Source: Streptomyces sp. NBC_01142 (lineage in GTDB: Bacteria > Actinomycetota > Actinomycetes > Streptomycetales > Streptomycetaceae). From it: DNA of 64,000 bases. The stretch is taken from positions 1,054,001 to 1,118,000 of the forward strand of contig NZ_JAPEOR010000003.1 of NCBI RefSeq assembly GCF_026341125.1. Reading direction: 5' to 3'. The notes below the pieces were generated by a model. The model made no database searches, had not been told where the DNA came from, and saw nothing but the letters and a program-made list of their open reading frames with translations. Position 1 is the stretch's first letter. Each line of letters starts with the position of its first letter. Both the position numbers and the translations under genes were made by a program. Positions 1-64,000 of this stretch are shown in pieces.

Positions 1-1
1 T

Positions 2-124
2 GACCACGACGACCCGACGGGCTACTCCCGCAAGTGGGTCGACCCCTACCTCGTTACTCCCGAAGGATGCGAGGACGCCCCGATCCTGGGCAGGGAGCGC
101 GTCGTCAGCGTCCTGCGCCGCTGA
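2..124 (+). CDS. 3' end of an unidentified gene (partial)
   Basis: An open frame enters from the left edge and stops at TGA 122-124, giving the last 40 residues of a protein ending in VVSVLRR. The codons have the G/C-rich third positions of real genes here. The piece is too short to assign a family. The convergent Tn3 transposase stump begins about 30 bases further on. Confidence 0.45.
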   Translation, partial: DHDDPTGYSRKWVDPYLVTPEGCEDAPILGRERVVSVLRR

Positions 125-155
125 AGGCACGTCACCAGGTGGGCACCCTGTTGGT

Positions 156-1225
156 TCAGGCGGCCTGGCCGAGGCCGGCGGCGGTCAGGTCCTGCTCGCG
201 TAGAGGGGTGAAGTCGAGCTCGAGCTTCGGGTCGTACGCGTCGGGCTGGATGTCGAGCTCGTGGGTGCTGTACTCGCCGAACCGGTTGATGTGCTCGGTC
301 AGGTACGGCGAGATGTGCGCCAGGTCTTCCGGATCAATCTCCCAACCCTCCTCCAGCAGCTGTCGCACGATCTCCGCGATGTCCAGGGCGTTGTGGAAGA
401 TCACTGCGTTCGTGAGCAGGGCGTTGAACTTCATCGCCTTCTCCTGCTCGATCGGGTCGTTGTCCGCGATGACCCCGCGGTTGCCGAAGCCGATCCACTG
501 GGAGAACCGGTTGAACGACTCCACCTTGTTCGTCGCCGCAGTCACCCGCCGCCGCAGCGGCGCGTCCGAGAGGTAGCGCAGCAGCTGCACGGTGCGGATC
601 ACGCGGCCGACCTCGCGGAAGGCGGCGTAGGTGGCGTTCTTCCGCGACCCGGAGCGCAGCCGCTTGAGCAGCGTGGAGGAGGAGATCGCCCCCTCCCTCA
701 CGGAGACGGCCACGCGCATCAGGTGCCGGAACTGGGACTCGATCAGGTCGAAGGCGATGACGTGCTTGCCCGGCTCCCCGAACAGCGAGTCGATGTGCAC
801 GTACTCGCTCTGCTTGGAGGGCCGGTAGAAGGTCAGTTCCTTCCAGTTCCTAATCCTGGGCATCAGGTGGAAGCCCAGCAGGTGGGCGAGCGCAAAGACC
901 GGGAAGCTCTGGCCCTGCGTATCTGCGTGCACGGTAGTCGGCTGCACCTCGCTCGTGTTCTTCAGGAGGCCCTCGATGATGTAGACGGCCTCCCACACTC
1001 CGCACGGGATGAAGTGCGTGAACAGCGCGATGTACGTGTCCGAGACGTGGTGGTAGGCGATCCCGCCCGGCTTGCCGTACCTGACGCTCGTCTCGGAGAG
1101 CAGGTTGTCGAGATAGGTGTCCATGTGGGTGCCGTCCGCCGCGACGGCGGTCCCGTCGCCCCACGCCTGCGAGATGTCCAGGCGTGCGTGCGCGTTGACC
1201 AGGTCGAGCTGCGCCTGCAGAAGAC
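156..1225 (-). pseudogene. tnpA: Tn3-family transposase, C-terminal part only
   Basis: The C-terminal DDE-type catalytic region of a Tn3-family TnpA, about 355 residues against roughly 950-1000 for a whole protein. The recognisable sequence starts before the first ATG (1124): the stretch reading AWGDGTAVAADGTHMDTYLD is family-like and in frame upstream of it, and similarity fades near 1225, where an unrelated sequence is joined. Further on come VQPTTVHADTQGQSFPVF, the conserved FNRFSQWIGFGN block and the NAVIFHNALDI end. The N-terminal DNA-binding half is missing, so it cannot work alone. I could not find the 38-bp terminal repeat expected just past the stop. It marks a deletion or recombination scar. 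Confidence 0.9.
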
Positions 1226-1319
1226 CGCTGGCTCGGGTTCTCGATGGAGGACGACCGCGGCGTTAGGTGGGGGCATCGGGCACTAGGCTCGGCCACCAGC
1301 CACCGTGACAGGAGTCCCA

Positions 1320-1910
1320 ATGCCCTCGGACAGACCGGCAGACCGCCGCCAAGCACATGGTGCGCCGTTGGCCGACACCCTCACCTACGCTCCGCCCGGC
1401 GTGACGTGTCCCGGCGACGACATGTGGTCGACCGGGATCCGGGGCTACCGCCGTTACGAGCGGACCGTGGTCATCGGGCACGGCGACAGCGACTGGCGCG
1501 CCGCCTCCGAGGCCGTCCTGCATTGGGGCATCAAGCGTCGTAGCGGCTTCAGCGTCGCACCGCTGGCGGGCGCCGGCGAACGGGTCACCGAGGGGGCCGA
1601 ATACACCATCACGGCGGCGTGGGGACCGCTGGCTGTTCGGGAACCGGTCCGAGTAGTCGCCGTCGTCGACACCCCCGACAAATGCGGCTTCGCCTACGGC
1701 ACACTGCCCGGTCACCCAGTGTCCGGTGAGGAGGCGTTCATCGTGTGCAACGCCCCCGACGGCCACGTCACCCTGACCCTGCGTTCGTTGACCAGCCGCG
1801 CCCCCAAGGGTGCATGGCGGCCGCTGTTCCCACTGCTTCTGCTCGCACAACGCTCGTACCGCCGCCGATACCAGCGCGCCCTCCGACACCCGATGCCGCG
1901 GCAGGGCTGA
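1320..1910 (+). CDS. DUF1990 (UPF0548) family protein
   Basis: A 196-residue soluble protein of the DUF1990 family. The hallmark is the block GFAYGTLPGHPVSGEEAF in the second half, preceded by a WGIKRRSGF segment; family members are usually 160-200 residues, so it looks complete. No catalytic role is established for the family. I placed the start at the ATG at 1320 because GGAG lies 5 bases before it; a GTG at 1305 is in frame but lacks a ribosome site. The gene stands alone, with a transposase stump on its left and an IS5-type scrap on its right. Confidence 0.8.
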   Translation: MPSDRPADRRQAHGAPLADTLTYAPPGVTCPGDDMWSTGIRGYRRYERTVVIGHGDSDWRAASEAVLHWGIKRRSGFSVAPLAGAGERVTEGAEYTITAAWGPLAVREPVRVVAVVDTPDKCGFAYGTLPGHPVSGEEAFIVCNAPDGHVTLTLRSLTSRAPKGAWRPLFPLLLLAQRSYRRRYQRALRHPMPRQG

Positions 1911-2101
1911 AGGTGCGACCGGCACCCATCGCGGAACGACGCCGATCACGCCCCATGCCCCCGCTTGAGCGAGCCTGCGGATGGACTGCGGATCGACTGC
2001 TGATCGGCGCCCCGGGCGTCGTAGTGGGCTATGGGTGGGCCATGAGGAGGCAGGACTCGCCGGTCCTTGCCGTCCTGGCAGGTCAGCAGTGGTAGAGGCG
2101 C

Positions 2102-2370
2102 CTATGAGGCGAGGCGGCTGCCGGCCTCGACGACGGCCTGGTGGTTGGTGGAGTACCAGTAGTTCTTGGACTGCTCGGCGACGTGTGCCAGTAGACCGCG
2201 ACCAGCAGTAGCCGGTCCTCCAGCGGCAGACCGCACGGCCGTCCCGGCCGCACCGTGTCGGCTCCCGCGCGCCGCAGCGCGGTCCCCGGCTTGCCCGACT
2301 GGCGTGGGCTCAGCCCGGTGAACGGGGGAACCAGGACGGCTCCGACGCCGTGATCAGTCCAGGTGATCAG
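2102..2370 (-). pseudogene. IS5-family transposase remnant with internal deletion
   Basis: From a former start (now CTG at 2370) the minus strand reads ITWTDHGVGAV, then FTGLSPRQSGKPGTALRR and GRPCGLPLEDRLLLVAVYW, the N-terminal helix-turn-helix region of a common Streptomyces IS5-type transposase. At about 2185 the frame shifts and the text jumps to VAEQSKNYWYSTNHQAVVEA, which belongs to the DDE catalytic region of the same kind of protein, ending in a stop at 2102. About 60 residues between the two parts are missing. The piece is inactive. Confidence 0.7.
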
Positions 2371-2411
2371 TCCAGCCACGCCGGGATCACCGCATCGGGT
2401 CAGGGCGTCAG

Positions 2412-2783
2412 TCAGCAAGCCTCCCTGTCTTGGCGGAACTCGTGGATCACTTGGATCGCGCCGACAATGTGGGCGTTGAAGTCGTCCAGCTCCTCGGCCG
2501 GAACCCAGAGCTCGAGGATTGTCTGCCCGCCGGCCTGCTGGACGGGATACCGACTCAAGAACTCCGAGTCGACCTCGAATCGGGTGACAAAGCCGGCACC
2601 GCTGTGCTTCACGTTCCAGTCCCGCGCGATCCTGATCGCGTAGTCCTCGTTGAGGACCGGGTAGAAGATCGGCTGCTCGGGGAGGCGGGGCGGCCACGCA
2701 CGCCAGTTCAGCTCGCGGACCAGGTCCAGTTCCTCGGGGCCGGTGGGGCGCCACAGGGTTGTTGTTGCGTGCTGGCTGGTCAT
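2412..2783 (-). CDS. Conserved small protein of the family often labelled ADP-ribosylation/crystallin J1
   Basis: A 123-residue protein beginning MTSQHATTTLWRPTG, with the conserved run RAWPPRLPEQPIFYPVLNED, then ARDWN, GFVTRFEVDSEFL and a C-terminal LWVPAEELDDFN. Annotation pipelines often call this actinobacterial family ADP-ribosylation/crystallin J1, but I see no ADP-ribosylglycohydrolase motifs, so the name is not evidence of function. An in-frame start further upstream exists, but the ATG at 2783 starts the conserved part. Two IS5-type transposase scraps flank the gene on opposite strands. Confidence 0.75.
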   Translation of the reverse strand: MTSQHATTTLWRPTGPEELDLVRELNWRAWPPRLPEQPIFYPVLNEDYAIRIARDWNVKHSGAGFVTRFEVDSEFLSRYPVQQAGGQTILELWVPAEELDDFNAHIVGAIQVIHEFRQDREAC

Positions 2784-2903
2784 GTGAATTGCTCTCTGGA
2801 CGGGGAATCGGATGCTACGGCCGGCCGGGAGACCGGACGATACCGGCACCGCGAACCCAGCGGCTACGCAGTTTCCGCCCCGGCCACCGACGCGACGAGC
2901 ACT

Positions 2904-3079
2904 TACGGGACGGCCTTCAGGTTGGATCACGAAATCCCGCGCAACGTCCGAGACTGCGAACGGCTTCCCCGACGCTCCGAAGAGCACCTGACCGGGGACT
3001 CATCACACTGATGACCAGGCGCCTGACCCGCGAAGGCCCCCAGACCGGATGGTCGAAGAAGCCCGCCAACGGCAGCTGA
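2904..3079 (+). pseudogene. IS5-family transposase C-terminal scrap, frameshifted
   Basis: One plus-strand frame reads RNVRDCERLPRRSEEHLTG and stops at 3011. The next frame carries LITLMTRRLTREGPQTGWSK to a stop at 3079. Joined, they match the usual end of Streptomyces IS5-type transposases (VRDYERLP...H...ITLMTRRLTR). A single shift near 2995 separates them, and everything before about 2904 is gone. Confidence 0.6.
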
Positions 3080-3311
3080 AGGGAGGCTCCCTCGAGTACC
3101 ACAGTCGGGTTCCGAGGCGGCCACCCCGGCCTTGGGGACACGTCCGGCGGGCGATCGGAGGCCTTGGGGTGAACCTGGGCGGCTCGCCGTGGGCGGCCCC
3201 CAGGCCCGAACCCTCGTGCGGCAGTCCCACTCCGGCTTCCGGAGCCTGTAGGGCGTGCCTCCCCGCTCGTACTCGATCCCGTTGGAGCCGCGGAAGCCGC
3301 TTCCCGAGCCG

Positions 3312-3734
3312 TCAGTCGAAGACGCAACTGCTGATGCCGGCCGGCAACTGCCGGTAGGAACTCACCTGGTTCCGCCAGGAGACAGGGAGGTTTACCCGGC
3401 CGTTGGGGGAAATGCGCACGTAGTTGCCCGAGTAATCCTTGTCCCAATAGACGCAGATATACCTGGTGGTCATGTTCGCGACGGAGTTGGCCCGGTCGTT
3501 CCATCCATAGCCCGGGGCCGCCAGGTTCGCGCTGTACTTCACCGCGGTCGTGTCGAAGTACACGTCGCTACCAGCGTTGTTGTTGTCCCACATGCACCAG
3601 TCGCCAGACTCGCACTGAGCCCAGCTGTCCGCACCGGCAGGAGAGTGCCGGTCTGCCGAGGCGGCCGCGGCGGCGCCGATCGTGAAAGTGCCGGCCAGCA
3701 CGATTGCACTGAGCGCCCGAGTAACTTTGATCAT
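3312..3734 (-). CDS. Secreted peptidase-inhibitor family I36 protein
   Basis: A 140-residue exported protein. Residues 1-28 form a Sec signal peptide (basic start, hydrophobic VLAGTFTIGAAAAA, cleavage near ASA-DR). The mature part has the Cys- and aromatic-rich pattern of family I36 (streptomycete metalloproteinase inhibitor SMI type): ESGDWCMWDN near the start, then YICVYWDKDYSGNYVR and a final Cys in ISSCVFD, giving four cysteines likely paired outside the cell. Members bind metalloproteases or act as beta/gamma-crystallin-like modules; which applies here cannot be told. The gene is monocistronic. Confidence 0.85.
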   Translation of the reverse strand: MIKVTRALSAIVLAGTFTIGAAAAASADRHSPAGADSWAQCESGDWCMWDNNNAGSDVYFDTTAVKYSANLAAPGYGWNDRANSVANMTTRYICVYWDKDYSGNYVRISPNGRVNLPVSWRNQVSSYRQLPAGISSCVFD

Positions 3735-4260
3735 CAGTTTCCCTCCCTGAGTGCGGGCAGGACCCTGGCGACAAGCTTCGGCACAGGCCGAACCTGCACG
3801 GACTCAAGCCGGAGCCAGAATCTCCACATACGACTGATGCGGCGCGGGTTACATCGAGCGTGAGTCAGCTCGCGTTACGCATTGTTGGAGACTGTCACAC
3901 GATTGAGTGGACGCCGCCGCTTCGCGATCAGCTTCCGGTCGTCATCGAAGAAGTGGAACCGTTCCAACTCAGGTCCTGTCGGCTCCTGCGCCAACGTCGG
4001 TACGGATGGTCCCCAAGGCCGTAGACGAAGCCATCAGTCCGGGATCTCAAACACTCACGCATGTGTCCTACGCTTCGAGACAACCCCCAACCGCGCCGCC
4101 TTCAAGCGGGGTTACCGGAAGCGGCTGGCTGAGATGCGGGCGTACGACCTGGAGACAGCGGATCATCGCGGAGTGCAAGCGGGCGTTCGTGGCGCTGACG
4201 GGCGGGCGAGCAGTGCCGGTGGCGTGTCAGAGCGTGCTGACGGCTGCTTTGGGCTCTGCG
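3735..4260. other. Stretch without a recognisable gene
   Basis: The right-hand part upstream of the I36 gene should hold its promoter. From about 4080 to 4200 the plus strand has a codon-like stretch (TPNRAAFKRGYRKRLAEMRA) that I cannot assign and that has no start signal; it may be a worn gene fragment. No RNA gene or repeat was seen. Confidence 0.4.
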
Positions 4261-4288
4261 GTCCGAACGCCCCAGTGGGCGGTCGGAC
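4261..4288. terminator. Hairpin downstream of the propeller-protein gene
   Basis: GTCCGAACGCCC and GGGCGGTCGGAC pair at 11 of 12 positions around a CAGT loop. It lies about 40 bases past the stop of the minus-strand gene ending at 4326, a suitable place for its terminator. No U-tract follows, as is common in Streptomyces. Confidence 0.55.
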
Positions 4289-4325
4289 CGCTCCCGTGGT
4301 CGGGGTCCGTGTTGCGCGGCGGACG

Positions 4326-5498
4326 TCAGCCGGTGAAGCGGCGCACCGCGGGGATCAGGTCCCCGTTCTTGGCGATGCCGACGGTCCAGAGGCCGGCGGT
4401 GCCTGGGATCGTGCTGAACCCCCTGACCACGACGGCCGGGTCAGCGGCCTGCTCCCAGCGCTGCCGCGTCGGGTCCCACCGCAGGGCTACGGAGACTGCG
4501 CCTTTGCCGCCTGCGGCCCACAGCGTGCCGTCTCCGGCCTTGCCGACGGCGCGAAGCCGCCCGTCCGGGATATCGGGCACCGTGGCGTCGGTCCACTTTT
4601 TGCCGTCCCAGTGTGCGGCGTAGGGGTGTTCCACTCCGTTCGAGGTCCTTCCGCCGACCGCCCACACGTCGTCCGCGGACAGTGCCGTGATACCGCCGAA
4701 CCAGCGGTGCTCACCGCTCTTGCCCGCCGGGGCGGACATCCGCTGCCAGGAGGTGCCGTCCCAGTGCAGGAGCAGGCCGCTCTGGTCGGTGGAAACGGTG
4801 GCGAAGGTCGTACCGGCCGCCCAGATGTCGTTGGGGGCGACGGTGGTCAGGCTGGTGAGTTCGCCCTTGCCGACGTCGGCCGGGAGTGCCTGGTGACGCC
4901 AGGCGGTGCCGTCCCAGGCCTGGATGGCGGGCACTCCGCTCTTGACGGACTGAGGCACGGCCCGGCCGACCGTCCAGGCCTTCCCGTCCGGCGTGATGGC
5001 CACCGCGTCGGGCAGGACCCGGCCGGCCGGGTCTCGTTCGAAGGTGCGCACGGTCCACGCCGTACCGTCCCAGTGCTCCGCCGTGGCGCCGACGGCCCAG
5101 ATGTCGCCGGCGGAACGTACGGCGAGCGCTCCGGGGAAGGATCCGTTGGGCAGAGTCGATTCCTGTGCCCAGGACGTGCCGTTCCAGCGCAGGGCAAGGG
5201 CCTCGACCTCGCTGTCGCTCTTCAGCCGGTATCCGACGGCCCACGCCTGCCGGCCGTCGAGCGCGGCCACGGCGGTCAGATCGCCCTTGGCCACCGGCAC
5301 GGGTGTCTGCTGCCATCGTCCCGCGACCCGCGCGGTGTCGGAGGAGAGGTTCGACTCGGCCGCGGCCGGGGCGGGACCGGCCCAACCGGTACCCGCGAGC
5401 ACCAGGCCGGCGGTTGCGATGGCGCCGGCAGCCAGTGTGGCCACAGCGGGTGCGCGACCGATGCGGGGGCGTCGGGAAGTTGACGTGTCTTTGTACAT
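4326..5498 (-). CDS. Secreted WAVG-repeat beta-propeller-like protein
   Basis: A 390-residue exported protein. The N-terminus has basic residues, then a hydrophobic stretch (VATLAAGAIATAGLVLAG) and a small-residue cleavage region near residue 45. The rest is a series of roughly 50-residue units with DIWAVG or DVWAVG followed by HWDGTSW or HWDGKKW, at least six copies, as expected for a six- or seven-bladed propeller. No catalytic residues are evident; such proteins probably bind ligands or partners outside the cell. The ATG at 5498 has a strong GGAGG site 7-8 bases upstream. The intradiol dioxygenase gene ends only 29 bases upstream, so the two are probably co-transcribed. Confidence 0.75.
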   Translation of the reverse strand: MYKDTSTSRRPRIGRAPAVATLAAGAIATAGLVLAGTGWAGPAPAAAESNLSSDTARVAGRWQQTPVPVAKGDLTAVAALDGRQAWAVGYRLKSDSEVEALALRWNGTSWAQESTLPNGSFPGALAVRSAGDIWAVGATAEHWDGTAWTVRTFERDPAGRVLPDAVAITPDGKAWTVGRAVPQSVKSGVPAIQAWDGTAWRHQALPADVGKGELTSLTTVAPNDIWAAGTTFATVSTDQSGLLLHWDGTSWQRMSAPAGKSGEHRWFGGITALSADDVWAVGGRTSNGVEHPYAAHWDGKKWTDATVPDIPDGRLRAVGKAGDGTLWAAGGKGAVSVALRWDPTRQRWEQAADPAVVVRGFSTIPGTAGLWTVGIAKNGDLIPAVRRFTG

Positions 5499-5527
5499 CG
5501 GGAACCTCCTCGGGGGCCGACGGCCGG

Positions 5528-6247
5528 TCACTGGACGGTGGTCTTGACGACGAAGTCGAACGCGCCGGTGTAGGCGCCGTCCTCGGGGCCGGAAAGCGTG
5601 ATCGTGCAGGACCGGTTGATGATCCCGTCGCCGGCGTTGAGCGCGGCGAAGTCGCGGCCGTACGCCTGGGTGTCGTCCGGGAAGTACAGCTGCGTGATCA
5701 GGACCGGCCCGCCGGGCGTCTGGACCTGGGTGTGGATGTGCGGCGCGCGCTTGCCCCAACGGCCCCAGTAGTCACGGGGGATGATGGTCGTCAGGCGAAA
5801 GGCGCCCCGACGGTCCGTGTACTGGTGTCCGCGCAGGGAGAAGCCGGAGGTGTCGTAGTCCCCGTTCTGGTCGCACTGCCAGAACTCCATGAGGGTCCCC
5901 GGCTGGGGGCTGCAGCCGGTGTCGTAGACAACACCCGTGAGGTCGAGCCGGACTCCCCTGATGGCGGGAGTGATGAAATCGCCCCGTTCCGGGGACTCGG
6001 GTTTGAACAGGGGGCCCTCCATCGCCGCGGGTGTCTCATGGCCGTCGCAGGCAGGGGTTACGGACAGTCGGCCTCCGGCCCGGCGGGCCCGTTCCACCGC
6101 CGTCACCGGGGCAGCCGAAGCCGCCGGCGCCACCGAGGCCGCGCCGGTCGCCGCGAGCGCAGCGGCCGTCATCCCCATCGAACTGGCCCTGATGAACGCC
6201 CGCCTCGAGCGGGTGTGCCCGCTGCCCGGGTCGTCGTCTTCTCGCAT
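5528..6247 (-). CDS. Tat-exported intradiol ring-cleavage dioxygenase-like protein
   Basis: A 239-residue protein of the intradiol dioxygenase superfamily (protocatechuate 3,4- and catechol 1,2-dioxygenases; non-haem Fe(III)). The N-terminus carries a twin-arginine motif, SRRAFIRAS, before an Ala-rich hydrophobic segment. The expected Fe(III) ligands are visible: Tyr in GDYDTSG (about residue 131), Tyr in PRDYWG (about 160), and HIH (about 170 and 172). The usual QTEGPYY entry motif is here AAMEGPLFKP, so the substrate may differ from simple catechols. ATG 6247 was preferred to GTG 6250 because AAGGAG sits 5 bases before it. It lies just upstream of the propeller-protein gene. Confidence 0.85.
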   Translation of the reverse strand: MREDDDPGSGHTRSRRAFIRASSMGMTAAALAATGAASVAPAASAAPVTAVERARRAGGRLSVTPACDGHETPAAMEGPLFKPESPERGDFITPAIRGVRLDLTGVVYDTGCSPQPGTLMEFWQCDQNGDYDTSGFSLRGHQYTDRRGAFRLTTIIPRDYWGRWGKRAPHIHTQVQTPGGPVLITQLYFPDDTQAYGRDFAALNAGDGIINRSCTITLSGPEDGAYTGAFDFVVKTTVQ

Positions 6248-6446
6248 CACATCTCCTTGCCGGATCTCCGACTCGCTCGGCAGGGCATTCCGTGGGGGGA
6301 AGGACTTCGGTCCACTGCGACGAGTCCTTGGAATGCCCTGTTCCGGGCCAGCGTGGCCCGCGCGGGAGTTCAGCGGATCGATCGGATGACCGGCGGCTTC
6401 GCAGCGTTACGAAACCTCGTCCGGCCGCACCGCCCGCCCGGGGAGC

Positions 6447-8918
6447 TCATTCGGGGGCGTTCGCCGCCACCCAGAGGGCGATCCGGGTACGGGAGCGCAT
6501 GCCGAGTTTGTCCCGGACGTTGTCGAGATGGGTGGCGACGGTGCTCGCCGACAGACCGAGCCTGGTGCCGATCTCGCGGTTCGTCAGGCCATCGGCGACC
6601 AGCGCGGCAACGGCCGCCTCCCGCCCGGTCAGCGGCCCACGGGCATGATCCGGGTCAGCGGCGGTATCAACAGGGCCGCGGAGGGCGTAGGCGACCAGCC
6701 GTTCCCAATCCAGCCGCCGTCCCTGGGCCACCGCCTGGTCCCGCGCCGCAGGGGTCAGCGCCGCTTCGGCGCGCGCCGACGCCTCTTCGACCTGCATTCG
6801 CCATGCGTTCTCAGGCTCTGTGTCCATTCGTCTGCGCGCCTGCCCGCCGGCGGCGAACAGCCGCACGGACCGCTTTATCTCACCCCGCTCGACCGCCACG
6901 ACGGCAAGGCCTTCGAGGGGGTACAGGGCGTGGAAGCTCTCACCGGGCACCGCGCGCAGCCCTTCGCCGAACAGTGCCTCGGCCGCTTGAAGGTCGCCGG
7001 TGGCGAGCCGTATCGCACCCGCGGTGTGCAGGGCCGCCGCCACCTGGCACCAGGGCGCGTGCGCGCGGAGCTCGGGCAGGCAGGAGGACATCAGCGCGTC
7101 TCCCTCGGCGGTTTCGCCGACGTGCAGCAGCGCCCAGGCGAGGTGATGGGTGCACCAGGCCGTGTCCTGGGGGTTGTCCAGCGTGCTGACGATGGCCAGG
7201 CACTCGGCGAAGTCGGTGACAGCCTGGGCGAACCGCCGGTTGCACACCAGGGCGGCTGCGCGTGCGTCGAGAGCGTTGGCGAGCCGCGCCGGTTCGGCGT
7301 GCCGCCGCTCCACTGCCACGGCCTTGTCCGCGAAGCGCAGGGCCGCCTCCTGGTCGGCCTGCTGGCAGGCGGCGCGCGCGGCGAGTGCCAGAGCCGAGCC
7401 GCGACAGCGAGAGCCACTGTCCTCGGCCAGGGCATCGGACAGCAGAGCCCGGGCGGCGGTCAATTGCTCCTGTTGATAGCGGACGCGGGCCAGCGCCAGC
7501 TTGAGCAGCGGTGGTGTCGCACCGTCGTTCCTGTCGGTGTGGGCGATGGCCGCTGCGAGATTCTCACGCTCCTCGGCCGGACGTCCACCCCTCTGATCGG
7601 GGAAGACCTGGTCGGCGTGGGCCTGAGCGAGTCCGGTCAGCCACTCCAGGGCCCGCTGCCAGGTGGCGTCCGACTCGCCGGACTGGTCGAGACGCTCCAG
7701 CGCGTAGGCGCGCATGGTGTTCAACAGCCTGAATCTGGGGATGTCTTCGGGCTGGGCAGCCGGCGCCCGCACGATCAGCGACTTGGCCTCCAGGGCGCAC
7801 AGAAGGCGTAAGACACGGCGTGGCGGGATCGCGTCGTCGGAGCAGACTGCCGCCGCTCCCGCGGAGTCGAAACTGCCGACGAGGACGGACAGCCGGCGAA
7901 AAAGTGTCCGTTCCTGCGGATCCAGTAGCCGATGACTCCAGTCGATCGCGGCAGCCAGCTCGCGATGCCGTCCGGGGCCGGTCCTGCTCCCGTCGGTCAG
8001 CAGGGAGAGCTGGTCGTCCAGCCCGGCGAGGATGGCACCCAGGGGGAGGACGCTTGTACGGCGGGCGGCGAGTTCGATGGCGAGCGGCATGCCGTCGAGA
8101 CGGCGGCAGATCTGCGCCACGGTGGTGGCATTTCCGGCGTGGAGTGCGAAATCCGGCGCGCATTCGGTGGCACGCTCCACGAAGAGGCGCACCGCGTCCG
8201 ACTGCAAAGCGGCTGCCGGATCTTCCACGGTGTCCGTCGGCGTCAGCGACAGCTCGCCGACCCGGAAGACGATTTCACCCGGCACCCGCAGTTTTTCGCG
8301 GCTGGTGGCGAGAATGCGTAGCCGAGGACACCGGCTGAGCAGGTCGGCGACCAGCCGGGCGCAGGGTTCGGCCAAGTGCTCACAGTTGTCCAGGATCACG
8401 GTGGTCCGGTTCTCGGCGAGTGCGTCCGCCAGTACGTCGATGCCGCTGCGCTCGCCGCGCTCGCCGATGCCGAGAGCCCCGGCCACGGTCTGCGCCAACT
8501 GTGCCCCGTCGTGGAGGGAGTCCAGTTCGATCAGTCGGGTCCGGCCGTCTCCGGCGTCGCGCAGCCCCGCCGCGAACTGCAGCGCAAGCCGTGTCTTGCC
8601 CACTCCACCGGGCCCGGTGAGTGTCAGCAGCCGCGCGGATCTCGCCACGGTGCGCAGCTCAGTCAGTTCGCGACGACGGCCGACGAAGGTGTCCAGGGCG
8701 TTCGGCAACTCCGGGCCCCGGTCTGAAGCCGGCACCGCCGCTTGTGCTGGACGACTCCGCCCGTCCCGTACCGAGCGCCGACGGAACGCACGCTGCCTGC
8801 ATGCGGCGGAGCAGTAGCGCGCGGGACGGCCGCCCGTTGCCGGTCCAGCTGTTCCACGCCGACCGCCGACAGGGAGCTCGGTCCCACATGTCTCGCACGT
8901 TCGTCGCGTCGGGCTCAT
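6447..8918 (-). CDS. NB-ARC ATPase/LuxR transcriptional regulator with N-terminal Cys motif
   Basis: An 823-residue regulator. Residues 8-40 hold a C-x2-C and C-x3-C pair (CETC...CSAAC) that looks like a zinc-binding module. Next comes an NB-ARC/AAA NTPase with Walker A GPGGVGKT at 102-109, Walker B VILDNCEH, ATSREKLR and the GMPLAIELAARR block. A long helical TPR-like region follows, and the last 65 residues form a LuxR-type helix-turn-helix (LTGREAAVAALVADGLTNRE). This is the layout of large ATP-dependent LuxR-family regulators in Streptomyces. Partners and targets are unknown. The dioxygenase gene starts on the same strand about 200 bases after its stop and could be a target. Confidence 0.88.
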   Translation of the reverse strand: MSPTRRTCETCGTELPVGGRRGTAGPATGGRPARYCSAACRQRAFRRRSVRDGRSRPAQAAVPASDRGPELPNALDTFVGRRRELTELRTVARSARLLTLTGPGGVGKTRLALQFAAGLRDAGDGRTRLIELDSLHDGAQLAQTVAGALGIGERGERSGIDVLADALAENRTTVILDNCEHLAEPCARLVADLLSRCPRLRILATSREKLRVPGEIVFRVGELSLTPTDTVEDPAAALQSDAVRLFVERATECAPDFALHAGNATTVAQICRRLDGMPLAIELAARRTSVLPLGAILAGLDDQLSLLTDGSRTGPGRHRELAAAIDWSHRLLDPQERTLFRRLSVLVGSFDSAGAAAVCSDDAIPPRRVLRLLCALEAKSLIVRAPAAQPEDIPRFRLLNTMRAYALERLDQSGESDATWQRALEWLTGLAQAHADQVFPDQRGGRPAEERENLAAAIAHTDRNDGATPPLLKLALARVRYQQEQLTAARALLSDALAEDSGSRCRGSALALAARAACQQADQEAALRFADKAVAVERRHAEPARLANALDARAAALVCNRRFAQAVTDFAECLAIVSTLDNPQDTAWCTHHLAWALLHVGETAEGDALMSSCLPELRAHAPWCQVAAALHTAGAIRLATGDLQAAEALFGEGLRAVPGESFHALYPLEGLAVVAVERGEIKRSVRLFAAGGQARRRMDTEPENAWRMQVEEASARAEAALTPAARDQAVAQGRRLDWERLVAYALRGPVDTAADPDHARGPLTGREAAVAALVADGLTNREIGTRLGLSASTVATHLDNVRDKLGMRSRTRIALWVAANAPE

Positions 8919-9240
8919 CAGCCGAATCCTTGCTCAACGGCCGCCGTGGACACCACCGTGTACCGGAAAGGTGAGGAACGCCCCACGGCTCCTGTGGAAC
9001 ACCTGGCAAGGAGACGGCGGTTCCTACGGAGATCACTGAGGCTGTCGCGGATCCAGCGCCCCGGTCCGCCGCGACGGGCCGGGGCACGAGCGCCTGCGGA
9101 CTTGCAGTCATTCGAGGCCAGTGGGCAAGAGCGTTTTCGTCCGACATGGCGGCAGGGCTCCTCTGTGCCCCGCCCGAACCTTCTGGTGCGAGCGGGGAGC
9201 CTCTGTGCGAGACGGTCGTCCGCAGGTGGCCTTACGCGAA
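8919..9240. other. Intergenic stretch upstream of the NB-ARC/LuxR gene
   Basis: About 320 bases between the regulator start (8918) and the end of the small secreted-protein gene (9273). It should contain the regulator promoter. No gene, RNA or strong hairpin is apparent apart from the direct repeat at its right edge. Confidence 0.4.
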
Positions 9241-9281
9241 GTGGACTTGTTTACCGGACGAGGTGGACTTGCTTACGGGAC
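9241..9281. repeat. Two 19-bp direct repeats, 22-bp period
   Basis: GTGGACTTGTTTACCGGAC (9241-9259) and GTGGACTTGCTTACGGGAC (9263-9281) differ at two positions. The second copy overlaps the stop codon of the minus-strand gene ending at 9273. Two helical turns separate them, a spacing seen for paired protein-binding sites, but no nearby gene clearly needs such a site. Confidence 0.6.
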
Positions 9282-9686
9282 AAGCAGGAAGAAGGGCTTG
9301 TAGTCCCCGCCGTTCTGCCAGTTGGTGGTGACGACCAGGATCGTGTCCGGCCGGTTGCCGCACTGAGGGTTGAGGCCGGGCTCGATGTAGATCTGGCCCG
9401 GGTAGCCGCCCGTGGTCAGGGTGGCGACCGGGGTCAGTTCGGCGACGTTCAGACGGGAGTCCTCCAGCTGGACACAGAAGCGGCCCGCGGCGGGCGCCCG
9501 AGTGACAGCCTTGATCCCCTTGGACCGGTCCAGGCTTCCGTCCGCGTTGACCAGCGCGGACGCCTGAGCGTAGGGAGCCGTCACGCTCCCCGCAACAGCC
9601 CAGGCCACCCCGCCCAGTGCGGTTGCCGCGATGCCGACCGCACCGCCGATCCAGGCGGCAACACGGGCCTTCTTGCTCTTGAACAT
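9273..9686 (-). CDS. Small exported protein of unknown function
   Basis: A 137-residue protein with a basic N-terminus (MFKSKKAR), a hydrophobic helix (WIGGAVGIAATALGGVAWAVA) serving as signal peptide or anchor, and a mature domain with two cysteines (RFCVQLEDSRLN and NPQCGNRPDT) that could form one disulfide outside the cell. It ends in FFLLVP. I do not recognise the family. The ATG at 9686 has GGAGG 8-9 bases before it; longer in-frame starts lie in the non-coding region next to the IS remnant. Its promoter would lie between 9690 and the IS5-type remnant. Confidence 0.65.
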   Translation of the reverse strand: MFKSKKARVAAWIGGAVGIAATALGGVAWAVAGSVTAPYAQASALVNADGSLDRSKGIKAVTRAPAAGRFCVQLEDSRLNVAELTPVATLTTGGYPGQIYIEPGLNPQCGNRPDTILVVTTNWQNGGDYKPFFLLVP

Positions 9687-9882
9687 GCAGGTACCCCTCC
9701 GTGCGACGACCGCCGCCTCCACGGGCTGCGGCGATCCCACGGTATGGGTGTCTTTGTGTGCTTCAGCGGCAGTGGATATGAAACCACCACTGCGGGGGGC
9801 GCTGGAGGCTTCGTGCAACCAAGTAGCTTCGCTCCGGCGCGAGTTGTGCTTCATCGGCAAAGCGCCCGCGCTTGCCGGGAGA

Positions 9883-10600
9883 TCAGCACACCTCATGATG
9901 GCGAACCGCCACCAGTGCCCCTGACGCCTGGTTCCGTTTTTCCGGGACGGTGTGCGGGATCTGCCGCCGACGCAGGTAAGCGCGGATCTTCTGGGGCGAG
10001 TACGTGCGGTCGGCGATCATGTGCGCCCGGCGGTGCGCGGATGCCCGCCGCCGATGCGGGCGACACGGACACGGTCCATCGCCTCGACGAACTGCGGTGC
10101 ATCGCCGTGCTGCCCCCGGTGACCATCCCCGCCAAGGCGTGTCCGGAGGCATCCGCGGCCAAGTGCAGTTCGGTGGTCGGCCCGCCGCACGAGCGACCGA
10201 GCGCGTGGTCATCCGGCTCGGCCTCCAGGCCGTCCGCATTCGCCCTGCCCGCGTGACGAGTGCAGGCCCCGGCAGCGTGCTGGTGGGCCCGGCGGACCGT
10301 CGAGTCGACCGGCACCTTTCACACGATGATTCCATCGGCATCCGCCCTGACCTGCAGCTCGTTGAGGATGCGGGCCCAGCTGCCGTCGATCTGCCGGCGC
10401 CGGAAGACCGAGTACGCCGTCGCCCACGGCCCGTACCGCTCGGGCACATCCCGCCACGGCGACCCGGACCGGACCCGCCGCCGGATCCCGTCGAAGACCT
10501 GCCGGCGATCCCGGGGCCGTCGGCCCATCCTCGGCATCGGCGGCAACAACGGCTCCAGCCGCTCCCACTGTTCGTCTGTCAGGTCCCCACGAGCCACACC
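9883..10600 (-). pseudogene. IS5-family two-frame transposase, decayed and truncated
   Basis: The first frame (GTG 10597 to a stop at 10319, 92 residues) reads ARGDLTDEQWERLEPLLPP through GSPWRDVPERYGPWATAYSV, the DUF4096 N-terminal domain of Streptomyces IS5-type transposases. The second frame begins VDSTVRRAHQHAAG and has GRSCGGPTTELHLAAD. It then shifts again near 10060 into a third frame with IADRTYSPQKIRAYLRRRQI. The conserved C-terminal RNVVERCF region is absent; the remnant stops near 9883, where the upstream DNA of the small exported-protein gene begins. A programmed shift between the first two frames is normal in this group; the second shift and the truncation are damage. Confidence 0.8.
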
Positions 10601-10780
10601 AGGATCGTTCCACCGTCTTGATCAGCATTTCTGGCAGTCCTTGGCTCCTTCCGGTCCTCGGCACCGCGATCCGCTCGGCCTGAGACGGGAGATCCTCTAC
10701 TCGCGGCTCGCACCGCCGCCGGCGTACTCGGACTCGATCCCCTTGCCGTCACACGTCATTGACCACGGAGGGACCACGGC

Positions 10781-11377
10781 ATGAAACTCCCGACCACCGC
10801 ACACACCGCCCGGCCATGGCGCATCCACGAGGTCTCGCACGACTTCCAACTCGAGGACGTGTGGGCGTTGCCGACGCCCGGTGGCCCGGACGACTTCCCG
10901 CGACTGGTGCAACAGTTCGTCTCGGGCGACACGTCGGACAATCCCTCCTTCGTCGCGCGCACGCTCTTCGCGATCCGTTGGAAAATCGGGAAGCTCCTCG
11001 GCTGGGACAATGCTGACTCCGGTCTCGGCTCCCGGGTGCCGACGCTGCGCGACCGGTTGCCGGCAGACCTCCGTGACGCGCCATCCGGACCCGAATTCCA
11101 CGGAGTCCCGTTCACCTCGCTTTACCTGACAAAAGACGAGTGGGCGGCGGAGGCGGCCAACCGGACCGTGCACGCGGTGATACACATGGGCTGGGTCCAG
11201 AACGAGACTGGCGGCTACCGCGGCCAGATGGCCGTGCTGGTGAAGCCCAACGGTCTGATCGGGAAGGCGTACATGGCTGCGATCGCACCGCTGCGGCACC
11301 TGGTCGTGTTCCCATCGATGTTGCGCGGGATCGAACGGGAGTGGCAGACCGGCACGGCTCAGCCGACAAAGGGGTAG
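10781..11377 (+). CDS. DUF2867 family protein
   Basis: A 198-residue soluble protein matching the DUF2867 pattern: an N-terminal segment beginning PWRIHEVSHDFQLEDVWALP, the central ARTLFAIRWKIGKLLGWD block, RLPADLR, then FTSLYLTKDEWAAEAANRTV and a C-terminal YMAAIAPLRHLVVFPSMLRG. The biochemical role of the family is unknown. ATG 10781 follows GGAGGGACC at good spacing. It faces away from the IS5-type remnant on its left and stands as a single gene. Confidence 0.8.
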   Translation: MKLPTTAHTARPWRIHEVSHDFQLEDVWALPTPGGPDDFPRLVQQFVSGDTSDNPSFVARTLFAIRWKIGKLLGWDNADSGLGSRVPTLRDRLPADLRDAPSGPEFHGVPFTSLYLTKDEWAAEAANRTVHAVIHMGWVQNETGGYRGQMAVLVKPNGLIGKAYMAAIAPLRHLVVFPSMLRGIEREWQTGTAQPTKG

Positions 11378-11493
11378 CCCGTGTACGGCCCGCCTCAGTG
11401 ATCAGGCAGGGCGGTGCCCAACCGGCCGAACCGCTGGCGAACGACGGTACCTGGGCCCGCGCGATTCCCTGTCCCGCAGATGGGAACTGAGCC

Positions 11494-11826
11494 ATGGTGA
11501 ACCAGGATGCATATCGCCGCGAGCTGGAGTATCTGATCCAGTACGCGCACGACGACTGGCTCGGATTCTCGGTCCTCAGCGGGTCCGTGGGCAGCCTTCT
11601 TGGACGCGGCGCCTCGTTCCAGGAGCAGCTGACGTTGCTCCTGCGGATCGTCGGCGATCTGTATGACGCTGGAGCGCGAGCGGGCGATCTGACGGAGTCG
11701 ACGCGGGATCCTTTCCTGCCGTGGCGAATGGAGATGGCTGAGGTCCTGGCGCGGCTTGCGGCAGAGGTTCAGTCGCATTCCCGGTTGCCCGACTCCGGTG
11801 ACGTCTGCTGGTTCACGGGGCCGTGA
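11494..11826 (+). CDS. Conserved hypothetical protein (possible immunity-like)
   Basis: A 110-residue acidic, helical protein: AYRRELEYLIQYAHDDWLGF, then GRGASFQEQLTLLLRIVGDL, PWRMEMAEVLARLAAE and the end GDVCWFTGP. Similar small proteins are widespread in Streptomyces without a known activity. Size, charge and isolated placement resemble polymorphic-toxin immunity proteins, but no toxin gene is adjacent, so this is only a guess. It lies 117 bases after the DUF2867 gene. Confidence 0.6.
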   Translation: MVNQDAYRRELEYLIQYAHDDWLGFSVLSGSVGSLLGRGASFQEQLTLLLRIVGDLYDAGARAGDLTESTRDPFLPWRMEMAEVLARLAAEVQSHSRLPDSGDVCWFTGP

Positions 11827-12013
11827 GGCCGTCTTCGAGCGACTGGCCGTCACCGAGCAGCCGATCGCCGACTACGGGCTGCCCACCGCGCCATCGAACG
11901 CCACCGAGCATGTGGTGTGCGGCCGTATCGATCTCGCCCTGGCGGCCGGCCGGATGCAGGGGCCGGATGCGGTCGTCACCCGCCGGCGGCTGCACAGCAG
12001 CGGGCGCATGTGA
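11823..12013 (+). pseudogene. Gene fragment, family uncertain
   Basis: Directly after the preceding gene, one frame reads EAVFERLAVTEQPIADYGLP followed by TAPSNATEH, then continues with unrelated-looking residues to a stop at 12013. The LTEEQI..YGLPTAPPK pattern occurs in the middle of larger phage- or toprim-like Streptomyces proteins, so this appears to be an internal fragment of one. There is no start signal and both ends are lost. Confidence 0.35.
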
Positions 12014-12171
12014 CCTGACCGCCGGAGAGGCAGGCAGTGCGAGCACCGACAGGCACCTGACGCGGGCGAGGCTCCGGTGTTGAGCACGTTCGTCCGCTCT
12101 GTCGCCGATCTTGTGACGCGGCCCATCCGGGTGTCGCTCGGTAGTCGGGTGGGCGGCGCGGCGAAGCCCGC

Positions 12172-12930
12172 TCAGTAGCGGTGGTTGGGCCAGTGCGGGT
12201 CCTCCCAGCGAGCCGGACCGGCGAGTCCTATCAGCCGTATCCGGTGAAGCAGTTCGTCGGGGACGTCCTGGGCTCGCAGCCGGGCAGGGGCGTGGCGGAC
12301 CAGCCAGTCCGCGAGCTCGGTGCGCAGGGCATCTGCGTTGTCCCACGTGCCCCATGGAAGTTGGTCGCCCAGCAGGTCGTACTCCCATTGGGCTGCCGCT
12401 TCGGCCAGGTGCTGGTCGGACACGGGGTGATCGAGCGCCTCCCAGGCTGAGAGCCACGGGCTGAGCGTGGCGGAAGCCTCGGCGCACAGCGCGAGGACCT
12501 CATGCACAGGGAAAGCGGGATCCGGTTCGGTGAGGCTGTGAGCCCACCAGGCATGCAGGAACTCCCCCACCGCCGCGCTCTGGCGCGCGGGCCACTGCCG
12601 CCAGTGACCACGAGCGAACGAACGTCCGACCTCATGCATACCGAAGAGGGGATTCACGTGGCCGCTGACGAGGGCCCTGGCGAACTGGGGCAGGATACGG
12701 CGCAGCACCGCGCCGTGGTCGTGCCAGTCGGGAGCATCCCAGGTGCGATGCAGGAGGTCCGGGTCGAGCTCTACGTCCGGGATCTTCAATTGCGCAAGTT
12801 CTTCTTCGCTGCCCCAGTGGCAGTCACATTGGTTCTCGTCGCCGCGGGCGGTCATACCGCGAAAGGTGACGGCCAAGCAGTCCACAGCGCGGTCGAGTCG
12901 GAGTCGTGCGGGAGGGGCGTCGAGGTTCAT
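12172..12930 (-). CDS. Conserved Streptomyces hypothetical protein
   Basis: A 252-residue soluble protein starting MNLDAPPARLRLDRAVDCLA. It contains DENQCDCHWGSEEELAQLK, a Trp- and His-rich middle (WDAPDWHDHGAVLRRILPQF) and many aromatic residues; the C-terminal part is mostly helical. Close relatives seem common in Streptomyces, but I cannot attach an activity. The ATG at 12930 was chosen because the conserved sequence begins there; a GTG 57 bases earlier is in frame but adds a non-conserved extension. It reads away from the thioesterase gene, and its promoter should lie in 12931-13075. Confidence 0.7.
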   Translation of the reverse strand: MNLDAPPARLRLDRAVDCLAVTFRGMTARGDENQCDCHWGSEEELAQLKIPDVELDPDLLHRTWDAPDWHDHGAVLRRILPQFARALVSGHVNPLFGMHEVGRSFARGHWRQWPARQSAAVGEFLHAWWAHSLTEPDPAFPVHEVLALCAEASATLSPWLSAWEALDHPVSDQHLAEAAAQWEYDLLGDQLPWGTWDNADALRTELADWLVRHAPARLRAQDVPDELLHRIRLIGLAGPARWEDPHWPNHRY

Positions 12931-13075
12931 CGTTGTCGGCACAGCCTCAGGGGGACTCCGGTGGCTCCCGCCAACCGAAGATCGCAACCTTACCGGTCCC
13001 AGCCGCTGCTGTCACCGGGGTTGCTCCCTCTCCCCGGCGCGGCGCCCTCCTCTGGCGCCTCGGCGCAATCCGGGG

Positions 13076-13121
13076 CCTGCAGCACGGTGCGGCCGGGCCC
13101 GCGGCCGCACCGTGCTGCAGG
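13076..13121. terminator. Strong hairpin terminator (19-bp stem)
   Basis: A perfect 19-bp inverted repeat, CCTGCAGCACGGTGCGGCC against its complement, around the 8-base loop GGGCCCGC. It lies 86 bases past the stop of the minus-strand thioesterase gene and upstream of the next minus-strand gene, so it should end the thioesterase transcript. Confidence 0.75.
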
Positions 13122-13206
13122 ACCTGGCCTGCCGAGTGCGGTCGTTTCACCAGGGTCTCGTACTCAGCTCAGAGCCAACTGCGGGGAGCGCCAACATGGG
13201 CCCGTG

Positions 13207-13629
13207 TCAGTGCTGTCCCCCTGCTGAGGTGAAGGGCTGGAAAGCTGCCCGGACTGCGTTGGGCATCTCCTTCTTGCTACCGGTCACGGTATCGGTGAAC
13301 ACGTGCCGCACTTCACCCTCTGCGATGAGCCGTTCGCCGACCTTGAATCTCGGGCACAGGATCATGCTCGTCGTTCCGACATGGGTGATGGGCATCTCGA
13401 TGTCGAGCAACTCATCGAAGCGTGCCCCCTGGCGATAGAGGATCCGTGCTTCGGCCACGACCAGGTCGGTCCCACCCTCGACCATGGATGCATAGCCCCC
13501 CGTGGCTTCGCGCCACAACTCCGTCACAGCAACGTCGTAATAGAAGAGGTAGTGGCCGTTGAACACCACGTTCTGCTGGTCGCACTCGCTGTAGCGCACC
13601 CGCAGTTGGTGCGTGAACAACTTGGTCAT
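13207..13629 (-). CDS. 4HBT hotdog-fold acyl-CoA thioesterase
   Basis: A 140-residue hotdog-fold protein. The family signature lies near the N-terminus: LRVRYSECDQQNVVFNGHYL, with the catalytic-region acidic residue in ECDQQNVVF and the following FYYDVAVTELWRE helix; later come LVVAEARILYRQGARFDELL and a core beta region ending in VRHVFTDTVTG. Members hydrolyse acyl-CoA thioesters; YbgC-like enzymes prefer short or medium chains. The length is typical. It stands alone on the minus strand, with a gene of unknown function starting divergently 61 bases away, so the two probably share a regulatory region. Confidence 0.8.
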   Translation of the reverse strand: MTKLFTHQLRVRYSECDQQNVVFNGHYLFYYDVAVTELWREATGGYASMVEGGTDLVVAEARILYRQGARFDELLDIEMPITHVGTTSMILCPRFKVGERLIAEGEVRHVFTDTVTGSKKEMPNAVRAAFQPFTSAGGQH

Positions 13630-13689
13630 GGGCGAGATCGTAGTTGCTCTCTGACTGACGATCGAGGTGCCGGGGGGCATGATCCGCCT

Positions 13690-14073
13690 GTGGAACGAGT
13701 CATTGATCTTGATCAGGCGGCCGCAGCAATTGCCGGGCGGGCCGGGCGATGGCTGGCGGCCGGTCTCAAGGTTGGGCAGTTGACTTGGCGGGACGAAGCC
13801 GCGCCGTGGCCTCAGCAGCTTGAGACTGACAGGGCACTCGTGCGTGACCCTGACTCGATCGGCTTGCTGATCTCCGGGCCGACGGACGCTGAGCTGTCCG
13901 TTGTGCTGTTCCGGGGCGGCTGGGCTGATGTGGACTTCGTCGCCGACCTCGACGACGCCGGAATGCTGCCCGCATCGGGCATCGATTCGGCAGCGGCATT
14001 CGGCACCCGGCTCGATCAGTGGGTGCCGCGCGTCTTCGGGGACCTCCGCGATATGCAGAGCTGGAGAGACTGA
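13690..14073 (+). CDS. Conserved hypothetical protein
   Basis: A 127-residue protein starting at GTG: VERVIDLDQAAAAIAGRAGR, then WLAAGLKVGQLTWRDEAAPW, DPDSIGLLISGP, ELSVVLFRGGWADVDFVADL and a C-terminal LDQWVPRVFG. Similar small proteins seem frequent in Streptomyces without assigned function. The frame is open far upstream, but the earlier part overlaps the thioesterase gene on the other strand and is a shadow of it, so I start at 13690. Confidence 0.6.
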   Translation: MERVIDLDQAAAAIAGRAGRWLAAGLKVGQLTWRDEAAPWPQQLETDRALVRDPDSIGLLISGPTDAELSVVLFRGGWADVDFVADLDDAGMLPASGIDSAAAFGTRLDQWVPRVFGDLRDMQSWRD

Positions 14074-14588
14074 CAGCCACCTGCACATGGCCCCGCTGTC
14101 TTGTGATGCCGGGCTGTCAGCCGACCGAGGCTCGCTGCTCCGCGCGGGTGGCTGGTGGCGGGTGGTGGCGAGGCGGCAGGAGTCGGTGCCTTCGACGCTC
14201 GTCCGAGGCGGTGGGCACGGTGGGCGAACGCTTTCATGCTGTGGGCACCGGATCGTGAACCGGCAGGGGCACCAGGGCTGGTGCCCCTGAGGTCGGTCGG
14301 CTGCCGGGCTCAGCGCGCCGTCTTGGATCCCGGAAAGCGCGATCGCGTACAGCACCAGCCGATGCGGCCCCGTACGTCGGCGCGCCGGCGGGACCCGGTG
14401 GCAGGCCGTCGGGGCATCCGGGTGAAGCCGTGCTCGGCGAGCAGCGTCCGCGCCCTGTCCGGAATCAAAGGGTGCTTGCCTGGACAGCGCGGCGGGCCCG
14501 TGCGGCCCGCCCGCGCCGGGACGCACCGCCGGAGTCGGCGTACGGCTGGTCGCCGGCCCGATGCCCGGATCTCAGGAAGGAACCCCTC
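14074..14588. other. 515-base stretch without a clear gene
   Basis: Apart from the hairpin at 14264-14289 and the upstream region of the oxidoreductase gene (AGGAAGG at 14574-14580), I see no gene I can support. Open frames on both strands here lack start signals and recognisable sequence. Confidence 0.4.
14264..14289. terminator. Perfect 11-bp hairpin
   Basis: CAGGGGCACCA and TGGTGCCCCTG pair perfectly around a GGGC loop. It is 190 bases past the gene ending at 14073 and upstream of the one starting at 14589, so it is probably a terminator between them. Confidence 0.5.
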
Positions 14589-15287
14589 ATGCGTTACGCC
14601 GTTCTCGGTACCGGAATCGTCGGGAGAACCATCTCCGCCAAGCTCGCGTCGCTCGGCCACGAGGTCGTCATCGGCACGCGTGACGTCGACGCCACGCTCG
14701 CCCGCACCGAGCCCGACGCCATGGGCAACCCGCCGTTCGCCCAATGGGAGTCGGCCCACCCGGAGGTGCGTCTGGAGACCTTCGCCGACGCCGCGGCTTT
14801 CGGCGAGAGGGTGGCCAACACCACGTCAGGCATGGTGAGCGTGAAGGCGCTCGAGGCCGCCGGCGCGCAGAATCTGGACGGGAAGGTCCTCATCGACATC
14901 GCCAACCCGCTGGACTTCTCCGCCGGGATGCCGCCGTCACTCGACCCGGTCAACACCGACAGCCTCGGCGAGCGCATCCAGCGCTCGTTCCCTCGGGCGA
15001 GGGTCGTCAAGACGCTGAACACCATGAACTCCCAGATCATGGTCGACCCGTCCCGAGTGGCCGACGAACACACGGTGTTCGTCTCCGGTGACGACGCCGA
15101 CGCCAAGAGCGCCGTCACCGACATGCTGGTCTCCTTCGGATGGCCCGAGGCCAGCGTCATCGACCTCGGCGACATCACCACGGCCCGTGGCGCGGAAATG
15201 CTCCTGCCGATCTGGCTGCGGCTGTGGGGAGCGTTGGGTCACACGGATTTCAACTTCCACATCGCGGGCGCTCGCTCCGGAGCCTGA
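14589..15287 (+). CDS. NADPH:F420-oxidoreductase-like NAD(P)-binding protein
   Basis: A 232-residue protein of the F420-dependent NADP reductase-like superfamily. The N-terminal Rossmann motif is MRYAVLGTGIVGRTISAKLA; later conserved parts are HEVVIGTRD, LIDIANPLDF, RVVKTLNTMNSQIM, the FVSGDDADAK stretch and the C-terminal DLGDITTARGAEMLLPIWLR. Members of the wider group use NADP(H) with F420 or small carbonyl substrates; the true substrate here is not determined. ATG 14589 has AGGAAGG before it. The gene is single and runs into a short tandem repeat just after its stop. Confidence 0.8.
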   Translation: MRYAVLGTGIVGRTISAKLASLGHEVVIGTRDVDATLARTEPDAMGNPPFAQWESAHPEVRLETFADAAAFGERVANTTSGMVSVKALEAAGAQNLDGKVLIDIANPLDFSAGMPPSLDPVNTDSLGERIQRSFPRARVVKTLNTMNSQIMVDPSRVADEHTVFVSGDDADAKSAVTDMLVSFGWPEASVIDLGDITTARGAEMLLPIWLRLWGALGHTDFNFHIAGARSGA

Positions 15288-15296
15288 CGGCAGGCC

Positions 15297-15341
15297 GGAC
15301 CGGACTGGACCGGACTGGACTGGATCGGACTGGACCGGATC
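15297..15341. repeat. Nine 5-bp tandem repeats (GGACY/GGATC)
   Basis: Nine consecutive units of GGACC, GGACT or GGATC begin 10 bases after the oxidoreductase stop. On the minus strand they are read through in frame from the OmpA-like fragment as a DPVQS/GPVRS-type repeat. Such a tract is prone to slippage and may mark the joint where the OmpA-like gene was lost. Confidence 0.8.
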
Positions 15342-15344
15342 AGC

Positions 15345-15524
15345 CTTGGGATCCCGCGGAGGAGGAGTCGGAAAGCGGATCAAGACCTCCACGTGGCGGT
15401 TCTTCTTGCGTCCCTCTTCGGTGGAGTTCTCAGCGATGGGATCGTCCTTGCCGCGGCCGACGACCTCGTAGGCGACGCCCGCGTCGGCCGGCTTGCAGCA
15501 GGCGACTGCGGTCGCGGACGGCAT
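15345..15524 (-). pseudogene. C-terminal stump of an OmpA/MotB-type protein
   Basis: The minus strand reads GVAYEVVGRGKDDPIAENST followed by EEGRKKNRHVEVLI, the characteristic end of the OmpA-like peptidoglycan-binding domain (the NxxxGRxxNRRVE block). Upstream, only about 15 further residues are plausible before the sequence becomes unrelated, so most of the gene is missing. Downstream the frame has no stop for a long way, consistent with loss of the native end. Confidence 0.65.
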
Positions 15525-15569
15525 ACGACACCGTGTCAGGGGTCACGCACCCCCCGGGGCACTGGCGGC

Positions 15570-15796
15570 ATGCCTGAACCCAAGGCGCGGTACGTCAGCC
15601 TCTCCTCGGGCAAGGCCGGTGTGCGGACGCTCGTGGCGCTGCTCGACCAGGAGTACGGCGACCGCGGCGTCACCGCGGCCGGCGCCGTGGCTCCGGGCGC
15701 GGCCTCGGCCCGGGCGACATCGCCGAGCACTACTGACGGCTGCACACCCTGGCCGCCCGACGCATGGCAGCAGGAAGTCGCGTACGGCTGCCCGGA
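15570..15796 (+). pseudogene. C-terminal stump of a short-chain dehydrogenase, frameshifted
   Basis: One frame reads SSGKAGVRTLVALLDQEYGD and then VTAAGAVAPG; another supplies DIAEHY before an in-frame stop and RLHT; the first resumes with PDAWQQEVAYG. These are the pieces, in order, of the end of a known Streptomyces SDR type (AGVRTLV.LLD..YG...V.GAVAPGT...IAEHYW.LHTQP..AWE.EV). The Rossmann and YxxxK parts are absent. Confidence 0.55.
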
Positions 15797-15876
15797 AGAG
15801 CCTTCCGTCGGCACCGTGCAGGGAGGGGGTGAGGCCGCCCACCGGTTTCGGCTGGAGGGTCGGCGCGGACAGAGCA

Positions 15877-15911
15877 GAGAGCCCCTGCCGGATTCCCCGG
15901 CAGGGGCTCTC
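15877..15911. terminator. Strong hairpin terminator (15-bp stem)
   Basis: GAGAGCCCCTGCCGG and its perfect complement flank the loop ATTCC. It begins 20 bases past the stop of the minus-strand lipoprotein gene (15932) and should terminate it. Confidence 0.8.
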
Positions 15912-15931
15912 AGTTGCCGTGATGCAGCGCG

Positions 15932-17332
15932 TCAGGCGAGCGCGCCCTCACCGTGTGCCAGCAGCCATTCCCTGTGCAGGGCGCCCAGGGGGATGCGGTG
16001 TTGGAAGATCGGCGTACCGAAGATGGACAGCTGAAGTTGCAGCCAACCCGTCAGATCCACGCCTCCGTAGACCTTCCAGGACCCCGCGACGGACTTCGGG
16101 GTGGCGACGGCGTTGGCTTCGCCCCGCAGGTAGGGGGCGATCTCGGCGGTCACTCCCGCCGCGCCGTACAGCCCCACCGACGCCTCGGCGCCCAGAGCGG
16201 CCTTCACCTTGCCGGCCGCGGTCACCTTCGCCCGTACCGGGGTGCTGGTCATGTTGGAGGTGCTGACCGGCTTCCAGCCCTCCGCCTTCGCGTAGCTCGC
16301 CCCGATCCGGAAGTCGCCCTTGAGGTCCTGCGAAATGTCGACGGTGACCGAGCCGTCCGCCGTGACCTCGAGGTACGCGGTGAGGTCGAGGTTCACCACG
16401 ACCGGCACCGGCCCGACCTGGATGACGGGATCGGCGTGCAGCTTGGCGAAGGGAATGCGTACCGGCTTGCCGCCCGCCACGGCCTTGCCCTTCAGTGACC
16501 ACTGCGACGACCAGTCACCGCTCAGCCCGAGGAAGGCGGTGTTCGGCGCGAGGACGGAGGACCCGTCGTAGGTGAACTCGACCTTGGGAGCCAGCTGGAC
16601 GAATCCCGCGACCGACGCCGCTCCCGACACCGGAGCGCCCTCGCTGACCGGGAGCGGAAGCGACGCTCCGACGTCGAGCCGCAGGCTGCCGAGCGGCATC
16701 TTCGCGCCCTGGGGGCCGAATTGGAGGTTCCCTGTCTTTGCCCAGGAGACCTTCACGCCCTTGACCAGCGGCTCGACGTCGAAGGTCGCCGGATCGACAG
16801 GGACGGCGCCCTTGGCCGTGTCGTCGCCGAGCAGTGCACCGAGCGTCGCCGCCTCGGTCCGGACCGCGGTGCCTTTGTCGGTCTTTCCCGTCACCTCGGT
16901 GACTTTGGCGAGCAGGCCGTCGGGAGCTCCGGGCGCGGGCCCGCTGGCGATGACGTCGCCGACGGCCGGAGCGCTCTCGGCAGGTGCCGTAGGTGCCGTC
17001 GGCTCCGTCGTCGAAGGCGCCTTCTTCGCACTGGATATGACGGCACTGCGGTTGGTGCGGTTGTAGGAGGCGACCTTCAGCGGCGACTTCTTCGCCTTCC
17101 CCGTTCCGGCCGCGCGGGCGACGGCGGTCGGAGACCCTTCGGGTACTCCGGCCACGTCGAGCTGCCGTGAGGGGCTGGGGTCCGGGGTCGCTACGTCAGT
17201 GGGACGCGGTGTCTCCGCGCCGACCGCTTCCGAAGACGGCGCGGACGTCGCCCCGGCCGAACAGCCGGTGGTGATCAGGGAAATGGAGGCCAGAGCCGCT
17301 AACAGAGCGTGTCTGGCAGAGAGCTTACGCAC
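15932..17332 (-). CDS. Large secreted lipoprotein of unknown function
   Basis: A 466-residue exported lipoprotein. The N-terminus has a basic start, a hydrophobic stretch and the lipobox ITTGC (Cys 24). A low-complexity Pro/Thr/Ala linker follows to about residue 160, probably spanning the cell wall. The rest alternates short hydrophobic beta-rich segments (VPVVVNLDLTAYLEVTADGS, LKGDFRIGASYA), suggesting an extended beta-sandwich or beta-helical fold. No catalytic motif is visible. A strong terminator follows. I do not recognise the family beyond secreted actinobacterial proteins of similar build. Confidence 0.75.
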   Translation of the reverse strand: MRKLSARHALLAALASISLITTGCSAGATSAPSSEAVGAETPRPTDVATPDPSPSRQLDVAGVPEGSPTAVARAAGTGKAKKSPLKVASYNRTNRSAVISSAKKAPSTTEPTAPTAPAESAPAVGDVIASGPAPGAPDGLLAKVTEVTGKTDKGTAVRTEAATLGALLGDDTAKGAVPVDPATFDVEPLVKGVKVSWAKTGNLQFGPQGAKMPLGSLRLDVGASLPLPVSEGAPVSGAASVAGFVQLAPKVEFTYDGSSVLAPNTAFLGLSGDWSSQWSLKGKAVAGGKPVRIPFAKLHADPVIQVGPVPVVVNLDLTAYLEVTADGSVTVDISQDLKGDFRIGASYAKAEGWKPVSTSNMTSTPVRAKVTAAGKVKAALGAEASVGLYGAAGVTAEIAPYLRGEANAVATPKSVAGSWKVYGGVDLTGWLQLQLSIFGTPIFQHRIPLGALHREWLLAHGEGALA

Positions 17333-17598
17333 GTGGAATTACCTCGGAGCGTGTGGTGGGGGATACGCGCAACAGGAAGGACTCGCGGATACCAACGAGT
17401 AACAACCGGCCCGTACGATCCCACACGCACCACGGCTCACGAGGAGATTCTCGCCAATCGCCGTAATGAGCTGCGTCACATTGCAGTTCAGGCGCTCTGC
17501 GCCGCCTTCTGACGCACTCTCAGCCGGTCGGCTGCCGCTTCTCTGTGTGCACTTCAAGGACTTTGCTGACGCATCGGCTGCGTTCTCGTCGCCCCAGG

Positions 17599-17637
17599 CG
17601 CAGACGGGGACGGTCGAGGTGGCCGTCCCCGTCTGCG
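17599..17637. repeat. Perfect 15-bp inverted repeat inside the decayed gene
   Basis: CGCAGACGGGGACGG and its complement surround a 9-base spacer. It lies within the region coding TQTGTATSTVPVCAWG. It may be a coincidence of coding or a hairpin acquired during decay. Confidence 0.6.
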
Positions 17638-18079
17638 TCAGGTCCTTGAACTGGCCGTAGGCGGCGATGAGAACGAGCCCGCGCGGCGGATCGGTGGCGG
17701 TGCCGGGGTAGGAGCCGAGGGCTGCCGTCAGGTTGCGCGCGCCCGGACCTGCCCCGTAACTGCCCTTCTGTGCCCTGACGTCCGCCGCTGCCGAACCGTC
17801 CTGTGGGCCTGTGCTCATTGCTCAGCGGCATCTGAGGGGACGTCAGTTTGTACTTGGCTTCCGCGAATGCATCGGCGTTGCTCCCGGAGTCGCCGGAGCT
17901 GCCCGAATCCCGGCGTCCGCGGAGTCGTTGGGTCACCGGAATTCCCGAATTCCCGGCTTCCTTGGAGGACTTGGACGATTTGGAAATCGCTGTTCATATT
18001 GCCGACCGCGGAGTTCGCGCCGACGAGCGCCAGTGCACCCAGGGTGATGCCGCCGATCAGCCAGGCCCAATTCCTGGGC

Positions 18080-18121
18080 GGGCTGCGGGCTGCCGGCTGC
18101 GGGCTGCGGGCTGCGGGCTGG
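18080..18121. repeat. Six 7-bp tandem repeats (GGGCTGC)
   Basis: Six units of GGGCTGC (one CGGCTGC) encode, on the minus strand, the PQPAARS-type linker of the decayed membrane-protein gene. Such repeats vary in copy number by slippage. Confidence 0.8.
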
Positions 18122-18310
18122 GGGCCGGGGGCCGGCGTGGAGGCGCGGCCCATCGGCGGCTGGTCCCATCCGCCCTGCCCCGCATACGGCTGCTGCGGAA
18201 ACTGCTGGGACGGCTGTCGGCCGTAGGGGGAGGCCGCTGCTGAGGAGTGCCGTACGGACCCGGGGTCTGCCGGGGCGGTGGCATGGTGGTGACATGGTGA
18301 TGATCGAGCG

Positions 18311-18978
18311 CTACGTCACCTGTGCAAACGAGTTCGTAGGGGGTTCCGCGGCGCAACCGGGGGTCTTTCGGCCGCCGCGCACAGTGTCGAGCACGAGGGC
18401 GAGCAGTCGCTCGGGCTGCGCGGCGTCGTGGCTCCGGGCCGTGGACAGCGCGATCCCGACGACGAGTTGGACGATGTCGTCGGCGCTCAGGTCACCGCGC
18501 GCGGTTCCCTGTTGCTGGGCCTGGGCGAGGAGGGTGCCGGCCGCGTCCAGGATCCGCCGGTGGCAGTCGGGGCCGGTGCGCCCGGTTCCTCTGGGGCGCT
18601 CGATTCGTCCACCAGCATCGCGCCGCCCATGCCGTGGTTGACGCGGGCGTGGGCCAGGAACGCGCGCAGCCATTGCGCCGGCGCGTCGTCCGCGGAATCG
18701 GAGGAGAGCAGCTTCTCCGCCTGCCCGCACAGCGCCTCGATCCGGTCGCTGAGGACCGCGCTCAGCAGGGCGGTGCGATGGGGGAAGTGGCGGTAGAGGG
18801 TTCCGGGGCCGATGTCGGCCCGGCGGGCGATCTCGTTCAGGGACGCCTCGGGGCCGGCTTCGGCGAACACTTCCTGTGCCGCGGCCAGTAGGCGCGCCCG
18901 GTTGAGTCGCGCGTCCGTGCGCCGTGCCGGTGGGGCGGAGGCGGCTCTCGGGGTTCCTGCCCGGTCGCTGATCGCCAT
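18311..18978 (-). pseudogene. TetR-family regulator with a frameshift
   Basis: From ATG 18978 the first frame encodes the TetR DNA-binding domain, ending with IARRADIGPGTLYRHFPHRT, and the start of the ligand domain (FLAHARVNHGMGGAMLVDES). Near 18580 the reading continues in another frame (CHRRILDAAGTLLAQAQQQG, then DDIVQLVVGIAL and LVLDTVRGG) to the stop at 18311. The combined length of about 220 residues is normal. Without a sequencing error the product is truncated, keeping the helix-turn-helix but not the full ligand pocket. Two operator-like boxes lie directly upstream. Confidence 0.7.
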
Positions 18979-19014
18979 CGTTCCGTCCTTTGGCTGGCTT
19001 CCGGGGTAGCTAAC

Positions 19015-19063
19015 CGGAGGAGTTCTCCGTATCGTAGCGTGCGGCAAGCGGAGAATCTCTCCG
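19015..19063. promoter_or_regulatory. Pair of 15-bp TetR operator-like palindromes
   Basis: CGGAGGAGTTCTCCG (19015-19029) and CGGAGAATCTCTCCG (19049-19063) share the outer arms CGGAG and CTCCG, with centres 34 bases apart, about three helical turns. They lie 37-85 bases upstream of the TetR start and just before the luciferase-like stump on the plus strand, the usual place for autoregulation of a TetR/target pair. Confidence 0.65.
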
Positions 19064-19089
19064 TTTTGCTCTGTGTGAGACATCATCGG

Positions 19090-19300
19090 CGGACCGAGCC
19101 GGCGGCTGGTGGACGCGATCGTCGCCCACGGGGACGTGGAAGCGATCCACCGACGCGTCCAGGACCACCTCGACGCCGGCGCGGACCACGTCTGCCTGCA
19201 GGTCCTCAACCCCGACCCGGCCGGGCTGCCGGACCGCGAGTGGCGCGAGCTGGCGCCCGCCCTTCTGCCCAGCCGGTCCGGGCCGGCCGCAGGCAGCTGA
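19090..19300 (+). pseudogene. C-terminal stump of an F420-dependent luciferase-like oxidoreductase
   Basis: The frame ending at 19300 reads RRLVDAIVAHGDVEAIHRRV, DHLDAGADHVCLQVLNPDPA and REWRELAPALL, the conserved end of the LLM-class F420 oxidoreductase family. Only about 70 of some 280 residues remain. The start of the gene, which should have followed the operator boxes, is deleted, so the former target of the TetR regulator is lost. Confidence 0.7.
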
Positions 19301-19440
19301 GCAGCGCCCGGCCTGAGCGCTCCCCGCCTGCTCCATGCCCCCGGGCACGCTCGACGTGGTCGTAATGGCCCGGGGGGAGCTGCCCGCTCCTATCCTGGTG
19401 AGGAATGGCCCTGCTCGTGGCGAACGAGAAGGGAGCCGCG

Positions 19441-21141
19441 ATGGCTGAGCGGATCACCGGCGCCGATGAGGCGGCCGAGCAGGTGATCAAGCAGGCGATC
19501 AGGCAGGCCCGGGACGCCGTTGCTCGCGAGGCGTGGGCCGATGCGTACGTCGCCCTGCGCGACGTCGACCCCGACCTCATGACTCCCGACAACCTCGCCG
19601 CACTTGCCGATGCCGCCTGGTGGACCAGCCGCGTCGAGGAATCGATCGCGGCGCGGACGAAGGCGTACTCCGGCTACGTGGCGGCAGGCCGCGCGCGGCA
19701 GGCCGGATTCAGCGCCTGGATGCTCTTCTACGAGTATCAGCTGGCGGGTCGCACGGCCGCGGCCGCCGGCTGGCTGCGCCGGGCGCGGCAGCACCTCAGC
19801 GGCGAGCCCGAGTGTGTCGAGCAGTGCTATCTCGTCTGGATGGAGGCGGAGGAGGCGCAGCGACGCGGCGCGTTCGACGAGGCCATGGCCTGTGCCCGCC
19901 GCATGGGCGACATCGCCCGGCGCTGCGACAGCCCAGATCTGCTCGCCATGAGCGCCCAGGTGCAGGCCGGCGTGCTGCTCGCGCAGGGGCGGGTCGCCGG
20001 CGGGCTCGCACTGCTCGACGACGCCATGTGCTCGGCCATGGCGGGCGAACTCAGCTCGTTCTTCACCGGGTGGATCTACTGCCTGGGTCTTCAGCAGTGC
20101 ATGGCCTCCGCGGACCTGGAACGGGCCGTCGAGTGGACGGACGCGGCCATGACCTGGTGTGCGTCGATGCCCGAGGAGAACAACTTCCGGGGTCTGTGCC
20201 GGGTACACCGGGTGGAGGTGCTCGAGCTGTGCGGCGACTGGCCCCAGGCCGAGACCGAAGCCGCCACGACCTGCAGGGAGCTGCTGCCCTACGAGGCTCG
20301 GACGGCCGCGGAGGCGTTCTACCTGACCGGAGGCATCCAGCGGCGGCGCGGCGACCTGGCCGCGGCCGAGGCATCGTACGAGCGCGCCCACGAGCTGGGC
20401 CGCGACCCGCAGCCCGGACTCGCGCTGCTGCGGCTGGCCCAGGGCAAGGCCGACTCCTCCGCCGCCGCGCTGCGGATCGCTCTGGCGGCCGACGACGGCG
20501 ACCAGGGGCCCGACCGCCTCGGGCGCTGTCGGCTGCTGGCGGCTCAGGTGGAGATCTCGCTCGCCCTGGGGCAGCTCGACCAGGCCCGTACGGCGGCGGA
20601 CGAACTGGAGTCGACGGCGCGCGAGTGGCAGAGAAGGCGCGAGTCCGAGAGGACCGTGCTGCATGCGACCGCTGCTGCGGCGGGCGGCGCGGTGGCGTTC
20701 GCCGACCGCGACCTCGATCGGGCGCTGAGCCTCCTGCGGCGTGCGCTGGCGCTGTGGCTGGAACTGGGGGTTCCGTACGAGGCGGCGCAGGTCCGCATGA
20801 CTCTCGCCGCGGCCGATCGTGCCGCGGGGGACGAGGAAGGCGCGCGACTGGAACTCCAGGCCGCGCAGGCGGTGTTCGGGCGGTTGGGCGCACGGCCGGA
20901 CGAGCGGCGGGCGGTGGCCCTGCTCGGCGATGTGCAGCATCGGCTCCCCGGCGAGCTCACCGAGCGCGAGGTCCAAGTGCTTCGTCTGGTCGCGGCAGGC
21001 CGGACCAACCGGTCCATCGCCTCGGAGCTGGTGATCAGCGAGCACACCGTCGCCCGTCACCTCAACAACATCTTCGCGAAGCTCGAAGTGTCCTCCAGGG
21101 CCGCCGCCACGGCGTACGCGTTCACACACGGCCTCGCCTGA
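19441..21141 (+). CDS. LuxR-family regulator with TPR-like helical domain
   Basis: A 566-residue regulator without an N-terminal ATPase. Most of it is a helical repeat region (Ala/Leu-rich, e.g. [39 protein letters not shown]), and residues from about 505 form a LuxR-type helix-turn-helix ([20 protein letters not shown], then [20 protein letters not shown]). ATG 19441 was chosen for AAGGGAG at 5-base spacing; an ATG at 19405 adds 12 residues. The FAD oxidoreductase downstream on the same strand is a likely regulated partner, though a hairpin lies between them. Confidence 0.85.
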
Positions 21142-21182
21142 TCCCACCCGTGTACTGCGTACGCGGGGCCGGCGCGTCCCCT

Positions 21183-21208
21183 GCGCATGGGCCTTTCTGC
21201 CCATGCGC
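21183..21208. terminator. Hairpin after the LuxR-family gene
   Basis: GCGCATGGGC and GCCCATGCGC pair perfectly around CTTTCT, 42 bases past the stop at 21141. Confidence 0.65.
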
Positions 21209-21310
21209 GCTGCCGCGATATGGGCGGATCCGGCGATGAGCCCGGCGCGTGCGCATGCCTACAACAGTGCTGTACCCCTTTCCCGGCGAAGCGGAGAGCA
21301 GGCGGCGGCC

Positions 21311-22738
21311 ATGACCACCTACACATCGGCCATCGACGACCAGCAACTGGAACGACTGCAGGGGGTTGTGCACGGCGATGTCGTGCAACCCGGCGATCCC
21401 GACTACGACGAGGCGCGCAAGGTCTACAACGCGATGCACGACAAGCGTCCGGCGATCATTGTCAGGGCCGTCGACACCGGCGACGTCGTCGCTGCCGTCG
21501 ACTTCGCCCGGGAGCAGGGCCTCATGCTGGCCGTGCGCGGCGGCAGTCACAGCGTCTCCGGCTACGGCACCTGCGACGACGGCCTGGTGCTCGACCTCGG
21601 GCGGATGCGCGGAATCCGGGTCGACCCACAGGCGCGTACGGCCCGGGCGGAGGGCGGGTGCACCTGGGCGGATCTCAACCACGCCACCCATGTCTTCGGC
21701 CTCGCGACCACCGGCGGGGTCGTGTCCAGCACCGGAATCGGCGGGCTGACCACGGGAGGAGGCATGGGCTATCTCGCCCGCAGGTGCGGGCTGGCCTGCG
21801 ACAACCTGATCTCGGTCGACATGGTCACGGCGGACGGGTCGTTCCTGACCTGCACCGAGGAGCAGAACGCCGACCTGCTGTGGGGGGTGCGCGGCGGAGG
21901 CGGGAACTTCGGCGTCGTCACGTCCTTCGAGTACCGGCTGCACCCGGTGGCCGACATCCTCGGCGGACCGACGTTCTACCCGCTCGACGGTGATGTGATG
22001 AGGCGGTACCGCGAGCTGATCGCGGAGTCCGACGAGACGTTCAGCGCCCTGCTGGCCGTCACGCTCGGCCCGCGCCTCCCGTTCCTGCCCGAGCGCTGGC
22101 ACGGGCGGCCGCTGTGCGGAGTGGTCACCTGCTGGACCGGTCCCGAGGACCGGGACGACCAGGTCCGCGCCCGTCTGGGCGAGCTCGGCCCGGTCGTGGG
22201 ACAGCACGTCGGCCGTATGCCGTATCCGGTGATCAACACCCTCTTCGACGAGGAGCTGCCCGCGGGTCTCTTCCACTACTGGAAGGGCACTTTCAGCCGG
22301 GGCCTGCCCGATGGTGCGATCGACGCGTACACCGAATTCGGTGCCACGACGCCCACCATCCAGAGCGCGACGGTGGTGTTCCCCATCGACGGGGCCTGCC
22401 ACAGGGTGGGGCCCGAGGAGACCGCGTTCGCCTACCGGGACGCCGACTTCTCGACCGCTCTCAGCCCCACGCTCCCTACGCGCGCCGAGTGCGAGGACAC
22501 CATCGGCTGGGCGCGCGCCTTCCACGGAGCCCTCAAGCCCTACTCCCAGGAGGGCGGCTATGTGAACTTCATGGACCAGGACGACCAGGACCGGGTCGAG
22601 ATCAACTACCGGCAGAACTACGACCGCCTGACGATGCTCAAGCAGCGCTACGACCCCGGCAATCTGTTCCGCCTGAATCACAACATCGAGCCCTGGATGA
22701 TCTATTCCAAGGGGTCAGTGATCGTAGGCGATCAGTGA
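21311..22738 (+). CDS. FAD-binding (BBE-type) oxidoreductase with IS-derived C-terminus
   Basis: A 475-residue flavoenzyme of the berberine-bridge/PCMH group: AVRGGSHSVSGYGTCDDGLV carries the likely covalent FAD histidine (about residue 80), followed by TTGGVVSSTGIGGLTTGGGM, RRCGLACDNL and the C-terminal BBE region YDPGNLFRLNHNIEPW. Such enzymes oxidise sugars, alcohols or polyketides with O2. Family members usually end just after LFRLNQNI; here the IS982 element starts at about 22708, so the native stop is lost and the last 10 residues (SKGSVIVGDQ) come from the IS. The catalytic body is intact, so it may still work. An upstream start at 21203 lacks conserved sequence. Confidence 0.85.
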   Translation: MTTYTSAIDDQQLERLQGVVHGDVVQPGDPDYDEARKVYNAMHDKRPAIIVRAVDTGDVVAAVDFAREQGLMLAVRGGSHSVSGYGTCDDGLVLDLGRMRGIRVDPQARTARAEGGCTWADLNHATHVFGLATTGGVVSSTGIGGLTTGGGMGYLARRCGLACDNLISVDMVTADGSFLTCTEEQNADLLWGVRGGGGNFGVVTSFEYRLHPVADILGGPTFYPLDGDVMRRYRELIAESDETFSALLAVTLGPRLPFLPERWHGRPLCGVVTCWTGPEDRDDQVRARLGELGPVVGQHVGRMPYPVINTLFDEELPAGLFHYWKGTFSRGLPDGAIDAYTEFGATTPTIQSATVVFPIDGACHRVGPEETAFAYRDADFSTALSPTLPTRAECEDTIGWARAFHGALKPYSQEGGYVNFMDQDDQDRVEINYRQNYDRLTMLKQRYDPGNLFRLNHNIEPWMIYSKGSVIVGDQ

Positions 22739-23677
22739 GCGTTGGACGGTTTGTCCGGTGGCGTCGTTGTGCCAGATCGCGGCGGTCAGCGCGAGGATGC
22801 GTTGCATGACGCGGGCTATGACACCTCCGGGTGTGCGCCCTCGGTGCCGTTCGAGGTCAAGCTGCCCCTTGAAGGTCTCGTTGATCGATTCGATGACCTG
22901 TGGCAGCGGCTTGAACAGGGGTGCGCCAGGCCGTTCCCGTTCACCTTTACGGGCAGGCCGCAGCAACTGGACTCCATGCTCGGACAGTTCGCGTTCGAAA
23001 CCACGGCCGAAGTAGTTCTTGTCGCCGATGAGAGTCTGTCGGGGGCGCTCTCGCAGAAGCTCGCATTCGGCTGCCAGGAGGTCAAGGAGGGTCTCGCGTT
23101 CGTCGGCCTTGGCCCCGGTCAGGGCGAAGGCGATGGGCAGGCCCTGAAGGGTGCAGACCAGGTGCAGGCGCAGGCCCCAGAAGAAGCGGCTGTGGCTGGC
23201 GCAGTAGCAGTATTCGGCCCAACCTGCCAGGTCGGAGCGTTTGACGGTCTCGCGGGAGCGGCCGCATTCCACCGGGTGGAGTCCACGACCCATACGTCGT
23301 CGCTCCACACCGAGGTGGTGGTGGCCAGGATCCGGTTGACGCTTCGCATCGGACCGGCGGCCTTGCGCAGCCGCTTGTTGTAGCCGGGCTGCTGGGGCAG
23401 GTAGGGGAAGAGGTGGCGCAGGTGGGCACGGGCATGGCGGAGCCATGTGGCCTCGGAGGTGTAGCCGAGTATGACCTGCATCGTGGCGAGGGTGAGCAGT
23501 TCGGCATCGCTCAGGCGGGGCGTAATGCCGACCGGCGGGCGCCACGGCGCCAGGTCGGGACGCTCCTTCAGCATGTCGTCGGTCGTCGCATAGAGTGCTG
23601 GCCCGAGGGTGTCCACGTCGTTCGTCACAAAACGATCTTGGACACCCTCGTTCTCGTCTCAGCAGGCACCCCTTGGA
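22708..23677. mobile_element. IS982-family insertion sequence
   Basis: A 970-bp element bounded by the inverted 10-mers TCCAAGGGGT (22708-22717) and ACCCCTTGGA (23668-23677). It contains a single minus-strand transposase gene (frameshifted). Size and coding layout fit IS982. I found no direct target duplication (outer bases GATCTAT and CCACACC). The left end supplies the stop codon of the FAD oxidoreductase; the right end lies 22 bases before the start of the split gene at 23699 and may have removed its promoter. Confidence 0.75.
22715..23628 (-). pseudogene. IS982-family transposase, frameshifted
   Basis: From GTG 23628 the first frame reads TNDVDTLGPALYATTDDMLK, PRLSDAELLTLATMQVILGY and WSDDVWVVDST. 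A shift near 23277 moves to a second frame, PVECGRSRETVKRSDLAGWA through FFWGLRLHLVCTLQGLPIAF, GDKNYFGRGFERELSEHGV and IESINETFKGQLDLERHRGR, to a stop at 22715. The catalytic acidic residues (D in VVDST, D in GDKNY, E in SINETFKG) are present but split by the shift. IS982 enzymes are normally one frame, so this copy is probably dead. Confidence 0.85.
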
Positions 23678-23698
23678 CCACACCACCAGGAGGAACCA

Positions 23699-23991
23699 GT
23701 GTCATACCCGCAACTGCTCACCCCCGAGGAGAAGCTCGCCGACGCGAAGAAGCTGTTGAGCCTCCCGCGTATCGTCGTGATCTGCGGCTCCACCCGCTTC
23801 ATGACCGAGATGACCGAGGCCGATCTGCGGGAGACCAAAGCCGGAAAGATTGTCGTCAAACCGGGCTGTGACATGAAGTCGCCGCACGAACTTTGGTCCG
23901 ATCCTGTCGAGGCCGAGGCGCTGAAGGTTCGACTCGACGATCTGCACCGGGCGAAGATCCGGCTCGCTGATGAGGTGCTCGTTGTGAATGT
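23699..23991 (+). pseudogene. Nucleoside-deoxyribosyltransferase-like gene, 5' part (split by the 4.2-kb element)
   Basis: GTG 23699 has a GGAGG site upstream. The frame reads YPQLLTPEEKLADAKKLLSL, RIVVICGSTRFMTEM, AGKIVVKPGCDMKSPHELW and ends inside IRLADEVLVVN before running into the element. The missing end (GDYIGDSTRAEIAYARSLGK) lies at 28229-28332. The CGSTRF start and the D-E-V-L-V-V-N...GDSTRAEI end resemble nucleoside 2-deoxyribosyltransferase-like proteins (the DUF4406 type); whether it has that activity is unknown. Joining the halves gives a normal protein of about 130 residues. Confidence 0.8.
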
Positions 23992-24003
23992 GCGCCTGAG
24001 TTC
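23992..24003. repeat. Left terminal inverted repeat of the element
   Basis: GCGCCTGAGTTC, identical to the complement of 28212-28223. The split gene is on its left (GTTGTGAATGT). Confidence 0.8.
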
Positions 24004-24164
24004 CCCATCGCCCCGCTCCCCGCGAGCGGTGCCCCCGGTCCTGCGGAGTGCGTCGACGGCCCTCCGTCACCCTCAAGGGTGAACAGCGAAGAAGTCTCAG
24101 AATTGATGAGCTTCCATCTGGCAGCCTGAGATTCCGCTGGGCATGGCGAAGTTGAGGGGACGGG

Positions 24165-25226
24165 ATGTCGCTTGCTGTCGTTGCACCAATCCGATCTCGA
24201 CCGCTGTTGCAGTCACCGCAGGACATAGCGGACTTCGAGCAGGACCTGCTGTCTGAGTTCGTGCTCGCCCGGGCTGCGGCCGGGATCGCCGACGAGACGA
24301 TCTCCGGCGACGTGGATGCGCTGATGGAGGTGCGCGGCTGGTGCGGCCGCCCGCTCTGGGAGCTGATCCCGACTGACCTCGACCGGTTCTTCGGCGAGGA
24401 CCAGCGAAGGCTGGCCACGCTGACCAAGGTCCGCAAGGCGCACGCCCTGGCGACGTACTTCGAGTTCCTGGAGGTGCGGCATCAGGCCGATTTCCACGCG
24501 GCGACCGGCGTGCTGGTGCAGTGCCCGGTCGATGAGATCAACCGCCCACGAGGCAAGACCAACATGCGGGTGCGGATCCCGCCGCCGGCCGCGGACGTCG
24601 ATCGACTCTTCGCCGGATGGCGCGACGATCTACATTCGGCTCGGAAGTACGCACCGAGTGTCCGTAACTACACCGCATGCCGCCTGGCCAGCCTCATCGG
24701 CCCGCGGGTCTCGGAACTGTGCCTGCTCGAAGTCCACGACATCCGCTGGGACCTGGGCACCTTCGGCAAGGTGCTGCTGCGCGGCAAGGGCAGCCGCGGT
24801 CAGAAGAAGGAGCGCCTGGTCCCGCTCATCAACGGTTCTCGTGAACTCCTCGAATGGTGGCTCCAGGGCCCGCGGTGGGAGTTCGACGGGCACCTCGATG
24901 AGCCCGGTGCACCGCTGTTCCCCTCCGAGCGTCGCGATCCCGGTGGCCGCTGCAAACGCGTGAGCACCAGCGCGATCCGGGGCGCGCTGGCGGAGACAGT
25001 GGAGCGCCACCTGCCTCGCTGGTCCGGCCGTGCTACTCCGCACGCGCTCCGGCACTTCGCCGCGTCCGATCTGTACGCACAGGGCATGAACGTCGTCGCT
25101 ATCCAGGAGCTGCTCGGTCATCGCTGGATCAACACCACGATGATCTACGTCCACGTCAACAAGACCCACATCGAGGACGCCTGGACTTCCGCCGGCCAGC
25201 GGGCCGCGTCCCGGTTCACCGGATAG
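24165..25226 (+). CDS. Tyrosine recombinase/integrase of the element
   Basis: A 353-residue tyrosine recombinase. The N-terminal SAM-like core-binding domain covers residues 18-115, the catalytic domain 140-345. Active-site residues are visible: Arg 181 (IGPRVSELCLLEV), Lys 208 (LRGKGSRGQKKE), His 293 and Arg 296 (TPHALRHFAASDLY), His 319 (ELLGHRWINTT) and the nucleophile Tyr 328 (MIYVHVN). The gene looks intact and could act in trans even though the third gene is broken. It begins the element's plus-strand operon; the XRE gene follows 18 bases after its stop. Confidence 0.9.
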   Translation: MSLAVVAPIRSRPLLQSPQDIADFEQDLLSEFVLARAAAGIADETISGDVDALMEVRGWCGRPLWELIPTDLDRFFGEDQRRLATLTKVRKAHALATYFEFLEVRHQADFHAATGVLVQCPVDEINRPRGKTNMRVRIPPPAADVDRLFAGWRDDLHSARKYAPSVRNYTACRLASLIGPRVSELCLLEVHDIRWDLGTFGKVLLRGKGSRGQKKERLVPLINGSRELLEWWLQGPRWEFDGHLDEPGAPLFPSERRDPGGRCKRVSTSAIRGALAETVERHLPRWSGRATPHALRHFAASDLYAQGMNVVAIQELLGHRWINTTMIYVHVNKTHIEDAWTSAGQRAASRFTG

Positions 25227-25244
25227 CCCAGGACAGGAGCCGTC

Positions 25245-25565
25245 ATGAAGTGGAACCTGCGGCTGGCCGCCGCGCAGCGCGACATCTGGAAGTCCTCGCA
25301 GCTGCAGTCGATGCTCGCCGACGCGGGCCTAACGATCAGCGCCGGGAAGATGTCCAATCTGTGGTCCGGGCAGCCGGTCACCATCCGCCTGGACGACCTC
25401 GACATCATCTGCGAGGTCCTGGGCTGCCAACCCAACGACCTTCTGGCCCCGGAGCCCGAGAAGGCCCGCGCTCGGCGTCCCGTAAGCACGTCCGCCCCGG
25501 CGGCGGTCGCGGGCGAGCACCCCAGGATCGAACGTCGGGTCGGTCGGACGGAACCACCGCTGTGA
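25245..25565 (+). CDS. XRE/Cro-type DNA-binding protein of the element
   Basis: A 106-residue protein with a Cro/C1-type helix-turn-helix in the first 70 residues (SQLQSMLADAGLTISAGKMS, then RLDDLDIICEVLGCQPNDLL) and a disordered basic tail. It likely regulates the element or assists recombination. ATG 25245 follows AGGAG at good spacing. Its stop overlaps the start of the next gene as GTGA (25562-25565), which implies translational coupling. Confidence 0.85.
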   Translation: MKWNLRLAAAQRDIWKSSQLQSMLADAGLTISAGKMSNLWSGQPVTIRLDDLDIICEVLGCQPNDLLAPEPEKARARRPVSTSAPAAVAGEHPRIERRVGRTEPPL

Positions 25566-27279
25566 ACCTGCGGCCCCGGCCGTGCAAGCAATGCGGCAAC
25601 AAGATCGCGGAGTACGGCCGGCTCCGCTGCTTCAGCTGCCTGCATCCCGAACTTCCGCCGCCGACCTGCAAAGCATGCGGCAGCGACGCCCACTACGTCG
25701 GCGGCTACTGCCGTCGCTGTCATCCCCGCGTGCCGTACGCGGACAGCTGCAGCGACTGCCTCGCCTGGGGCACCTGGCACCGCCACGGCCGCTGTGCCGC
25801 CTGCACCTCCTTACGAAACCGCGGGCACGAGACCGGCACCTGCGCGACCTGCCGCCGCACCGTGCCGCTCCTCAAGCACGGAGTATGCCGACTGTGCCGC
25901 TGCCAGGCCCAAGCCGTTCCACGGACCTGGCAGCGACCGGACCTCACCACCGCGGCCACCACCGGGCAGCAGCTGTTCATCGCCGATCTGGTCCGGCGGG
26001 TCCACCTTGCCGCCCAGACGCGGGAGCGCGGCTCACCCGAAGCGCACCAGCACACTGGCCTTTCATCCAGGGCGATGCCTCGGTGGCGTCAGGAGCCGCT
26101 GTTCATCGCCGAGCGGGACATGTCGCGCGTCACCGTGCCCGATGTCGAACCCATCGATCCCACCTTCACCGCCTACGTCTCCGTGCAGGCCGAGGCAAGC
26201 GCCGAGGCTCAAGGCTGGTCACCAGCCTTGAGCGAGCGGGTGCTGCGAAGCCTGTACCTGCTGACCGCCGTCCACGGCCCGCATGAAAACATCAAGGCCA
26301 GCACCGTCGCCACTCTGCCGCGCCAGCGAGCCACACGTGCCGTCACCCGGGTCACTGAGGTGCTCGCCCACCTCGACCTCCTCGATGATGACCGCATCGA
26401 CTCCCTTGACGCGTGAATCCACCGCCGGCTCAGCAACGTGCACCCGGAGATCCGTGCAGAAGCCCTCGTGTGGATCCGCATCGTCAGACACGGCGGGCCC
26501 CGCCGCCGTCCCCGCTCGACCGCCACCGTCCGCAACCAGGTTGACGCCTCGATCCCATTCCTCCTCGACTGCTCGAAGCGCTACCGCACCCTTCGCCAGG
26601 TCACCCGCGCCGACCTCACAGAGTGGCTGTCCCAGTGCGCGGCACCGCACAACGAAGCCGTCGCGCTGCGCAACATGTTCAAGACCCTCAAGAGCCAACG
26701 GCTGCTGTTCGCCAACCCCGCACGCGGCCTGAGCCTAGGGGCGAAGCCCAGCTCGGTGCCCATGCCGCTGAGCCCCGATACGATCCAGACATTGGCCGCG
26801 GCCGCCGAGGGCGACCCCGCCCTGAAGCTACTGATCGCCCTCATCGGCATTCACGCGCTCTACCCCCACCAGGCTCGCGAATTGCCCTTAGCTGCCGTCG
26901 ATTTCACCGGCGGCCGGCTCTTGCACGGCGACATCGACCACCCCCTCGACGCCTTCACCCGTCAGGCCGCCGCCGACTACATCCAACTCCGGTACTCACG
27001 CTGGCCACACGCCCGCAACCCCCGCCTGTTCCTCAGCTCGCAGACCGCCCACTCCTGCACACGGTCACCATCGGCTGGATGCAGCCCCTGCTCAAGGATC
27101 TTCCGGTCACCGCCCAACGCCTCCGCGAGGACCGGATCCTCGAAGAGGCCGCCGTCACCGGCGCCGACCCGCAACATCTGTGCGCGGTATTCAACATCAC
27201 CCCCGACACAGGACTGCGCTACACCCGGACATTCCACCCCGACCCCTTGTCCGACCGAGACCAGGAGGACAAGCCGTAA
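25562..27279 (+). pseudogene. Zinc-finger/tyrosine-recombinase-like protein, broken by a nonsense codon and a frameshift
   Basis: GTG 25562 starts a protein with many CxxC pairs in the first 120 residues (CKQCGNKIAE, CKACGSDAHYVGGYCRRC, CATCRRTVPLLKHGVCRLCR), followed by a helical region. The frame stops at TGA 26414-26416, directly followed in frame by IHRRLSNVHPEIRAEALVWI, where relatives have Trp, so this looks like TGG to TGA. The continuation is recombinase-like (RPRSTATVRNQ, VTRADLTEWLSQC, ALRNMFKTLKSQRLLFANPA), then shifts near 27050 to QRLREDRILEEAAVTGADPQ and ends at 27279. It carries two TTA Leu codons (25811 and 26888). Intact relatives accompany integrases in Streptomyces. Confidence 0.7.
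26207..26233. repeat. Perfect 12-bp hairpin with 3-base loop inside the broken gene
   Basis: GCTCAAGGCTGG, TCA, CCAGCCTTGAGC. It lies in the coding region of the zinc-finger protein, about 180 bases before the nonsense codon, and could act as a transcription or attachment structure. Confidence 0.7.
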
Positions 27280-27376
27280 CTGGCAACCGCCCCGACTGTG
27301 CCCCCGTCACCGACTCCCTCGCTCCAGCCAGGGCGAGGGCGGATTGGCAACGGCAGTCACGCGGTTGGGAACCGTC

Positions 27377-27946
27377 TCACGACCAGACGAGTCGACCTTC
27401 GGCGACCTCACAGACCGGGTAGCTGCCATCGGCGATCTTCGTCAGTATCTCCGCTACGGAGTCGAAATAGTGGGCCATCGATTCGTACTCGCCCGTGACC
27501 GTGATCTCACCCACGAACCAGCTGCCGACGCGCCCGTCCCGCACATCGATGAACTTTCCCATCCAGCCGTCCTGGTCCGAAAGGAACGGGATCCACTCAT
27601 TACGCCAGAACGGATTGCCCGGCTGGTCCGGAGGGTCGAATCCACCGGGCCTGGAGCGGTTCGCGTAGAGCTTCTCCATCGCCCGGACGCCCAGAAAGAA
27701 GCTCCCCTCGTCCGGGAACCCGTCGAAGCCGCAGCATGCCACTTCGTCGTCGACATCTTCCTCAGGCAGATCCAGATTGTTCTGCAACAGCCACGTCCGC
27801 AGATCCCCAGGGAGGGAGATGCCCATTCGTTCCTCGGCGGCCGCGAGCATCTGCTCCGTAGCGGGCCCTGGCAGATCCGCGTGATCAGCCGGGGCGTGCT
27901 GCTGAAGAAGAGTCATCACGCGAGACCAACTCTCAGCCACACTCAT
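27377..27946 (-). CDS. SMI1/KNR4 family protein (element cargo)
   Basis: A 189-residue protein with the SMI1/KNR4 (SUKH) domain: AEERMGISLPGDLRTWLLQN, DGFPDEGSFFLGVRAMEKLY, then NEWIPFLSDQDGWMGKFIDV and a C-terminal YFDSVAEILTKIADG. SUKH proteins often serve as immunity proteins against contact-dependent or secreted toxins. No toxin gene is beside it, so it could protect the host against others or act as an orphan antidote. It is transcribed opposite to the recombinase genes and lies fully inside the element. Confidence 0.85.
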   Translation of the reverse strand: MSVAESWSRVMTLLQQHAPADHADLPGPATEQMLAAAEERMGISLPGDLRTWLLQNNLDLPEEDVDDEVACCGFDGFPDEGSFFLGVRAMEKLYANRSRPGGFDPPDQPGNPFWRNEWIPFLSDQDGWMGKFIDVRDGRVGSWFVGEITVTGEYESMAHYFDSVAEILTKIADGSYPVCEVAEGRLVWS

Positions 27947-28195
27947 TGCCCTCTGCCCTCTCTGCACAAATGCCTCCTTCCGACCGTGTCACGGCCGAGG
28001 CTGCGAAGTGCCGACCGGAGGACCTTGCAGGGATAGTACTTCGAGCATGCTTCCTGGCCCCCTCCCCAGTGGCAAGACTGAAAACGTTCACTGCCCCGGG
28101 CACATAAAACGTCATGCACTTCGACACCGAATCAGTCGGAACCGAGCCGTACACAGCCGAGGATCCCGGGCGGCCGGGCCAAGTTCGTGGTGCCA

Positions 28196-28223
28196 GCGCC
28201 TCAGTAATCGCGAACTCAGGCGC
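28196..28223. repeat. Right terminal inverted repeat with recombinase core-like arms
   Basis: The right end is GAACTCAGGCGC (28212-28223). Just inside it lies GCGCCTCAG (28196-28204), which with CTCAGGCGC (28215-28223) forms 9-base inverted arms with one mismatch around a 10-base spacer, like the two-arm core sites bound by tyrosine recombinases. I do not see such a pair at the left end. Confidence 0.6.
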
Positions 28224-28332
28224 TTTAGTCGGCGACTACATCGGAGACAGCACCCGAGCCGAAATCGCCTACGCGCGGTCGCTGGGCAAGCCCGTGCGGT
28301 TCACGCACCCCGAAGTCGACCCTGACGCCTGA
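28224..28332 (+). pseudogene. Nucleoside-deoxyribosyltransferase-like gene, 3' part
   Basis: The rest of the gene that begins at 23699: after the element end the frame reads VGDYIGDSTRAEIAYARSLG, then KPVRFTHPEVDPDA and a stop. AAT-GT from the left flank and C-GGC-GAC-TAC from the right flank rebuild codons N-V-G-D-Y, as expected for an uninterrupted family member. It has no start of its own apart from reading frames inside the element. Confidence 0.8.
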
Positions 28333-28435
28333 CCGCCCGCTGCCACCTCGACAACCAGGGCCGGCAGCCCGCCGCCTGACCGTCTCGCGGTGGCTTTGGC
28401 CGCCGCCCACCCCACACCCTCCGCAGGCATCCCTT

Positions 28436-28463
28436 GGACTTGATCATCTGGACGATCAAGTCC
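28436..28463. repeat. 10-bp inverted repeat
   Basis: GGACTTGATC and GATCAAGTCC around an 8-base loop. It lies between the end of the split gene and the terminator of the HxlR gene, and may be a second terminator stem. Confidence 0.5.
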
Positions 28464-28472
28464 TGTGTCGGG

Positions 28473-28503
28473 GCGGGGAGTCACCGAAGTGACGACTCCC
28501 CGC
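28473..28503. terminator. Hairpin terminator between convergent genes
   Basis: GCGGGGAGTC and GACTCCCCGC form a perfect 10-bp stem; inside, CAC and GTG extend it with a CGAA tetraloop. It lies 35 bases past the stop of the minus-strand HxlR gene and can also stop plus-strand transcription. Confidence 0.7.
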
Positions 28504-28537
28504 GAGTGTCACTGCCTCCTGCATTCGGAGCAGCAGA

Positions 28538-28930
28538 TCATTGGGCTGGGGATTCGGCGGTGACACGGGCCCGGGCCCCTTCGATCTCGTTGATGTGGGC
28601 TTCCGTCCATTGCCGGAGCGCGGTGATGGGCTCAGCAAGGCTCTCGCCGAGCTCGGTCAGGTTGTACTCGACCCGGGGCGGGATGGTCGGGTGCACCGTG
28701 CGGGTGATGAAGCCGTCAGCCTCGAGACTGCGCAGTGTCTGGGTGAGCATCTTCTGCGAGACGCCCTCGATCCGTCGGCTCAAGTCGGTGTAGCGCATGG
28801 TGCCTTCGAGGAGGGCGTCGACGACCAGGATCGTCCACTTGCCGGCGATGTGGTCAAGGACCTGGCGCGTCGGGCACTTCGCGGAGTAGGCGTCGGCCGG
28901 TAGTCCGGAGGATTCCACCACGGTCTTCAT
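28538..28930 (-). CDS. HxlR-family transcriptional regulator
   Basis: A 130-residue winged-helix regulator: CPTRQVLDHIAGKWTILVVD, the DNA-binding RRIEGVSQKMLTQTLRSLEA and the wing DGFITRTVHPTIPPRVEYNL are typical of HxlR. The single Cys near the N-terminus (about residue 19, SAKCPTRQV) is where thiol-sensing members have their redox cysteine. It lies divergent to a nitroreductase gene with 68 bases between the starts, the classic arrangement for local control. An ATG 7 codons earlier (28951) is possible. Confidence 0.85.
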   Translation of the reverse strand: MKTVVESSGLPADAYSAKCPTRQVLDHIAGKWTILVVDALLEGTMRYTDLSRRIEGVSQKMLTQTLRSLEADGFITRTVHPTIPPRVEYNLTELGESLAEPITALRQWTEAHINEIEGARARVTAESPAQ

Positions 28931-28944
28931 ATCGGGAGAGTAGC

Positions 28945-28985
28945 GCACCAAAAGGTGCCCTCTTCCCTATGGAGAGTCCCTCTCC
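28945..28985. promoter_or_regulatory. Operator-like palindromes between the HxlR and nitroreductase genes
   Basis: GCACC-AAAA-GGTGC (28945-28958) and GGAGAG-TCC-CTCTCC (28971-28985) both fall in the 68-base divergent gap. Dimeric HxlR regulators bind such sites. Which box is used cannot be decided by eye. Confidence 0.5.
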
Positions 28986-28998
28986 AATAGTGAGTGTC

Positions 28999-29670
28999 AT
29001 GACGAATCGCATGCTCTCTGTCGCGGACGCGATCCGCACGCGCCGCACCGTGCGCCACTATCAGCCCGATCCGATCCCGGAAGCCGCCCTGTCATCGTTG
29101 CTCGAACTCGCCGTCGAAGCGCCTACCAGCTGGAATCTGCAAGACCGGTCGATCGTCGTGGTCGCCAGCGACGAGGGTCGCGAAAGGCTCGCCCGGGCCA
29201 CCGGTGGACAGCCGCAGCCGCAGGAAGCCCCCGTCGTGCTGGTCTTCGTCGCGGAGCCGCAGTCCTGGCGTGACGACCACAGCGACATCTACGACCGCGC
29301 CCGGCGCGACGGAGCATGGAACGACGACTTCATCGCCATGTTCTCCGCGGCATCGACAACGTTCCAGGAAGACCTCGACAAGCGCGGTCTTCTCCGCGAG
29401 TACGCGGTCAAGGACGCAATGATCGCGGCCTCGTTCGTGATGCTCGCCGCGACCGAGATGGGCCTGGCGACGTCGCCGATGAACGGCTGGGACGAGGACA
29501 AGGTGAAGAAGGTGATCGGGATCGACGACCGCGACGACCTGGCCATCGCACTGCTCGTGTCCGTCGGCTACCCGGCGGAGGAACGGCGCCATCCCGGCCG
29601 GCGTCCCCTGGAACGCAACGTCTTCTACGAACGGCACACTGCACAACAGAGCACCGCACACCTGGAATAG
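28999..29670 (+). CDS. Nitroreductase-family protein
   Basis: A 223-residue FMN-dependent nitroreductase fold protein: SVADAIRTRRTVRHYQPDPI carries the Arg pair that binds the FMN phosphate, APTSWNLQD the second FMN contact, then KDAMIAASFVMLAATEMGLA, MNGWDEDKVKKVIGI and the final GYPAEERRHPGRRPL. Members reduce nitro compounds, quinones or enones with NAD(P)H. It is controlled most likely by the divergent HxlR gene. ATG 28999 begins the conserved sequence; an upstream in-frame start at 28969 would overlap the operator. Confidence 0.85.
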   Translation: MTNRMLSVADAIRTRRTVRHYQPDPIPEAALSSLLELAVEAPTSWNLQDRSIVVVASDEGRERLARATGGQPQPQEAPVVLVFVAEPQSWRDDHSDIYDRARRDGAWNDDFIAMFSAASTTFQEDLDKRGLLREYAVKDAMIAASFVMLAATEMGLATSPMNGWDEDKVKKVIGIDDRDDLAIALLVSVGYPAEERRHPGRRPLERNVFYERHTAQQSTAHLE

Positions 29671-29704
29671 GCATCCTGCCCAACTCCGCGTCCGGGGACG
29701 GCAA

Positions 29705-29893
29705 GCAGGGTGTCCAAGATCGGCCTGTGAAGAATGACGAAGAATGACCAGGACGCCCTGCTGACTGCCTTGCACGTGAAGATCGACCACGACGACCTGG
29801 GGTTGGACCGGTGGATGGGCAGGCCACCCCGGTTGACGGACTCCGAGCTCGTCTGCCTGGTGGTCGCGCAGGCACTGCTTGGTTTCGCCTGCA
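29705..29893 (+). pseudogene. IS982-family 5' end remnant
   Basis: GGGTGTCCAAGATCG followed by TGTGA matches the region just before the transposase start in the IS982 copy at 22708-23677. It is followed by MTKNDQDALLTALHVKIDHD, RPPRLTDSELVCLVVAQALL and GF, the first 50 residues of a related transposase, then unrelated sequence. This copy lies in the opposite orientation to the first one. Confidence 0.7.
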
Positions 29894-30003
29894 CGCTCAT
29901 GGTGCGCGCCCGCACCGCCGCACAGCCCCGTCTCACCCGAGCATCGAAATCCGGTCAGCTCCCCACCAGTTGGCTCCTCAGCGACGCCTCATCACGCCAC
30001 CAG

Positions 30004-30759
30004 TCACTCGGTCCGCCGGCGGGGTTGGTGTGTCCCTGGAGTGTGTCCGAAGGTACGGCGGAAGACATCGATGAACGCACTGGCGGACGACCAGCCGCAC
30101 ATGTGTGCCACGGTGGTCACCGGCATGTTCTCGGCAAGCAGGACCAGGGCCTGGTACAGACGCAGTTGGGTGCGCCACTGCGGGAAGGTCATGCCGAGTT
30201 CGGCCTTGAAGAGGCGGGAGAGGGTGCGGTCGCTGGCGCCGACCTCCCTGCCCAGTGCGGCCAGGGTGCGGTCGTCGGCCGGATTCGTGCGCAGGATCTC
30301 GCACACTGCCTTCAGCTGAGGGGCGGTTGGGGAGGGCAGGTGCAGGGGCTGCTGGGGTGAGGCCCGCAGCTGGTCGAGCAACACGGCCCGCAGCCGCCCG
30401 CGTTCGGGGCTCTCGTCGTGAGGGGTATGCGTGTAGACGAGGATCAGTTCACGGAGGAGGGAGCCGACGGTCAGCACGGTCGGCTCGTCCAGGCCGAGCG
30501 GGTTGTCACTCGCGGGCAGGCCGACCAGGTGCAGTTCGAGTTCGCCGTGGGCCTGGTGGGCATGCACGGTGCCGGCCGGCACCCAGATGGCGCGAGTACC
30601 CGGCGCGATCCACGAGCCCGCGCTGGTCGTCACGGCCAGCACTCCCCGGCCTGCGTAGACGATCTGGTGGTCGTCGTGGCGGTGGGCGTCTATGGCGGCA
30701 CCGGGCGCCAGCCACTGGGTGCGGGTCGGCGCTACGGGCTCGTGGCGGATTTTCGTCAT
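30004..30759 (-). CDS. AraC-family regulator
   Basis: A 251-residue AraC-type activator. The N-terminal cupin domain has the metal-site-like HRHDDHQIVYAG and GTRAIWVPAGTVHAHQAHGE; the C-terminal domain has both helix-turn-helix motifs (GREVGASDRTLSRLFKAELG and AHMCGWSSASAFIDVFRRTF followed by GHTPGTH). This AraC type with a cupin domain often controls a neighbouring MFS gene. The MFS gene starts divergently only 40 bases away, so their promoters overlap. ATG 30759 begins the conserved sequence; longer frames run into the MFS gene. Confidence 0.88.
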   Translation of the reverse strand: MTKIRHEPVAPTRTQWLAPGAAIDAHRHDDHQIVYAGRGVLAVTTSAGSWIAPGTRAIWVPAGTVHAHQAHGELELHLVGLPASDNPLGLDEPTVLTVGSLLRELILVYTHTPHDESPERGRLRAVLLDQLRASPQQPLHLPSPTAPQLKAVCEILRTNPADDRTLAALGREVGASDRTLSRLFKAELGMTFPQWRTQLRLYQALVLLAENMPVTTVAHMCGWSSASAFIDVFRRTFGHTPGTHQPRRRTE

Positions 30760-30799
30760 TGACTGGCAGTTTATCGGAAGCGCGACACATTGCTCAGCG

Positions 30800-32047
30800 A
30801 TGACCATGGCCGATGTGCCAAGGAATAGAACGATCATCATGCTGTCGGTCGGCCATGCCTGCGTGGACATCTACCAAGGCGCTGTCGCCTCGCTCGTCCC
30901 GTTCTTCGTCGCCGAGCGCGCCTACAGCTACGCCGCGGTCTCGGGCATCGTGCTCGCCGCGTCTGTGCTGTCCTCGGTGGCGCAACCGGTGTTCGGTGCG
31001 CTCACCGACCGCTGGGCGATGCCCTGGCTCCTGCCGGTGAGTACGATCCTCGGCGGACTGGGTACAGCCCTGAGCGGTCTGAGTGGTTCCTACACTCTGA
31101 CGCTGGCGTTCGTGGCGGTGTCCGGTGTCGGGGTCGCCGCCTACCATCCCGAGTCCGCCCGCGTTGCGCGGCTCGTCAGCGAGGGCAGCCACAGCGCGAT
31201 GGGCTGGTTCTCCCTCGGTGGCAACCTCGGCTTCGCCGCCGCGCCACTCATGGTCACCGCCGTCGTCGCCTCCGGCGGTCTGCGCCTGTCGCCGCTGCTT
31301 GTGGTGCCGGCCCTCGCCGGCAGCGTGCTGTGCCTGCCCGTCCTGCGCGCACTGGAGAAGACAGTACGCGGCGGCTCCGGCACCGCGGTTGTGACGGGCG
31401 CGGACGACAAGGCCTCGTTCGTGAAGCTGTCGCTGGCCGTGGTCTGCCGGTCCATCGTCTTCATCGGCCTGAGCACGTTCATCTCGCTGTACGCCCAGCA
31501 GCGTCTGGGAGGCAGTACGGCAGCGGGCACCGCGGCGCTGTTCGTGCTCTATCTCGGCGGCGCTGTGGGCTCTGTGCTGGGCGGCAGCCTGGCCGACCGC
31601 TGGGACCGGGTCGCCGTCGCCCGTTGGTCGTACCTCGTCACGGTCGCCGCCGTCGCGGGGATCGTGTTCATACCCGGCCCGGCGATCTACGTGTTCGTGG
31701 CGCTGACCTCCGCCGGCCTGTATGTGCCCTTCTCACTGCAGGTCACCCTCGGCCAGGACTACCTGCCCACACGGGTGGGCACCGCCGGCGGGATCACCCT
31801 CGGGCTGACCGTCAGCATCGGCGGCCTGGTCAGCCCTCTCATCGGCAGTGTCGCCGACGCGACCTCCCTGCGTACTGCCCTGACACCACTGATCCTGATG
31901 CCCGCCCTGAGCTGGCTGTTGTTCCGCACACTGCCCGAACCCACCGCGCCGAAGCCCACGGCCGCGGCGCAGCAGACCGGAGACGCGGCGCAGCAGACCG
32001 GAGACGATACGGATGCCGAACTCTCTCCCGCGCGCGATCACCGCTGA
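30800..32047 (+). CDS. MFS transporter, fosmidomycin-resistance (Fsr) type
   Basis: A 415-residue, 12-helix major facilitator in the cytoplasmic membrane. The first helix region VGHACVDIYQGAVASLVPFF and the following GALTDRW loop, plus AAYHPESARVARLVS and GNLGFAAAPLM, are typical of Fsr-like drug:H+ exporters. It has a hydrophilic tail with a duplicated AAQQTGD. Its direct partner is the divergent AraC gene. Substrate unknown; fosmidomycin-like or other small antibiotics are only suggested by the family name. Confidence 0.85.
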   Translation: MTMADVPRNRTIIMLSVGHACVDIYQGAVASLVPFFVAERAYSYAAVSGIVLAASVLSSVAQPVFGALTDRWAMPWLLPVSTILGGLGTALSGLSGSYTLTLAFVAVSGVGVAAYHPESARVARLVSEGSHSAMGWFSLGGNLGFAAAPLMVTAVVASGGLRLSPLLVVPALAGSVLCLPVLRALEKTVRGGSGTAVVTGADDKASFVKLSLAVVCRSIVFIGLSTFISLYAQQRLGGSTAAGTAALFVLYLGGAVGSVLGGSLADRWDRVAVARWSYLVTVAAVAGIVFIPGPAIYVFVALTSAGLYVPFSLQVTLGQDYLPTRVGTAGGITLGLTVSIGGLVSPLIGSVADATSLRTALTPLILMPALSWLLFRTLPEPTAPKPTAAAQQTGDAAQQTGDDTDAELSPARDHR

Positions 32048-32140
32048 CAACCTGCACGTCCGGCAGCCGGACGACCGCAGCGGTCCGACGAGGCGGTGGC
32101 GCCGGGACACGACGCGGTTCCGGGACGGCCCCGGAACCGG

Positions 32141-32488
32141 TCAGTGGACGACGCTGAAGCTGCGCCACGGCAGGCTGCCGGGGGCGGTCACGTTCGAGGT
32201 GGTGGTGGGGACGTAGATGCCGACAGCTTCGTCGGTCTTCTGGCACTGCGGTGTCCGGTACAGGACGACGTCGACCAGGGTGTTGTTCTCCACGTGGGCT
32301 GCGCCGTGCGGGAGGCCGATCCTGTGGCAGCCCTGGACGGGGGTGTTCGAGTACGTAACCTCGACCGGGGAGTCGTGGGCACGGAAGCTGAGTGTGCCCA
32401 CGGTGGTCTTGCCGGCCGAGCAGGCCGTGGCCGTGAGCAGCAGCAGTGCCGCCCCGGTGATGACGCGGATACGCCGGCGGTGGGACAT
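32141..32488 (-). CDS. Small putative lipoprotein
   Basis: A 115-residue exported protein with a basic start (MSHRRRIR), hydrophobic stretch and lipobox-like TATAC (Cys 23). The mature part of about 90 residues has two further Cys (VQGCHRIG and TPQCQKTD) that may form a disulfide and reads as a beta-sandwich (VEVTYSNTPV, DVVLYRTPQC). Such proteins are common in Streptomyces and unassigned; DUF4232-like proteins are similar in size. The gene is alone on its strand. Confidence 0.65.
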   Translation of the reverse strand: MSHRRRIRVITGAALLLLTATACSAGKTTVGTLSFRAHDSPVEVTYSNTPVQGCHRIGLPHGAAHVENNTLVDVVLYRTPQCQKTDEAVGIYVPTTTSNVTAPGSLPWRSFSVVH

Positions 32489-32797
32489 GGTTCGGTCCTC
32501 GTCTGTGCGGTGATGGCCGCTGCCCTTGACCGCAGCCTGGCGTGCCGCGCGCCGGGAGGCATCCGGTGCGCACCCGCCGGGATGACGGCCGAAGGAGGGA
32601 GAACGCCCCGCGGCGCCGGGCGAGCTACCGCGGGCCTGCTGCCGGGGCAGCCGGATTCGGCCTCCGGGCCGCCGTCGTCACGACGCTGCGGCAGAGGAAG
32701 ACGGTGGCGTGCCCGTGCTGCGGCAGGTGTTCGCCATGGTCCTCAGCCTTCACCGTTCCTCGTCGGCCCCTCCCCGGCGTCGGCACAAAGGTCTCCC
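32489..32797. other. 309-base stretch without a gene
   Basis: The part next to 32488 should contain the promoter of the lipoprotein gene. Nothing else recognisable was found on either strand. Confidence 0.4.
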
Positions 32798-35302
32798 TCA
32801 GACGTCATCCGGGCGCCCTGACCGGCCGTACTCGGTGAGCAGAAGGGCGATGTCGTCGGCGCGGTGCGAGGAGCGCCGGGCGTCGTGCAGAAGCCGGTCG
32901 GCGAGTTCGTCCAGCGAGTCCGCGCGGCCGTGGGCCAGGGACGCCCGCAGACGGTCGATCCCCACGTCGATGTCGGTGCCGCGCTCCTCGACCAAGCCGT
33001 CCGTGTAGAGGGCGAGTACGGAGCCCGGTGGGAGGGCGATCAGGGTTCCCGGATAGGTGCTCGCACGATCCACACCGAGGAGAGGGCCGATATCCAGCTC
33101 GAGGACGTCGGTCGTCCCGTCGGGGCGGCGAAGCAGTGGCGGAGGATGGCCGGCACTGACGGCGTACGCCTGGTGGCTGCGGGGTTCGGTACGGATGTAG
33201 CAGCAACTGGCCAGCAGCCCGGGGTCGAGGTCGATGAGGGTCCGGTTGGCGCCCGCCAGCACCTCGCCGGGCGTGTGACCCACCGCTGCGAAGGCCCTTA
33301 CGGCGCTGCGAAGTTGAGCCATGGTGGCCGCGGCGGCGATGCTGTGCCCCTCCACGTCTCCGATGACGAGGGACAACTCGTCATCGGTGAGGATGACGTC
33401 GTACCAGTCGCCGCCGATGTCCATTCCGCTGGTGCCGGGCAGATATCGCGCGGCGGTGCGGACGCCCGGGACTGCCGGCAGCCGGTGCGGCAGGAGGGCC
33501 TGTTGCAGACCGCGGGCGAGAGCGAACTCCGAGTCGTAGAGCCGCGCTCGTTCCAGGGCCTGCGCGATCAGTCCGGCAAGTGCGGTGAGGACGCCGCGGT
33601 CCTTGGCGGTGAACGGATGGGTCTCGTCGAAGCCGAGAACGCAGGTGCCGACGGGGCGGCTGGAGGCGATCAGCGGCAGATATGCCCAGGAGTTCACCTC
33701 GCCCGTGGGGATGTCCGGGTATCCCTGGGAGAGGTCCTGCCGCGACTCGATGAAGAGCGGAGCCCCGGAGGTCAGGGCCTCCGTACCGGGCAGACGGGCG
33801 TGCAGAGGCACGCCCTCCAGCCAGTCGAGGAAATTCTCGTGGTGGCCGGTGTGGAACAGCAGGTGCATCGTTCCCTCACGGACCAGGTAGATCGCCAGCT
33901 GCTGGCCGCCGAAGGCAGGGAGAAGCTGGTCGGCGACGACGTCGCAGACTTCGCGGACGGTGACTGCCTCGGTCAGCGCGCTGCCCAGCTGCAGGACGTG
34001 ATACATGACGCCCAGGCGCGCCGGTGCGGCCGCGGGTGCCGGCACAGCCGACGGGGCAGGTGCTGTTGTCGCGGCCGGGGCGGCAGGTGCCCTCGCGGCC
34101 GGGGCAGGATGCCCCACGAGGACCACCCGGCCGGTCACCCCGTCCGCCTCCGGATGGAGGTAGAAGGCGAGCCACCGGTCGGGCGGGCGGCATGCAAGGA
34201 AGGAGACCGGCGCCTGCGAGATCATCGCCGACCGGTGCCGGTACTCGAAATCGGGGTCGGACAGCCACGGCAGCACGTCCCAGAGACACTGGCCCAGCAG
34301 CTCGTCGCCGCGCACGCCCAGCAGCTGCTCCGCGCTGTGGTTGGCGTAGCTGACCCGTCCGTCGGGAGCGAGGGAGAGGAGCCCGTCCCGCAGCCGCTCG
34401 ACCGCAGCGACGGCCGCACTGCCGGCCCGCGCGTCGACGACCGCGCCGACCAGATGGGTGCGCGCCCGCGCGTCGTCGATCTCCGGCGCGCGGCCCCACA
34501 ACTCGACGAAGCGGTGTCCGCCCCCGCCGTCCCCGCGATCTCGTAGGCGCAGGCGCCGCGCGATGATGCGGCCCTCGGCGGCTGCCGCGCGGGCCCCGGC
34601 CCGGAAGGCGGCCAGGTCACCGGGGTGCAGGCAGGAAGCAAGTGTTTCGGCTCGTCCGTCGAAAGCGCGCGGGTCGATACCGAAGATCTCGCAGAGCTCG
34701 TCGTCCACGGTGAAGGTGCCGGCGACGAGGTCCCAGTCGAACAACCCGACCCGCACAGCCGATTCCGAGGGAGCCGGGGACTCGACGGGAGCCGTCCGCG
34801 CGTCGCACTCGAGGGGGTCGCCGGTACGGGCCCGGAGGGCGGCGAGGGAAGCGCCGAGTCGGTTGGCGATGGTGCGCACCTGGCGGCGCTGCGCCTTGGA
34901 CAGCCCTTCGCCACCCTGAGACGCCCCCCAGACGACCGCCAGTGCCCCGAAGGTCTCCCCGCCCGCGCACACCGGCACGGAGCAGGAGCCGAAGGCGTAC
35001 GGCAGAGCCACCGCGAGCTGGGGAAACCGGCGCATCGTCTCGTCGGCGCCGGTCAGGTGGATGGTGCGCCCGGAGCTGTACGCCACGGCGACCGGGATGG
35101 GGCTGCTCACCGGAATGAGGCGCCAGCCGCCCAGCAGGGAGGGCGGCACTCCGCACGTCGCGGCAAGCACGATCGAGCGGCGGTCGCCGGAGCGGAGAAA
35201 GACACTCCCGGCGCGCGTGCCAGTTCCTGTGACGGCTTTGACCACGGCGGCAGCAAGCAGATCCTCGCGCTCCGCAGTCTCACCGGCGATCGTCCCGCGC
35301 AT
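32798..35302 (-). CDS. Multi-sensor SpoIIE/PP2C serine phosphatase
   Basis: An 834-residue signalling protein. Domains from the N-terminus: GAF-like (about 10-160), PAS (about 185-290, VGLFDWDLVAGTFTVDDELC), second PAS (about 300-400, DGRVSYANHSAEQLLGVRGD), an Ala/Pro linker (about 400-430), GAF (about 435-590), and a SpoIIE-type PP2C phosphatase (about 600-825) with the metal-binding GGDWYDV, VIGDVEGHSIAAAATMAQLR, YAVSAGHPPPLL and the final DDIALLLTEY. Such proteins dephosphorylate anti-sigma antagonists in Streptomyces sigma-factor switches. It lies next to the lst operon but reads in the same direction with a terminator between, so a direct link is not implied. Confidence 0.9.
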   Translation of the reverse strand: MRGTIAGETAEREDLLAAAVVKAVTGTGTRAGSVFLRSGDRRSIVLAATCGVPPSLLGGWRLIPVSSPIPVAVAYSSGRTIHLTGADETMRRFPQLAVALPYAFGSCSVPVCAGGETFGALAVVWGASQGGEGLSKAQRRQVRTIANRLGASLAALRARTGDPLECDARTAPVESPAPSESAVRVGLFDWDLVAGTFTVDDELCEIFGIDPRAFDGRAETLASCLHPGDLAAFRAGARAAAAEGRIIARRLRLRDRGDGGGGHRFVELWGRAPEIDDARARTHLVGAVVDARAGSAAVAAVERLRDGLLSLAPDGRVSYANHSAEQLLGVRGDELLGQCLWDVLPWLSDPDFEYRHRSAMISQAPVSFLACRPPDRWLAFYLHPEADGVTGRVVLVGHPAPAARAPAAPAATTAPAPSAVPAPAAAPARLGVMYHVLQLGSALTEAVTVREVCDVVADQLLPAFGGQQLAIYLVREGTMHLLFHTGHHENFLDWLEGVPLHARLPGTEALTSGAPLFIESRQDLSQGYPDIPTGEVNSWAYLPLIASSRPVGTCVLGFDETHPFTAKDRGVLTALAGLIAQALERARLYDSEFALARGLQQALLPHRLPAVPGVRTAARYLPGTSGMDIGGDWYDVILTDDELSLVIGDVEGHSIAAAATMAQLRSAVRAFAAVGHTPGEVLAGANRTLIDLDPGLLASCCYIRTEPRSHQAYAVSAGHPPPLLRRPDGTTDVLELDIGPLLGVDRASTYPGTLIALPPGSVLALYTDGLVEERGTDIDVGIDRLRASLAHGRADSLDELADRLLHDARRSSHRADDIALLLTEYGRSGRPDDV

Positions 35303-35444
35303 AATCCCAGTGTGCGCAGAGCCGGCCCCACCGGCCCACTACGGCAACCCAGCGAGACATGCTGATCACAGATCGCAGCGCGCCGGCCGTGCCCGGGCGG
35401 GGCCGGCATCGGCGCGGTCCTGACAGATGTCAGAGGTGTGGTGC

Positions 35445-35482
35445 CCATGCGCCGGCTCGGGCCGGGCCGGGCCGGCGCATGG
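35445..35482. terminator. Hairpin terminator of the lst operon
   Basis: CCATGCGCCGGC and GCCGGCGCATGG form a perfect 12-bp stem around a 14-base loop, 11 bases past the stop of lstF. Confidence 0.75.
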
Positions 35483-35492
35483 ATGGCTCGCG

Positions 35493-36176
35493 TCATCGCA
35501 GGGCTGTGGCGAGCTCCGGGAGGTAGCCGGCCAGGAAACCCAGGTCGGTGGCGCGGGCGAAGTTCGGGTGGCTGCGGTGCTGGGTGAGGCGCGCCAGTGC
35601 TTTGCGCCCGAAGTAGTCGCCGTCGTCCGCGCCGGTGGGTGGGGTGGGCTCGCCGGCCCAGGCGGGGTCGGCCGCCACAAGGGGCACGCAGCGCTCGAAC
35701 AGCTGGTGGCAGGTCTGCAATCCGCGGCGCAGCACCACGTGGTACGGCTCGTCCGGGCCGATCGGATAGGAATCGGCGGCCAGAGTGGGTCCGGTGTCGA
35801 TGCCCTCATCCACCTGGTGGAGCGTCGCGGCGAACTTCCGCTCGCCGTGCAGCATCGCGTACACCAGGGCTACTTCGGGCAGCCCCCGATAGGCGGGCAG
35901 CGGGCCGTGGTGGATGTTGAGGATGCGCAGTCCGGTGGACAGCACCGGTGCGCGGAAGATCATCCGGTTGTTGAGCGACCAGACGACGCCATCCGTGCCG
36001 GCGGCGACCAGCTCGGCGGCTACGGAGTTGACGTCCGCGACGGCACGATAGGGAACGTCGGCCCGAGCAGCCTCTGCGGCCGGAGCAGGGCCGCAGACCA
36101 GGTCCACGGCCAGGTTGTGGTCGAGTGTGTGCTGTACGGCGCGCCAGAGCAGCGCGCCCTCTCCGACGAAGATCAC
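35493..36176 (-). CDS. lstF: LstF-like formyltransferase
   Basis: A 227-residue formyltransferase domain protein. The catalytic Asn-His-Asp set of the family is visible: NIHHGPLPAYRG (Asn 87, His 89) and VDEGIDTGPTL (Asp 127). It should transfer formyl from 10-formyl-tetrahydrofolate to the free amine of the aminoacyl ester, giving the N-formyl group of lipstatin-type beta-lactones. It lacks a tRNA-binding C-terminal domain, unlike Met-tRNA formyltransferase. The start is GTG 36176, overlapping the stop of the NRPS gene as GTGA. It is the last gene of the six-gene operon. Confidence 0.85.
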   Translation of the reverse strand: MIFVGEGALLWRAVQHTLDHNLAVDLVCGPAPAAEAARADVPYRAVADVNSVAAELVAAGTDGVVWSLNNRMIFRAPVLSTGLRILNIHHGPLPAYRGLPEVALVYAMLHGERKFAATLHQVDEGIDTGPTLAADSYPIGPDEPYHVVLRRGLQTCHQLFERCVPLVAADPAWAGEPTPPTGADDGDYFGRKALARLTQHRSHPNFARATDLGFLAGYLPELATALR

Positions 36177-39100
36177 GACGTGCTCCGCAGCGCCTCGACG
36201 GTCTCGACGACTCGGCCGAGCGTCAGATTCTCGCTGAGGGAGCCGAGCCGGGCCAGGAACTGCTGCTCCGAGGCTCGGCTCAAGAGGTCTTCGCCGAGTG
36301 CGGCCAGCATTTCCAGGACGGCCAGTGAGTCGCCGCCGAGTGCATGGAAGTCGGACGAGGAATCGAGGTCCGTGGTTTCGCAGTGCAGGACGCGGGCCCA
36401 GATCTCGGCCGTCGCCGCTGCGGTGCCGGGTCCCGGACCGTTCCCGGTCGCCGGAGGCTTTGGGCCCGCAGGGGGCGTTGCCGGGGCCCTCTCCGGTTCC
36501 ACCGGCCCATGGCCGAAAGGATTCGGCAACGCATTGCGATCCGTCTTGCCGCTGGCGGTCTCCGGCAGCCCGGAGACCGCGCGTACGACCGAGGGCACCA
36601 GGTGGGACGGCAACGACTGCTCCAGCTCCGCCCGTACGGCAGCCTCGTCGAAGGCAGCCGCGCCCCCGGCCGGCACCACGAAGGCGCACAGGGCCGGCGT
36701 GCCGGTGTCGGGCCGGGGGCGGGCGACCACCGCGGCCTGTGCGATGCCCGGCAGAGCGGTGAGCGCTGCCTCGGCCTCGCCCGGCTCGACCCGGTGACCG
36801 CGGATCTTCACCTGGGAGTCGATCCGGCCCGCGTACTCGAGTTGCCCGTCGGCCAGGCGAAGCACCAGGTCGCCGGTGCGGTAGGCGCGTCGGCCGTCCG
36901 GGAGCCAGACGAATCGGTCGGCTGTCAGGTCGGGGCGGCCGAGGTATCCGCGGGCCAGCTGAACGCCGGTCACATGGAGTTCGCCGAGCTCGCCGTCGGG
37001 GACTTCGTTCCCCCGCTCGTCCAGAACCGCCACGGAGGTGCGGTGCACCGGCACTCCGATCGGCGCGGACGGGCGTACGGTGTCGTCGCCGACGACGGCG
37101 ACGGTGCAGGCCACCGTTGCTTCGGTGGGACCGTAGATGTTGACGAACAGACAGTCAGGTCCGAAGGCCGCGCGTGCCCGGCTGCTGCCGGCCGCGGTGA
37201 GGTTCTCGCCGCCGACCTGGAGGGCCCGGATGCCCGTGGGGCGGATGCCGAGGCGTGCGGCGAGGTCGAGGTGGGTCGGCGTCATCCCGAGCGTGTTGGC
37301 CTGCCGGCCGGAGAACATCTCGCGCAGCTTGAGGTGGTCGAGTTCGCCGGGCACCGGTACGACGGCGCCGCCGTGCAGCAGGGGCGGGAAGATCTGCATG
37401 ATCGAGAGGTCGAAGCCGGGGGAGAAGGAGTACGCGGCCCGGGTCTCTTCGTCGCACCGCATGAACGGGGATATCCAGCCGACGACGTTGGTCAGGCTGC
37501 GGTGCTCGATCTGTACGCCCTTGGGCTTGCCGGTGGACCCCGAGGTGTAGATGACGTACGCCAGATCGTCCGGGCCGGGAGCGGCCGCGGTGAGGGCCGC
37601 TCGCTGGTGCTCGTCGACGGTCGCGTCGTCGCTCGCGATGTCCTCGAGGAGGATCGTCGTGCAGCCGCCTCCCTCCGCCTTGGCGCACGCGGGCGTCTCC
37701 GTGAGACAGAAGCGGGCCTGCGCGTCGTGCAGCAGCTCCTCGACCCGGCGCGCCGGATTGCGTACGTCGACGGGCAGAAAGGCCGCGCCGGCTTTGAGAA
37801 CGCCCCAGACTCCGGCCAGGCCGAGTGCCGAACGGTCCGCCAGGACACCGACGACGTCGCCGCGCCCGACTCCCCGGGAGAGCAGTTCGGCCGCGACGGC
37901 GTCGGAGCGGCGGTCCAGTTCCGCGTACGACCAGTGCAGGTTGTCGCCGAGCACAGCGGGTGCGTCCGGACGGCGGGCGGCCTGCGCACGGAACAGCTGC
38001 AGCACTGTGGTCTCCGGCGAAGGAAGCCCGCCGGGGCCGGGCGCAAGCAGGAGTTCGGCCGCGACGGGCTCCCGCGGCGGTGCCACGGGCGGTGCGTACG
38101 GGGCCGGGAGGGCTGTGCCCAGTGCGGACTCGATACGGTCCAGCAGCTCCTCGCAGCGCTCGCCGACGTCCGCCGCCCCGCGGGCGGAGACCACCAGCTC
38201 GATGTGCTCGGGAAGTTCCAGCAGCGCGATGCTGACCGGAATCAGGGGCGCATGCACCGGAAGGGCGTACACGCTCGTCGCGGTGAACTCCCCGGCGCTG
38301 AAATCCTCCGGCGCCAGCCGGCCGGCGTGGGACACGATGGCCGACGCCGGATACCGGTGCCGTGCCGCAGTGGCGGCGCGCGAGGCGCGAACCAGCGCTG
38401 CGGCTGCGGGCAGTGGCAGGCGGGCCAGGGCAGCCTCCGCCCCGGCCGCCAGTTCCTGCCGGGAGGCCAGCGCTGTGAGCAACTGTCGGTGGACCGCGTC
38501 CGTGCCCTGGCCGGCCGGGATGTCGAGGAACACCGGCAGGGCGAGATTGGCTGTCGATGACACGCCGGGAGCGTGACGCCGCAGATCCACCGGGACCATG
38601 ATCCGGGCGGTGGAGCCTGCGACGGCTCCGGCTCCGGCAACCGCGGCCGCCACCTTCGCGGCCAGCGCCGCGTGCCGGCCCGGGAGCGTACGCCGCCGCC
38701 ATACCGAGCCGTTCCCCGGGCGGCCGCCCAGCGGCGAGCACTTGTCGAGCCCGAGACGAGGCCGCTGACCGGTCCGGCCCACCGCATCCAGCAGCGCGTA
38801 GTCGGCCAGCGAGTCGGCGGCGCCGTGGAGCGGTTCGCCACGCAGAGCGCGGAACACCTCGGCGGCCCAGATCGCCGTGCCCTTGAGGTCCATCACGGCG
38901 TGGGAGGCGCGGAAGACCACGGTGCTCGGTTCGCCGGTGAGCAGCAGCACTTCGCAGCCCGGACGGCCCTCCGACTCGGCCAACGGGCCGGTGAGCTCAG
39001 GAAGGCCCGTGAACGTCGTGCGGTCCAAGCCCCTTCCTTCGGCGACCACGACCCGGGCCGGACGTCCGCTGTCGACCCACGTCCTGCCGCGGCGCACCAG

Positions 39101-39325
39101 CCGCGAGCCCGGGCAGGACGCCGAGGCCTCGGCCACGGCCCGGCTCAGGGCCAGGGCGTCGATCGGCCCGGCGCCCTCGACGACGAGCTGGAGCACCAGC
39201 AGCTCACCCAGTCGGGCAGCGGCCAGATAGGACCACTCGGTCGCAGAGACCGGACGGCGGAATGGGGCCGTGCCGCGAGGACCGGTCCCGGCGCCGTTGG
39301 CCGAGGCGACATGCTGCGCGGTCAT
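36173..39325 (-). CDS. lstE: LstE-like NRPS (condensation-adenylation-thiolation)
   Basis: A 1050-residue single-module NRPS. Residues 20-420 are condensation-like with SHAVMDLKG (His 142 and Asp 146 of HxxxD). The adenylation domain covers about 440-930: YTSGSTGKPKG (593-603), SPGFDLSIMQIF, NIYGPTEATV, AYRTGDLV, GRIDSQVKIRGHRVE and Lys 927. The carrier domain has Ser 1000 in HALGGDSLAVLEM. No thioesterase is present. The role inferred from lipstatin is to load an amino acid and esterify it to the hydroxyl of the lipid. The specificity residues read by eye are DLMTQGIVAK, not clearly any standard code. ATG 39325 lies 2 bases after the stop of lstD. Confidence 0.88.
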   Translation of the reverse strand: MTAQHVASANGAGTGPRGTAPFRRPVSATEWSYLAAARLGELLVLQLVVEGAGPIDALALSRAVAEASASCPGSRLVRRGRTWVDSGRPARVVVAEGRGLDRTTFTGLPELTGPLAESEGRPGCEVLLLTGEPSTVVFRASHAVMDLKGTAIWAAEVFRALRGEPLHGAADSLADYALLDAVGRTGQRPRLGLDKCSPLGGRPGNGSVWRRRTLPGRHAALAAKVAAAVAGAGAVAGSTARIMVPVDLRRHAPGVSSTANLALPVFLDIPAGQGTDAVHRQLLTALASRQELAAGAEAALARLPLPAAAALVRASRAATAARHRYPASAIVSHAGRLAPEDFSAGEFTATSVYALPVHAPLIPVSIALLELPEHIELVVSARGAADVGERCEELLDRIESALGTALPAPYAPPVAPPREPVAAELLLAPGPGGLPSPETTVLQLFRAQAARRPDAPAVLGDNLHWSYAELDRRSDAVAAELLSRGVGRGDVVGVLADRSALGLAGVWGVLKAGAAFLPVDVRNPARRVEELLHDAQARFCLTETPACAKAEGGGCTTILLEDIASDDATVDEHQRAALTAAAPGPDDLAYVIYTSGSTGKPKGVQIEHRSLTNVVGWISPFMRCDEETRAAYSFSPGFDLSIMQIFPPLLHGGAVVPVPGELDHLKLREMFSGRQANTLGMTPTHLDLAARLGIRPTGIRALQVGGENLTAAGSSRARAAFGPDCLFVNIYGPTEATVACTVAVVGDDTVRPSAPIGVPVHRTSVAVLDERGNEVPDGELGELHVTGVQLARGYLGRPDLTADRFVWLPDGRRAYRTGDLVLRLADGQLEYAGRIDSQVKIRGHRVEPGEAEAALTALPGIAQAAVVARPRPDTGTPALCAFVVPAGGAAAFDEAAVRAELEQSLPSHLVPSVVRAVSGLPETASGKTDRNALPNPFGHGPVEPERAPATPPAGPKPPATGNGPGPGTAAATAEIWARVLHCETTDLDSSSDFHALGGDSLAVLEMLAALGEDLLSRASEQQFLARLGSLSENLTLGRVVETVEALRSTS

Positions 39326-39327
39326 GA

Positions 39328-40362
39328 CTACTTCACCTTCCTGACGAACTCGTTGACGCCGCCGATGCTGTCGATCCACGCTTCCAGCCGCGCCATCCCG
39401 GCGTCGTGGTCCACCAGTGGCGGGGTCAGATCCCGCCGCGCCGCTGACGTGTCGTACGTCGCGGAACGGGTCAACAGGGCCAGCGTGTAACGGGAGAGCG
39501 GCGGCGAGGAGCGCTCGGCCAGCGGCGGCAGTTTCCAGACCATGTCCGCAGTGAACGCGAGCGCGCGCAGCAGGCCGTGGGAGACCTGCTTGGTCGGGGG
39601 CTTGCCGCCGAACCGCTCGGCGAGGAGGGCGAGCATGCTCCAGATCTCCACCGGCTGCTGGTCGGCGATGAAGTACGCCCGGCCGCCGACTCCGTCGGCC
39701 CGCGCCGCCCGTACACAGGCGTCGGCGGCGTTCTCGCAGTAGCACAGCGAGGCGTACACCCGCCTGCCCCCGGAGAGATCGGGCAGGCTCCCCGTCATCA
39801 TCTTCGCGATCAGCCGCGGCATGAAGCCGGAGTGGTCACGCGGACCCCACACGGCCCGGGGGCGCAGTGCGACGGTGGTGAAGTCCGTACGGTCCGCGGC
39901 CAGCACGAGGCGTTCCGCGGCGGCCTTGGTCTCCGAGTAGAGATTGAGGTGGCGTGCGGGGAAGGGCTCGCTCTCGTCGATGTCGAGCTGGTCGCCGCCG
40001 CGAATGCCCATCAGCGCGCTGGGGCTGCTGATGAACACGAAGCGTCGTGCGCCGGCTGCCCGGGCCGTCGACACGAGGCGTTCGGTGCCCGCGACGTTCT
40101 CGTCCCAGAACTGGGCGCGGGTACCCCTGTCGGTGACCCGGGCCGCACTGTGGTGCACCACGTCGATGCCGTCCATCGCCTGGCGCAGGGAGGCGGCGTC
40201 GCGGAGATCTCCGTATGCGAACTCGACACCGGGAACGGTGCGCAGATGGCTCAGATCGCTCTCTTCGCGTACGAGTACCCGCACCTCGTCGCCGACGCGT
40301 ACGCAGGCGTCGACGATATGGCTGCCCAGGAACCCGGACGCGCCCGTCACCAGTGTCTTCAC
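39328..40362 (-). CDS. lstD: LstD/OleD-like beta-keto-acid reductase
   Basis: A 344-residue extended SDR of the 3-beta-hydroxysteroid dehydrogenase/OleD type. TGASGFLGSHIVDAC is the NAD(P) Rossmann motif, and YSETK (Tyr 142, Lys 146) the catalytic pair, with FISSPSALMG upstream. By analogy with OleD and LstD it reduces the 2-alkyl-3-keto acid from the LstAB condensation to the 2-alkyl-3-hydroxy acid that LstC closes to a beta-lactone. Start GTG 40362 overlaps the stop of lstC (GTGA). Confidence 0.88.
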   Translation of the reverse strand: MKTLVTGASGFLGSHIVDACVRVGDEVRVLVREESDLSHLRTVPGVEFAYGDLRDAASLRQAMDGIDVVHHSAARVTDRGTRAQFWDENVAGTERLVSTARAAGARRFVFISSPSALMGIRGGDQLDIDESEPFPARHLNLYSETKAAAERLVLAADRTDFTTVALRPRAVWGPRDHSGFMPRLIAKMMTGSLPDLSGGRRVYASLCYCENAADACVRAARADGVGGRAYFIADQQPVEIWSMLALLAERFGGKPPTKQVSHGLLRALAFTADMVWKLPPLAERSSPPLSRYTLALLTRSATYDTSAARRDLTPPLVDHDAGMARLEAWIDSIGGVNEFVRKVK

Positions 40363-42320
40363 GCGGCAACACCCTTCGCTTTGCTGCTGCGCCGACGCCA
40401 CCACGTGGCTCCGAACACCATCGTGAGCGCGGCCGTCGCCCATGGCCTGCGCCCGGTGGCGAGTTCCTGCTCCGCGCGCAGCGCGGACGGTATCTGGACG
40501 GCATGGACGACGACGCTGAGGAAGGCGTCGACCCACCACAGCGCGGTCAGCGCCGCATGGTCCCAGGGCAGCAGGGGCCAGGCCGCCAGGTAGGCCCATC
40601 CGAGCAGCGGGACGGCGCGCAGCGCCTGGTCGGCGCCGGACGGGCGGCGGCTTCCGGTGAGCCGGTCCTCGGCCCAGCCGGCCAGCAGTTCCCGGCGGAT
40701 CTTGGCGTTGTGGCGGACGTCCACGGGGAAGGCGGGATGGGGCAGGAAGTCGTCGATCGTCTTGGTCACCGCCTTGTTCGCGCCCAAGGCGCGCAACTCG
40801 CTCTCGATGCTGGGCCAGTGCCGCTCGGCGCCGGGCTCGAGCTCGACGCACAGCACGGGTCGTTGCTCTCCGTGCGGGCCGAAACCCACCAGCGCTGTGC
40901 GCTTGACCTGCGGATGGGGGGTGAAGACGCCTTCGCAGCGCACCGTGTGCAGGTCGCCGCCCGAGGTGCGGACGCGATGGCTCTTGCGTCCGCAGAACCA
41001 GATGCGCCCCTCACCGTCGATCCATCCGACGTCACCGGTGCGGTGCCAACGACGCTCGCCGTCCTGGATCTTGTGCTCGGCATCTGCCTGGGACGACTGG
41101 AAGTAGCGGGGGCTGACCGCCCGGCCGCTGACAACGATCTCGCCTATTTCGCCTTCTCCCACGGGCAGGTGGGGCGTCCAGCGGGGGACCGGCCGGTCGC
41201 TGACCTCGATGGTGCGCACCGAGGTGCCGGGTGCGGGCCGGCCCACGCAGACACCCATGCCCTCGGCCGGGCCGTCGGCCGGCCCGGCCAGTGCCTCCCT
41301 GCTCTCGACAAGTGCCATCGGCAGCGCTTCGGTCGACCCGTAGGTGCTGAACACGCGTGCCTCACCGGGCAGTACGGCGCGCAGCGCGCTCATCAGCCCG
41401 GGGCTCACCGGAGCGCCACCGGAGACGACCATGCGCAGTGACGGCACCCGCGCATCGGCCTCCGCCAGATGGGCCGAGAGCGGGCCCAGCAGTGCGGGGG
41501 AGGCGAACATGGCGTTCACATCGAAGCGTTGGATCGCGTCGGTCAGCAGCGCGGGATCGGCGGCGCCGACCCGGCCCATGTTCATCTTCGGCACCACCAC
41601 CGTGCGGCCCGCCGCGAGGTCGAACACGCCCATCAGCGGCAGGGTGAGAAGAGTGGTGGTCATGTCGGCGGTGAAGTGACCGCTCTCGACGCCGTGCGCC
41701 ATTCCCTGCAGCATGCCGACGGTGATCTCGACCGGCTTGGCCGGGCCGGTACTGCCGGTGGTGTAGCCGATCAGCGCGAGATCGTCCGGTCCGGGCTCCA
41801 GCGGAGGAAGGTGCGGCAGGCCTGCGCCGAGGGCGGTCAGCTCCTCGAGTCCGGTGCCGTTCTTCTGGCGCACCTTGATCACGCTCTGCACTCCGGCGAA
41901 GGCACGCGGGCGCAGGCGCCGGAGGATGTGCGCGGACGGTACGCCGATGAAGGCCTGGACACCCACCCGGTGGATGCAGTCCAGCATGCGGCCCAGCCCC
42001 ATGCCGGGATCGACCACCACCGGTACCGCGCCGATGTGCATCAACGCGAAGACCAGGGTGAGCAGGTCGGCCCCAGGAGTCACCAGCAGGGCCGTACGGG
42101 TACCGCGGGCGATGCCGTGCCCCTTGAGACCGGCGGCGCACATGGAGACCTTGGCGGCGAGCTCGGCGTAGTCGACCGAGGCGTAGCCGGGCCGGCCGGC
42201 CGGCTCCAGTCGGCCGTCCGGATGAATGACGGCTGCCTTGTCGGGCGTACGGGCGGCGTGCCAGGCGAGAAGTTCGGCCAGGAACGCGTCCCGGCGCAGT
42301 CCGGTCGTCGTGCCGGGCAT
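40359..42320 (-). CDS. lstC: LstC/OleC-like AMP ligase (beta-lactone synthetase)
   Basis: A 653-residue ANL-superfamily enzyme matching OleC: GYTTGSTGPAKPVEIT (185-200) is the nucleotide-binding loop, followed by STYGSTEALPMALV, WHRTGDVGWIDGEGRIWFCG and the RKSHRV hinge region; HNAKIRREL is the C-terminal Lys motif. OleC enzymes activate beta-hydroxy acids with ATP and close them to beta-lactones. The last about 80 residues contain two hydrophobic stretches (VPLLGWAYLAAWPLLPW and ALTALWWVDAFLSVVVHAVQ), so the enzyme may sit at the membrane. It starts with TGATG overlap to lstB. Confidence 0.9.
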   Translation of the reverse strand: MPGTTTGLRRDAFLAELLAWHAARTPDKAAVIHPDGRLEPAGRPGYASVDYAELAAKVSMCAAGLKGHGIARGTRTALLVTPGADLLTLVFALMHIGAVPVVVDPGMGLGRMLDCIHRVGVQAFIGVPSAHILRRLRPRAFAGVQSVIKVRQKNGTGLEELTALGAGLPHLPPLEPGPDDLALIGYTTGSTGPAKPVEITVGMLQGMAHGVESGHFTADMTTTLLTLPLMGVFDLAAGRTVVVPKMNMGRVGAADPALLTDAIQRFDVNAMFASPALLGPLSAHLAEADARVPSLRMVVSGGAPVSPGLMSALRAVLPGEARVFSTYGSTEALPMALVESREALAGPADGPAEGMGVCVGRPAPGTSVRTIEVSDRPVPRWTPHLPVGEGEIGEIVVSGRAVSPRYFQSSQADAEHKIQDGERRWHRTGDVGWIDGEGRIWFCGRKSHRVRTSGGDLHTVRCEGVFTPHPQVKRTALVGFGPHGEQRPVLCVELEPGAERHWPSIESELRALGANKAVTKTIDDFLPHPAFPVDVRHNAKIRRELLAGWAEDRLTGSRRPSGADQALRAVPLLGWAYLAAWPLLPWDHAALTALWWVDAFLSVVVHAVQIPSALRAEQELATGRRPWATAALTMVFGATWWRRRSSKAKGVAA

Positions 42321-43267
42321 CAGCGCGCGGCTCCCTCGGCGTCGCCGGTCAGGTCGTAGAGCGAGGCTGCCGAACTCAGCCCCGCGCCGACGGCGAGGAA
42401 GAGGAGCCGGTCATGGCCCGCGAGCCTGCCCGCGTCCTGTGCCTGTCGGAAGCCGTAGGCCAGTGCCGACGTGTGCGGGTCGCCCTTGACGCCTTCGACG
42501 GTGACGGCGGCATCGGTTGCCAGGCCCAGGCGCTTGGCGAGGCGGGACGCGAAGTCGGGCGACGGCTGGGAGGTGATGAGCAGCGTGCGGTCGAGGGCGG
42601 CCCCCGCCGCAGCGGCATCCGTGCCGTACTCGGCTGCCAGAGCGCCGTGCACCGAGTCGATGGCCAGATCGAGCATCCGCTCCAGTACGCCGCCGTCGCG
42701 GTCGACGGCGATGGTGTTCCGGCCCTCGGAGCCGGCCTCGTTCAGCGATATGTATCCGTTGACGCCGTGCGAGCCCGGCAGCGACCGGTGGTGCACCCGG
42801 CCGAAGCCCCGGGCGTCGTCGCTGCGCTCCAGCAGCAGTGCCGCGCCTGTGCTCGCGTACGGGAACTCGGCGGTGCCCGCCCTGGTCGGGTCCATCGAGG
42901 GGTGCGTGTCGGCCGAGACCACCAGCACCCGGCGGGCACTGCCGGCTGCCAGCAGCGAACCGCCGGCCTGGACGGCGTTGAGCACACCGCAGGCGCCGTT
43001 CATCAGGTCGAACGAGAACGCGGCCTGCCTGTCGATGTCATGCAGGTAGTCCAGGTTGATGCCGATGCGCTTCTGGATGAGTGCGGCGACGGAGGGCTCT
43101 GAGATGTTGGAGTCGCGGTAGACGCCGACATTGATCAGAACGTCGACGTCCGCGGGCGAGAGCCCGGCCTGCTGGAGGCAGGCGCTGCCGGCCGATGCCG
43201 CGTATCCGATCGCGCTGCCGGCGTCGTCGGCCGGGCTGAGTGCGGTGGAGGTGATGACGGTGGCCAT
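42320..43267 (-). CDS. lstB: LstB-like KAS-III/OleA partner subunit
   Basis: A 315-residue thiolase-fold protein related to KAS-III and OleA. It retains a Cys in DLMNGACGVLNAV (Cys 93), but the His position reads ITSQPSPDF and the Asn position VKGDPHTSALAY, so the catalytic triad is incomplete. In OleA-type dimers a Glu from one subunit acts in the site of the other; NISEPSVAAL (Glu 57) is in the right place. It probably forms the heterodimer with LstA reported for lipstatin, where the pair condenses two fatty acyl-CoAs. ATG 43267 lies 1 base after the stop of lstA, with GGAGG inside the lstA end. Confidence 0.87.
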   Translation of the reverse strand: MATVITSTALSPADDAGSAIGYAASAGSACLQQAGLSPADVDVLINVGVYRDSNISEPSVAALIQKRIGINLDYLHDIDRQAAFSFDLMNGACGVLNAVQAGGSLLAAGSARRVLVVSADTHPSMDPTRAGTAEFPYASTGAALLLERSDDARGFGRVHHRSLPGSHGVNGYISLNEAGSEGRNTIAVDRDGGVLERMLDLAIDSVHGALAAEYGTDAAAAGAALDRTLLITSQPSPDFASRLAKRLGLATDAAVTVEGVKGDPHTSALAYGFRQAQDAGRLAGHDRLLFLAVGAGLSSAASLYDLTGDAEGAAR

Positions 43268-43268
43268 G

Positions 43269-44318
43269 TCATACCTCCAGGGAGGAGACGGTCGCGGACA
43301 GGAAACCGGTCACCACACCCGAGGCGGCGGGCACCAGGAGGATCTTGGATCCCTTGGGTATTCGGCGTTCGGCGAGTGCCTGGTGCAGTACCAGGTAGTG
43401 GGATGTGGTCGCGGTGTTGGCGAACTTCTCGACGACCGACAGCGACTGCGGCATCGGTGTGCCGAAGATTTTCTCTCCCACGTTGTTCATGAAGTCGATG
43501 AACCGGCTGCCGACTTGGTGCTGGACGACGAAGTCGTATCCCTCGTCGGCGAATCGACGACCGTCGTCGGCCAGCTTGTCGCGGTGAAAGGTCGGCCACA
43601 GCGAGAGGCGGTCCTCGGCGTGCATCACTTGGTTGTTCGTGTACATCGCCAGGTCGCCGGTGTCGTCGCTGGGCATGCCCAGACACAGGTGTGAGTACTC
43701 CGAGCAGGTCATCAGCTCGATGTCGTGGATGACGTCTGCGTCGTCGGTGGCGCGGTCGACGAGCACGGCGACTGCCGAGTCGCCGACGGAGAGGGACGCG
43801 AACTGGGGGTCCCGGCTGTCTTCCATCTCGCGCGCGGCGGTGAAGGCGATCGGGGTGATGTGCTCCCCGCTGAGCACCAGGCCGTTGCGCACCTCACCGG
43901 AGCGGATCATCCGGTCCAGCAGATAGACGCCGGTCATCATGCCCGCGCAGGCATTGGAGACGTCGAAGTGAATGGCGCTGGTCGCGCCGAGCTCCTGGGC
44001 GATGCGATGGGCGAACGACGGCTCGAACTGCTGGCGTCGGCCGTCTGTCGTGCGGCTGATGGAACAGGAGATGACGACGTCGATCTCGTCCGGAGCGTAA
44101 CGCGAGCGGTCCAGGCAGTCGCGCGCTGCCGAGACTGCCATCGTGAGGCAGTCCTCGGGGACGTCGGTGGTGTCGTCCGCGACGCGGCGCTCGGCCATTC
44201 CGGTGATCTTGAAGAGGTCGAATTCCGGTGTTTTCTCCATGCGGGTGAGGAGTTCCGGAGTAGTCATGACCGCCGAGGGGAGATATGCCCCGATGGACTC
44301 TAAGCGACTGTTGTGCAC
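43269..44318 (-). CDS. lstA: LstA-like KAS-III/OleA catalytic subunit, TTA-containing
   Basis: A 349-residue KAS-III/OleA-like condensing enzyme with an intact triad: Cys 124 (VSNACAGMM), His 267 (VVQHQVGSRF) and Asn 301 (KFANTATTSHY). By analogy with lipstatin it joins two fatty acyl-CoAs in a non-decarboxylative Claisen condensation together with LstB. Start GTG 44318 follows GGAGAGG by 3 bases. Codon 6 is TTA (44303-44301), the rare Leu codon read by the bldA tRNA, at the start of the operon. A TTGTGCACAA palindrome covers the start codon. Confidence 0.9.
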   Translation of the reverse strand: MHNSRLESIGAYLPSAVMTTPELLTRMEKTPEFDLFKITGMAERRVADDTTDVPEDCLTMAVSAARDCLDRSRYAPDEIDVVISCSISRTTDGRRQQFEPSFAHRIAQELGATSAIHFDVSNACAGMMTGVYLLDRMIRSGEVRNGLVLSGEHITPIAFTAAREMEDSRDPQFASLSVGDSAVAVLVDRATDDADVIHDIELMTCSEYSHLCLGMPSDDTGDLAMYTNNQVMHAEDRLSLWPTFHRDKLADDGRRFADEGYDFVVQHQVGSRFIDFMNNVGEKIFGTPMPQSLSVVEKFANTATTSHYLVLHQALAERRIPKGSKILLVPAASGVVTGFLSATVSSLEV

Positions 44319-44320
44319 AA
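44311..44320. promoter_or_regulatory. TTGTGCACAA palindrome over the lstA start
   Basis: A perfect 10-bp palindrome that includes the GTG start codon of lstA (44316-44318) and touches its ribosome site. A repressor bound here would block transcription or translation of the operon. The same core recurs at 44775-44784. Confidence 0.55.
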
Positions 44321-45274
44321 ACCTCTCCTGATGGTCTCTCGTTCATACGGCACACCGGCTCGGTGGAAAGTGAATAGACGTCAGGCGACCTCTACCCGTG
44401 CCGTGTTATTTCCGATGACGGCCTCAATGAATTCGGCTTCTTTGCCGATCCGGCCTGGTCCCGCTTCGGGGAATCCCGGACATCGGGGTGCGCTGCCCGA
44501 TGACGTTAGCGCACCGCTCGGGCAGGTCTCACGCTGCGAGCCTGTGATGATCACCACTCGTCGCTCATGGAGGATTGCCGTGCGTGATGGCCAGAAATTG
44601 GCGGCCGAATATGGCGGGGAGGTATCGGCGGCATGCCGATCTGACGCTGCCTCGGAAAGCGGAAGCGCCTATGTTATTTCGGTCCGTCGCACTTGAATCG
44701 CGGAGGACCCGCGCTGTCCGACTCGCCGTGCCCCGAGGGGGCGGGCGCGAGAGAACGGCGCGCGAGACTCCCGATTGTGCACAATCGGCCGGACACTCCT
44801 GGCCGATTTCCGATCATGCGATTCGCCTTGCCTGTCTGCCCTTGGATGGGCCACCCGGCCCGAGTCGACAAGGCCCGGCACGAGGCTGAACGCCGCGGGA
44901 TCCCTCGGGGCGGGGCTGCTGTCGCGGCGTTGGCCGACCGGATTCTCGCCAAGGTGGAGGGCGGGACCAAGGTGGCCGCGATGCTCGCCTGCGGCGCGGC
45001 GCCGGGCGCTGGGGCTGGGCAGTCGCACACCGGCCGGCGCAGCGAGTGCCACCACAAGAATCGCTGTTCCTGGCCATGAAGGCCGAGAGATGTGCGGTCG
45101 ATTTTGCGATTCGCGCGAGAATGTCCCATGATCGTGACTGCGCGTCAGTTTCCGGCGCGCGTCGGCGTGGGGTTCCCCCGTACACCGGTCGATCGATCCC
45201 GCAGGCGGCGAGCTCATGATCTCGCCATGCCGCGGTGACTCCCGCTCCGTTCCGTTCACCTAGGCAAAGGCCGC
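44319..45274. other. 956-base divergent region between the lst and lux-like operons
   Basis: This region holds the promoters of both operons. The half next to lstA is less GC-rich than the surroundings. An 18-bp palindrome sits at 44771-44788. A frame at 44816-45079 encodes an 87-residue stretch with ALADRILAKVEGGTKVAAML, but it has no ribosome site and I do not call it a gene. Nothing else was identified. Confidence 0.6.
44771..44788. promoter_or_regulatory. 18-bp perfect palindrome
   Basis: CCGATTGTGCACAATCGG, identical to its complement, with the same TTGTGCACAA core as at the lstA start. It lies 453 bases upstream of lstA and 487 bases upstream of the plus-strand operon. A likely regulator-binding site. 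Confidence 0.65.
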
Positions 45275-46546
45275 ATGTCCGCCCATCAGCTATCGGACCT
45301 CATACGTTTCGTCCGTCACAACTCACCCTTCTACCAAGACCTTTACGCGTCCCTGCCGCCGGACGCCGACCGCCTCACCGATCTCCCGGTCGTGGACCAG
45401 CAGGAGTTCTGGTCGGCCAACACCCTGCACGACAACCGCGTCCTGACCGGCCCTCTCAGCGAGGCGACCGTCTACAAGACCGGCGGCACCACCGGCGCCC
45501 CCAAGTTCTCCGTCTACACCCGCGACGAATGGCGCACCTTCGTGACCGCCTTCGGCCAGGGCCTGTTGGACACGGGGCTGCGCCCGGGGCACCGCGTCGC
45601 CGACCTCTTCTACGCGGGCGAGCTCTACGCCAGCTTCCTGTTCATCCTCGACTCGCTCGCCCACGCCCCGGTCGACAACGTCCGGCTGCCCATCGGCGGC
45701 GCCGCGCCGCTGGAGTCGACGGTCCCCACCCTGCAGGACTTCGCCGCCGAGGTCGTGGCCGGCACGCCCACCACCCTGTGCCGGCTGGCCGAGCACCTGA
45801 TCTCCTCCGGCGTCCGGCTCGACGCCGTGGAGCTGGTCCTGTTCGGCGGCGAGGCGCTCTTCGCAGACCAGCGGCGCCTGCTGGCCGCCGCATTCCCCAA
45901 CGCCGAGGCCCGCTCCGTCGGTTACGCCAGCGTCGACGCCGGCCTGCTCGGCCGCCCCGTGCCCGGCTCCGACCCCCGCGTGCACCGCGCCTTCACCCCG
46001 CACTCCGTCGTCGAGATCCTCGACGACACCACTGACGAGCCCGTCACCGAACCCGGACGGCCCGGACGGGTCGTGGTGACCAGCCTGTTCCGCCGCCTCA
46101 TGCCCGTCATCCGCTACCCCGCGGGCGACCGCGCCGAGTGGACCGACAACCGGGCCCGGCACTTCCGCATCCTCGGCCGCGCCGAGGAAGGCGTACGCGT
46201 GGGGCCCGTGTCCCTGTACTCCCAGGACGCGCAGGACGCCGTGGCCGCGGCGGACACCGCCGGCCGTGTCGTCGGCATGCAGCTGGTCGTCCGCCGCTGG
46301 GACGGCCGCGACGGTCTGGTGCTGCGGCTGGCCACCGCTCCGGGCGACGACGACCCGGCCGGCCTGGAGCCGCTCGCCAAGGGGGTCGTCACGGAACTGG
46401 AGACGGCCCGGCCGCTGTATCCGGACAGCGTGCGCGCCGGTTTCGTCCACCCGCTGTCCGTGGAATGGGCGCGCCACCGCGACCTCGCCGTCAACCCGCG
46501 CTCGGGCAAGCTCGTCCGCGTCCTCGACGAGAGGCCGACCGCATGA
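45275..46546 (+). CDS. PaaK-like adenylate-forming ligase
   Basis: A 423-residue protein of the phenylacetate-CoA ligase (PaaK) family. VYKTGGTTGAPKFSVYTRDE is the nucleotide-binding loop, followed by the helix region LFYAGELYASFLFI, ELVLFGGEALFADQRR and VIRYPAGDRAEW; the C-terminal NPRSGKLVRVLDERP supplies the mobile Lys. It should activate a carboxylic acid as acyl-AMP and pass it to CoA or to a carrier thiol; the substrate is unknown. It is the first gene of a five-gene operon, all overlapping by 4 bases, and its ATGA stop/start overlap leads into the MFS gene. Confidence 0.82.
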   Translation: MSAHQLSDLIRFVRHNSPFYQDLYASLPPDADRLTDLPVVDQQEFWSANTLHDNRVLTGPLSEATVYKTGGTTGAPKFSVYTRDEWRTFVTAFGQGLLDTGLRPGHRVADLFYAGELYASFLFILDSLAHAPVDNVRLPIGGAAPLESTVPTLQDFAAEVVAGTPTTLCRLAEHLISSGVRLDAVELVLFGGEALFADQRRLLAAAFPNAEARSVGYASVDAGLLGRPVPGSDPRVHRAFTPHSVVEILDDTTDEPVTEPGRPGRVVVTSLFRRLMPVIRYPAGDRAEWTDNRARHFRILGRAEEGVRVGPVSLYSQDAQDAVAAADTAGRVVGMQLVVRRWDGRDGLVLRLATAPGDDDPAGLEPLAKGVVTELETARPLYPDSVRAGFVHPLSVEWARHRDLAVNPRSGKLVRVLDERPTA

Positions 46547-47877
46547 GCGCCACTCCCGACACCCGTGCCGACGAGGGCCGTCGCCTGCCGCTCGTCCTGC
46601 GCAACCGCGCCTTCGGCGCCGTCTGGCTGGGCCAGGTCCTGACCCAGGCCGCGGTCCGCATGTTCCAGGTCGGCGTCTCCTGGTGGCTGGTCGCCTACGC
46701 CGTCGACGACGGGCGCGGACTGGCTTCCGGGCTGTTCATGGCCGTCAGCTCGCTGCCCGCCGTGGCCCTCGCTCCCGTCGTGGCCCGCGCCGTCGCCCGG
46801 ATCGCCCACCGCTCCGTCCTGCGGGCGGCCGCCGCGCTGGCGGGCGCCGCCGCTGCCGCGCTGGCCGTCTGGGCCTGGTCGAGCGACCTGCCGCTGGCGG
46901 CCGCCTACGGCGCGACCCTCGCCCTGGCCGCGTGCCAGGCCTTCTTCGACCCCTGCCTGACCACGTCGGTGCCCGAACTCGTTGACGACGAGGACATCGA
47001 GACGGCCACGGGATTCGAGCTGTCCACCCAGTCCCTGGCCGGCCTCGGCGGGGCCCTGCTGGGGGCCCTGATCGTCGACCGGGCCGGCGTGGCCGGGCTC
47101 GCCGCCGGGTGCGCGGCCGCCTACCTCGCGGCCGCGCTGCTCATCGCCGGTGTGCGCTTCCGTACCGCAGCCGCGCACGGCGAAAACGACGGCGGCGCCG
47201 GTGAGGCGGCAACACCCCGGAAGCGCACGCTCCGCAGCATCCTCCGGGAACTGCCGTACGTCCGCCGCATCCTGGTCTGCTTCGCCGCGGCCAACCTCTT
47301 CACCACCGCCGTCTTCGTTGTCATTCCGCTCTACACCCGGAACGTGCTGGGTGACGGCGGCGGCACCGTGGCCCTGCTGGAGGCGTCCCTGGGCGCCGGC
47401 ACGCTCATCGGCTCCTCCACCGGCACCCGGGTGCCGGGCCGGCCCACCGTCACCGGCGCGTACTGCCTGGGTCTGATGGCCCTCGCCCTGGCCCTCCCGG
47501 GCCTGGTCGCGCAGCGGCTGGTCATCTCCTGCTGCCTCGCCGTGGCCGGCTGGTGCGTGGGGGTCATCGGGGTCCGCTTCGTGGCCCTGTTCCAGCGGCT
47601 GGTGCCCACCGCCGACAAGCCCGGTTTCTTCGCCGTGATGCAGGCGGTGCTGGGGGCCACGTTCCCGGTGGCCTCGCTGCTGTTCGGACTCGCCGGGGAC
47701 CACCTCTCGGCGCAGACACTGTGCCTGGTGCAGGCCGCCGGCCTGGTGCCCGCCGCCTGCGCGCTGGCCCTGCTGGGTGCCCGTACCCCCGAGCCGGCCG
47801 CGGACCGGCCGACCGCCGAGGCCGCGACCGGGCCTGCGGCCGACCGTACTCCCGAACCTGTCGGAGGCGAGCGGTGA
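46543..47877 (+). CDS. MFS exporter
   Basis: A 444-residue major facilitator of the cytoplasmic membrane with the usual two six-helix halves: LRNRAFGAVWLGQVLTQAAV, FQVGVSWWLVAYAV, the central loop rich in charged residues (RTAAAHGENDGGAGE), then SILRELPYVRRILVCFAAAN and TADKPGFFAVMQAVLGATFP. Family MFS_3 (enterobactin-exporter-like) fits best. It probably exports the product of this operon or confers self-resistance. It overlaps both neighbours (ATGA before, GTGA after). Confidence 0.82.
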   Translation: MSATPDTRADEGRRLPLVLRNRAFGAVWLGQVLTQAAVRMFQVGVSWWLVAYAVDDGRGLASGLFMAVSSLPAVALAPVVARAVARIAHRSVLRAAAALAGAAAAALAVWAWSSDLPLAAAYGATLALAACQAFFDPCLTTSVPELVDDEDIETATGFELSTQSLAGLGGALLGALIVDRAGVAGLAAGCAAAYLAAALLIAGVRFRTAAAHGENDGGAGEAATPRKRTLRSILRELPYVRRILVCFAAANLFTTAVFVVIPLYTRNVLGDGGGTVALLEASLGAGTLIGSSTGTRVPGRPTVTGAYCLGLMALALALPGLVAQRLVISCCLAVAGWCVGVIGVRFVALFQRLVPTADKPGFFAVMQAVLGATFPVASLLFGLAGDHLSAQTLCLVQAAGLVPAACALALLGARTPEPAADRPTAEAATGPAADRTPEPVGGER

Positions 47878-49010
47878 ACGCACGGATCGCCCCGGCTGCC
47901 GACGCGGACATCGCCGAACTGCGCCAGCTCTACTACGCCGTCTACGGGCCCCATTACCCCGCCGCGCTCGGCACCGACCCCGCCGAGATGGCCCGGCTCA
48001 TCCAGGACCCGCACTCCCTCTGGCTCGTCGCCCGCTGCCCGGACACCGGAGCGCTGGCCGCGTCGGCGGCCATCCACGGCGAGCCGGGCAGCCGGATCGG
48101 GCGCCTGGAAGGCCTCGCTGTGCACCCGGACCACAGGTCCGATGGACTGGCCGCCACGCTGACCGGGGCCCTGTGCGCCGGGATGCTGGACACCGGGCGG
48201 CTGGACTCGGTGTACGCCACGGTCCGCACCGTCAGCGCCGGCCCGCAGCGCGTCGTCGCGCGCAACGGCTTCCGCCCGCTGGGCATCCTGCCCAACGCGG
48301 TAGATCTCAGCAGCCGAGAGAGCCTCGCCCTCTACGCGCGTCACTCCGCCGGTGTGCTGGACCGCCGCGTCCCCGTGCCCGAGGCGCCCGCCCCACTGCT
48401 CCCGCTTCTGCGGACAGTTGAGAGCTGCCTGGGCATCAGCTACCAAGGCACCCGCGCCACCGACCCGCTCCCGGCGGCCGCGCACGGGCCGGCCGAGCAG
48501 CTGGAGATGATCGAGGCTCCGGCCTTCGTCCGCCGCCGCCTCCGCGAGCGCTTCCCCGACGCGGGCGGCTGGTTCTACCCGCTGCACACACCCAACGTGC
48601 TGCTCACCCCCGACGACGGGCGGTTCGAGGTCTACGCGTACCTCAACCGCACCGGACGGTACTGCTCGCTGCTGACCGCCCACCCCGACCCCGCCGCTGC
48701 CGCCGCCTATCTCGAACCCGTCACCCAGGCCCTGACCCGGGCCGGCGCGGGCTATGTGGAGGCCCTGGTGCCGCTGGCGCACCACGGAGCCCTCTCGGCC
48801 TTCCTGGCCCAGGGCTTCGTCGCCGGCGCGCTCTACCCGGCGATGCGCGCCGACGGCGACGGCTTCCACGACTACGTCGTCCTCTCCCGCTCCACCGAGC
48901 AGATCGACTTCCGCGGCGTGGTCGTCGAACCGCCCCTCCAGCCCTACCTGGACTGCTACCTGTCCGCCTGGGCGTCGACCTACCTGCCCACACTCGAGGT
49001 TGCCTCATGA
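47874..49010 (+). CDS. Two-part GNAT acetyltransferase-like protein
   Basis: A 378-residue protein. The first half has a clear GNAT fold: IAPAADADIAELRQLYYAVY, GRLEGLAVHPDHRSDGLAAT (acetyl-CoA-binding region) and RVVARNGFRPLGILPN. The second half (from about residue 180) resembles a second, diverged GNAT-like domain (RFEVYAYLNRTGRYCSLLTA, VEALVPLAHHGALSAFLAQG). Related proteins occur next to LuxE/LuxC-type genes. It could acylate an amine, possibly that of a substrate or of the product. Start GTG 47874 overlaps the MFS stop. Confidence 0.75.
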   Translation: MNARIAPAADADIAELRQLYYAVYGPHYPAALGTDPAEMARLIQDPHSLWLVARCPDTGALAASAAIHGEPGSRIGRLEGLAVHPDHRSDGLAATLTGALCAGMLDTGRLDSVYATVRTVSAGPQRVVARNGFRPLGILPNAVDLSSRESLALYARHSAGVLDRRVPVPEAPAPLLPLLRTVESCLGISYQGTRATDPLPAAAHGPAEQLEMIEAPAFVRRRLRERFPDAGGWFYPLHTPNVLLTPDDGRFEVYAYLNRTGRYCSLLTAHPDPAAAAAYLEPVTQALTRAGAGYVEALVPLAHHGALSAFLAQGFVAGALYPAMRADGDGFHDYVVLSRSTEQIDFRGVVVEPPLQPYLDCYLSAWASTYLPTLEVAS

Positions 49011-50155
49011 ACCCCCATCTCGCCCCGGTCGGCGTCCCCGACCCCTCCCTCCTGCCGCACGTGCAGCAACTGTGCGACCTGGCCGACCCGTACACCTGCG
49101 GGCCCGCCGAGGACGAACTGTTCGCCGCGGCCATGGCGGAGACCAACGCCTGGCACGCAGAACGCTCCCCGTTCTTCCGCTCGTTGTACGAAGCCACAGA
49201 GCCCGCGCAGCCGTACCGCGCCCCGCTGGTGCACGCCAACTTCTTCAAGCGCCACGAGGTGCTGTCCATCCCGCGCGACGAGGTCGACCTGCACCTGACC
49301 TCCTCCGGCACCACCGGCCAGAAGTCGCAGATGTTCTTCGACAACTGGACCATCCGCTCCGCCCAGCGCATGGTCGCCCGGATCTTCGAGCGCAACGGCT
49401 GGATCACCCCCGAACAGGAGGTCAACTACCTCCTCTACAGCTACGAGCCGGCCCCCGCCCTCAATCTCGGCACCTCCTTCACCGACAACTACCTCTGCGA
49501 CTTCGCCCCGGCCCGCACCGTCGAGTACGCGCTGCGCAACACCGGCAACGACCACGAGTTCGACCCCTTCGGCTGCGTCGCCGCGCTGCGCCGCTTCGAG
49601 CGGGACGACGCCCCGGTCCGCATCCTGGGCTTTCCCGCCTTCCTCTTCTTCACCCTGGAGCGGATGAGCGCCATGGGGCTGCCGCCGCTGGGCCTGCCCG
49701 AGGGCTCGCTGGTCGTCCTCGGCGGCGGCTGGAAGGGCCACGCCGACCGGCGCATCGGCAAGGAGGAGCTGTACGCCCGCGTCACCGAGCAGCTCGGCAT
49801 CCCCGGCGAGCGCATCCGTGACACCTTCGGATCCGTCGAGCACTGCATCCCGTACATCGAATGCGACCACCACCGCCTGCACGCCCCCGTCTGGTCCCGG
49901 GTCGCCATCCGCTCCACCCGCACCCTCGAACCCCTGCCGTACGGCGAGATCGGCTACCTGCACCTCGTCTCGCCCTACATCACCTCCGTACCGGCGCAGA
50001 GCGTCCTCATGGGCGACCTCGCCTCCCTGCACCCCGGCGACGCGTGCGGATGCGAGCTGACCACCGACTGGTTCACCGTCCACGGCCGCGCCGGGGTGAG
50101 TCGCAACCGCAGCTGCGCGGTGGCCGCCGCCGAACTGATGAAGGGAATGTCGTGA
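49007..50155 (+). CDS. LuxE-type acyl-protein synthetase
   Basis: A 382-residue member of the LuxE family: LTSSGTTGQKSQMFFDNW (nucleotide-binding loop), VRILGFPAFLFFTLERM, LVVLGGGWKGHADRRIGKEE, and RDTFGSVEHCIPYIECDHHR, with C-terminal VLMGDLASLHPGDACGCE. In luminous bacteria LuxE activates a fatty acid with ATP and passes the acyl group to LuxC for reduction. The neighbouring gene is LuxC-like, so the pair should form the same type of acid reductase. It overlaps its neighbours by 4 bases (ATGA, GTGA). Confidence 0.88.
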   Translation: MNPHLAPVGVPDPSLLPHVQQLCDLADPYTCGPAEDELFAAAMAETNAWHAERSPFFRSLYEATEPAQPYRAPLVHANFFKRHEVLSIPRDEVDLHLTSSGTTGQKSQMFFDNWTIRSAQRMVARIFERNGWITPEQEVNYLLYSYEPAPALNLGTSFTDNYLCDFAPARTVEYALRNTGNDHEFDPFGCVAALRRFERDDAPVRILGFPAFLFFTLERMSAMGLPPLGLPEGSLVVLGGGWKGHADRRIGKEELYARVTEQLGIPGERIRDTFGSVEHCIPYIECDHHRLHAPVWSRVAIRSTRTLEPLPYGEIGYLHLVSPYITSVPAQSVLMGDLASLHPGDACGCELTTDWFTVHGRAGVSRNRSCAVAAAELMKGMS

Positions 50156-52680
50156 CCGTGCACCACCCCGCCGAAACCCACGAACACCACTACTGGCAGG
50201 GCGCCTTCATCGGCGACGAGGAGGCAGGGCGCCGTCTGGCCGGCCTGTCCACCGCAGTCGAGGCCGCCCTCGGCACCCCGCTGGAGACCGAGACCGTCCT
50301 GGCCGCCTGCGACGCCCTGGCCACCGTCCTGCGCGCCCCGGAGCACCCGGTGCGCACCCGGCTCGCCCGCCACCTGCCCGAGGGCGAGGACCCGGCCGTC
50401 CTCACCGAACTCGCCGCCCATCTCAGCCGGACCGAGCTCACCCGCAAGCTCCGTCGCGAACTCGGCGGCGCCGCACCGGGCCGGCTGAACCGCCCCGACG
50501 CACGGGAGACCGTCTACGAGGCATGGGCCCCCGTGGGCCTGGTCGCCCACATCGCCCCGGGCAACGCAGCCACCGTCGCCCCGCTCAGCATCGTCGAGGG
50601 CCTGCTCGCCGGCAACGTCAACATCCTCAAGACCAGCAGTGGCGACACCCTGCTCACCCAGCATCTGCTGGCCGAGCTCGCCGCCCTGGACCCCACCGGC
50701 GCCATCGCCGACCGCGTCGTCGTGCTGCGCTTTTCCTCCTCCCGGCAGGAGTGGCTGCGCCTGATGTGCGCACCCGCCGACGCCATCGCCGTCTGGGGCG
50801 GCGAGAGCGCCGTCGAAGGGGTCGCCGCCCATGTCCCGCCCGGCTGCCGCCTGGTGGAGTGGGGCCACCGCATCTCCTTCGCCTACCTCACCCGCGACGC
50901 CTGGCAGGACCCGGACACGCTCGGCGCCCTGGCAGCCGACGTGTGCCTGTACGAGCAACAGGCCTGCTCCAGCCCCCAGGTGGTCTACCTCGACACCGAG
51001 GACGAGCGGGACGTCTTCGCCTTCGCCGAGCGTTTCGCCGGCGTGCTCGCCACCCGGCCCGCCGCCGCGCCCCCGCCCGACGGCCATGATCTCGACCCCG
51101 CCGAACAGGCCGAGCTGACCACCACCGAGCTGATCGCCCGACTGGAGGAACACCTCGACCTGACCCGGGTGTTCGCCGCCCCCGACGGTTCCTGGCGCGT
51201 CATGGCCGACACCAGGCCCGCCCTCACCGCCTCCCCCCTGCACCGCAGCGTGTGGATCAAGCCGCTGCCGCGCAAGAAACTGCTCGGCGCACTGCGGCCC
51301 ATGCGCCGCTACCTGCAGACCGCGGGCATCGCCGGCAGTCGCATCGACATCGCCGAACTCTCCCGCACCGTCCTGGCCGCAGGCGTCACCCGCATCACGC
51401 CCATCGGCGCCATGCTCGCCAGCTACCCCGGCGAGCCCCACGACGGCGTCTACGCGCTCCAGCGCTACAGCCGCCGCGTGGCGGTCCAGACCGACGCCCG
51501 CTTTGCCACCACCGCCTGCCTGGACGACCTGGCCCGCCCGGTCGTCCTCCCGCCGCCCGGCGGGCCGCTGCTCGGCAAGGAAGAAGTCCAGGAACTCAAC
51601 CGCCACGTCGCACGAGCCGATGCCGAGCTGTACTTCCGCAGCGGCGGCAGCACCGGCGCCCCGGCACTGTCCCTCTTCAGCTACGACGACTACGACACCC
51701 AGATGCACGCCGCCGCCCGCGGTCTGCTCGCCGCCGGCTACGACCCGGTGGCGGACCGCACGGCCAACCTCTTCTACTGCGGGGGCATGTACGGCAGCTT
51801 CATCAGTTTCTTCTCCATCCTTGAGCGTCTCGGCGGCGTCCAACTGCCCCTGTCCGCCGGCCCCGACCACCGGGCCACGGCCCAGGCTCTGATCGCCCAC
51901 CAGGCGGACACTCTCTTCGGAATGCCCTCCTACCTGTGGCAGCTGCTGCACGAGGAGAAGGACTCTCTGCGCGCATACGGCGGCCTCCGGAAGATCTTCT
52001 ACGGCGGCGAGCACTTCACCGCCGAACAGCAGCGCACCCTGAAGGACACCTTCGGCATCGAGGTCGTCCGCTCCATCACCTACGGCAGCACCGACCTGGG
52101 CCCGCTCGGCTACCAGTGCGCCGAGAGCACCGGCGGCGTCCACCACCTCCACGCCGACCTGCACACGATGGAGATCCTCGACATCACCTCCGACAGGCCG
52201 GTAGCGCCGGGGGAGACCGGCCGCCTGGTCTTCGCCACGCACGCCCGGCGCGGCCAGAACCTCGGCCGCTACGTCATCGGCGACCTCGGCCGGATCGTCC
52301 CCGGCCGCTGCCCCTGCGGCAGCCACGCCCCCCGCTTCGAACTGCGCGGCAGGACCGGGGACGTGATGCGCGTGGCCACGTATCTGCTCAATCACCGCCG
52401 CTTCGTGGCGATAGCCGAGGAGCAGGGCCGCTACACCGGCGAACTCCAGATCCTGCTCACCGCTCCCGACACCCGCGAACACCTCACCGTCCGCGTCGAA
52501 CGCTCCGGCACACCGGCCCCCGAGCGGCTGCGGGAGGCCTTCCTGGCCGGCTACCCCGAGCTGCGCGCGGCAGTGGAGGAGCGGCTGCTCGACCTCACGA
52601 TCGAGGCGGTGGACGGCTCGTCCCTGGACCGCAGCCCGACCAGCGGCAAGCTGCGCTCAGTGGTGGACGCCCGCCGATAG
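50152..52680 (+). CDS. LuxC acyl reductase fused to a PaaK-like ligase
   Basis: An 842-residue two-part protein. Residues 1-450 are LuxC-like: WAPVGLVAHIAPGNAATVAP, LAGNVNILKTSSGDTLL (nucleotide-binding region), and YEQQACSSPQVVYLD with the active Cys 272. Residues about 470-842 are a second PaaK-like adenylating domain: RSGGSTGAPALSLFS (496-510), FYCGGMYGSFISFF, RKIFYGGEHFTAEQQ and SITYGSTDLGPLGYQ; the end RSPTSGKLRSVVDAR holds the mobile Lys. The fusion should link carboxylate activation directly to NADPH reduction to an aldehyde. It is the last gene of the operon. Confidence 0.87.
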   Translation: MTVHHPAETHEHHYWQGAFIGDEEAGRRLAGLSTAVEAALGTPLETETVLAACDALATVLRAPEHPVRTRLARHLPEGEDPAVLTELAAHLSRTELTRKLRRELGGAAPGRLNRPDARETVYEAWAPVGLVAHIAPGNAATVAPLSIVEGLLAGNVNILKTSSGDTLLTQHLLAELAALDPTGAIADRVVVLRFSSSRQEWLRLMCAPADAIAVWGGESAVEGVAAHVPPGCRLVEWGHRISFAYLTRDAWQDPDTLGALAADVCLYEQQACSSPQVVYLDTEDERDVFAFAERFAGVLATRPAAAPPPDGHDLDPAEQAELTTTELIARLEEHLDLTRVFAAPDGSWRVMADTRPALTASPLHRSVWIKPLPRKKLLGALRPMRRYLQTAGIAGSRIDIAELSRTVLAAGVTRITPIGAMLASYPGEPHDGVYALQRYSRRVAVQTDARFATTACLDDLARPVVLPPPGGPLLGKEEVQELNRHVARADAELYFRSGGSTGAPALSLFSYDDYDTQMHAAARGLLAAGYDPVADRTANLFYCGGMYGSFISFFSILERLGGVQLPLSAGPDHRATAQALIAHQADTLFGMPSYLWQLLHEEKDSLRAYGGLRKIFYGGEHFTAEQQRTLKDTFGIEVVRSITYGSTDLGPLGYQCAESTGGVHHLHADLHTMEILDITSDRPVAPGETGRLVFATHARRGQNLGRYVIGDLGRIVPGRCPCGSHAPRFELRGRTGDVMRVATYLLNHRRFVAIAEEQGRYTGELQILLTAPDTREHLTVRVERSGTPAPERLREAFLAGYPELRAAVEERLLDLTIEAVDGSSLDRSPTSGKLRSVVDARR

Positions 52681-52691
52681 GCGGCTGTCTT

Positions 52692-52728
52692 CCCGGCCGG
52701 CGCGGTCACCGGGACCGCGCCGGCCGGG
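52692..52728. terminator. Strong hairpin terminator (16-bp stem)
   Basis: CCCGGCCGGCGCGGTC and its perfect complement flank the loop ACCGG, beginning 12 bases past the stop of the LuxC-PaaK gene. Confidence 0.85.
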
Positions 52729-53082
52729 AGGCGGGCGGTGGGCGCGGCCTCGAGCGCTCGTGGACGCAGTAAGAAGTGCAACGCGCCAATGCGGCGGCGG
52801 CCGACCCACGAGCCTCAAGAACGACTGGCTGCACGCTTGGCAGTCGGGGACGCATCCTCGCGGTGTCGTTCCGGTGTCGGCGTCCCAGGAACGGGAGCGG
52901 CGTTCGGCTGTCAGTCTCCGAGCCTAGGGTGCTCGCATGACCAACTGGATACAGGGCCCCTTCCCCGGTCACGGGGTGAATGTCGTCTGGCGGGGCCAGT
53001 GCCCCGCAGCACGCGCCCAGCCGAGCCGCGGCGGAACGCACGGCGCTGATGGCAACGCGTCTGAACGATCGTACTCGGTGCC
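52729..53082. other. 354-base stretch without a gene
   Basis: I see no supportable gene here. The missing 5' part of the permease gene to the right would have been expected at its right end, so a deletion joint probably lies near 53080. Confidence 0.4.
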
Positions 53083-53762
53083 GGGGCGGGCGGGGTGCTC
53101 GGACTCGGGCTGTCGGGAGCGGCGTTCGCGGGAGCTCTGCTGACCTTCGCCCTGGTGTGGGCGGTGGCCCGGCGGGGCGGCGGGTTCGCGCCGCTGCGGC
53201 TGGTGCTGGCCGGGGTGGCGATCGGGCATTCCTGTCCGGGTTCACCAGCTATCTGGTGCTCCAGGCCGGGGACGAGCAGCAGACGCACAGCGTCCTGTTC
53301 TGGCTCATGGGCAGCCTGAGCGGGGCGAGTTGGCCGCTACTGGCCGTCCCCGCAGTGACGGTTCCGGCCGCTCTGCTGCTGCTCCAGGCACGGGCCCGGG
53401 GACTCAACGCCCTGCTGATGGGCGACGAGACGGCGGCCGGACTCGGCATCGACGTCGTACGACTGCGCCGAGAGCTGTTCCTGGTGACCAGCGTGCTGAC
53501 CGGCGTCCTGGTGGCCGTCTCCGGCGCCATCGCCTTCGTCGGCCTGATGGTCCCGCACGCCTGCCGCCTGCTCGTCGGCGGCGACCACCGCCGCCTGCTG
53601 CCGGTCTCCGCGCTGTTCGGCGCGCTGCTCGTGGTGGTGGTCGACATCGTGTGCCGTACCGCCATGGACACGCAGGAACTGCCGGTCGGTGTGGTCACCT
53701 CGCTGATCGGCGCTCCGGCGTTGCTGTATCTGCTGGACCGGCGGCTGGGGAACGGAAGTTGA
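53083..53762 (+). pseudogene. FecCD-type iron-siderophore permease, truncated and frameshifted
   Basis: One frame carries LGLGLSGAAFAGALLTFALV and LRLVLAGVAIGH, then at about 53228 the text continues in the next frame with LSGFTSYLVLQAGDEQQTHS, VLFWLMGSLSGASWPLL, LGIDVVRLRRELFLVTSVLT, FVGLMVPHACRLLVGGDHRR and the C-terminal ELPVGVVTSLIGAPALLYLL. This is the BtuC/FecCD fold without its first 100 or so residues. Its stop overlaps the TTG start of the ATPase gene. Confidence 0.75.
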
Positions 53763-54574
53763 GGATCGACATCGAAGACCTGCACGTCGCGTACGGTGGC
53801 CGTACGGTCGTGGCGGGGGCGCATCTGCTCGCGGCCGAGGGCGAGATCACGGGCCTGGTCGGGCCGAACGGCAGCGGCAAGTCCACACTCCTGCGCACGG
53901 TCTACCGGCATCTGCGACCCATCACGGGCCGAGTGCTGCTGTCCGGCACCGACCTTCGCGAGCTCACCCCCGTTCAGACGGCTCGCCACGTGGCCCCACT
54001 GCCGCAGGAGCGGGGCGGCGACTTCGAGCTGACCGTGCGCGAGGTCGTCGCGATGGGCCGCACCCCCTACAAGCGGGCGTTCACGGGGGAGGACGCGACC
54101 GGCCGCGACACGATCGCGCGGGCCCTCATCGAGGTCGGCATGGACGGCCGGGCCAACCGCCGGTTCACGGAGCTGTCCGGCGGTGAACGCCAACGCGTCC
54201 TGCTGGCCCGCGCCTTCGCCCAGAACCCGGACGTCCTGGTCCTGGACGAGCCGACCAACCACCTCGACGTACGACACCAGGTGGAGTTGCTCGCCCTGCT
54301 GCGCGCCCGGCGCCGCACGACCCTGGTGTCGTTGCACGACCTCAACGCGGCCGCCTCCGTCTGCGACCGGCTGCACGTTCTGCACGGTGGCACCGTGGTT
54401 GCCTCCGGCCCGCCGCGGCAGGTGCTCACCCCTGCCCTGCTGGCCGAGGTGTTCGGCGTGCGCGCAGCAGTGGTGGACCACCCGCTGACCGGCGATCCGC
54501 TGATCGCCTTCGACCACCGGGCCCCGGCGGACGGGGTGGTGGGAGAGGACCTGGCCGCGGCGGCGGAAGCGTGA
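53759..54574 (+). CDS. FepC-type iron-siderophore ABC ATPase
   Basis: A 271-residue ABC ATPase of the FecE/FepC type: GLVGPNGSGKSTLLRTVYRH (Walker A), LPQERGGDFELTVREVVAMG (Q-loop), LSGGERQRVLLARAFAQNPD (signature) and VLVLDEPTNHLDVRHQ (Walker B). It would power ferric-siderophore uptake through a FecCD permease. The start is most likely TTG 53759, overlapping the permease stop by TTGA. Since the adjacent permease gene is broken, it may be an orphan serving another permease. Confidence 0.82.
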   Translation: MRIDIEDLHVAYGGRTVVAGAHLLAAEGEITGLVGPNGSGKSTLLRTVYRHLRPITGRVLLSGTDLRELTPVQTARHVAPLPQERGGDFELTVREVVAMGRTPYKRAFTGEDATGRDTIARALIEVGMDGRANRRFTELSGGERQRVLLARAFAQNPDVLVLDEPTNHLDVRHQVELLALLRARRRTTLVSLHDLNAAASVCDRLHVLHGGTVVASGPPRQVLTPALLAEVFGVRAAVVDHPLTGDPLIAFDHRAPADGVVGEDLAAAAEA

Positions 54575-54683
54575 GCCGGTGGCCGGTCCGGCTCATGCCC
54601 GCCTCCTGAGGGGCGGCCCCGCCGGCTGCTTGCGACGGGTGCCGCGGCCCGTTTTCTCCGCCGGGTCGCGGCACCTATCGACG

Positions 54684-54899
54684 TCAGGCCGCCGTCGGCT
54701 CGCCGACGCCGTACCCGGCCTCGACGATGGCGGCCCGCACCAGTTCGTCGTCCAGGTCGGCGCCGCGCACGGTGACGGCGTTCGCGGCGAGGTCGACGAC
54801 GACCTCGCTGACACCGGGCACGTCGGAGACCTCTTCGGTGATGCTCGCCGCGCAGTGCTCGCAGCTCATTCCCGTGACGTTGTAGCGCTTCTGGGCCAT
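54684..54899 (-). CDS. HMA-domain metal chaperone (CopZ-like)
   Basis: A 71-residue ferredoxin-like HMA protein: YNVTGMSCEHCAASITEEVS gives the metal-binding GMSCEHC pair, followed by VSEVVVDLAANAVTV and a C-terminal IVEAGYGV. Such proteins deliver Cu(I) to P-type ATPases or regulators; no ATPase is next to it. ATG 54899 follows AAGGAG at good spacing. Longer in-frame starts are not conserved. Confidence 0.88.
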   Translation of the reverse strand: MAQKRYNVTGMSCEHCAASITEEVSDVPGVSEVVVDLAANAVTVRGADLDDELVRAAIVEAGYGVGEPTAA

Positions 54900-55187
54900 G
54901 GGGTGACTCCTTGGTGCCAGCAGGGGCTTTTGGTGGCTTACGGATGGACGGGTGGAGGTGCTCAGGTCCGGAACCGCGCGCAGCAGCGGCACGTAGTAGC
55001 CGGGCGCGTACGACGGAAGCGGCCGTTCCACCTCAGCAGTCGGCCGAGCGGGAGGGTGAGTTCCGGAGAGTTGCTGTGACATGGAGCATCCGTTTCGGAG
55101 ACTTGCGGCGCGCGAGCGGGGGTATCCCCGGGTCAGTCCCGGCGGTCACACCCGTGAGCGCCCCCAAGCCCCGAAGGGTTGTGAACG

Positions 55188-55403
55188 ATGAGCGACATCG
55201 ATGGCCTGGAGCCCGTGGCGACGTTCTGTGGAAACTGCAATTGCGGCTGTCCGCAGTTGTTCGTCGACTCCGCTGCTCCGGTAGAGCGCCGCGTGGTTCT
55301 CACGGACGACTTCGGGCAGCGCGTGCAGATGAGTGCGGATCAGTTCTCGTCGCTGGTCGAGGATGCCAAGTCCGGAAAGCTGGACGGTTTAGCCACGGCC
55401 TGA
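55188..55403 (+). CDS. Cys-rich small protein
   Basis: A 71-residue acidic protein with the cluster FCGNCNCGCPQLF (Cys 14, 17, 19 and 21), then VERRVVLTDDFGQRVQMSAD and FSSLVEDAKSGKLDG. The Cys cluster may bind a metal or iron-sulfur centre. Very similar small proteins seem to exist in other Streptomyces, but I cannot name the family. It lies just before an ABC-exporter stump and an S26 peptidase gene, a setting that resembles peptide-export clusters, so a modified-peptide precursor is also conceivable. ATG 55188 follows a GAAGGG-like site. Confidence 0.7.
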   Translation: MSDIDGLEPVATFCGNCNCGCPQLFVDSAAPVERRVVLTDDFGQRVQMSADQFSSLVEDAKSGKLDGLATA

Positions 55404-55565
55404 CGCCTCCCTCCGGTCCGTGGCCGGTGGGCGGCCGGTTTCGGTGCACGGTGTGGGGGACGGACTCTTCCGCAGCCTGCGCCGGCACCGGCGAACGCGC
55501 CGGCGCGGACCGCTGCAGGGGGAGGGGTGGTCACATGGCGGACCTCCGGCGGAAGTTGGGGGGAA

Positions 55566-55706
55566 CAGACCGACCTGATCGTGGTGCTGGCGGCAGGACA
55601 GGTCGTCGAACGAGTCAGCCACGCGGCCCTCATGACGGCGGGCGGAGAGTACGCGCGGCTGTTCGCCCTCCAGGCGTCCGGCTACCGGGTGGAGGACAGT
55701 CGGCCC
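55566..55706 (+). pseudogene. C-terminal stump of an ABC exporter
   Basis: The frame reads TDLIVVLAAGQVVERVSHAA, then LMTAGGEYARLFALQASGYR, the end of a fused permease-ATPase exporter just after the H-loop region. The Walker motifs and membrane part are missing; the upstream joint lies near 55560. Confidence 0.75.
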
Positions 55707-55729
55707 GGTATCGAGGAAGTAGGCCGCCG

Positions 55730-56203
55730 GTGGCGCGCCGTAGGTACTGGGCCGTGTCCGCCACCGCGCTCAGCCTGGCGGGCGTCGCCGTGCTGCTGCG
55801 GTACACGGTGGTCCGGGTAACCGTGCGCGGCAGCAGCATGGCACCGGTGTGCGAGGCCGGTGCCCGGGTCCTCGTACACCGCGGCGGCCGGATCGCGGTG
55901 GGGCGGGTGGTCGTGCTGGAGTGCCCCGTGCCGGCCGTGAGCCGGCACCTGCCGTCGGTGCACCGCGCCGCCTCGTCCCGCGCGGTGGCGGCCCGGCGGT
56001 GGATCATCAAACGCGTGGGGCGGTCCCCGGCGACCCAGCCCGCTGGACCGCGTGCCGGCCCTGGACCGTCAGCGGACCACATGGTGCCGCCTGGTCGACT
56101 CGTCCTCCTCGGCGACAATCCGATGAACAGTGACGACTCGCGCCAGGCGGGCTACTTCCCGGTGGAACGGGTGCTGGGCACGGTGGTCGGGCACCAAGCT
56201 TGA
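55730..56203 (+). CDS. S26 signal-peptidase-like protease
   Basis: A 157-residue membrane protease of family S26. One N-terminal helix (YWAVSATALSLAGVAVLLRY) is followed by the catalytic Ser in VTVRGSSMAPVCEAG, the general-base Lys in RWIIKRVG and the conserved LVLLGDNPMNSDDSRQAGYF. It cleaves signal or leader peptides at the outer face of the membrane. Streptomyces have small S26 enzymes linked to single exporters or to Ni-superoxide-dismutase maturation; here an ABC stump sits directly upstream. Start GTG 55730 has GAGGAAG before it. Confidence 0.82.
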   Translation: MARRRYWAVSATALSLAGVAVLLRYTVVRVTVRGSSMAPVCEAGARVLVHRGGRIAVGRVVVLECPVPAVSRHLPSVHRAASSRAVAARRWIIKRVGRSPATQPAGPRAGPGPSADHMVPPGRLVLLGDNPMNSDDSRQAGYFPVERVLGTVVGHQA

Positions 56204-56321
56204 TCTCTGCGCTATGAAGCAAGCGCGATGCAACGGCTGGCGACACCACCGCCAACCCGCAAAGGAGCCCCTGAACAGTAGCGATAGCGAAGCGTGAACG
56301 GAGTACTAATAGGCTGATCCT

Positions 56322-57437
56322 ATGTCTCCCACGTTGAGTTCCACGAGAACCCGCGCCGCCCTCCACGCATCGGCGCGTGTCTCCGTTGAGTTGCTGCTGG
56401 TCCTCGTGATGGCTGCGGTGGCCCTGTGGGTTCTGGGCCGGATGTGGTCGGTCGTCTGGCCGCTCATAGTGGGCCTGTTCCTCACGACGTTGACGTGGCC
56501 CCTGGCTCGTTTCCTGCGTCGGCACGGGTGGCGTCCCGCCCTGGCCGCGTCGGTGGTGACCGTGCTGTTCCTCCTGGTCGCTACGGGCATCGTGGCGCTG
56601 ATCGCGGTGCCGGTGGCGGCCGAGTCCGGCGAGCTGACCGACGGTGTGGTCGAAGGCATCCACAAGGTGCGCGAGTGGGCCGCCGGGCCGCCGCTGAACA
56701 TCGGCGACGACCAGATCACAGGAGCCTTCGACGCCGCGGTCGCCCGCATGCAAAACAGCGTCGGCAGCATGGTCACCACTGTCGTCACGGGGGTGAGCAC
56801 CGTGGTCAACGGCGTGGTCACTGCCGTCCTGGCGCTCTTCCTGATGTTCTTCTTCCTCAAAGACGGCCCGCGGTTCCTGCCGTGGCTCAGCCGCCAGCTG
56901 CCCGGCCGGCTCGCCACCGACGTCCCGATCGTGGCCGCGCGCGGTTGGGACACTCTGAGCGCGTTCGTGCGTTCCCAGGCATTCGTCGGCCTGCTCGACG
57001 CCGTCCTCATCGGCCTCGGCCTGTGGGTCCTGGGGGTTCCACTGGTACTCCCGCTGGCGGTGCTGACCTTTGTCTCCGCGTTCGTGCCGATCGTGGGTGC
57101 CCTGTTCGCCGGTTTGGTCGCGGTGCTCATCGCGTTGGTCTCGAACGGCCTGACGGACGCGCTGATCGTGCTGGCGATCATCGTCGTGGTGCAGCAGCTC
57201 GAGGGCAACGTGTTCCAGCCCATGATCCAAAGCCGCGGGCTCGGCCTGCACGCGGCGGTGGTCCTGCTGGCGGTCACGTTGGGCGGCAGTCTGGCCGGCG
57301 TCGTGGGCAGTCTGCTCGCGGTACCGGTAGCCGCGCTGATCGCGGTGGTCTGGAACTACCTGCGCGAGCAGCTCAGTGATCCGCCGCAGGAGCCGGAGAC
57401 CGACGAGTCGCACACCGCAGCCGCTGTCCCGTCGTGA
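56322..57437 (+). CDS. AI-2E family (PerM/YdiK) membrane transporter
   Basis: A 371-residue polytopic membrane protein: paired N-terminal helices (VELLLVLVMAAVALWVLGRM, VWPLIVGLFLTTLTWPLARF), a short extracellular-like region, then FLMFFFLKDGPRFLPWL and the conserved C-terminal VPLVLPLAVLTFVSAFVPIV and QLEGNVFQPMIQSRGLGLH. This is the family once linked to AI-2 export; many members are ion or small-molecule transporters of unknown substrate. It is a single gene, with no clear ribosome site before ATG 56322. Confidence 0.85.
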   Translation: MSPTLSSTRTRAALHASARVSVELLLVLVMAAVALWVLGRMWSVVWPLIVGLFLTTLTWPLARFLRRHGWRPALAASVVTVLFLLVATGIVALIAVPVAAESGELTDGVVEGIHKVREWAAGPPLNIGDDQITGAFDAAVARMQNSVGSMVTTVVTGVSTVVNGVVTAVLALFLMFFFLKDGPRFLPWLSRQLPGRLATDVPIVAARGWDTLSAFVRSQAFVGLLDAVLIGLGLWVLGVPLVLPLAVLTFVSAFVPIVGALFAGLVAVLIALVSNGLTDALIVLAIIVVVQQLEGNVFQPMIQSRGLGLHAAVVLLAVTLGGSLAGVVGSLLAVPVAALIAVVWNYLREQLSDPPQEPETDESHTAAAVPS

Positions 57438-57860
57438 GAGCCACGACGGGTCCGGACGGCGGCGGCATGGTTACGGTCCAAGGCGGGAGCCGTTGTTCCC
57501 GGCGTCGGGGGACAACGGCGTCACCTGTATCTCAGCCTCGTGGCTCGACAGCCTTCATGTCGTCCGCGGTGATTTCGAACCGGATCAGGCCTGGCGGCCC
57601 CTCGATGAGATCAGTCATGGCAAGCGCAACGGCATGACAGTGCTGGGCGAAGCGGACCTGGGGTGCTCGGACCGGGGGTAACTACGCGGCTGCGCGGCCT
57701 TGTTCGTTCACGGTGTCGGCACACGATGGGCGCAGCGTGTCCACGCAGTGCGGCCCGGTGCATGGAAGGCTCCCAGAGTTCGAACAACCGTACTTGCGTC
57801 CCTGCACCCGCTGTTGAGGGCATGGGGACGCCCGTCCAGGGAGAGGACACCCCCCACACC
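57438..57860. other. 423-base stretch without a clear gene
   Basis: The right part should carry the promoter of the endonuclease gene. On the minus strand, 57532-57618 encodes a 28-residue peptide starting MTDLIEGPPGLIRFEITADD that looks like a protein N-terminus but has no ribosome site; it may be a gene stump. Confidence 0.35.
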
Positions 57861-58718
57861 ATGTCCACCCACCGCTTGCACCGTCGTAAACCCTGGCGCA
57901 TGGCCGCCGTCGCCGTGGCCGCTGCGGGCATCGCCGCACCTACCGCCGCGATCGCCACCCAGACTTCCCCCACGCCCGTCCACACCCGGTCGGCGGCCGC
58001 AGTGGGTGCGTTTGACGACACCTACTACAAGGACGCGCTGGGCAAGACCGGCCCGGAACTCAAGAAGGCGCTGCACACCATAGTCAGCGACCAGACCAAA
58101 CTCTCCTACGACGAGGTCTGGGACGCCCTGAAGGCCACTGACGAGGACCCCAAGAACTCCGCGAACGTCATCCTCCTCTACACCGGCCGGTCACAGAGCA
58201 AAGACAGCAACGGCGCCGGGAACGACGACTGGAACCGCGAGCACGTGTGGGCCAAGTCCCACGGCGACCTCGGCACGGACGTAGGCCCGGGCACGGACGT
58301 CCACCACCTGCGCCCGGCAGACGTGTCGGTGAACAGCACCCGTGGGAACAAGGACTTCGACGCCGGCGGCGACGCGGTAGAGGAAGCGCCGGGAAACTAC
58401 TCCGACAGTGACTCGTTCGAGCCTCGCGACGCGGTCAAGGGCGATGTCGCACGCATGATCTTCTACATGGCTGTCCGCTATGACGGCGAGGACGGTTTCG
58501 TGGACCTCGAGCCCAACGACAAGGTCGGCAACGGCTCCGCCCCGCACATCGGCCGTCTGTCGGTCCTGAAGGAATGGAGCAAGCAGGACCCGCCGGACGC
58601 CCTCGAGCAGAAGCGCAACCAGATCATCTACGACACGTTCCAGCACAACCGGAACCCGTTCATCGACCATCCCGAATGGGTCGACGAGATCTGGAAGAAG
58701 GACAACGCCTCGACCTGA
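57861..58718 (+). CDS. Secreted endonuclease I-family nuclease
   Basis: A 285-residue exported nuclease of the endonuclease I (EndA) family. An N-terminal signal region (KPWRMAAVAVAAAGIAAPTA) is followed by NDDWNREHVWAKSHGDLG, where His and nearby residues form the catalytic His-Me metal site, then GTDVHHLRPADVSVNSTRGN and FYMAVRYDGEDGFVDLEPND, and EQKRNQIIYDTFQHNRNPFI with the family's closing NRNPFIDHPEW. It degrades DNA or RNA outside the cell, typically for phosphate supply. A terminator follows. Confidence 0.9.
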   Translation: MSTHRLHRRKPWRMAAVAVAAAGIAAPTAAIATQTSPTPVHTRSAAAVGAFDDTYYKDALGKTGPELKKALHTIVSDQTKLSYDEVWDALKATDEDPKNSANVILLYTGRSQSKDSNGAGNDDWNREHVWAKSHGDLGTDVGPGTDVHHLRPADVSVNSTRGNKDFDAGGDAVEEAPGNYSDSDSFEPRDAVKGDVARMIFYMAVRYDGEDGFVDLEPNDKVGNGSAPHIGRLSVLKEWSKQDPPDALEQKRNQIIYDTFQHNRNPFIDHPEWVDEIWKKDNAST

Positions 58719-58731
58719 CCAGACCTCCTCA

Positions 58732-58765
58732 GAGGGTGGCGCATCCACAGCGACGCGCCACCCTC
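58732..58765. terminator. Hairpin terminator after the endonuclease gene
   Basis: GAGGGTGGCGC and GCGCCACCCTC pair perfectly around a 12-base loop, beginning 14 bases past the stop at 58718. Confidence 0.75.
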
Positions 58766-58862
58766 GGGGGCGCCGCCACGCTTGGGCCGCTTCGATCGGG
58801 GCTCCGAGCCCGTTGCGCGCGAGTGCCGCGCCCTCGGCGTCCGGGGCATCGTGAACACCCGA

Positions 58863-59315
58863 TCAGTCAGTGTGCGCCGGTGTGGAGAAGTACGAGTGGG
58901 ATGTCGGCAGAAACATCAGCACAGCTGCGCAGATGGCCAGCAGATCGTGGATGACCTCGGGTATCGCAGAACTCTCGATGCCGCTCATACTCACGCTGTT
59001 GAGGAGCCAGAGGGCACTGAGAGCGCCGACGACAGCCAGCACGATCCGCGCCCAGTTACGGCCTGCACGCATGCTGAGGGCGAAGCCCAGCCACAGCGCA
59101 TTCACGACCACCAGGGCACCGGCCGAAGTAGCCAGTTGCCGTTTCGCGCCGCGCAGGCCCATCTCGTGACGCATTTCCTCAAACCCTGTGGGGTGAATGA
59201 CCCACGCCCACAGTCCCCAGCCGATCACGTCCACGGCAATCGCCACGACTGACAGCGTGAACGCCAACCCCACGGCCCTCGGCGACCGAGACCTGTCCAG
59301 TTCTGCGCGGGCCAT
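58863..59315 (-). CDS. Small integral membrane protein
   Basis: A 150-residue protein with four predicted helices: VGLAFTLSVVAIAVDVIGWG, ATSAGALVVVNALWLGFALS, ARIVLAVVGALSALWLLNSV and VIHDLLAICAAVLMFLPTS. Both ends are polar. The pattern (membrane protein with a helix starting after GRNWARIVL) is frequent in actinobacteria and unassigned. The ATG at 59315 has GGAGAAGGAG upstream; further in-frame starts are not supported. Confidence 0.7.
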   Translation of the reverse strand: MARAELDRSRSPRAVGLAFTLSVVAIAVDVIGWGLWAWVIHPTGFEEMRHEMGLRGAKRQLATSAGALVVVNALWLGFALSMRAGRNWARIVLAVVGALSALWLLNSVSMSGIESSAIPEVIHDLLAICAAVLMFLPTSHSYFSTPAHTD

Positions 59316-59743
59316 CTGTGCTCCTTCTCCGGGGAAACTGACAGTCGGGGGCGCACTCGAAGAGGGGATCTGCCAGGCCGCCGTTCCCTCCGGGAACCGC
59401 CCGCCTGTCGGAACTCGGCACGTGGTCCGCAGCCCAGGCTTGCGCGGCTCAGCGGCATGTCGGACACGCCAGCAGACCGCTTGTTGCACCCCGTTCGGTG
59501 TAGGCGTGAGAGCAGCCTGTCCCGCTCGACCACGCAGCAACCCGCGGAGATCCGCAAGCTCTCGAGCCTACGGGGCGACCGGTGGGGTCAGGCGGGGGCG
59601 CCGCCTCGGTTGGGCCAGGCTTCCGCGGACCCGCCGAGACTGCACGCTCCCCATCTCGTGGTTTTACGACAGGCTCGAAGTGGCCCGGCACGAGAGGCTG
59701 ATCGCGAAGGGAAGCTGCCGCCTGGGTGGAGGGCTGGCGCGTG
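59316..59743. other. 428-base stretch with a possible IS21 remnant
   Basis: Most of it shows no gene. Near 59660-59735 the plus strand reads FYDRLEVARHERLIAKGSCR, which resembles a piece of IS21-type IstA transposase (...VARHERL...). The rest is presumably promoter for the membrane-protein gene; a small palindrome GTTCCC-TCC-GGGAAC lies at 59383-59397. Confidence 0.35.
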
Positions 59744-60643
59744 TCACATCGGTCCGCTGGATGCGGACTTCGTGGGGCGGGGTGCCGTGGTGACGTGGTC
59801 GGCCTGGTGTGCCGGCGATTCCCGGCGGTGTGTCGCGTTGAGGGTGCCGAGCAGGGAGAGCGCCTGAGCGCTGGGGCTTCCGGGTTCTGCGTGGTAGATC
59901 ACGAGCTGTTGACCAGGTGCTCCGCGGACGTCGAAGGACTGGTAGTTCAGGGACAGGGCTCCGACTTCGGGGTGGATGAGTTCTTTGGCGTCGCGGGTCT
60001 TTCCATAGACGGTGTGCGAGGTCCAGAGCGTGGCGAATTCCTCGCTGGTATCGATGAGGGTACGCACCAGTTCGTGCAGCGGCGGGTAGTGGGGTTCGAG
60101 GCCGGTGGTCTGGCGCATGTGGGAGACGACTGACTCGGCCGCGCGGTGCCATTGGGCGTAGAAGCTTCGGCCTGCGGGGTCGAGAAAGGTCATACGGGCG
60201 AGGTTGTCCGCTTCCCGGAACGGGGAGAAGAGGGCGTCGGCCAGGACGTTTGCCGCCAGGAGGTCCAGAGCGGGGTTGAGGACGAACGCGGGAGTGTTCG
60301 TGTACCCGTCGAGCAACTGTCTCAGCACGGGACTTGCGGTCTCCGCCGGTTGCCTTCGGTGGCTGTCCGACACGGTGCCGGCCAGGCGGTACAGATGGTC
60401 GCGCTCCTCGTGGCTCATGCGCAGGGCTTCACCGAGGGCGTCGAGGATCTGGGGCGAGGGGCTGTGCTCGCGGCCCTGTTCCAGACGGGTGTAGTAGTCG
60501 GCGCTCATGCCGGCCAGAACGGCGACCTCTTCCCGCCGCAGCCCTGCCACCCGGCGTCGGCCGTAGGAGGCCAGCCCTACGTCGCCCGGCCTCAGTCGTG
60601 CGCGGTGCGCGCGAAGGAAGTCCCCTAGATCGTTACTGGTCAT
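59744..60643 (-). CDS. XRE-family regulator with MmyB-like ligand domain
   Basis: A 299-residue regulator. Residues 1-85 are a helix-turn-helix domain (LRREEVAVLAGMSADYYTRL, EQGREHSPSPQILDALGEAL). The rest is the MmyB-like (fatty-acid-binding PAS-type) domain with PAFVLNPALDLLAANVLADA, FYAQWHRAAESVVSHMRQTT and LIHPEVGALSLNYQSFDVRG, typical of a large actinobacterial group. It is divergent to the SDR/NTF2 operon and probably controls it. It begins at ATG 60643. Confidence 0.88.
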   Translation of the reverse strand: MTSNDLGDFLRAHRARLRPGDVGLASYGRRRVAGLRREEVAVLAGMSADYYTRLEQGREHSPSPQILDALGEALRMSHEERDHLYRLAGTVSDSHRRQPAETASPVLRQLLDGYTNTPAFVLNPALDLLAANVLADALFSPFREADNLARMTFLDPAGRSFYAQWHRAAESVVSHMRQTTGLEPHYPPLHELVRTLIDTSEEFATLWTSHTVYGKTRDAKELIHPEVGALSLNYQSFDVRGAPGQQLVIYHAEPGSPSAQALSLLGTLNATHRRESPAHQADHVTTAPRPTKSASSGPM

Positions 60644-61006
60644 CTTTACAGGCTAGAGCGGCTCTCGGTGGTGTGCCTGGGTGCGCCGTACCCAGGCACA
60701 GCCTGTCCTGGCCGATCCTTTCGTCATCTCCCAGACTCCGAAGAGCATCCGTGAACGGAAACGGGACGTGGTGAGCGAGCAGTCGAGCTCCGCGGGAGGG
60801 GCCGGGGTTGGCCGCAGACAGGCCGATTGCGCACTCGCGACCGCCGTGATGCGGCCCGCAGCAGCATCGCAGTTCCCCTTGCCGGCCGCTACAAGATGAC
60901 CGGCAGTCCCCTCGACGGTGTGGATCACACCGGTTTCACCACCACGGGCGACATCCGTCACGAAGTGCTCCCCCAAGAGCACCCGTTCTCTACAAGGAGT
61001 AAAAGC
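60644..61006. other. 363-base divergent intergenic region
   Basis: Between the XRE regulator and the SDR gene. It should contain both promoters and the operator. Short open frames on both strands lack ribosome sites and recognisable sequence. Confidence 0.5.
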
Positions 61007-61741
61007 ATGACGCGGGCAACCAAGGCTGTAGCGATCACCGGTGCGAGCAGCGGTATCGGTGAGGCGACGGCACGCCGTCTGGCGACAGACGGACACCGGA
61101 TCTTTCTCGGGGCACGACGAACCGACCGGCTGGAGCGGCTGGTCGAGGAGATCACCAGCGAGGGCGGGACCGCCTCCTTCCAGAAGCTGGATGTCACCGA
61201 CGCGGCAAGCATGCGTGCGTTCATCGATGCGGCGTGTTCCGCGTACGGACGGATCGATGCCGTCGTAAGTAACGCGGGCGTGATGCCTCTCTCTCCGCTG
61301 GAAGCGCTGAAGACCGATGAGTGGGACCGCATGATCGACGTGAACGTCCGGGGAGTCCTGCACGCAATCGCCGCCGCCCTGCCCGCGATGCGCGCACAGG
61401 GCGGTGGGCACTTCGTGAACATCGCCTCCGTCGGCGCATACGAGGTCTCGCCCACCGCCGCCGTCTACTGCGCCACCAAGTTCGCCGTCCGGGCGATCTC
61501 CGAAGGACTGCGCCAGGAATCCGGCGGAGACATCCGGGTCACCCTCGTCTCTCCGGGCGTGACCGAGTCCGAACTCGCCGACAGCATCTCCGACCCCGAG
61601 GCCAGGGAGGCGATGAAGACCTACCGCGCCGTAGCGCTGCCCGCCTCGGCCGTCGCGGACGCCATTGCCTACGCCCTCGCCCAGCCCTCACAGGTCGACC
61701 TGAATGAAATCGTGATCCGTCCCGCCGCAAGCGCCCAGTGA
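61007..61741 (+). CDS. Short-chain dehydrogenase/reductase
   Basis: A 244-residue classical SDR: AITGASSGIGEATARRLATD (cofactor-binding GxxxGxG), VVSNAGVMPLSPLE, and the catalytic IASVGAYEVSPTAAVYCATK with Ser, Tyr and Lys (YxxxK). The R at the end of beta-2 (GARRTDRLERL) favours NADP. Substrate unknown. ATG 61007 follows AAGGAG at good spacing. It forms an operon with the NTF2-like gene starting 20 bases after its stop, under likely control of the divergent XRE regulator. Confidence 0.88.
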   Translation: MTRATKAVAITGASSGIGEATARRLATDGHRIFLGARRTDRLERLVEEITSEGGTASFQKLDVTDAASMRAFIDAACSAYGRIDAVVSNAGVMPLSPLEALKTDEWDRMIDVNVRGVLHAIAAALPAMRAQGGGHFVNIASVGAYEVSPTAAVYCATKFAVRAISEGLRQESGGDIRVTLVSPGVTESELADSISDPEAREAMKTYRAVALPASAVADAIAYALAQPSQVDLNEIVIRPAASAQ

Positions 61742-61761
61742 CCCACCTCGGAAGGACAGAC

Positions 61762-62235
61762 ATGCCGCCCACTGACGCCGACTACGACAGCCTGGTGCGA
61801 AGACTGCGGGAACTGGAGGACAAAGAAGCTCTGCGCGCCCTCATGATCCACGGATGGAGGGCGCTGGACCGTAAGGACTGGCAGACCTGGAGCGAATGTT
61901 GGGCCGAGGAGGCGGTCCTCGAGTTCGGGCCTTGGGAGAAGACCCACGGGAAGGACGCTGTCCGGGCGAAGGTGGCAGCGGCGGAATCGCCCTATCCGAG
62001 CATGCAGCACCACATCCTGAACATGCATTTCGACGTAGAGGGCGACCGGGCGACCGGCATCGGCTACATGTGGTTCGTCGCGGTCACCGAACCCGGGAAG
62101 ACCTCTTCCCCCTACTCCATGGGCGGCCCCTACGACTGGGAGTTCAGGCGGAGCCCGAACGGCTGGCTCCTGACCCGCCAACGGCTCGGCGTCTGGTGGA
62201 CAAACGGCGAAGACACCCAGAGGGCCTTCGAGTAG
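61762..62235 (+). CDS. NTF2/SnoaL-like protein
   Basis: A 157-residue protein with the NTF2-like cone fold (SnoaL_4 type): LEDKEALRALMIHGWRALDR, WQTWSECWAEEAVLEFGPWE, AVRAKVAAAESPYPSMQHHI and the closing beta-strands DVEGDRATGIGYMWFVAVTE and WLLTRQRLGVWW. Members are cyclases, isomerases, dehydratases or binding proteins; the residues here do not decide. It is co-transcribed with the SDR gene. Confidence 0.8.
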   Translation: MPPTDADYDSLVRRLRELEDKEALRALMIHGWRALDRKDWQTWSECWAEEAVLEFGPWEKTHGKDAVRAKVAAAESPYPSMQHHILNMHFDVEGDRATGIGYMWFVAVTEPGKTSSPYSMGGPYDWEFRRSPNGWLLTRQRLGVWWTNGEDTQRAFE

Positions 62236-62944
62236 ACACCGGTCCCCGCTTCGCAGGACGCCCTCCGCTGGTTGCCTCGATCGATGCTCGTTCGCATCTG
62301 CTGGCCGAGCACCTTCTTGTGTCGGCACCGGTCAGCAACGGGCTGGGCAGAATCTCTCCGCCCGGCCCGTATCGGGGGCGCCGGCGTTTGCGTCCAGCGC
62401 ATGCCGATGACCGAGAGTCGGTCTCCGCCTTTTCCCCGGACGGGACGCGGTACGTGAACGGCACGTGCGGGTCCGCGTGCTGTACCTCGCGGCCAGGACG
62501 GACGCCGGCTGGCGGACCACGGCTTCGGCGATCCTCTCGTCCTGACCGGGTCTTCCGCGGCCCGCGGGTACGCCGTCCGGGAGCTCATGTGCCGCCCGTC
62601 AGGTCTCCGTTCCATGAGGCCGGGGCCGCGGCCGTCCTGCGCGTCCTCGGACGCTGAAGACCGTTCATGGCGCGCATGTCGAGGAGCGCGGCCGTCTCCT
62701 GGAGGCGTCGCCCCGGCCGGCCCCCTCCCCCTCCCGGCCGAGGGCACGGGTGAGACGCCGGGCACGTGTGACTGCGCCCCAAAGGTGGCACATGAGTCCG
62801 GCGGGTCACGCGAAAGGTGATCTTCTGTGCGGCGCCGGTCGCACCCGGTCAGGCTCTCTTACGAGAACGGGGGTGGGCCACCGGCCCCCGCCTCGGCAGC
62901 CGGCCGCGTGCTGTCGGACGGCAGGTGGCCGAAGGGGAGAAGTC
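62236..62944. other. 709-base stretch without a clear gene
   Basis: No open frame on either strand has a convincing start and recognisable sequence, and I found no strong hairpin or RNA. The right end should contain the promoter of the polyprenyl-synthase operon. Confidence 0.4.
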
Positions 62945-63229
62945 ATGCCATACGAGAGTGGACCGGCGCACGGGACACGACCGAGCGATGCGGTGCTGCT
63001 GGTGGCGGGCCTGGCCGACATCGCGGTCACCGCGCTGAGCAGTGCGGTGGGGGAAGTACGGGGGCTGCTGGGCCGGTCGGACGTGGCCGGGCTGGCGGAG
63101 GAGGGGCAGCAGGAGATCAAGGCCCGCGGGCGGCTGGCCCTGGACCGCTACGCCACGGTTCCACCGGCGCACATGGAAGTGCTCGCCCGGCATGTGGTCG
63201 CCCGGCGCAGTGAACCCGACGATGTCTGA
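62945..63229 (+). CDS. Small protein coupled to a polyprenyl synthase
   Basis: A 94-residue helical protein: SDAVLLVAGLADIAVTALSS, AVGEVRGLLGRSDVAGLAEE and ARGRLALDRYATVPPAHMEV. The first helix is moderately hydrophobic. Similar small proteins seem to precede polyprenyl synthetase genes in Streptomyces. ATG 62945 follows GGGGAGAAG at good spacing. The stop (63227-63229) lies inside the start of the next gene (ATG 63222), an 8-base overlap that implies coupled translation and perhaps a shared complex. Confidence 0.65.
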   Translation: MPYESGPAHGTRPSDAVLLVAGLADIAVTALSSAVGEVRGLLGRSDVAGLAEEGQQEIKARGRLALDRYATVPPAHMEVLARHVVARRSEPDDV

Positions 63230-64000
63230 AGGCGCCTGGCAGGCGGCTCTCAAGGCCCGGGTGGACCAGGTGCTCCAGCACTTCGTCGGGCAGGAGACCG
63301 ACGCGCTGCTGGAGATCGACGTGGACCTGGCTCCGATGGCCGACCAGCTCCATGTCGCCACCGCCCACGGCAAGCGGTTGCGGGCGGCGTTCTGCTATTG
63401 GGGATGGCGGGCCGCTGGGCAACCCGACAGCGACGCCCTCGTGCGGGCAGCGGCCGCGATGGAACTCGTGCACGCCGCAGCCGTCGTGCACGACGACCTC
63501 ATCGACCACAGCGCGCTCCGGCACGGTGTGCCCACCGCCCACATGGCGCTGCGCTCCGCCACGGCCGCCGGCCCGCACCCGAAGGCCGCTGCCCGCTCAC
63601 TGGCCATGCTGGTGGGTGACCTGCTGATGTCCTGGGCCGGGCAGCTGTTTGCCACTTGCGGTCTGCCGGGTGCCTACCTTTCGCGGGCACGCCCGCTGTG
63701 GGCCGTGCTGGCCCGCGAGCTCCTGGCGGGGGAGTGCCTCGAGATCCTGCACACCGGTGCCCGCCCCGACACGGACGCTTCCCTGAAGGTGATCCGTTAC
63801 AAGACCGCCAAGTACACGGTGGAACACCCGCTGCACATCGGCGGCGCCCTGGCCGGAGCCTCCCCAGGTCTACGCGAGGCCTTCTCCGACTACGGGCTGC
63901 CGCTGGGAGAGGCGTTCCAACTACGGGACGACCTGCTCGGGCTGTTCGGAGACCCGGAGCGGACCGGCAAGGCGAACGCGGACGACATCACCGCACACCG
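63222..64000 (+). CDS. Polyprenyl (isoprenyl) diphosphate synthase, 3' end outside the window
   Basis: The frame from ATG 63222 is open to the right edge (259 codons). It shows the isoprenyl synthase fold: HGKRLRAAFCYWGWRAAG, the first Asp-rich motif VVHDDLIDHSALRHGVPTAH (Asp 91, 92 and 95), KTAKYTVEHPLHIGGALAG and the second Asp motif QLRDDLLGLFGDPERTGK. Members join isopentenyl diphosphate to allylic diphosphates to form C15-C25 or longer chains. Length control cannot be judged. It probably starts a terpenoid operon that continues to the right. Confidence 0.88.
   Translation, partial: MSEGAWQAALKARVDQVLQHFVGQETDALLEIDVDLAPMADQLHVATAHGKRLRAAFCYWGWRAAGQPDSDALVRAAAAMELVHAAAVVHDDLIDHSALRHGVPTAHMALRSATAAGPHPKAAARSLAMLVGDLLMSWAGQLFATCGLPGAYLSRARPLWAVLARELLAGECLEILHTGARPDTDASLKVIRYKTAKYTVEHPLHIGGALAGASPGLREAFSDYGLPLGEAFQLRDDLLGLFGDPERTGKANADDITAH

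Follow-up and report, generated by a model that had tools for sequence, protein, structure and literature searches.

Gene content and predicted catalytic residues of the operon

The operon lies at positions 45275-52680 on the forward strand of the window, the 64,000-nucleotide stretch of the Streptomyces sp. NBC_01142 genome that was analyzed. It consists of five forward-strand genes (A-E) joined by four 4-base overlaps, in the order PaaK-like ligase, MFS transporter, tandem GNAT, LuxE, and LuxC-PaaK fusion. Gene A (45275..46546) encodes a stand-alone PaaK-like adenylate-forming ligase of 423 aa (Pfam AMP-binding, E=6e-8), with PaaK-like NCBIfam matches that stay below cut-off. Gene B (46543..47877) encodes an MFS transporter of 444 aa (Pfam MFS_1, E=8e-21) and is absent from two related loci, L008 and L010. 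Gene C (47874..49010) encodes a tandem GNAT of 378 aa, identified through a domain search and a fold search with its first domain, and gene D (49007..50155) a LuxE-type acyl-protein synthetase of 382 aa (PF04443, E=4e-24). In the 842-aa product of gene E (50152..52680), a LuxC acyl reductase (PF05893, E=1e-88) is fused to a PaaK-like ligase (PF00501, E=2e-9). The LuxC domain occupies residues 45-441 (50284..51474), as judged from the domain search and alignment with 7xc6_A, and the ligase domain occupies about residues 487-842 (51610..52677). Both the 4-base overlaps and the families named in the earlier note, including two PaaK-like units and a two-part GNAT, were confirmed, the latter by domain search.

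The predicted catalytic residues are conserved among related loci. Cys370 of gene D (codon 50114..50116), invariant in alignment A1, is kept in 51 of 51 loci, and we take its predicted acyl-carrying role from Vibrio-type LuxE. Cys272 of gene E (codon 50965..50967), the predicted catalytic cysteine of the LuxC domain, aligns with the QQAC motif of LuxC in 7xc6_A and is also Cys in all 51 loci. Each ligase ends in an SGK motif whose lysine is retained: Lys412 of gene A in the 47 loci (47/47) where gene A could be aligned, and Lys833 of the C-terminal motif of gene E in 49/49 loci aligned there (L027 and L033 are not covered), a count made with an identity filter that excludes alignments of the paralogous gene A. 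No PP-binding or condensation domain was detected in A-E by Pfam search at E<=0.01, and the domain search of the operon found neither an NRPS nor, in agreement with the earlier note's remark that luxAB is lacking, a luciferase domain. Rfam at gathering cut-offs returned no RNA family in the whole window.

Relationship to the gammaproteobacterial leupeptin genes

Leupeptin is a peptide-aldehyde inhibitor of serine and cysteine proteases and is in laboratory use worldwide. The primary paper on the leupABCD leupeptin operon is reportedly that of Li et al. 2020 (Angew Chem). This operon is described from Klebsiella michiganensis, as well as from Xenorhabdus and Photorhabdus (PMC8283571; PMC11480411; PMC11212599), and primers for leupA and leupB are given in Table 1 of PMC8283571. 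The reverse complement of leupB_r encodes the peptide EQLKDH, which occurs in 66 of the 373 proteins compared. It is located at residue 47 of a LuxC-PaaK fusion in 65 of these, the exception being P0339 (residue 23), and all EQLKDH fusions bearing organism names belong to K. michiganensis or Klebsiella sp. In its third frame, leupA_f encodes EDSDSQ, found in a single one of the 373 proteins, the LuxE-type P0031. Translation of leupA_f in frame 0 (MKIAIHN), where an ATP-grasp gene had been suspected, was rejected, as no compared protein contains MKIAIHN and the third frame fits P0031. The spacing of the two genes predicts an amplicon of 1235 bp and places primer B at 316620, each as published (PMC8283571). 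Because the primers map there at the published spacing, the first two genes of leupABCD in Klebsiella encode LuxE and a LuxC-PaaK fusion, in that order.

The product of gene D shares 53% identity with P0031, the protein containing the leupA_f primer peptide. Over nearly its full length, the product of gene E shares 39% identity with P0271 of K. michiganensis, in which the leupB_r peptide lies. Like the window operon, leupABCD combines a LuxE-type leupA and a LuxC-PaaK leupB with an adjacent transporter and separate AMP-dependent ligases; its N-acyl peptide aldehyde is of the type proposed for the window operon. However, LuxE and the fusion come first in leupABCD, whereas the window order is PaaK-MFS-GNAT-LuxE-fusion, and identities are 39-53%. 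Salmonella enterica plasmids (CP054717, CP053580) also carry LuxE, LuxC-PaaK, and PaaK together, with a GNAT annotated in CP054717 but not in CP053580, and without the MFS gene. The space available for leupC and leupD together in Klebsiella, at about 318891-321183 of CP011636.1, is 2293 bp, compared with 2221 bp in the Salmonella operon, so that a PaaK and a GNAT would fit. Gene A is 39% identical to the PaaK-like neighbor on the Salmonella plasmid. The tandem GNAT of the window is larger than the 294-aa Salmonella GNAT and barely similar to it (a weak, partial match of 24%); therefore, the acyl group or the acceptor could differ. A search of E. coli genomes with the Salmonella operon DNA gave no match, a search of phages with a Xenorhabdus LuxE gave one record at 31%, and no LuxE-type relative was confirmed in viral_contigs.

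The author of the earlier note was unaware of any described pathway with precisely these genes and considered the operon a candidate for an undescribed system. The first statement does not hold and the second is not supported, given that leupABCD begins with LuxE and LuxC-PaaK according to its primers, that all of the set but the MFS gene occurs on a Salmonella plasmid, and that the fusion is common in K. michiganensis. The search for LuxC-PaaK fusions and their neighbors proposed in that note did recover relatives in Klebsiella, Salmonella plasmids, and Streptomyces. Since its genes resemble the leupeptin assembly line, the operon represents a known kind of pathway in a new genome.

Streptomyces copies and reported producers

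Leupeptin was discovered in actinomycetes in 1969 (cited in PMC11212599; PMC10548850; PMC8546846), and none of the papers among the open-access matches listed connects leupeptin from Streptomyces with these genes. As a gene-level candidate, the operon is present in 45 of the 392 Streptomyces genomes surveyed, with some copies on linear plasmids. This location would fit the conjugal transfer of leupeptin production by S. roseus, known from the title of a 1978 report cited in PMC8546846. In the LuxC tree, a long branch splits actinobacterial from proteobacterial fusions, so that the fusion may have arisen once or more than once. One locus, L046, has LuxE-LuxC without a ligase, beside MNIO and YcaO genes.

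Several carriers are linked to leupeptin. S. cattleya NRRL 8057 (= DSM 46488) encodes all five genes on pSCAT in the same order, at 56-75% identity to A-E, with its fusion in the 64% subgroup, apart from the window's own. DSM 46488 is reported to make leupeptin, Ac-Leu-Leu, and an analogue (PMC12235219), which constitutes a strain-level correlation. Ac-Leu-Leu is described as arising through degradation of leupeptin and as having been discovered in S. erythrochromogenes, and S. xanthophaeus no2 is reported to make Ac-Leu-Leu and Pr-Leu-Leu after deletion of the PPTase gene sxrX (PMC9769936). As this deletion removes one PPTase, it is compatible with an NRPS origin of the S. xanthophaeus peptides. 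Both species are among the fusion matches listed, as is S. lavendulae, a reported leupeptin producer (PMC8546846); the S. xanthophaeus genome is from a strain other than no2. A tentative leupeptin mass is reported for S. virginiae THA-960, and another strain of this species carries the operon. By comparison, S. roseus, S. exfoliatus, and S. griseus, named as producers in PMC8546846, are not among the fusion matches listed.

Streptomyces leupeptin has also been attributed to NRPSs. That of one Streptomyces isolate was assigned to an antipain (NRPS) cluster (PMC11212599), and leupeptin is listed among NRPS-made Streptomyces aldehydes, with Maxson et al. 2016 cited (PMC10548850). Clusters of the antipain, chymostatin, and MAPI type likewise yield peptide-aldehyde protease inhibitors; however, they are described as NRPS-based (PMC11212599; PMC10548850), whereas A-E contain no carrier or condensation domains. 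The lack of a PP-binding domain agrees with the route reported for Xenorhabdus bovienii, in which leupeptin is made by separate AMP-dependent ligases and a reductase (PMC11212599).

Proposed pathway, alternatives, and wider significance

The operon is very probably a leupeptin-type cluster, the actinobacterial counterpart of leupABCD, directing synthesis of N-acyl tripeptide aldehydes. The likeliest of these are the leupeptins acetyl- and propionyl-Leu-Leu-argininal. We infer the substrates, the assignment of ligases to bonds, and the product of the NBC_01142 strain, leupeptin itself being suggested by species- and strain-level correlations. First, gene C, a proposed acetyl/propionyl-CoA:Leu N-acyltransferase, would move acetyl or propionyl from CoA onto leucine. 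Gene A, a proposed amide-bond-forming ligase, and the C-terminal half of gene E would then act as carrier-free ligases that adenylate Ac-Leu and Ac-Leu-Leu, each ligation extending the chain by one amino acid until Ac-Leu-Leu-Arg is reached. As the putative LeupA equivalent, gene D would adenylate the peptide acid and accept it on Cys370. The LuxC half of gene E, the putative LeupB equivalent, would receive the acyl group on Cys272 and use NAD(P)H to reduce it to the aldehyde, which the proposed exporter, gene B, would remove from the cell. The outline given in the earlier note (activation, reduction to an aldehyde, acylation, and export) agrees with the chemistry of the relatives.

A pathway of the same type could instead make another peptide aldehyde, with different residues, a different acyl cap, or a derived pyrazinone, which we consider unlikely. 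Fusions form subgroups of 75-87%, 63-66%, and 54-55%, with the first and third together in two genomes, and the 54-55% loci (L053-L055) have no match to gene A. Moreover, Val, Lys, and propionyl analogues are reported besides leupeptin from the Streptomyces studied in PMC12235219. Against this, the window fusion groups with those of S. xanthophaeus, S. lavendulae, and S. erythrochromogenes, all three of which have been connected with leupeptin or Ac-Leu-Leu.

It is quite improbable that the operon encodes a fatty-acid or aryl-acid reductase pathway of the luxCDE or EhpF kind, yielding a lipid or aromatic aldehyde. In luxCDE, LuxE adenylates the acid and a Cys relay passes the acyl group to LuxC, while the PaaK-like EhpF takes part in phenazine modification together with a LuxC-type protein. 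Gene A matches EhpF weakly (E about 6e-4), and the LuxC and LuxE proteins of the window match the Vibrio-type LuxC-LuxE complex 7xc6 distantly, with the LuxC Cys motif aligned. However, they are far closer to the leupA/leupB-type proteins than to the bioluminescence enzymes; they miss the bioluminescence NCBIfam equivalog cut-offs by hundreds of bits, as do the Klebsiella proteins. Unlike luxCDE, the operon has its LuxC fused to PaaK, and the presence of a GNAT and two ligases argues against a plain acid reductase. The acid reduced is most likely a peptide (Ac-Leu-Leu-Arg) rather than a fatty acid. Flagellin-modification loci with luxC/luxE-like genes, a parallel known from literature titles, were not considered further, since A-E lack any gene for glycosylation.

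The least probable reading, which we rate as very unlikely indeed, assigns the operon to the adjoining, divergent lipstatin-like (lst-like) cluster, in which it would make or modify a beta-lactone building block. The lst-like genes start 956 bases away on the other strand and include an NRPS at 36173 (-) with A and PP-binding domains only. Of the 392 Streptomyces genomes, 10 carry both gene sets, an excess over expectation (Fisher p=4e-6, uncorrected for kinship). Nevertheless, no lst match was found in the locus DNA examined (0/39 loci), and in the nine other genomes with both, the sets lie on different contigs (eight genomes, with contig ends leaving linkage undecided in some, above all G309, where the operon is cut at the contig start) or 6.5 Mb apart (G054). 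Furthermore, no fusion match at 1e-100 was obtained in the five genomes whose lst copies are most similar (87-92%), and the adjacency was seen in none of the other genomes examined. Synteny therefore speaks against a joint lipstatin pathway, draft contig ends leaving some genomes undecided.

As a probable leupeptin-type cluster, the operon also invites a broader, tentative proposal, in our view somewhat doubtful, that LuxE and LuxC form a portable pair of proteins for converting carboxylates into aldehydes. Actinobacteria would combine this module with zero, one, or two PaaK-like ligases, ligase number predicting peptide length. If so, two ligases, as in the window, would give N-acyl tripeptide aldehydes, and the fused ligase alone, as in the 54-55% subgroup, N-acyl dipeptide aldehydes, whose genes have yet to be assigned. 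LuxE-LuxC alone (L060, L061, and L046) would reduce another acid, perhaps a ribosomal peptide. The operon offers a direct test bed for the building of a peptide aldehyde by carrier-free ligases and a LuxE-LuxC relay.

Probable correspondence of the operon with leupABCD

The operon at 45275-52680 (+) encodes a PaaK-like ligase (gene A), an MFS protein (B), a tandem GNAT (C), LuxE (D), and a LuxC-PaaK fusion (E). The earlier note put this set forward as a candidate for an undescribed system, which was not borne out, as published primers place leupA and leupB in the LuxE-type and LuxC-PaaK protein families. leupAB, part of the leupeptin operon leupABCD, is a reported marker for Klebsiella michiganensis, for which two primers, a fragment size of 1,235 bp, and coordinates in CP011636.1 have been supplied (PMC8283571). 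When translated, leupA_f corresponds to residues 19-24 of P0031, a LuxE-type protein, and leupB_r to residues 47-52 of K. michiganensis LuxC-PaaK fusions. Amplicon prediction from the lengths of the genes, the cluster start given in the paper, and a one-base spacing taken from the Salmonella operon gave a fragment of 1235 bp with primer B at 316620, both equal to the published values. leupA_f (21 bases) is placed here at 315405..315425; the table prints 315403..315425, and the printed start is taken to be off by two. Because the primer peptides, fragment size, and primer B position all fit, leupA encodes the LuxE-type protein and leupB the LuxC-PaaK fusion. The assignment of P0031 as the putative leupA product rests on primer and spacing.

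Leup-type operons also occur on conjugative Salmonella enterica plasmids (L044, 8623-14381; L045, 8623-13500). In Salmonella plasmids CP054717 and CP053580, the LuxE, LuxC-PaaK, and PaaK genes are consecutive, with an annotated GNAT in CP054717. With the Salmonella fusion as database query, K. michiganensis supplied the majority of named proteins among the best 120 matches listed. Gene D shares 53% identity with P0031, gene E 39% with the K. michiganensis fusion, and gene A 39% with the Salmonella PaaK, while gene C gives only a weak match to the Salmonella GNAT. In length, Klebsiella leupC and leupD have 2293 bp of room between them; the PaaK and GNAT genes of the Salmonella operon take up 2221 bp.

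We file the pathway as a known kind, since the Klebsiella leupeptin cluster is published, as is a 'Leupeptin' region type in antiSMASH output for Photorhabdus (PMC12542766). A phrase search of the open-access literature on the leupeptin cluster returned papers on Klebsiella only, and the primary 2020 paper may already mention actinobacteria.

Distribution, variants, and neighboring genes

Scanned at one genome per species, gene E recovered 39 loci (77-87% identity), all in Streptomyces. Genes A-E keep their order and strand in 36 of these, including L006, L037, and L040, where a gene aligns piecewise; L005 is truncated where its contig stops, and the MFS gene alone is missing from L008 and L010. 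Among 392 sampled Streptomyces genomes, 46 contain a match at E<=1e-100 (the operon is present in G388, for example). This sample and the 39 loci are not independent and have one or more genomes in common (L005 and G309). The fusion is full-length or nearly so in 45; G003 has a LuxC-only relative.

The 45 fusions fall into identity groups of 75-87%, 63-66%, and 54-55%. A-B-C-D-E is retained in six loci examined from the 63-66% group. The 54-55% loci L053, L054, and L055 retain B-C-D-E and lack the stand-alone ligase gene A; two of the three genomes behind them, G300 and G168, also carry an 87% fusion of the first group, accompanied in G300 by a full operon (L062). Two Streptomyces loci (L060, L061) have only D and LuxC, ~50-55% identical to the window's LuxE and to the LuxC portion of gene E. 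The LuxC tree groups the window with the other 75-87% sequences and places S. cattleya in a separate, supported subgroup, with deep branching unsettled. On an S. europaeiscabiei plasmid (L046, 5198-11344), a LuxE-LuxC pair lies beside DUF692 (MNIO), with YcaO genes on the opposite strand; this locus is RiPP-like, and the pair may reduce a peptide carboxylate there.

Divergent from A-E, a minus-strand putative beta-lactone operon (44318 down to ~35493) encodes two KAS III-like proteins, an OleC-like ligase, a 3beta-HSD-like protein, an NRPS, and a formyltransferase, a set we presume to be lipstatin-like (lstA-F like) from lst gene content. Its first three genes match lstA/B/C-like genes of S. 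toxytricini (L063) at 56, 42, and 52% identity. lstA-like genes occur in 18 of the 392 genomes, 10 of which also have a leup-type match (Fisher p=4e-6, counting genomes as unrelated). Adjacency is seen in the window's genome only; in G309, a contig end hides the neighborhood. An ABC-transporter ATPase reading frame (53330-54574, +) lies ~650 bases downstream of A-E, outside the overlapping set.

Reported producers and the proposed route

In S. cattleya, a reported leupeptin producer (PMC12235219), A-E are present on plasmid pSCAT (NC_016113.1; NRRL 8057 = DSM 46488) at 56-75% identity. S. griseochromogenes DSM 40499 is likewise reported to make leupeptins, and the same study credits its Streptomyces, taken together, with Val, Lys, and propionyl analogues (PMC12235219). 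Fusions of the window's subgroup include those of S. lavendulae, a reported producer (PMC8546846), S. xanthophaeus, and S. erythrochromogenes. When its phosphopantetheinyl transferase gene sxrX was deleted, S. xanthophaeus no2 made acetyl- and propionyl-leucylleucine, identified by MS and NMR; acetyl-leucylleucine, earlier obtained from S. erythrochromogenes, was regarded as a leupeptin degradation product (PMC9769936). A leupeptin mass is tentatively reported for S. virginiae THA-960 (PMC13273461). The further reported producers S. roseus, S. exfoliatus, and S. griseus (PMC8546846) gave no named fusion match among the matches listed (best 120; close-match scan). Counting against the leup-type reading, the leupeptin of one isolate has been ascribed to an antipain NRPS cluster (PMC11212599), and leupeptin has been placed among NRPS-made Streptomyces aldehydes (PMC10548850).

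For the leup-type pathway, which is the best reading of A-E, conserved residues include LuxE Cys370 and LuxC Cys272 (each 51/51 loci), Lys833 of the fused ligase (49/49 loci aligned at that site), gene A Lys412 (47/47), and GNAT Gly91 (50/50); the LuxC cysteine motif is alignable with its 7xc6 counterpart. By analogy with the Vibrio-type reductase, LuxE would adenylate the acid, hold it in thioester linkage, and pass it to LuxC, which would reduce it. The GNAT would acylate leucine, and the two PaaK-like ligases would form the two amide bonds, a pairing we infer.
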